Source: Synechococcales cyanobacterium PMM_0073 (GTDB taxonomy: Bacteria; Cyanobacteriota; Cyanobacteriia; Elainellales; Elainellaceae). Taken from it: a DNA stretch of 14,433 nucleotides. Shown piece by piece: positions 1 to 14,433 of the stretch. The first letter of the stretch is position 1. Every line of letters starts with the position of its first letter. Made by a program: the position numbers and the translations under genes. The stretch lies in contig CASBQH010000011.1 in assembly GCA_949127695.1 (NCBI GenBank), positions 1-14,433 on the forward strand, written 5' to 3'. The notes beneath the pieces were generated by a model, which saw only the letters and a list, made by a program, of their open reading frames with translations, did no database searches and had not been told where the DNA came from.

Positions 1-1
1 G

Positions 2-1492
2 CTGGGCTGGACGCCAGCTGAGATGATTGCCCGCCCTTGGGCAGAGTTTGTCCATCCTGACGACATCAGTGCCTCCAGCTCCGAAACAGACAGTTTGTTC
101 TTAGGTCGCCAAACTCTGAAGTTTGAGAATCGCTATCGGCATAAAGATGGCTCCTATCGCTGGCTGCTGTGGAATGCCCAGTCTTACCCGGACGAGCAGG
201 TGGTCTATGCAGCGGCAGTTGATATTACCGATCGCAAAACCGCTGAACTAGAGCGCGAACAGCTCTTGCAGCGTGAACAGTCTGCCCGCGCCGAAGCCGA
301 AGCCGCCAACCGGGTTAAAGACGAGTTTCTGGCGGTGCTGTCTCATGAGCTACGTTCGCCGCTTAACCCGATTTTAGGCTGGGCGCAGCTTTTGCAAACC
401 GGCAGACTCGACCCCGCCCGCCAAACCGAAGCCGTCAAAACGATTGAGCGCAACGCCAGACTGCAATCTCAGCTAATTGAAGATCTGCTCGATATTTCGC
501 GGATCATGCAGGGCAAACTCTCGCTGACGCCAGCGCCCGTGAGTTTGGCATTTGTGATTGCCGCCGCAGTCGAAACGGTGCATTTGGCAGCCGAGGCGAA
601 GCAGGTGCAGATCCGGCTAGAGCTGGCCGAGACTGCGCCAATATTTGGTGATGCCGCCCGCTTGCAGCAGGTGATCTGGAACCTGCTGACCAATGCCGTT
701 AAGTTTACCGCCAGCGGTGGCCAAGTCACGGTTGAGCTGAGGCAGCAGAATCAGCGGGCGCAAATTCGAGTGACTGATACGGGCAAGGGCATCCAGCCGC
801 AGTTCTTGCCCTATGTGTTTGAGTATTTTCGCCAAGAAGATGGCTCCACCACGCGCAAATTTGGCGGGCTGGGGCTGGGCTTGGCGATTGTGAAACAAAT
901 TGTCGAAATGCACGGCGGTACGGTGAGCGCCGAAAGCCCAGGCGAAAACCAGGGCACAAGCTTTACGGTCGAGCTGCCGATTTCACAGCAGGCGATGGCT
1001 GTCTGTGCGCCCACAAGTCCCAGTAGCCTAGATCCGAAGGCGCTCAGCAATCTGTCTATTCTGCTGGTGGATGACGATACCGACACCCGCGAGTTTCAAG
1101 CATTTTTGCTGGAGCAGAGTGGGGCAACGGTGGTTGCCGTTGCCTCTGGCATAGCAGCACTGCAAATATTAGATCACCTCAGCCTCAATCTGCTGGTGAG
1201 TGACTTGGGCATGGCCGAGATGGACGGCTATATGCTGATCCAGCAGATTCGGGCACGTCCCGCCGAGCAGGGCGGCAACATTCCGGCGATTGCGGTGACA
1301 GCCTACGCTGGAGAACTCGATCAAGAGAAGACCATTCGGGCAGGATTTCAGGCTTATCTAACCAAGCCCCTCCAGCCAGAAGTTTTAGTCAGAACCATTA
1401 CAGAACTGCTCAACGGGAGCCTGGAGACGAGCGCAACTCCCAAAGATCTATCTACAGCAGCTATGCCGCCGCCCCAATTGCCCCTATCGTAA
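2..1492 (+). CDS. Hybrid sensor histidine kinase, PAS-HisKA-HATPase-REC (5' end outside window)
   Basis: The reading frame is open to the first bases of the window, where it already encodes LGWTPAE, the front of a PAS fold. The ATG at 23 is therefore internal and the gene starts upstream. Residue numbers here count from that ATG. A PAS/PAC module spans about 1-72 (HPDD; NRYRHKDGSYRWLLW; DITDRK), followed by a short probable coiled coil (72-98). HisKA has the phospho-accepting His108 in LSHELRSPL. The ATPase domain shows the N box (N220, N224), DTGKGI (252-257) and the glycine-rich GGLGLGLAIV (281-290). A C-terminal receiver domain has acidic D350-D352, phospho-acceptor D394, T426 and K448. 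There is no DNA-binding output domain, so the signal is probably relayed to a separate partner by phosphotransfer. No response regulator gene is in the window. No membrane segment is visible in the part seen. The signal sensed is unknown. Confidence 0.95.
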   Translation: MGWTPAEMIARPWAEFVHPDDISASSSETDSLFLGRQTLKFENRYRHKDGSYRWLLWNAQSYPDEQVVYAAAVDITDRKTAELEREQLLQREQSARAEAEAANRVKDEFLAVLSHELRSPLNPILGWAQLLQTGRLDPARQTEAVKTIERNARLQSQLIEDLLDISRIMQGKLSLTPAPVSLAFVIAAAVETVHLAAEAKQVQIRLELAETAPIFGDAARLQQVIWNLLTNAVKFTASGGQVTVELRQQNQRAQIRVTDTGKGIQPQFLPYVFEYFRQEDGSTTRKFGGLGLGLAIVKQIVEMHGGTVSAESPGENQGTSFTVELPISQQAMAVCAPTSPSSLDPKALSNLSILLVDDDTDTREFQAFLLEQSGATVVAVASGIAALQILDHLSLNLLVSDLGMAEMDGYMLIQQIRARPAEQGGNIPAIAVTAYAGELDQEKTIRAGFQAYLTKPLQPEVLVRTITELLNGSLETSATPKDLSTAAMPPPQLPLS

Positions 1493-1520
1493 AGCCAGCT
1501 CTTTTACCAAACGCTCAGCC

Positions 1521-2177
1521 ATGCCGCCTCATTCTGCTCGCAACCGCCCGACTCGATCATCTAATCCGCAGCGTGCTGCCCATCGTAGTCTAGTCATACC
1601 CACGGCTCCCTTGCCCGACCCCATTGGCGAAACCATTGACGCTATTATTGCGATTCGCGCCAAAGCTGAGCAGAAAGTCTCGCCGCATCAGCGCTGGGTA
1701 GAATGGGTGAGCGAATTCTTTGGCCGACCCAGCTTTCTCTATGCGGCGGTGGCGGTAATTGCCTTCTGGCTCGTTCTCAACGCCCTGCCCGCCAGCTGGG
1801 GCATCCCGCAGTTTGACCCCTCGCCCTATGAAGGACTGGATAAAACGCTGGGCATTGTCTCCCTCCTCATGACCGCCATCGTCCTCGTGCGCCAGAGTCG
1901 GCAAGAGATGCTGGCCGAGCAGCGTGCCCAGCTCAATCTTCAGCTCGATTTACTCACCGAACAAAAAATCGCCAAGCTAATCGCCCTATTAGAAGAACTG
2001 CGCTGCGATCTGCCCAACGTGCCAAACCGCTATGATGCAGAGGCCGAAGCAATGCAGCAGGCAGTTGATCCAGCTACGGTTTTAGATACATTAGAAAATA
2101 CGCTAAACGAACAGCTAGCAGAAATTCAGAATCAGTCTAATTCGACCAGCTCAGAATCTAGCGAGGATTTGCAATAG
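1521..2177 (+). CDS. DUF1003 family membrane protein
   Basis: This 218-residue protein matches the DUF1003 pattern: an amphipathic start (SPHQRWVEWVSEFFGRPSF, about 54-72), a first membrane helix (about 72-90), a short polar loop with FDPSPYEGLD (98-107), and a second helix (about 107-124). It ends in a charged, probably coiled region, RQSRQEMLAEQRAQLNLQLD (124-143), and an acidic Ser/Glu-rich tail. The first 30 or so residues are basic and Pro/Arg-rich and look disordered, so a later start cannot be excluded. The family's function is unknown; it is an inner-membrane protein with a long cytoplasmic C-terminal part. It starts 28 bases after the kinase gene in the same direction and may be co-transcribed with it. 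I see no strong ribosome-binding site. Confidence 0.85.
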   Translation: MPPHSARNRPTRSSNPQRAAHRSLVIPTAPLPDPIGETIDAIIAIRAKAEQKVSPHQRWVEWVSEFFGRPSFLYAAVAVIAFWLVLNALPASWGIPQFDPSPYEGLDKTLGIVSLLMTAIVLVRQSRQEMLAEQRAQLNLQLDLLTEQKIAKLIALLEELRCDLPNVPNRYDAEAEAMQQAVDPATVLDTLENTLNEQLAEIQNQSNSTSSESSEDLQ

Positions 2178-2210
2178 TTCTTAATCTTTTAGCAGTTTAG
2201 CGCTCAGGCT

Positions 2211-2228
2211 CTCTGTCTAAGGATAGAG
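2211..2228 (+). other. Small hairpin after the DUF1003 gene
   Basis: CTCTGTC (2211-2217) pairs with GATAGAG (2222-2228) across a TAAG loop, with one G-U pair. CTCAG (2203-2207) and CTGAG (2239-2243) could extend it as an outer stem. No run of T follows, so it is not a convincing intrinsic terminator. It may help 3' end formation of the upstream transcript. Confidence 0.25.
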
Positions 2229-2283
2229 AATACTGGCTCTGAGTCACCTTGTAATCTACCTGCCGAGTGATAGCCGTTTAAAA

Positions 2284-2354
2284 ATAGCTCAGCTATATTC
2301 AGTTCAGTCGCAGCAACAGCATAGACTGAATCCTAGCATCTCAGCTGATCAGCT
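2284..2354. promoter_or_regulatory. AGCT-rich palindromes in the amylase leader (candidate operators)
   Basis: ATAGCT-C-AGCTAT (2284-2296) is a perfect palindrome around one central base. AGCTGATCAGCT (2343-2354) is a perfect 12-base palindrome. The heptamer CAGCTAT occurs in both places (2290-2296 and 2350-2356), 60 bases apart. A further 7-base stem, TTCAGTC/GACTGAA (2303-2309 and 2324-2330), lies between them. The symmetry and repetition suggest binding sites for a dimeric regulator of the amylase gene. No clear -35/-10 pair was found here. The regulator is unknown. Confidence 0.35.
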
Positions 2355-2394
2355 ATGACTCCTGACAGCTACTGTATTGTCCATTCAAATTACC

Positions 2395-2400
2395 AAGGGG
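2395..2400 (+). promoter_or_regulatory. Ribosome-binding site fixing the amylase start
   Basis: AAGGGG lies 9 bases before the ATG at 2410. This favours that ATG over an in-frame TTG at 2377, which would add 11 residues with no family similarity. Confidence 0.7.
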
Positions 2401-2409
2401 TTACTAGGT

Positions 2410-3900
2410 ATGTCACAAGATAAAGGGGCGATGATGCAGTACTTTCACTGGTACATCCAACCGGATGGCCAGCTGTGGAACCGCGTCAAAGATAAAGCTC
2501 AGAAGCTAGCCGAGGCGGGCTTCACGGCCATGTGGCTGCCTCCTGCTTATAAGGGCGTTGGCGGCGGCATGGATGTAGGCTACGGTGTATATGATATGTA
2601 TGACTTGGGTGAATTTGATCAGAAGGGATCAGTTCGCACTAAGTATGGCACTAAAGACGAGTATGTTACAGCGGTTAAAACGCTGGGAGAATTTGGGATT
2701 CGCACCTATGCCGACGTGGTGTTTAATCATCGGCTGGGTGGTGACGAAGCTGAAAAGGTGAAGGCGACGCCCTACCCGCGTGATAATCGGACTGAGCCGA
2801 AAGGCGAGATGTATGAAATTGAAGCCTATACGTCGTTCACGTTTCCGGGTCGCCAGGGCAAGTATTCTGAGTTCAAATGGCACTGGCATCATTTTAACGC
2901 CGTAGACTACGACGCTAACAACACAGACGACCACTCAACTATCTATGTGTTTGAAGGCAAAAAGTTTGAAGACTACGTGGCGCTGGAGTTTGGCAACTTT
3001 GACTATTTAATGGGCTGCGATATCGAATTCGACAACGAAGCGGTTCGCAAAGAGCTATCCGACTGGGGTAAATGGTACATTGACACGACTGGGATAGACG
3101 GCTATCGGATCGATGCCGCGAAGCATATCCCGGCCTGGTATTTCCCAGACTGGCTGGATGAAATGAGCGAATATTCTGGCCGCGAGAAGTTTGCAGTGGC
3201 CGAATATTGGGATACAGATCTCGCCGCTCTCCATGCCTATATCGAAAACAGCCGGGGGCGAGTGGCGCTGTTTGATGTGCCGCTGCACTACAATTTCAGT
3301 AACGCCAGCAATCAGAGCGAAAACTACGACATGCGGCAAATCTTTGACAACACGCTGGCTAAAGAGCAGCCGACGCTGGCTGTCACCTTTGTGGCCAACC
3401 ATGACTCACAAGCGCTGCAAGACCTGGAATCGGTGGTTGAACCCTGGTTTAAGCCAATTGCCTATGCCCTGATTTTGCTGCGTCAGGAAGGCTATCCCTG
3501 CGTATTCTATCCTGACTATTACGGGACAGAATATACGGATACCGGCAGTGACGGCAATGAACATACTGTCGTGATGCCTTCGCATGGCTGGTTAATTGAC
3601 AAGTTCCTCTACGCCCGCAAGCATTTTACCTATGGCGCACAGTACGACTACTTTGACCATGCCAACACTATCGGCTGGACTTGCTTGGGCGACGAAGATC
3701 ATCCCGGCGCAATGGCAGTGATCCTCACCAACGGAGCCGATGGCAGCAAGTCGATGGAAGTGGGCAAGCCAAACACCCAGTTTGTCGATCTGACTAAGCA
3801 TATTACCGAGCCAGTCACCACTGACGAAAACGGCTGGGGCGAATTCCGCTGCAACGGCGGCTCGGTCTCGGTCTGGGTTGAAGCCGATCACCTCGGCTAA
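2410..3900 (+). CDS. Cytoplasmic alpha-amylase, GH13 (bacterial AmyA type)
   Basis: The protein has 496 residues and no signal peptide, so it probably acts in the cytoplasm on alpha-1,4-glucans such as glycogen breakdown products. It opens with the family's typical MMQYFHWYIQPDGQLW. The four GH13 motifs are present: region I DVVFNH (102-107), region II GYRIDAAKH with nucleophile Asp235, region III AVAEYW with acid/base Glu265, and region IV FVANHDSQ with Asp332. The barrel is followed by a C-terminal beta domain ending VSVWVEADHLG. Length fits the subfamily of B. licheniformis amylase and E. coli AmyA. In region IV, Ala replaces the Asp or Glu often seen before NHD; the catalytic residues are intact. 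The gene follows a 232-base non-coding leader and lies 108 bases before shc on the same strand. Confidence in family is high; the exact substrate is inferred. Confidence 0.93.
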   Translation: MSQDKGAMMQYFHWYIQPDGQLWNRVKDKAQKLAEAGFTAMWLPPAYKGVGGGMDVGYGVYDMYDLGEFDQKGSVRTKYGTKDEYVTAVKTLGEFGIRTYADVVFNHRLGGDEAEKVKATPYPRDNRTEPKGEMYEIEAYTSFTFPGRQGKYSEFKWHWHHFNAVDYDANNTDDHSTIYVFEGKKFEDYVALEFGNFDYLMGCDIEFDNEAVRKELSDWGKWYIDTTGIDGYRIDAAKHIPAWYFPDWLDEMSEYSGREKFAVAEYWDTDLAALHAYIENSRGRVALFDVPLHYNFSNASNQSENYDMRQIFDNTLAKEQPTLAVTFVANHDSQALQDLESVVEPWFKPIAYALILLRQEGYPCVFYPDYYGTEYTDTGSDGNEHTVVMPSHGWLIDKFLYARKHFTYGAQYDYFDHANTIGWTCLGDEDHPGAMAVILTNGADGSKSMEVGKPNTQFVDLTKHITEPVTTDENGWGEFRCNGGSVSVWVEADHLG

Positions 3901-3913
3901 TTCTGCCTCATCC

Positions 3914-4005
3914 GGCGCTAGCCGCTTGCCAAGCCTGATCATTCAGCGCACAATGCTAAAGCTGCAATCTTGCGGCTGCTATATCTAAGCCAAGCGGCTA
4001 GCGCC
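3914..4005. repeat. Perfect 15-base inverted repeat flanking the shc leader
   Basis: The left arm GGCGCTAGCCGCTTG (3914-3928) and right arm CAAGCGGCTAGCGCC (3991-4005) are exact reverse complements separated by 62 bases. Each arm contains the palindrome GCTAGC. The right arm ends three bases before the shc ATG at 4009, and the left arm starts 14 bases after the amylase stop. In RNA the arms could form a GC-rich long-range stem over the shc translation start; in DNA they could be paired protein-binding sites. Confidence 0.6.
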
Positions 4006-4008
4006 ATC

Positions 4009-5904
4009 ATGCAAACAGACTATCAGGCCATCCCAAACCAAGCTGAGCTGGAGCAAGCCATCCAGCTCAGCCAGCAGTATCTGCTCTCGCTCCAGCATGC
4101 TGATGGCTACTGGTGGGGCAACCTAGAGTCTAACGTCAGCATTACCGCCGAGGTAGTGCTGCTGCACAAAATTTGGGGCACAGATCAGACGCGGCCAATG
4201 GCCAAAATGGCGGCCTATCTCCAGTCGCAGCAGCGCTCTCACGGTGGCTGGGAGCTGTTTTACCATGACGGCGGCGAGCTGAGCACCTCGGTTGAAGCCT
4301 ATATGGCGCTGCGGCTGCTGGGCATTCCGGCTGGCGATCCTGATATGCAGCGAGCGCGGGCGTTTATTCTGGCCAAGGGCGGCGTCAGCAAAACTCGGAT
4401 CTTTACCAAGTTCCACCTAGCGCTAATTGGCTGCTATGACTGGCGCGGCATTCCCAGCATTCCGGCTGGAGTTATGCTGCTGCCCGACTGGTTTCCGGTC
4501 AATGTTTATGAAATGTCGAGCTGGGCGCGGGGCAGTACCGTGCCGCTGCTGATTGTATTTGACCGCCAGCCCGTTTACGTGACGGCTCCGGCAATCCGCC
4601 TAGACGAACTCTATGTGGGCGATGTTGCCCCAGCTGAGCTGCCCCGCAGCGGCGACTGGCGCGATCTGTTTGTGGAGCTAGACGGCTGGCTAAAGCGGAT
4701 TGCCGACTGGAACCTGACGCCGCTGCGCGCCGAGGGACTGCGCGCCGCCGAACGTTGGATCCTCGAACGTCAGGAAGATACGGGCGACTGGGGCGGAATC
4801 ATCCCGGCTATGCTAAATTCAATGCTGGCGCTGCGTGCCTTAGACTACAGCGTAAATGATCCAGTAATCGTCAGAGGGCTAGCTGCAATTAATCAATTTG
4901 GCGTTGAAACCCAAACTGAATACTGGACGCAGCCCTGTGTTTCGCCCGTCTGGGATACGGCTTTGGTAATGCGCTCGCTCACTGATTCTGGACTGAGTGC
5001 CGACCATCCAGCTCTCAAGCAAGCCGCCGACTGGCTGCTGCAAAAGCAGATTCTCAGCTATGGCGACTGGGCGGTTAAAAACAAGACTGGCCGACCGGGT
5101 GGCTGGGCGTTTGAGTTTGAGAATCAGTTCTACCCTGATGTGGACGATACGGCGGTTGTTGTGATGGCACTACAGACGGTGCAGCGCAGCCAGCCCCAGC
5201 AAATTGCAATTGAGCGGGCGCTGCATTGGATTGCTTCCATGCAGTGCAGCGAGGGTGGCTGGGCAGCTTTTGATCTGGATAACAATCAAGACTGGCTGAA
5301 TGCCATGCCCTATGGCGACTTGAAGGCCATGATCGATCCCAACACCGCAGATGTGACGGCGCGAGTGCTGGAGATGGTGGGGCGAGTTGGCCAAACCCCT
5401 GCCTTTTCCAGAGCCGCCTTAGACCGGGCGCTGAGCTATCTGCGTCAGCAGCAGGAGCCAGAAGGCTGCTGGTTTGGGCGCTGGGGCGTCAACTATATTT
5501 ACGGCACGAGCGGCGTGCTGGTGGCGCTGGCGCTGCTGGCTCCCCAAACTTACTGTGACTGCATTGAGCGCGGGGCGGCTTGGCTGACAGGCTGCCAAAA
5601 CGCTGACGGCGGCTGGGGCGAAACCTGCCAGAGCTACGTTGAGCCGCAGCTTAAGGGGCAAGGCTCCAGCACGCCGTCCCAGACTGCCTGGGCGCTGCTG
5701 GGGCTGATGGCGGCGGGTCAATTTGAGCAGGCAACCGAGCAGGGGATTGCCTATTTGCTCAAGCGCCAAAATCCCGACGGCAGCTGGGGTGAGCCAGAGT
5801 TTACCGGCACGGGCTTTCCGGGGCATTTTTACCTAAACTACCAGCTCTACCGCCAGCATTTTCCGCTAACGGCATTGGGACGCTATCGCGGCTCAAAAGC
5901 ATGA
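4009..5904 (+). CDS. shc: Squalene-hopene cyclase
   Basis: The enzyme cyclises squalene to the pentacyclic hopanoid hopene (and hopanol) at the membrane, the committed step of hopanoid synthesis. From the ATG at 4009 it has 631 residues, the usual family size. An in-frame TTG at 3970 would add 13 residues without family similarity. The catalytic acid motif DVDDTA is at 377-382. QW-type repeats are spread along the protein: QQRSHGGW near 75-81, QEDTGDWGG near 255-263, CSEGGW near 413-418, QQEPEGCWF near 482-489, QNADGGWG near 530-537 and QNPDGSWG near 587-594. The start LLSLQHADGYWWGNLESN is also typical. No strong ribosome-binding site precedes the start, which is abutted by a 15-base inverted repeat. 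The 3' end overlaps the rhodanese gene on the other strand by 22 bases. No other hopanoid gene is in the window. Confidence 0.96.
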   Translation: MQTDYQAIPNQAELEQAIQLSQQYLLSLQHADGYWWGNLESNVSITAEVVLLHKIWGTDQTRPMAKMAAYLQSQQRSHGGWELFYHDGGELSTSVEAYMALRLLGIPAGDPDMQRARAFILAKGGVSKTRIFTKFHLALIGCYDWRGIPSIPAGVMLLPDWFPVNVYEMSSWARGSTVPLLIVFDRQPVYVTAPAIRLDELYVGDVAPAELPRSGDWRDLFVELDGWLKRIADWNLTPLRAEGLRAAERWILERQEDTGDWGGIIPAMLNSMLALRALDYSVNDPVIVRGLAAINQFGVETQTEYWTQPCVSPVWDTALVMRSLTDSGLSADHPALKQAADWLLQKQILSYGDWAVKNKTGRPGGWAFEFENQFYPDVDDTAVVVMALQTVQRSQPQQIAIERALHWIASMQCSEGGWAAFDLDNNQDWLNAMPYGDLKAMIDPNTADVTARVLEMVGRVGQTPAFSRAALDRALSYLRQQQEPEGCWFGRWGVNYIYGTSGVLVALALLAPQTYCDCIERGAAWLTGCQNADGGWGETCQSYVEPQLKGQGSSTPSQTAWALLGLMAAGQFEQATEQGIAYLLKRQNPDGSWGEPEFTGTGFPGHFYLNYQLYRQHFPLTALGRYRGSKA

Positions 5905-6329
5905 AGCTCAGAATGCAGCAGTTTGCCCCAGAGCAAACTATAGGGATGCACCTGCGACACGGCGCGCCCGTCCCGGTAGACCGGATAGCCTGCGTTTGCC
6001 CACTCAAAAATCGAGCCTTCTAGGTTGAAGGCTTTGATGCCTTGATCTTGCAGGGCTGCTGCTGCTCTAGCCGACCGGTAGCCCACGGAGCAATAGAGCA
6101 CAATAGGCTGCTGCCTCTTGGCCAGCTCGCCCAAGTCATCGGGCAGCAGCGCTGCTGTAGGCAGGTGGCTCACCTGATATTCTGCTGGCTTACGTGCATC
6201 TAGCAGATGCGGCGGGTGAGGCTGCTGGAGCCAGAGCGCCAATTCTGGGGGCGTCAGCTGCGGCACCTGCGGAAACTGTAGCCGAATCAGCTGTTTGACC
6301 GCCGCCCAGCTCAGATGTTCAAGCTCCAT
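5883..6329 (-). CDS. Single-domain rhodanese-like protein
   Basis: The protein has 148 residues with one rhodanese fold over about 23-120: HLLDARKPAEYQVSHLPTA (41-59), then the active-site loop YCSVGYRSAR with catalytic Cys80, then FNLEGSIFEWANAGYPVY (101-118). The six-residue loop CSVGYR fits a sulfur-carrying (thiosulfate or persulfide) rhodanese rather than a Cdc25-type phosphatase, which has a longer loop. No signal peptide or membrane helix is seen, so it is probably cytoplasmic. The C-terminal 30 residues are an extension outside the core. The gene converges on shc and overlaps its last 22 bases; it diverges from the PsiE-family gene with 175 bases between their starts. Its sulfur acceptor cannot be told from sequence. 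Confidence 0.9.
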   Translation of the reverse strand: MELEHLSWAAVKQLIRLQFPQVPQLTPPELALWLQQPHPPHLLDARKPAEYQVSHLPTAALLPDDLGELAKRQQPIVLYCSVGYRSARAAAALQDQGIKAFNLEGSIFEWANAGYPVYRDGRAVSQVHPYSLLWGKLLHSELHAFEPR

Positions 6330-6465
6330 TGAATTTGCTTATCGTCAGGATTGGATCTGCTGTGAGTCAAGAGCGGCAATTCAAACAGCTTTGGGGTTGC
6401 CGATTGTACCCTTCAAGCATAGGATTTCAGCTATGGTTGCCTTCTGTTTCATCGTACGCAATCAA

Positions 6466-6471
6466 TATAAC
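6466..6471 (+). promoter_or_regulatory. Candidate -10 element before the PsiE-family gene
   Basis: TATAAC lies 34 bases before the ATG at 6505 in the 175-base divergent gap with the rhodanese gene. No good -35 hexamer sits at the right distance. No tandem CTTAACCT-type Pho box was seen, so phosphate control is not supported by this leader. Confidence 0.25.
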
Positions 6472-6504
6472 GGCCTGAGCGTCATTCATTCACCCGGTTA
6501 AATT

Positions 6505-6978
6505 ATGCATCCTCCTAGGGAAAAGTTGAGCCGCAGGCTGGCTAAAGCAGTCAGAGATGAGAATTTTTTGACTGTGGCGCATTGGCTAGAAAATCTGGCC
6601 GCTAAAGTGCTGATTTTGTCCTTGAGCCTAGTAATTTTAATTTCCCTGATTGATCTGGTCGTTCTGCTGGGTAGAGATCTGCTGTTGAGTCCAACCGGAT
6701 TCTTTGCCAAAACGCTAATTGATATTTTTGGTCTATTCCTAAATATTCTAATTGCGCTAGAGCTACTGGAAAATATTACAGCTTATCTGAAAAAGCATAT
6801 TGTCCAGGTTGAGCTAGTAATTGTTACTTCGCTGATTGCCGTAGCGCGCAAGATTATTATTTTTGACTTTACGAAATATAGCAATCTGGATCTGCTGGCA
6901 TTGGGGGTAGCTATTTTTGCCCTGTCGCTCAGCTATTTGCTAATCAAATTGACAAATCGCAAATTAGATCAAGATTAG
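6505..6978 (+). CDS. PsiE-family (phosphate-starvation-inducible E-like) membrane protein
   Basis: The protein has 157 residues with four predicted membrane helices at about 33-56, 68-90, 98-120 and 128-148, and a charged N-terminal cytoplasmic stretch. The section LIALELLENITAYLKKHIVQ (82-101), followed by VELVIVTSLIAVARKIIIFD (102-121), carries the conserved acidic and basic residues typical of PsiE-like proteins. The molecular function of the family is unknown; the name comes from phosphate-starvation induction in E. coli. The gene stands alone: divergent from the rhodanese gene and 207 bases before the Rieske oxygenase gene. Its base composition is somewhat AT-richer than its neighbours. 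The family call rests on pattern recall. Confidence 0.75.
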   Translation: MHPPREKLSRRLAKAVRDENFLTVAHWLENLAAKVLILSLSLVILISLIDLVVLLGRDLLLSPTGFFAKTLIDIFGLFLNILIALELLENITAYLKKHIVQVELVIVTSLIAVARKIIIFDFTKYSNLDLLALGVAIFALSLSYLLIKLTNRKLDQD

Positions 6979-7055
6979 AGGCTCTAGAAAATACACGTCC
7001 CGTTATTCAGCAACGCCTAATTTTGTTCAAGCGATTTCTGTTATTTTCTGTAGTT

Positions 7056-7083
7056 TTGTATTGTATATTCATCGGGATAGAAT
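7056..7083 (+). promoter_or_regulatory. Candidate sigma70-type promoter for the Rieske-guaD operon
   Basis: TTGTAT (7056-7061), a 16-base spacer and TAGAAT (7078-7083) resemble a -35/-10 pair in an AT-rich gap. Transcription would begin near 7090, giving a leader of about 95 bases before the ATG at 7186. Prediction by eye only. Confidence 0.35.
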
Positions 7084-7185
7084 CAGCGTTGGCAATAGTT
7101 GCTGTTATTTTGAATACAAAAAAGAGTTTAGGCTGCCCTATAGTTGATCGAGGCAACAGTCGATTCTTTGAACTAATCTATCCAA

Positions 7186-8226
7186 ATGGCCATTACCACC
7201 GCAACGCTTCCCCGCAACTGTACGTTCAATCAGCCGGATTGGGAAATACTGGCGACTTTCTGGTATCCCGTTGCTTTCTCGCATGAGGTTGTAGACCAGC
7301 CCTATGCCGCCCAATTGCTAGATGAGCGCCTCGTGCTGTTTCGGCTCTCGGATGGGTCAGTTACGGCGGCTCGCGATCTCTGCCTGCACCGGGGCGTGCC
7401 GCTGAGCCTAGGCTGGCTGAAAAACGACGAGCTGATCTGTCGCTATCACGGCGTTCGCTATAACAAAGCGGGGCAGTGCATTTGCATTCCGGCTGAGCCT
7501 GAAGCGGCAATTCCAGGGCGGCTGAAGCTGAAAACCTATGCAGTCACCGAGCGATATGGCTTGGTTTGGGTGCGGCTGAGTGACAGTCGTGACGGCGGCG
7601 AGGTGCATTTTCCAGAGTTTAATGAATGGGATGATCCCGACTACCTGCAAGTATTGCCCAACTCAGTCGAGATTGACGCCGCATCTGGACGGCAGATTGA
7701 AGGCTTTTTAGATGTCAGCCATTTTGCCTTCATTCACGTTGATTCGTTTGGAGAGCAGCAGAATCCAGAAGTGCCAGACTACCCGATTGAGCTGTTACCG
7801 CACGGGTTTCGCGCCGACTACATCAGCACGGTGAGCAACTATCCGCACCATATGAAGCACCTGAATCCGCCCGGATTTAAGTGGCGACGGCTGTTTGAAA
7901 TGTCGCTGCCCTTTACCGCCAAGCTGTCGGTCACGTTTCCCAATGGCCAGCTGCATATTTTGAATGCGGCCTGTCCGATTTCGGCGCGCAAAACTCGCCT
8001 GTTTGTACCAATCTGCCGCAACTTTGACAAAGACGCGCCGTTGCAGGATACGCTAGATTTTAATGACCAGGTGTTTGCCGAAGATAAGGCGATTGTGGAA
8101 GAGCAGTATCCCGAAGATCTGCCGCTGCGGCTGCAAGATGAAGTGCATATTGCGGGCGATAAAAGCTCAATCACCTATCGCAAGCAGCTGGCCGCGCTGG
8201 GGTTGAGCCGTTCATTTACGGCTTAG
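7186..8226 (+). CDS. Rieske non-heme iron oxygenase, alpha subunit (NdmA/HpxD-like; possible purine substrate)
   Basis: The 346-residue protein has an N-terminal Rieske [2Fe-2S] domain with Cys66-X-His68 and Cys85-X2-His88 (CLHRG...CRYHG). A catalytic domain follows with the mononuclear iron motif FLDVSHFAFIH, giving His179 and His184 and the bridging Asp176. Asp294 in FNDQVFAEDK is a likely third ligand. The length and the C-terminal pattern (VFAEDKAIVEEQ; DKSSITYRK) resemble, from memory, the methylxanthine N-demethylases NdmA/NdmB. Such enzymes insert oxygen using electrons from a reductase; no reductase gene is here, so ferredoxin is a plausible donor. The start is firm because an in-frame stop TAA lies at 7174-7176. 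The gene is 26 bases before guaD on the same strand, which points to a purine-related role: demethylation, or ring hydroxylation as in HpxD. The family is secure; the substrate is inference. Confidence 0.92.
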   Translation: MAITTATLPRNCTFNQPDWEILATFWYPVAFSHEVVDQPYAAQLLDERLVLFRLSDGSVTAARDLCLHRGVPLSLGWLKNDELICRYHGVRYNKAGQCICIPAEPEAAIPGRLKLKTYAVTERYGLVWVRLSDSRDGGEVHFPEFNEWDDPDYLQVLPNSVEIDAASGRQIEGFLDVSHFAFIHVDSFGEQQNPEVPDYPIELLPHGFRADYISTVSNYPHHMKHLNPPGFKWRRLFEMSLPFTAKLSVTFPNGQLHILNAACPISARKTRLFVPICRNFDKDAPLQDTLDFNDQVFAEDKAIVEEQYPEDLPLRLQDEVHIAGDKSSITYRKQLAALGLSRSFTA

Positions 8227-8252
8227 TTAATCTCTTAGAACATATACTTCAG

Positions 8253-9587
8253 ATGACTCTCAAAGCATTTCGCAGCGCCATCCTAGATTTTGTTGACGAT
8301 CCGTTCTATCGATCTGAGCTGGAGAGCGTCCGCTATATTCCAGATGGACTGCTGGTTCTGGAGCAGGGCAAAGTCAAAGATCTGGGCAGCTATCAGCAGC
8401 TGGCGGCAAAATATGCCGGAGTTGCCACCAAGTCCTACCCCAATCACCTGCTGCTGCCGGGATTCATCGATCTGCATTTGCATTTTCCCCAGACTGAAAT
8501 TATTGCTGCCTATGGCGAACAGCTGCTGGAATGGCTGGAAAAATACGTGTTCCCCACCGAGCGTAAGTTTGCCGATAAAGCCTACTGCGAGCAAGTTGCG
8601 CCCATTTTTATTGACGAGCTGCTGCGGAATGGTACGACCACAGCCGTGGTATTGGCGGCTGTATTTCCAGAGTCTGTCGAGGCGCTGTTTACAGAATGCC
8701 AGCGCCGCAATCTGCGGATGATTGCGGGCAAAGTGATGATGGATCGAAACGCGCCCGACTTTCTCTCGGATACCGCCGAGTCGTCTTACCGCGACAGCAA
8801 AGCCTTAATTCAAAAGTGGCATCACCAAGATCGCCTGCTCTATGCCGTCACGCCGCGCTTTGCTCCCACTTCAACCCCTGCCCAGCTCGCTATCGCCCAG
8901 CAGCTCTTAAAAGAGTTTCCAGATACCTATCTGCATACGCATCTCTCTGAAAATATGAAGGAAGTGGCCTGGGTGCAGGAACTCTTTCCAGATAGCCAGG
9001 GATATTTAGATGTCTACGATCAGTATGGCCTAGTGGGAGAGCGCTCGATTTTTGCACACTGCGTTCAGCTCACCGAATCTGAGTTTAGCCGCTTGGCGGA
9101 GGCTCAGTCGGCAATCGCCTTTTGCCCCACTTCCAATACGTTTCTGGGCAGCGGACTCTTCAACCTAGAACGCGCCACGGCTCCCCAGTCACCGATTAAG
9201 CTTGGACTGGCCACAGACGTGGGCGGCGGCACCAGCTTTTCCATGCTGCAAACTGCGAGTGAAGCTTACAAAGTCACCCAGCTGCGACATCAAAATCTTT
9301 CGCCGTTTCAGGCGCTGTTTTTAGCAACGCTGGGGGGAGCCAGAGCGCTACAGCTCGACGATAAAATCGGCAATTTTGACTTGGGAAAAGAGGCCGATTT
9401 TGTCTTGTTAGATCCGCGCTCCACCCCCATTATGGCGCTGCGAAACCAGCAGGCGCTGCCCGATGATCTAGAAGCGCTCAGCGATCCACTGTTTAGCCTG
9501 ATGATGATGGGCGATGATCGAGCCGTGCGAGCCACCTATATTATGGGCGAATTGGCCTATGACCGAGAGGCGGGATTAGGCATCTAG
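8253..9587 (+). CDS. guaD: Guanine deaminase
   Basis: The enzyme hydrolyses guanine to xanthine and ammonia in the cytoplasm. It has 444 residues, usual for this amidohydrolase family. Metal-binding motif PGFIDLHLHFPQTE gives His75 and His77. THLSEN gives His230 and Glu233, FAHC gives His269, and LATDVGGGTSFS gives Asp322. CPTSNTFLGSGLF (291-303) is a hallmark of guanine deaminases compared with other amidohydrolases such as chlorohydrolases. A C-terminal composite beta domain (KIGNFDLGKEADFVLLDP) is intact. The gene probably forms an operon with the Rieske oxygenase 26 bases upstream. Its last 12 bases overlap the end of the convergent DppC-like permease gene. Purine nitrogen recovery is the likely role; xanthine-using enzymes are not in the window. 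Confidence 0.95.
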   Translation: MTLKAFRSAILDFVDDPFYRSELESVRYIPDGLLVLEQGKVKDLGSYQQLAAKYAGVATKSYPNHLLLPGFIDLHLHFPQTEIIAAYGEQLLEWLEKYVFPTERKFADKAYCEQVAPIFIDELLRNGTTTAVVLAAVFPESVEALFTECQRRNLRMIAGKVMMDRNAPDFLSDTAESSYRDSKALIQKWHHQDRLLYAVTPRFAPTSTPAQLAIAQQLLKEFPDTYLHTHLSENMKEVAWVQELFPDSQGYLDVYDQYGLVGERSIFAHCVQLTESEFSRLAEAQSAIAFCPTSNTFLGSGLFNLERATAPQSPIKLGLATDVGGGTSFSMLQTASEAYKVTQLRHQNLSPFQALFLATLGGARALQLDDKIGNFDLGKEADFVLLDPRSTPIMALRNQQALPDDLEALSDPLFSLMMMGDDRAVRATYIMGELAYDREAGLGI

Positions 9588-10463
9588 GCCAGCCCGTGGA
9601 TCAAGGCTATCTCGCAGCCCGTCGCCCAGCAGGTTAAAGGCCAGCACAATCAGCGTAATCATCAGTCCCGGCATCAAGATAGTCCAGGGCGCGGAGAGCG
9701 CATAGCCGTTGGTGAATGAATCTGAGAGCATCGTCCCCAGCTCTGGCGTCGGCGGCTTTGCCCCCAGCCCCAAAAAGCCCAGCCCAGCCGCCTCCAGCGT
9801 CGCCGTGCCAATCGAGAGCGTCGCCTGCACAATCAGCGGAGCCAGACTCGACGGCAGGATATGCCGAAAGATAATCCGCCCCGACTTTGCTCCAAAGGCG
9901 CGCACCGTTTGGACAAAGCCCTGCTCCCGCAGCGACAGCACCATGCTGCGAGTCAGGCGGGTAAAAATCGGAATCTGCACCACGCCCACAGCCAGCATGA
10001 CGCTTTGCAAACTCGGCCCCACCACCGTCGCCACCGCAATTGCCAGCAAAATTGACGGGAAGGCCAGCAAAATATCCGTGATCCAGCCAATGATCCGCTC
10101 CAGCCAGCCCCGGTAATAACCCGCCACCAGCCCTAGCCCCGTGCCAATCGCCAGCCCCAGCGTCACTGAGAGCAGGCTGATCAGCAGCGAAATCCGAGTG
10201 CCATACCAAACCAGCGTCAGTAAATCGCGCCCCAGTCCGTCTGTGCCCAGCCAGTGCTTGGCGCTGGGCGGACTCAGCCGCGCCGTGAAGTCGCGAGCCG
10301 TGGACGGGTCAAAGGGTCGCAAGACCGGAGCCAGCAAGGCCAGCAGGATAATCCCGACGGTCAGCCCTAGCCCGACGCGAGCTGAGATTGACTTGAGGAA
10401 GCGCTGAGTGGCTTTACGCAGCGAAGAGGGCTGTAGATCCGGCGGGGCTGTCAGAGATTCCAT
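9576..10463 (-). CDS. ABC importer permease, DppC/OppC type
   Basis: The protein has 295 residues: a cytoplasmic N-terminus, a first helix at about 32-48, then the family signature WLGTDGLGRDLLTLVWYGTR (71-90), followed by five further hydrophobic segments. The EAA loop that contacts the ATPase is at about 180-204 (EQGFVQTVRAFGAKSGRIIFRHILP region). The conserved LEAAGLGFLGLGAKPPTPELG (223-243) is typical of DppC/OppC. It pairs with the DppB-like permease 20 bases upstream to form the membrane channel for peptides, nickel, glutathione or similar solutes. It is the last gene of the minus-strand transporter operon. Its stop lies inside the end of guaD on the other strand. The exact substrate cannot be read from the permease. 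Confidence 0.92.
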   Translation of the reverse strand: MESLTAPPDLQPSSLRKATQRFLKSISARVGLGLTVGIILLALLAPVLRPFDPSTARDFTARLSPPSAKHWLGTDGLGRDLLTLVWYGTRISLLISLLSVTLGLAIGTGLGLVAGYYRGWLERIIGWITDILLAFPSILLAIAVATVVGPSLQSVMLAVGVVQIPIFTRLTRSMVLSLREQGFVQTVRAFGAKSGRIIFRHILPSSLAPLIVQATLSIGTATLEAAGLGFLGLGAKPPTPELGTMLSDSFTNGYALSAPWTILMPGLMITLIVLAFNLLGDGLRDSLDPRAGLDA

Positions 10464-10483
10464 GCGGTATATGTCAAGCGTAA

Positions 10484-11488
10484 TTATTTATACTGAATGC
10501 GCGGATCGAGAAACGAATAGGAGAGATCAACGAGTAAGTTGATGAGCACAAACACCAGCGCTACAAACACAACGCCACCCTGAACCACCGGATAGTCGCG
10601 GTTGAGAATGCCTTCATAGATCCAAGAGCCAATTCCTGGCCAGGAAAAGATCGTCTCAGTCAAAATAGCGCCGCTGAGCAAGGTGCCAAACTGTAGCCCA
10701 ATGATGGTCACCACGGGCAGCAGCGCGTTCTTCAGCGCATGTTGATTGATCACTAACCGTTCCTTTAGCCCTTTGGCTCTGGCCGTGCGAATATAGTCCT
10801 GCGACAGCACTTCTAGCATGGCGCTGCGGGTAATGCGGGCAATAATCGCTAGCGGAATGGTGCCTAGCGCCAGCGCGGGTAAAAGCAAATGCGCCAAGAT
10901 ATCGCCCAGCGCTCTGAAGTTAAACGTGATCAGCGCGTCTAGAATATAAAACCCGGTAATTGGCTGAAAGGGAATGCCCACCCCCAGCCGTCCGCTCGGC
11001 GGGAGCCACTGCAAGTTGACCGCAAACAAATAAACCAACAGCAGCCCCAGCCAGTAAACCGGCGTGGAGACACCCAGCAGAGAAGCGGTCATGGCCAGAT
11101 TGTCAATCCAGCCGTTCTTTTTGACGGCAGCCAGAATGCCAGCGGGTACGCCTACCACAATCGAAAACAGCATGGCTGCAATCGACAGCTCGAACGTAGC
11201 TGGCCAGCGAGCCGCAATTTCGCGAGTCACCGGAATGCCGCTAATAATGCTGCGCCCCAGATCAAACCGAATCAGTTTACCTAAGAACGAGAGATATTGC
11301 AGCGGCAGCGGGCGGTTGAGGCCGAGCTGTTCTTGCAGGTTGGCAACCTGCTCGGCGGTGGCGCGCGGCCCTAGCATCACCACCGCCGGGTTGCCAGGAA
11401 TCAGCTGTAGGAATAAAAAAACCAGTAGGGTAATGCCGAGCAGAACGGGCAGGATATCGAGCAGACGCTTGCCGATATATTTGAGCAT
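10484..11488 (-). CDS. ABC importer permease, DppB/OppB type
   Basis: From the ATG at 11488 the protein has 334 residues beginning MLKYIGKRLLDILPVLLGIT, the standard DppB start. An in-frame GTG at 11542 would add 18 residues that look unrelated, so I prefer the ATG, though neither has a clear ribosome-binding site. There is a first helix (about 9-30), then the periplasmic section with PGNPAVVMLGPRAT and LGLNRPLPLQYLSFLGKL, then five more helices. The EAA loop is at about 231-258 (DYIRTARAKGLKERLVINQH...). The ending FLDPRIQYK is typical. It acts with the DppC-like permease 20 bases downstream and the binding lipoprotein encoded 74 bases upstream. Confidence 0.93.
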   Translation of the reverse strand: MLKYIGKRLLDILPVLLGITLLVFLFLQLIPGNPAVVMLGPRATAEQVANLQEQLGLNRPLPLQYLSFLGKLIRFDLGRSIISGIPVTREIAARWPATFELSIAAMLFSIVVGVPAGILAAVKKNGWIDNLAMTASLLGVSTPVYWLGLLLVYLFAVNLQWLPPSGRLGVGIPFQPITGFYILDALITFNFRALGDILAHLLLPALALGTIPLAIIARITRSAMLEVLSQDYIRTARAKGLKERLVINQHALKNALLPVVTIIGLQFGTLLSGAILTETIFSWPGIGSWIYEGILNRDYPVVQGGVVFVALVFVLINLLVDLSYSFLDPRIQYK

Positions 11489-11562
11489 AGATTTTGAGGA
11501 GATGAAAGATCTGGGCTTGAGTTCTCCAGCAGCAGGGCGCACACCAGAGAACTCTGAGCAAA

Positions 11563-13230
11563 TTACTGCTTCGTAATGGCCTCAAACGACTCATTGGCAA
11601 ACGGGCTTGGCTGCCAGCCCGCTAGATTTGCCCGCTGCGCCAAGAGCGGCTCTGAATGCACGATTGGAATTCGCACTGTTTCATCAAAGACAATCTTTTC
11701 GACCTGCGAATACATCTGCTCCCGCTTGGCTACATCTGACTCTTTGCGGGCAGCTTCAAGCAGCTTAAACACCTCAGGGTTTTGCCAGTCGCCAATATCC
11801 TTGGTGCCGCCGGGGCCAAAGTGGTAGTAGAGGAAGTTGTCAGGATCGCCATAGTCGCCCGTCCAGCCCAGCATAAACGCCTGATAGCCCGGTTTTTTCA
11901 GCCGATCGTCCAGGTATGCCGCCCAGTCTTTGGTGTTTAGCTTAACGTTAATGCCGACTGCGCCCAGATCAGCCGCAAAGGCTTCGGCAATTGGCTTCGG
12001 CGTGGGGAAATAGGGGCGCGAAACTGGCATGTACCACAGCTCTAGATCAAAGCCGTTGGGGTAGCCCGCATCCGCCAGCATTTTCTTCGCTTTCTCTGGG
12101 TTAAACTCGTAGTCGGCCTGACTGGCATCTTGGAATTGCTTCAGCGAAGGCGGCATAAAGAAGCTATCGCTGGTGGCTAGCCCTGACCAGAACGCATCGA
12201 CAATCGCCTTGCGGTTGAGCGACATAGCAATCGCCTGCCGCACTTCTTTTTTGGCCAGCGGCTCGTAGCTGGTGTTCAGCGCCAGGTAGCCGACATTAAA
12301 CGGCGGGCGGCGGACTTCTTTCAGGTTGCTGTCGCTTTTTAGCTCATTCAGCTGATCGGGGGCAATATCAATTGTGAAGTCGATTGTGCCTGAGCGCAGT
12401 TCGGCTAATCTGGCCGAAGGCTCTTTGATGAATCGAAACACTACCTGATCGGTTTTGGGCAGATCAGGTTTCCAGTAGTTCGGGTTCTTTTCGAGCGTAA
12501 TCCGGTCGCCTGTTCGCCATTCCACAAACTTATAAGGCCCCGTTCCGACTGCGGTTGATCCAGCTGTACCATATTCAGCCTTCGCCTTCTCAATTGCGGT
12601 TGGGCTAGCAATGCCAAAATAGCCGGAGGCAATGGCGGCTGGGAAGGCTGCAAATGGCTCTTTCAGCTTGAATTCAACGGTGGTTGGATCGACCACGTTC
12701 ACGGCCTGCACGGTCGAATTTGGGCTGCCTTTAAAGCCGCCAAACAGCCCTTCCCAGATCGCATAGTCTTTGCCAGCGTCGCGGAAGCCCAGCGGACTTT
12801 TCGGATCCCACCAGCGCTCGACGTTGACCTTGACGGCTTCGGCATTGAAGTCTGTGCCATCGTGGAACTTGACGCCCTCGCGCAGCTTAAATGTCCAGGT
12901 GAGACCGTCGTCTGAGGCGTTCCATTCCGTGGCCAGCGCCGGTTCAAGTTCAGTGCCACCCGGCTTATAGTCCAGCAATCGATCATAGATCTGCTGCTGC
13001 ACATAGATCGAGTTGCTGTCTTCAATATTGCCCGATTCTAAATTAGCCGGATCGCCCGCTGAGCCAAAGATCAGCGTTGAAGCGTTGGCGACCGGAGCTG
13101 CTTCTGGAGATGCCGCCGGAGATGTACCTGCGGTGGGAGTAGTCTGCTGGGCGCAGTTGGTCAGCGTGATGGTGAGCGCCGCTGTGAGCGCAAAGAGCAG
13201 AGTTTGCCAGCGTTTTAAGGGTAAAAACAT
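11563..13230 (-). CDS. ABC importer substrate-binding lipoprotein, family 5 (DppA/OppA type)
   Basis: From the ATG at 13230 the protein has 555 residues. A basic-hydrophobic signal (FLPLKRWQTLLFALTAALTITLTNC) ends at Cys26, a probable lipidation site, although the -1 residue is Asn, not the usual Gly/Ala/Ser. A Thr/Pro/Ala-rich linker (27-50) follows. Family-5 signatures are clear: LATEWNASDDGLTWTFKLREG then VKFHDGTDFNAEAV (about 99-133), AVGTGPYKFVEW, LNRKAIVDAFW, and the late GWTGDYGDPDNFLYYHF, which is closest to the DppA/GsiB subgroup. Starting at an upstream in-frame codon (13329) would add 33 residues before the signal peptide and is unlikely; CAGGA lies about 11 bases before the chosen ATG. 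The protein probably captures the solute in the periplasm for the two permeases encoded downstream. Peptides are the default substrate; its place next to guaD leaves other ligands open. Confidence 0.93.
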   Translation of the reverse strand: MFLPLKRWQTLLFALTAALTITLTNCAQQTTPTAGTSPAASPEAAPVANASTLIFGSAGDPANLESGNIEDSNSIYVQQQIYDRLLDYKPGGTELEPALATEWNASDDGLTWTFKLREGVKFHDGTDFNAEAVKVNVERWWDPKSPLGFRDAGKDYAIWEGLFGGFKGSPNSTVQAVNVVDPTTVEFKLKEPFAAFPAAIASGYFGIASPTAIEKAKAEYGTAGSTAVGTGPYKFVEWRTGDRITLEKNPNYWKPDLPKTDQVVFRFIKEPSARLAELRSGTIDFTIDIAPDQLNELKSDSNLKEVRRPPFNVGYLALNTSYEPLAKKEVRQAIAMSLNRKAIVDAFWSGLATSDSFFMPPSLKQFQDASQADYEFNPEKAKKMLADAGYPNGFDLELWYMPVSRPYFPTPKPIAEAFAADLGAVGINVKLNTKDWAAYLDDRLKKPGYQAFMLGWTGDYGDPDNFLYYHFGPGGTKDIGDWQNPEVFKLLEAARKESDVAKREQMYSQVEKIVFDETVRIPIVHSEPLLAQRANLAGWQPSPFANESFEAITKQ

Positions 13231-13292
13231 GATTGAGAGTATCCTGTAAATCTGAAGAGAATGGCCGCTTGAGCTATAGCGCTGCGAGAGGA

Positions 13293-13321
13293 TATTTAAC
13301 TCTAATATTAAGTACCTACAA
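13293..13321 (-). promoter_or_regulatory. Candidate promoter for the binding-protein/permease operon
   Basis: On the minus strand TTGTAG (13321-13316), a 17-base spacer and TAAATA (13298-13293) resemble a sigma70 promoter. The transcript would start near 13286, about 55 bases before the ATG at 13230. Found by eye. Confidence 0.35.
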
Positions 13322-13490
13322 ACTCGCATTTTCTGAGTTCACAAACTGTATCAAAAGATCGGATTCTAACAATATTTATCTAGTATCTATCTGTCATCCA
13401 TCTCAGGACATAGATTTTTGGATAGGCGACCAGGCTAGACTGATTGCTAAACTACCTGTATGATTTAATACTTTTCCAGATGCGTTAGCC

Positions 13491-13520
13491 TTGCATACTA
13501 GACCAAACCTAAACTATATA
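13491..13520 (+). promoter_or_regulatory. Candidate promoter for the ATPase gene
   Basis: TTGCAT (13491-13496), an 18-base spacer and TATATA (13515-13520) resemble a -35/-10 pair. The expected start point, near 13527, falls inside the tandem 15-base repeat, so a protein bound to that repeat would block it. Confidence 0.35.
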
Positions 13521-13550
13521 TTGCTTAACATTACGATTGCTTAACATTAC
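13520..13550 (+). repeat. Tandem direct repeat, two perfect 15-base copies (candidate operator)
   Basis: ATTGCTTAACATTAC occurs at 13520-13534 and again at 13536-13550, a period of 16 bases, ending 20 bases before the ATPase ATG. A weaker third copy, ATTGCTAAACTACC, lies at 13443-13456. The position at a candidate -10 and start point suggests a regulator site. A chance local duplication is the main alternative. Confidence 0.6.
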
Positions 13551-13570
13551 CAGTATTTTCCACGCCGCTC

Positions 13571-14433
13571 ATGACAACTCCCGTTTTGGCCATTCAGCAT
13601 CTCTGCGTTGACTTCCGCCAAGAGCGGCAGCTGGTTCATGCCGTGCAGGATATTTCGTTTGAAATTATGCCGGGTGAAACCCTCTGCGTCGTGGGCGAAT
13701 CGGGATCTGGCAAGTCAGTGACCGCACTGGCGACGATGGGGCTGCTCGCTCCCTCTGCCCAAGTGCGGGGCGAAATCTGGTTTGCCAATCCCGATTTGGA
13801 AGCAGCGCCAGTGGATTTGCTGGCGCTGCAAGCTGATCAGCGCCGCCAGTATCGGGGTGGCCAAATTGCGATGATCTTTCAAGAGCCAATGACCTCGCTC
13901 AATCCCGTCTATACCTGCGGACATCAGGTGAAAGAGGCGATCCGGCTCCATGCCGAAATCGACCCAGAAGATGCCCAGCAGCGAGCGATTGAGCTGTTTC
14001 GAGAGGTGAAGCTGCCTGACCCAGAAACAATGCTTGATCGCTATCCGCACCAGCTTTCAGGAGGGCAAATTCAGCGGGTGATGATTGCCATGGCGCTGAG
14101 CGGCAACCCGGCGCTGCTGATTGCCGACGAACCCACCACCGCCCTAGATGTCACCATTCAGGCCACAATTTTGGAGCTGATGCGCGAAATTCGCGACCGT
14201 CGCCGCATGTCAATTTTGTTTATTACGCATGATATGGGCGTGGTCTCAGAAATTGCCGATCGCGTTGTGGTGATGTTTCGCGGCAGGGTGGTGGAAATCG
14301 CCGATGTCTACAGCCTGTTTGCCACACCCCGCCATCCCTACACCCAAGGCTTACTCAACTGTCGCCCCCGCCCTGACCAAAACCGCCAGCGCCTGCCCAC
14401 GGTTTCTGACTTTATGCAGGTGATCACGCTGCC
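13571..14433 (+). CDS. ABC importer ATP-binding protein, DppD/OppD type, probably the first half of a two-ATPase fusion (3' end outside window)
   Basis: The open frame runs from the ATG at 13571 to the window end, 287 complete residues. One full nucleotide-binding domain is present: Walker A GESGSGKS (42-49), Q-loop Gln104 in FQEPMTSLNP, signature LSGGQ (162-166), Walker B LLIADEP (182-188) and H-loop His220. The oligopeptide-type HPYTQGLL (255-262) follows. Instead of the usual Cys-containing DppD tail, the chain continues as NCRPRPDQNRQRLPTVSDFM (263-282), which resembles the linker in fused tandem-ATPase versions such as GsiA-like proteins, so a second ATPase domain may follow beyond the window. 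It is divergent from the binding-protein gene and should energise the importer formed by the minus-strand genes. No ribosome-binding site is evident. Confidence 0.93.
   Translation, partial: MTTPVLAIQHLCVDFRQERQLVHAVQDISFEIMPGETLCVVGESGSGKSVTALATMGLLAPSAQVRGEIWFANPDLEAAPVDLLALQADQRRQYRGGQIAMIFQEPMTSLNPVYTCGHQVKEAIRLHAEIDPEDAQQRAIELFREVKLPDPETMLDRYPHQLSGGQIQRVMIAMALSGNPALLIADEPTTALDVTIQATILELMREIRDRRRMSILFITHDMGVVSEIADRVVVMFRGRVVEIADVYSLFATPRHPYTQGLLNCRPRPDQNRQRLPTVSDFMQVITL

Follow-up and report, generated by a model that had tools for sequence, protein, structure and literature searches.

An HpxD-type Rieske oxygenase gene adjoining guaD in a cyanobacterium, with a probable role in converting xanthine to urate

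Among the closest known counterparts of the oxygenase considered here is HpxD of Klebsiella. The hpxDE genes are named in PMC9240774, which mentions hypoxanthine as a nitrogen source; the primary paper that it cites bears a title on hypoxanthine assimilation. PMC7373994 ascribes to Klebsiella hpxDE both the oxidation of hypoxanthine to xanthine and that of xanthine to uric acid. The Klebsiella and Paraburkholderia HpxD proteins are both annotated as 'molybdenum cofactor-independent xanthine hydroxylase', and the RefSeq name of the former is xanthine hydroxylase. In Klebsiella (NZ_CP091979.1, L120) the gene order is uraH-uraD-NCS2 permease-hpxO-hpxR-hpxD-hpxE. Consistent with the original prediction, which knew of no characterised cyanobacterial example, none is described in the non-subscription literature searched; the word cyanobacteria does not occur in PMC7373994, the one paper there to name HpxD as a whole word, and the search listings on cyanobacterial purine breakdown contained no paper on this Rieske gene.

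The window, by which we mean the whole stretch of DNA analysed (14,433 nucleotides), carries a Rieske gene 26 bases before a guanine deaminase gene, as had been predicted, and both open reading frames were confirmed on the plus strand:

7186 to 8226, plus strand: gene for a Rieske non-heme iron oxygenase of the HpxD type (346 aa; Rieske and VanA_C domains)
8227 to 8252, plus strand: spacer between the Rieske gene and guaD (26 bases)
8253 to 9587, plus strand: guaD, guanine deaminase gene (444 aa; TIGR02967 match)

The first product matches Pfam Rieske and VanA_C. The assignment of the second as guanine deaminase, also made in the original prediction, is borne out by a score of 583.9 bits against NCBIfam TIGR02967, which exceeds the curated equivalog cut-off of 375.4, and by the best solved structure, the guanine deaminase 6ohb (E 1e-159). 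No terminator-like hairpin was found in the 26-base spacer, so that co-transcription of the two genes is plausible. A promoter and terminator scan of 6900-9900 gave nothing exceeding shuffled sequence, no NtcA-type site was found upstream of the Rieske gene, with two matches elsewhere in the window being within chance, and riboswitch control was rejected, Rfam giving no match at all in the window and, across eight other loci, only a tRNA.

Taken with the genes of its relatives, the pair suggests a short pathway, to which we would give a probability of about three in four. GuaD would deaminate guanine to xanthine, and the HpxD-type Rieske enzyme would hydroxylate the xanthine at C8 to give urate, using O2 and two electrons and no molybdenum cofactor. 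In most relatives searched, urate could then be opened, by HpxO, UraH and UraD in cyanobacteria or by a cofactor-free urate oxidase in Verrucomicrobiota and Acidobacteriota, with recovery of nitrogen in either case; the window's own organism may likewise go on beyond urate.

The Rieske protein is nearer in sequence to HpxD than to the other purine Rieske enzymes, with identities of 47% to the Klebsiella protein (over 99% of the query), 54% to that of Paraburkholderia (tblastn) and 46% to that of Erwinia, versus 37% to NdmA and 31% to NdmB. In a Pseudomonas putida relative (49% identity) hpxO is the next gene after the Rieske gene. Conservation was assessed over 93 family rows, these being the whole alignment minus NdmA, NdmB, two paralogues from the window's own genome and five distant plasmid proteins. 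Cys66, His68, Cys85, His88, Asp176, His179 and His184 are invariant in all 93, as is Asp300 (within FAED), which is also found in NdmA and NdmB; the window protein has the complete Rieske 2Cys-2His set, the D-x2-H-x4-H motif and the distal aspartate. All seven residues of the original prediction are present, but Asp176, which it listed among the mononuclear iron residues, we take to be the bridging aspartate of D-x2-H-x4-H, the third ligand presumably being Asp300. Gly168, Gln170, Phe188, Trp233, Phe237 and Asn279 are common to all 93 rows, including the named HpxD proteins, and differ in NdmA and NdmB, as does Phe280, which is found in 92 of the 93.

An N-demethylase of methylxanthines or methylguanines, which would supply GuaD or xanthine oxidation, was considered because the best solved-structure match of the Rieske protein is NdmA (E 3e-52). 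The Asn-Phe pocket pair of NdmA, which the variant 6icp has altered, is kept as Asn293 and Phe297 in 93 of 93 rows, and among the best 120 of 1543 homologues the UniRef name of one (P0011) starts with 'Methylxanthine'. A tree with NdmA, NdmB and HpxD, as the original prediction had proposed, places the window protein in an HpxD-type clade separate from NdmA and NdmB with moderate support (92/91; 89/93), though an alternative joining the non-proteobacterial members to NdmA and NdmB was not rejected (AU p 0.098). There is also a formaldehyde-handling dehydrogenase gene about 1.7 kb downstream of an Acinetobacter relative (L117) and fdhA about 2 kb downstream of a more distant Cupriavidus one (L123), but across the window and the best 80 of 349 relatives, 81 loci in all, neither dehydrogenase has a close match (at most 37% over 92 residues and 27% over 368, respectively). 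Nor, at these loci, was there a match to HpxE or to a PDR/VanB-type, rubredoxin or rubredoxin reductase protein, and the carriers are coupled to urate breakdown. The window protein shows neither high identity to NdmA or NdmB nor the residues specific to them, and on the identities and the family residues, which at 168, 170, 188, 233, 237 and 279 follow HpxD, methylpurine demethylation was dropped; it would seem very improbable, and the NdmA/NdmB-like activity suggested in the original prediction is not supported.

The same 81 loci were examined for neighbouring genes in flanks of up to 8 kb, some shorter, with 64 of the 81 having 2 kb on both sides. A guaD of at least 64% identity adjoins the Rieske gene in five of the best 80 of 349 relatives and in the window (6/81), in two separate subclades and two gene orders. 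This recurrence suggests more than chance, and the pairing, whose conservation had been put forward as a test, is real but patchy. In one locus (L081) guaD is split into two open reading frames. Other neighbours include 8-oxoguanine deaminase, whose product is urate (L061 and L078), and urate oxidase (L032, L033, L037 and L083), while in L045 the Rieske gene is clustered with genes for a xanthine permease, HpxO, UraH, UraD and an allantoate amidohydrolase-type protein, mirroring the Klebsiella cluster. Purine-gene neighbours occur mainly in Cyanobacteriota and Verrucomicrobiota; L052 is the sole Acidobacteriota locus with such a neighbour, a permease that scores below its cut-off. A hypoxanthine phosphoribosyltransferase gene lies near L066, and an adenosine-deaminase-like gene adjoins L010 and L011, that of L010 scoring below the family cut-off.

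It is also conceivable, if very doubtful, that the substrate of the enzyme is not a purine and that its gene stands beside guaD by coincidence. VanA_C-type Rieske enzymes act on many substrates, 66 of the 81 loci (the window plus the best 80 of 349 relatives) have none of the queried purine genes within 2 kb, and several loci have unrelated neighbours, such as cytosine deaminase in L013. Against this, purine genes, counted with aminotransferase (AGT) matches excluded, number 20 in 303 kb within 2 kb of the Rieske gene and 3 in 229 kb at 6-8 kb, a roughly fivefold higher density that is biased upward since some of the queries had been picked from neighbours noticed earlier. The strong co-occurrence of the Rieske gene with UraD likewise argues for a purine substrate.

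This co-occurrence was followed in 50 genomes, consisting of 49 carriers from the 80 fetched loci, for which no completeness is given, and the window's own. UraD, a marker of the urate pathway, is found in 46 of the 50, whereas among 386 genomes sampled from the window's phylum 35 have it. Within that sample it is present in six of seven carriers (the window's own draft excluded) versus 29 of 378 others (Fisher p 2e-6, uncorrected for relatedness); some genomes, having the same coordinates, are in both the sample and the carrier set (G185/G425, G193/G399 and G296/G427). Urate oxidase is found in all 15 non-cyanobacterial carriers searched. As a follow-on step in cyanobacteria, urate oxidase PF01014 was rejected, since none of the 386 genomes sampled from the phylum has it, HpxO being present instead. 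The link to urate catabolism through hpxO, uraH and uraD is thus one of the family, the window's own partner being guaD; neither UraD nor HpxO was found in its draft genome, which is 77.75% complete. One near-complete carrier (G346) has no UraD, no HpxO (E ≤ 1e-80) and no xanthine dehydrogenase (XDH; E ≤ 1e-100).

No XDH match at E ≤ 0.001 was found in six of eight Verrucomicrobiota carriers, all metagenome-assembled. The same six have urate oxidase and UraD, so another urate-making enzyme should exist there, and strict replacement of XDH by the Rieske enzyme is possible in these. Eight cyanobacterial carriers, four of them not labelled as metagenome-assembled, have GuaD, HpxO and UraD and no XDH match at E ≤ 0.001, including the genome of L007, which bears the Rieske-guaD pair. 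The Rieske enzyme is not simply a replacement, however, as XDH is found above the cut-off in 23 of the 34 cyanobacterial carriers and in the window's own genome (xdhA complete, xdhB cut by the contig end), which rules out strict substitution in cyanobacteria. Of the 23 sampled genomes in the window's class that bear UraD, 10 lack both XDH (E ≤ 1e-100) and the Rieske gene.

The original prediction allowed that the two enzymes could converge on xanthine. The Rieske enzyme would then hydroxylate hypoxanthine at C2, either as its sole reaction or in addition to that on xanthine. The neighbours and co-occurring genes (HpxO, UraH, UraD and urate oxidase) use urate, which makes convergence less likely than successive steps: the recurrent partners, namely guaD, 8-oxoguanine deaminase, xanthine permease, HpxO and urate oxidase, make or use xanthine or urate, Klebsiella HpxD is named for xanthine, and the six Verrucomicrobiota without an XDH match retain urate oxidase and UraD. 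Convergence keeps some possibility because the Klebsiella system is, in the sources noted above, also described as oxidising hypoxanthine, and the genes near L066, L010 and L011 would fit with this, but it would seem unlikely. Oxidation of xanthine to urate is the preferred reading, and the prediction that GuaD works together with a Rieske enzyme linked to purines is supported, with HpxD as the relevant precedent.

The electrons for this reaction would probably come from a general ferredoxin, perhaps the photosynthetic one in cyanobacteria, given that no HpxE-like reductase gene lies near the Rieske gene: HpxE, two PDR/VanB-type proteins, rubredoxin and its reductase gave no match (E ≤ 1e-6) around any of the 81 loci (the window and the best 80 of 349 relatives). 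HpxE had no match at E ≤ 1e-10 in 34 of the 50 genomes, the best in the other 16 being 2.7e-24 in a 588-aa open frame. More tentatively, the cyanobacterial, Verrucomicrobiota and Acidobacteriota proteins may form a reductase-less HpxD branch that takes its electrons from general or photosynthetic ferredoxin and could convert xanthine to urate in the light without molybdenum, as the sole xanthine hydroxylase where there is no XDH and otherwise as a standby when molybdenum is scarce and contested by nitrate reductase and nitrogenase. If the proposed function is correct, a set of proteins among the best 120 of 1543 homologues, which go by names such as 'aromatic ring-hydroxylating dioxygenase' and 'vanillate O-demethylase', would gain a role in purine nitrogen recovery, a missing step would be filled for urate-degrading genomes without XDH, and direct feeding of a purine hydroxylase by photosynthetic ferredoxin would become testable.

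Compared with known systems, the window protein has the same Rieske, mononuclear iron and family-specific residues as Klebsiella HpxD, and the neighbours in L045 (NCS2-type permease, hpxO, uraH and uraD) resemble those of the Klebsiella cluster. The window differs in having guaD as the partner and neither an adjacent HpxE reductase gene, for which reason it is classed as an HpxD-type oxygenase and not as an HpxDE system, nor the LysR-type hpxR; the hosts belong to other phyla, many with XDH alongside. The HpxD-like proteins of Paraburkholderia, at the 54% identity given above and annotated HpxD, and Caballeronia (L086 and L088) have rubredoxin and FAD-dependent oxidoreductase genes directly downstream, where the window has guaD. 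NdmA and NdmB (6ick and 6icl) align over nearly the full length with the same domains, and NdmA shares the pocket pair, but their identities are lower and they have other residues at positions invariant in the HpxD family. Xanthine dehydrogenase XdhAB, a molybdenum, FAD and 2Fe-2S enzyme, carries out the reaction proposed here, xanthine to urate, but is an unrelated protein that coexists with the Rieske enzyme in two-thirds of the cyanobacterial carriers (23/34).

The two genes at the centre of the original prediction lie in tandem on one strand:

7186-8226, same strand as guaD: Rieske oxygenase ORF, 346 aa, with Rieske and VanA_C domains
8253-9587, same strand as the Rieske gene: guanine deaminase ORF (guaD), 444 aa, 26 bases downstream of the Rieske ORF

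The deaminase scores 583.9 bits in a curated equivalog model with a cut-off of 375.4, and its closest solved structure is a guanine deaminase (E 1e-159). The Rieske protein passes no NCBIfam cut-off. Upstream is a squalene-hopene cyclase gene (3970-5904; TIGR01507, 878.7 bits, cut-off 431.1) with no evident tie to the purine genes. Convergent with guaD are peptide/nickel-type ABC transporter genes (9576-13329, minus strand) for a substrate-binding protein and two permeases, the final 12 bases of guaD and a permease ORF overlapping; no ATPase for this transporter was seen among the window ORFs. An NtcA-like GTA-N8-TAC is present at 13458-13471, some 130-230 bases upstream of the binding-protein gene, the two such sites in the window being within chance (38/200 shuffles).

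A search of solved structures with the Rieske protein returns NdmA first (E 3e-52) and NdmB fifth (E 5e-37), which accounts for the likeness to methylxanthine demethylases originally proposed. Much closer relatives were found in plasmid records: the protein is 53.5% identical to a Paraburkholderia protein annotated HpxD, 'molybdenum cofactor-independent xanthine hydroxylase subunit', and 47.0% to Klebsiella pneumoniae HpxD, the pairwise identities to NdmA and NdmB being 37% and 31%. In a tree of 102 rows the window protein and four named HpxD rows fall in a group of 93 with NdmA and NdmB outside it (support 92/91); in a tree of 39 rows the support is 89/93, and the AU test does not reject a forced union of the non-proteobacterial members with NdmA/NdmB (p-AU 0.098). 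The tree agrees with an HpxD identity, which it would be insufficient to establish by itself, and the residue features add help. Gly168, Gln170, Phe188, Trp233, Phe237 and Asn279 are identical in 93/93 family rows including HpxD, and NdmA and NdmB both differ at these positions. The metal-site residues, including Asp176 and Asp300, are invariant in 93/93 aligned rows. The iron-site residues listed in the original prediction are correct in the window protein, except for the role given to Asp176, which by its place in Rieske oxygenases would be the bridging aspartate, with Asp300 as the likely third iron ligand. Asn293 and Phe297 correspond to the NdmA pair altered in the variant 6icp, making a purine pocket in the window protein plausible.

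Demethylation by the Rieske enzyme, and with it the suggested role in methylpurine salvage, is unlikely, as both the identities and the 93/93 family residues side with HpxD. Possible hints of demethylation in some relatives come from two dehydrogenase genes: a formaldehyde-handling one (L117:10705-11817, a plasmid record) that lies downstream of an Acinetobacter HpxD-like gene, and fdhA (L123:8069-9271), which has the same position relative to a more distant Rieske gene of Cupriavidus. Nothing closely matching either dehydrogenase was found in the 81 loci (the window and 80 relatives). The Rieske gene is an HpxD-type oxygenase gene outside the Proteobacteria, with which HpxE was not found and which is at times joined to guaD.

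The best 80 of 349 relatives in the genome collection belong to Cyanobacteriota, Acidobacteriota and Verrucomicrobiota, and the gene is rare in the window's phylum (8/386 sampled genomes, the window's own counted). Guanine deaminase adjoins it in the window and in 5/80 loci (L007, L008, L064, L066 and L081, the last with guaD split into two ORFs), in two subclades and both gene orders; L066 additionally has a hypoxanthine phosphoribosyltransferase and a nucleobase permease. In two further loci an 8-oxoguanine deaminase gene follows the Rieske gene after 7 bases (L061:9034-10389) and 32 bases (L078:9062-10435), where both enzymes would yield urate, one starting from oxidised guanine. Urate oxidase is found nearby in four loci, all from Verrucomicrobiota (L032, whose protein passes TIGR03383, L033, L037 and L083), while in Acidobacteriota only L052 has such a neighbour, a xanthine-permease-like gene under its cut-off. 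The nearest 2 kb contain one or more genes of the purine query set in 15/81 loci and none in 66/81 (2 kb on both sides is present in 64/81); the number of such genes per 100 kb drops from 6.6 in this nearest stretch to 1.3 at 6-8 kb, a ratio biased upward because the query set was partly picked from neighbours already seen. On the Leptolyngbya boryana plasmid pLBX another Rieske gene, 32% identical (L125:3989-4963), directly follows a BMP-family ABC transporter operon and is possibly a second purine- or nucleoside-linked cyanobacterial Rieske enzyme.

Among 50 carrier genomes searched (49 fetched relatives and the window's own), UraD (OHCU decarboxylase) was found in 46, missing from the own draft (77.75% complete), G390, G391 and G428. 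Across the phylum sample it occurs in 35/386 genomes, and, the own genome excluded, in 6/7 carriers versus 29/378 others (p 2e-6 by Fisher's test, with no correction for relatedness). The predicted pair is real and its link to purines holds. Cyanobacterial carriers have FAD-dependent HpxO for the urate step, over cut-off in 33/39 genomes (30/34 cyanobacterial carriers, 3/4 added sample genomes) and not found over cut-off in the own draft; several genomes have an HpxO-UraH-UraD run (L097:3555-5651, L114:6718-8899). Cofactor-free urate oxidase is present in 15/49 carriers (Verrucomicrobiota 8/8, Acidobacteriota 7/7, cyanobacteria 0/34) and in 0/386 sampled genomes of the window's phylum, so that the step after urate varies from phylum to phylum while the Rieske gene remains.

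The sequences speak at the level of family, metal sites, gene adjacency and co-occurrence. In the proposed pathway GuaD would supply xanthine, the Rieske enzyme would hydroxylate it at C8 to urate, and urate would pass onward, in most relatives, via HpxO, UraH and UraD or via urate oxidase. Activity on hypoxanthine is the main rival, since two papers tie the Klebsiella system to that base: PMC7373994 states that hpxDE take part in two oxidations, of hypoxanthine to xanthine and of xanthine to uric acid, and PMC9240774 emphasises hypoxanthine.

Xanthine dehydrogenase (XDH, TIGR02965) is over cut-off in 23/50 genomes, cyanobacteria only; in the own genome xdhA is complete and xdhB is truncated by a contig end. 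No match at E <= 0.001 was found in 11/34 cyanobacterial carriers or in 6/8 Verrucomicrobiota, where the absence may reflect gaps because all are metagenome-assembled. All 7/7 Acidobacteriota have relatives under the cut-off that may or may not oxidise xanthine. The HpxD-type gene of Pseudanabaena frigida (L017:6339-7313) is immediately preceded by xdhA, xdhB and an XdhC-type gene, which places two presumed kinds of xanthine-oxidising enzyme together. Eight of the 11 XDH-less cyanobacteria have GuaD, HpxO and UraD, four of the eight not labelled MAG, and there the obvious candidate for the source of urate is this Rieske enzyme. One of these four, the L007 genome, combines the Rieske-guaD pair with HpxO, UraH and UraD genes in a row. 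Two observations count against a tidy rule: in the window's class, 10/23 UraD-bearing sample genomes lack both XDH (E <= 1e-100) and the Rieske gene, and their urate may come from uptake or a further enzyme; and G346, near-complete in one contig, carries the Rieske gene (74% identity) yet shows no XDH, UraD or HpxO.

No reductase gene of the kinds that accompany hpxD in Proteobacteria was found in the flanking DNA of the Rieske gene (up to 8 kb, shorter in some) across the 81 loci, and no HpxE orthologue stands out genome-wide in the 50 genomes (34 give no hit at E <= 1e-10, and the strongest hit in the rest is 2.7e-24); electrons would probably come from a general ferredoxin. In contrast, a reductase gene follows hpxD in most proteobacterial plasmid records with gene tables: HpxE in Klebsiella, a PDR/VanB-type reductase in Erwinia, Pantoea, Paracoccus and Komagataeibacter, a similar NADH-oxidoreductase-like protein in Rhizobium, and rubredoxin with an FAD reductase in Paraburkholderia and Caballeronia, although none follows the hpxD-like gene of P. 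putida or Acinetobacter DUT-2. The order in Klebsiella pneumoniae is uraH-uraD-NCS2 permease-hpxO-hpxR-hpxD-hpxE, and the cyanobacterial locus L045, where the Rieske gene lies beside genes for a xanthine permease, HpxO, UraH, UraD and an enzyme of allantoate amidohydrolase type, comes close to this set.
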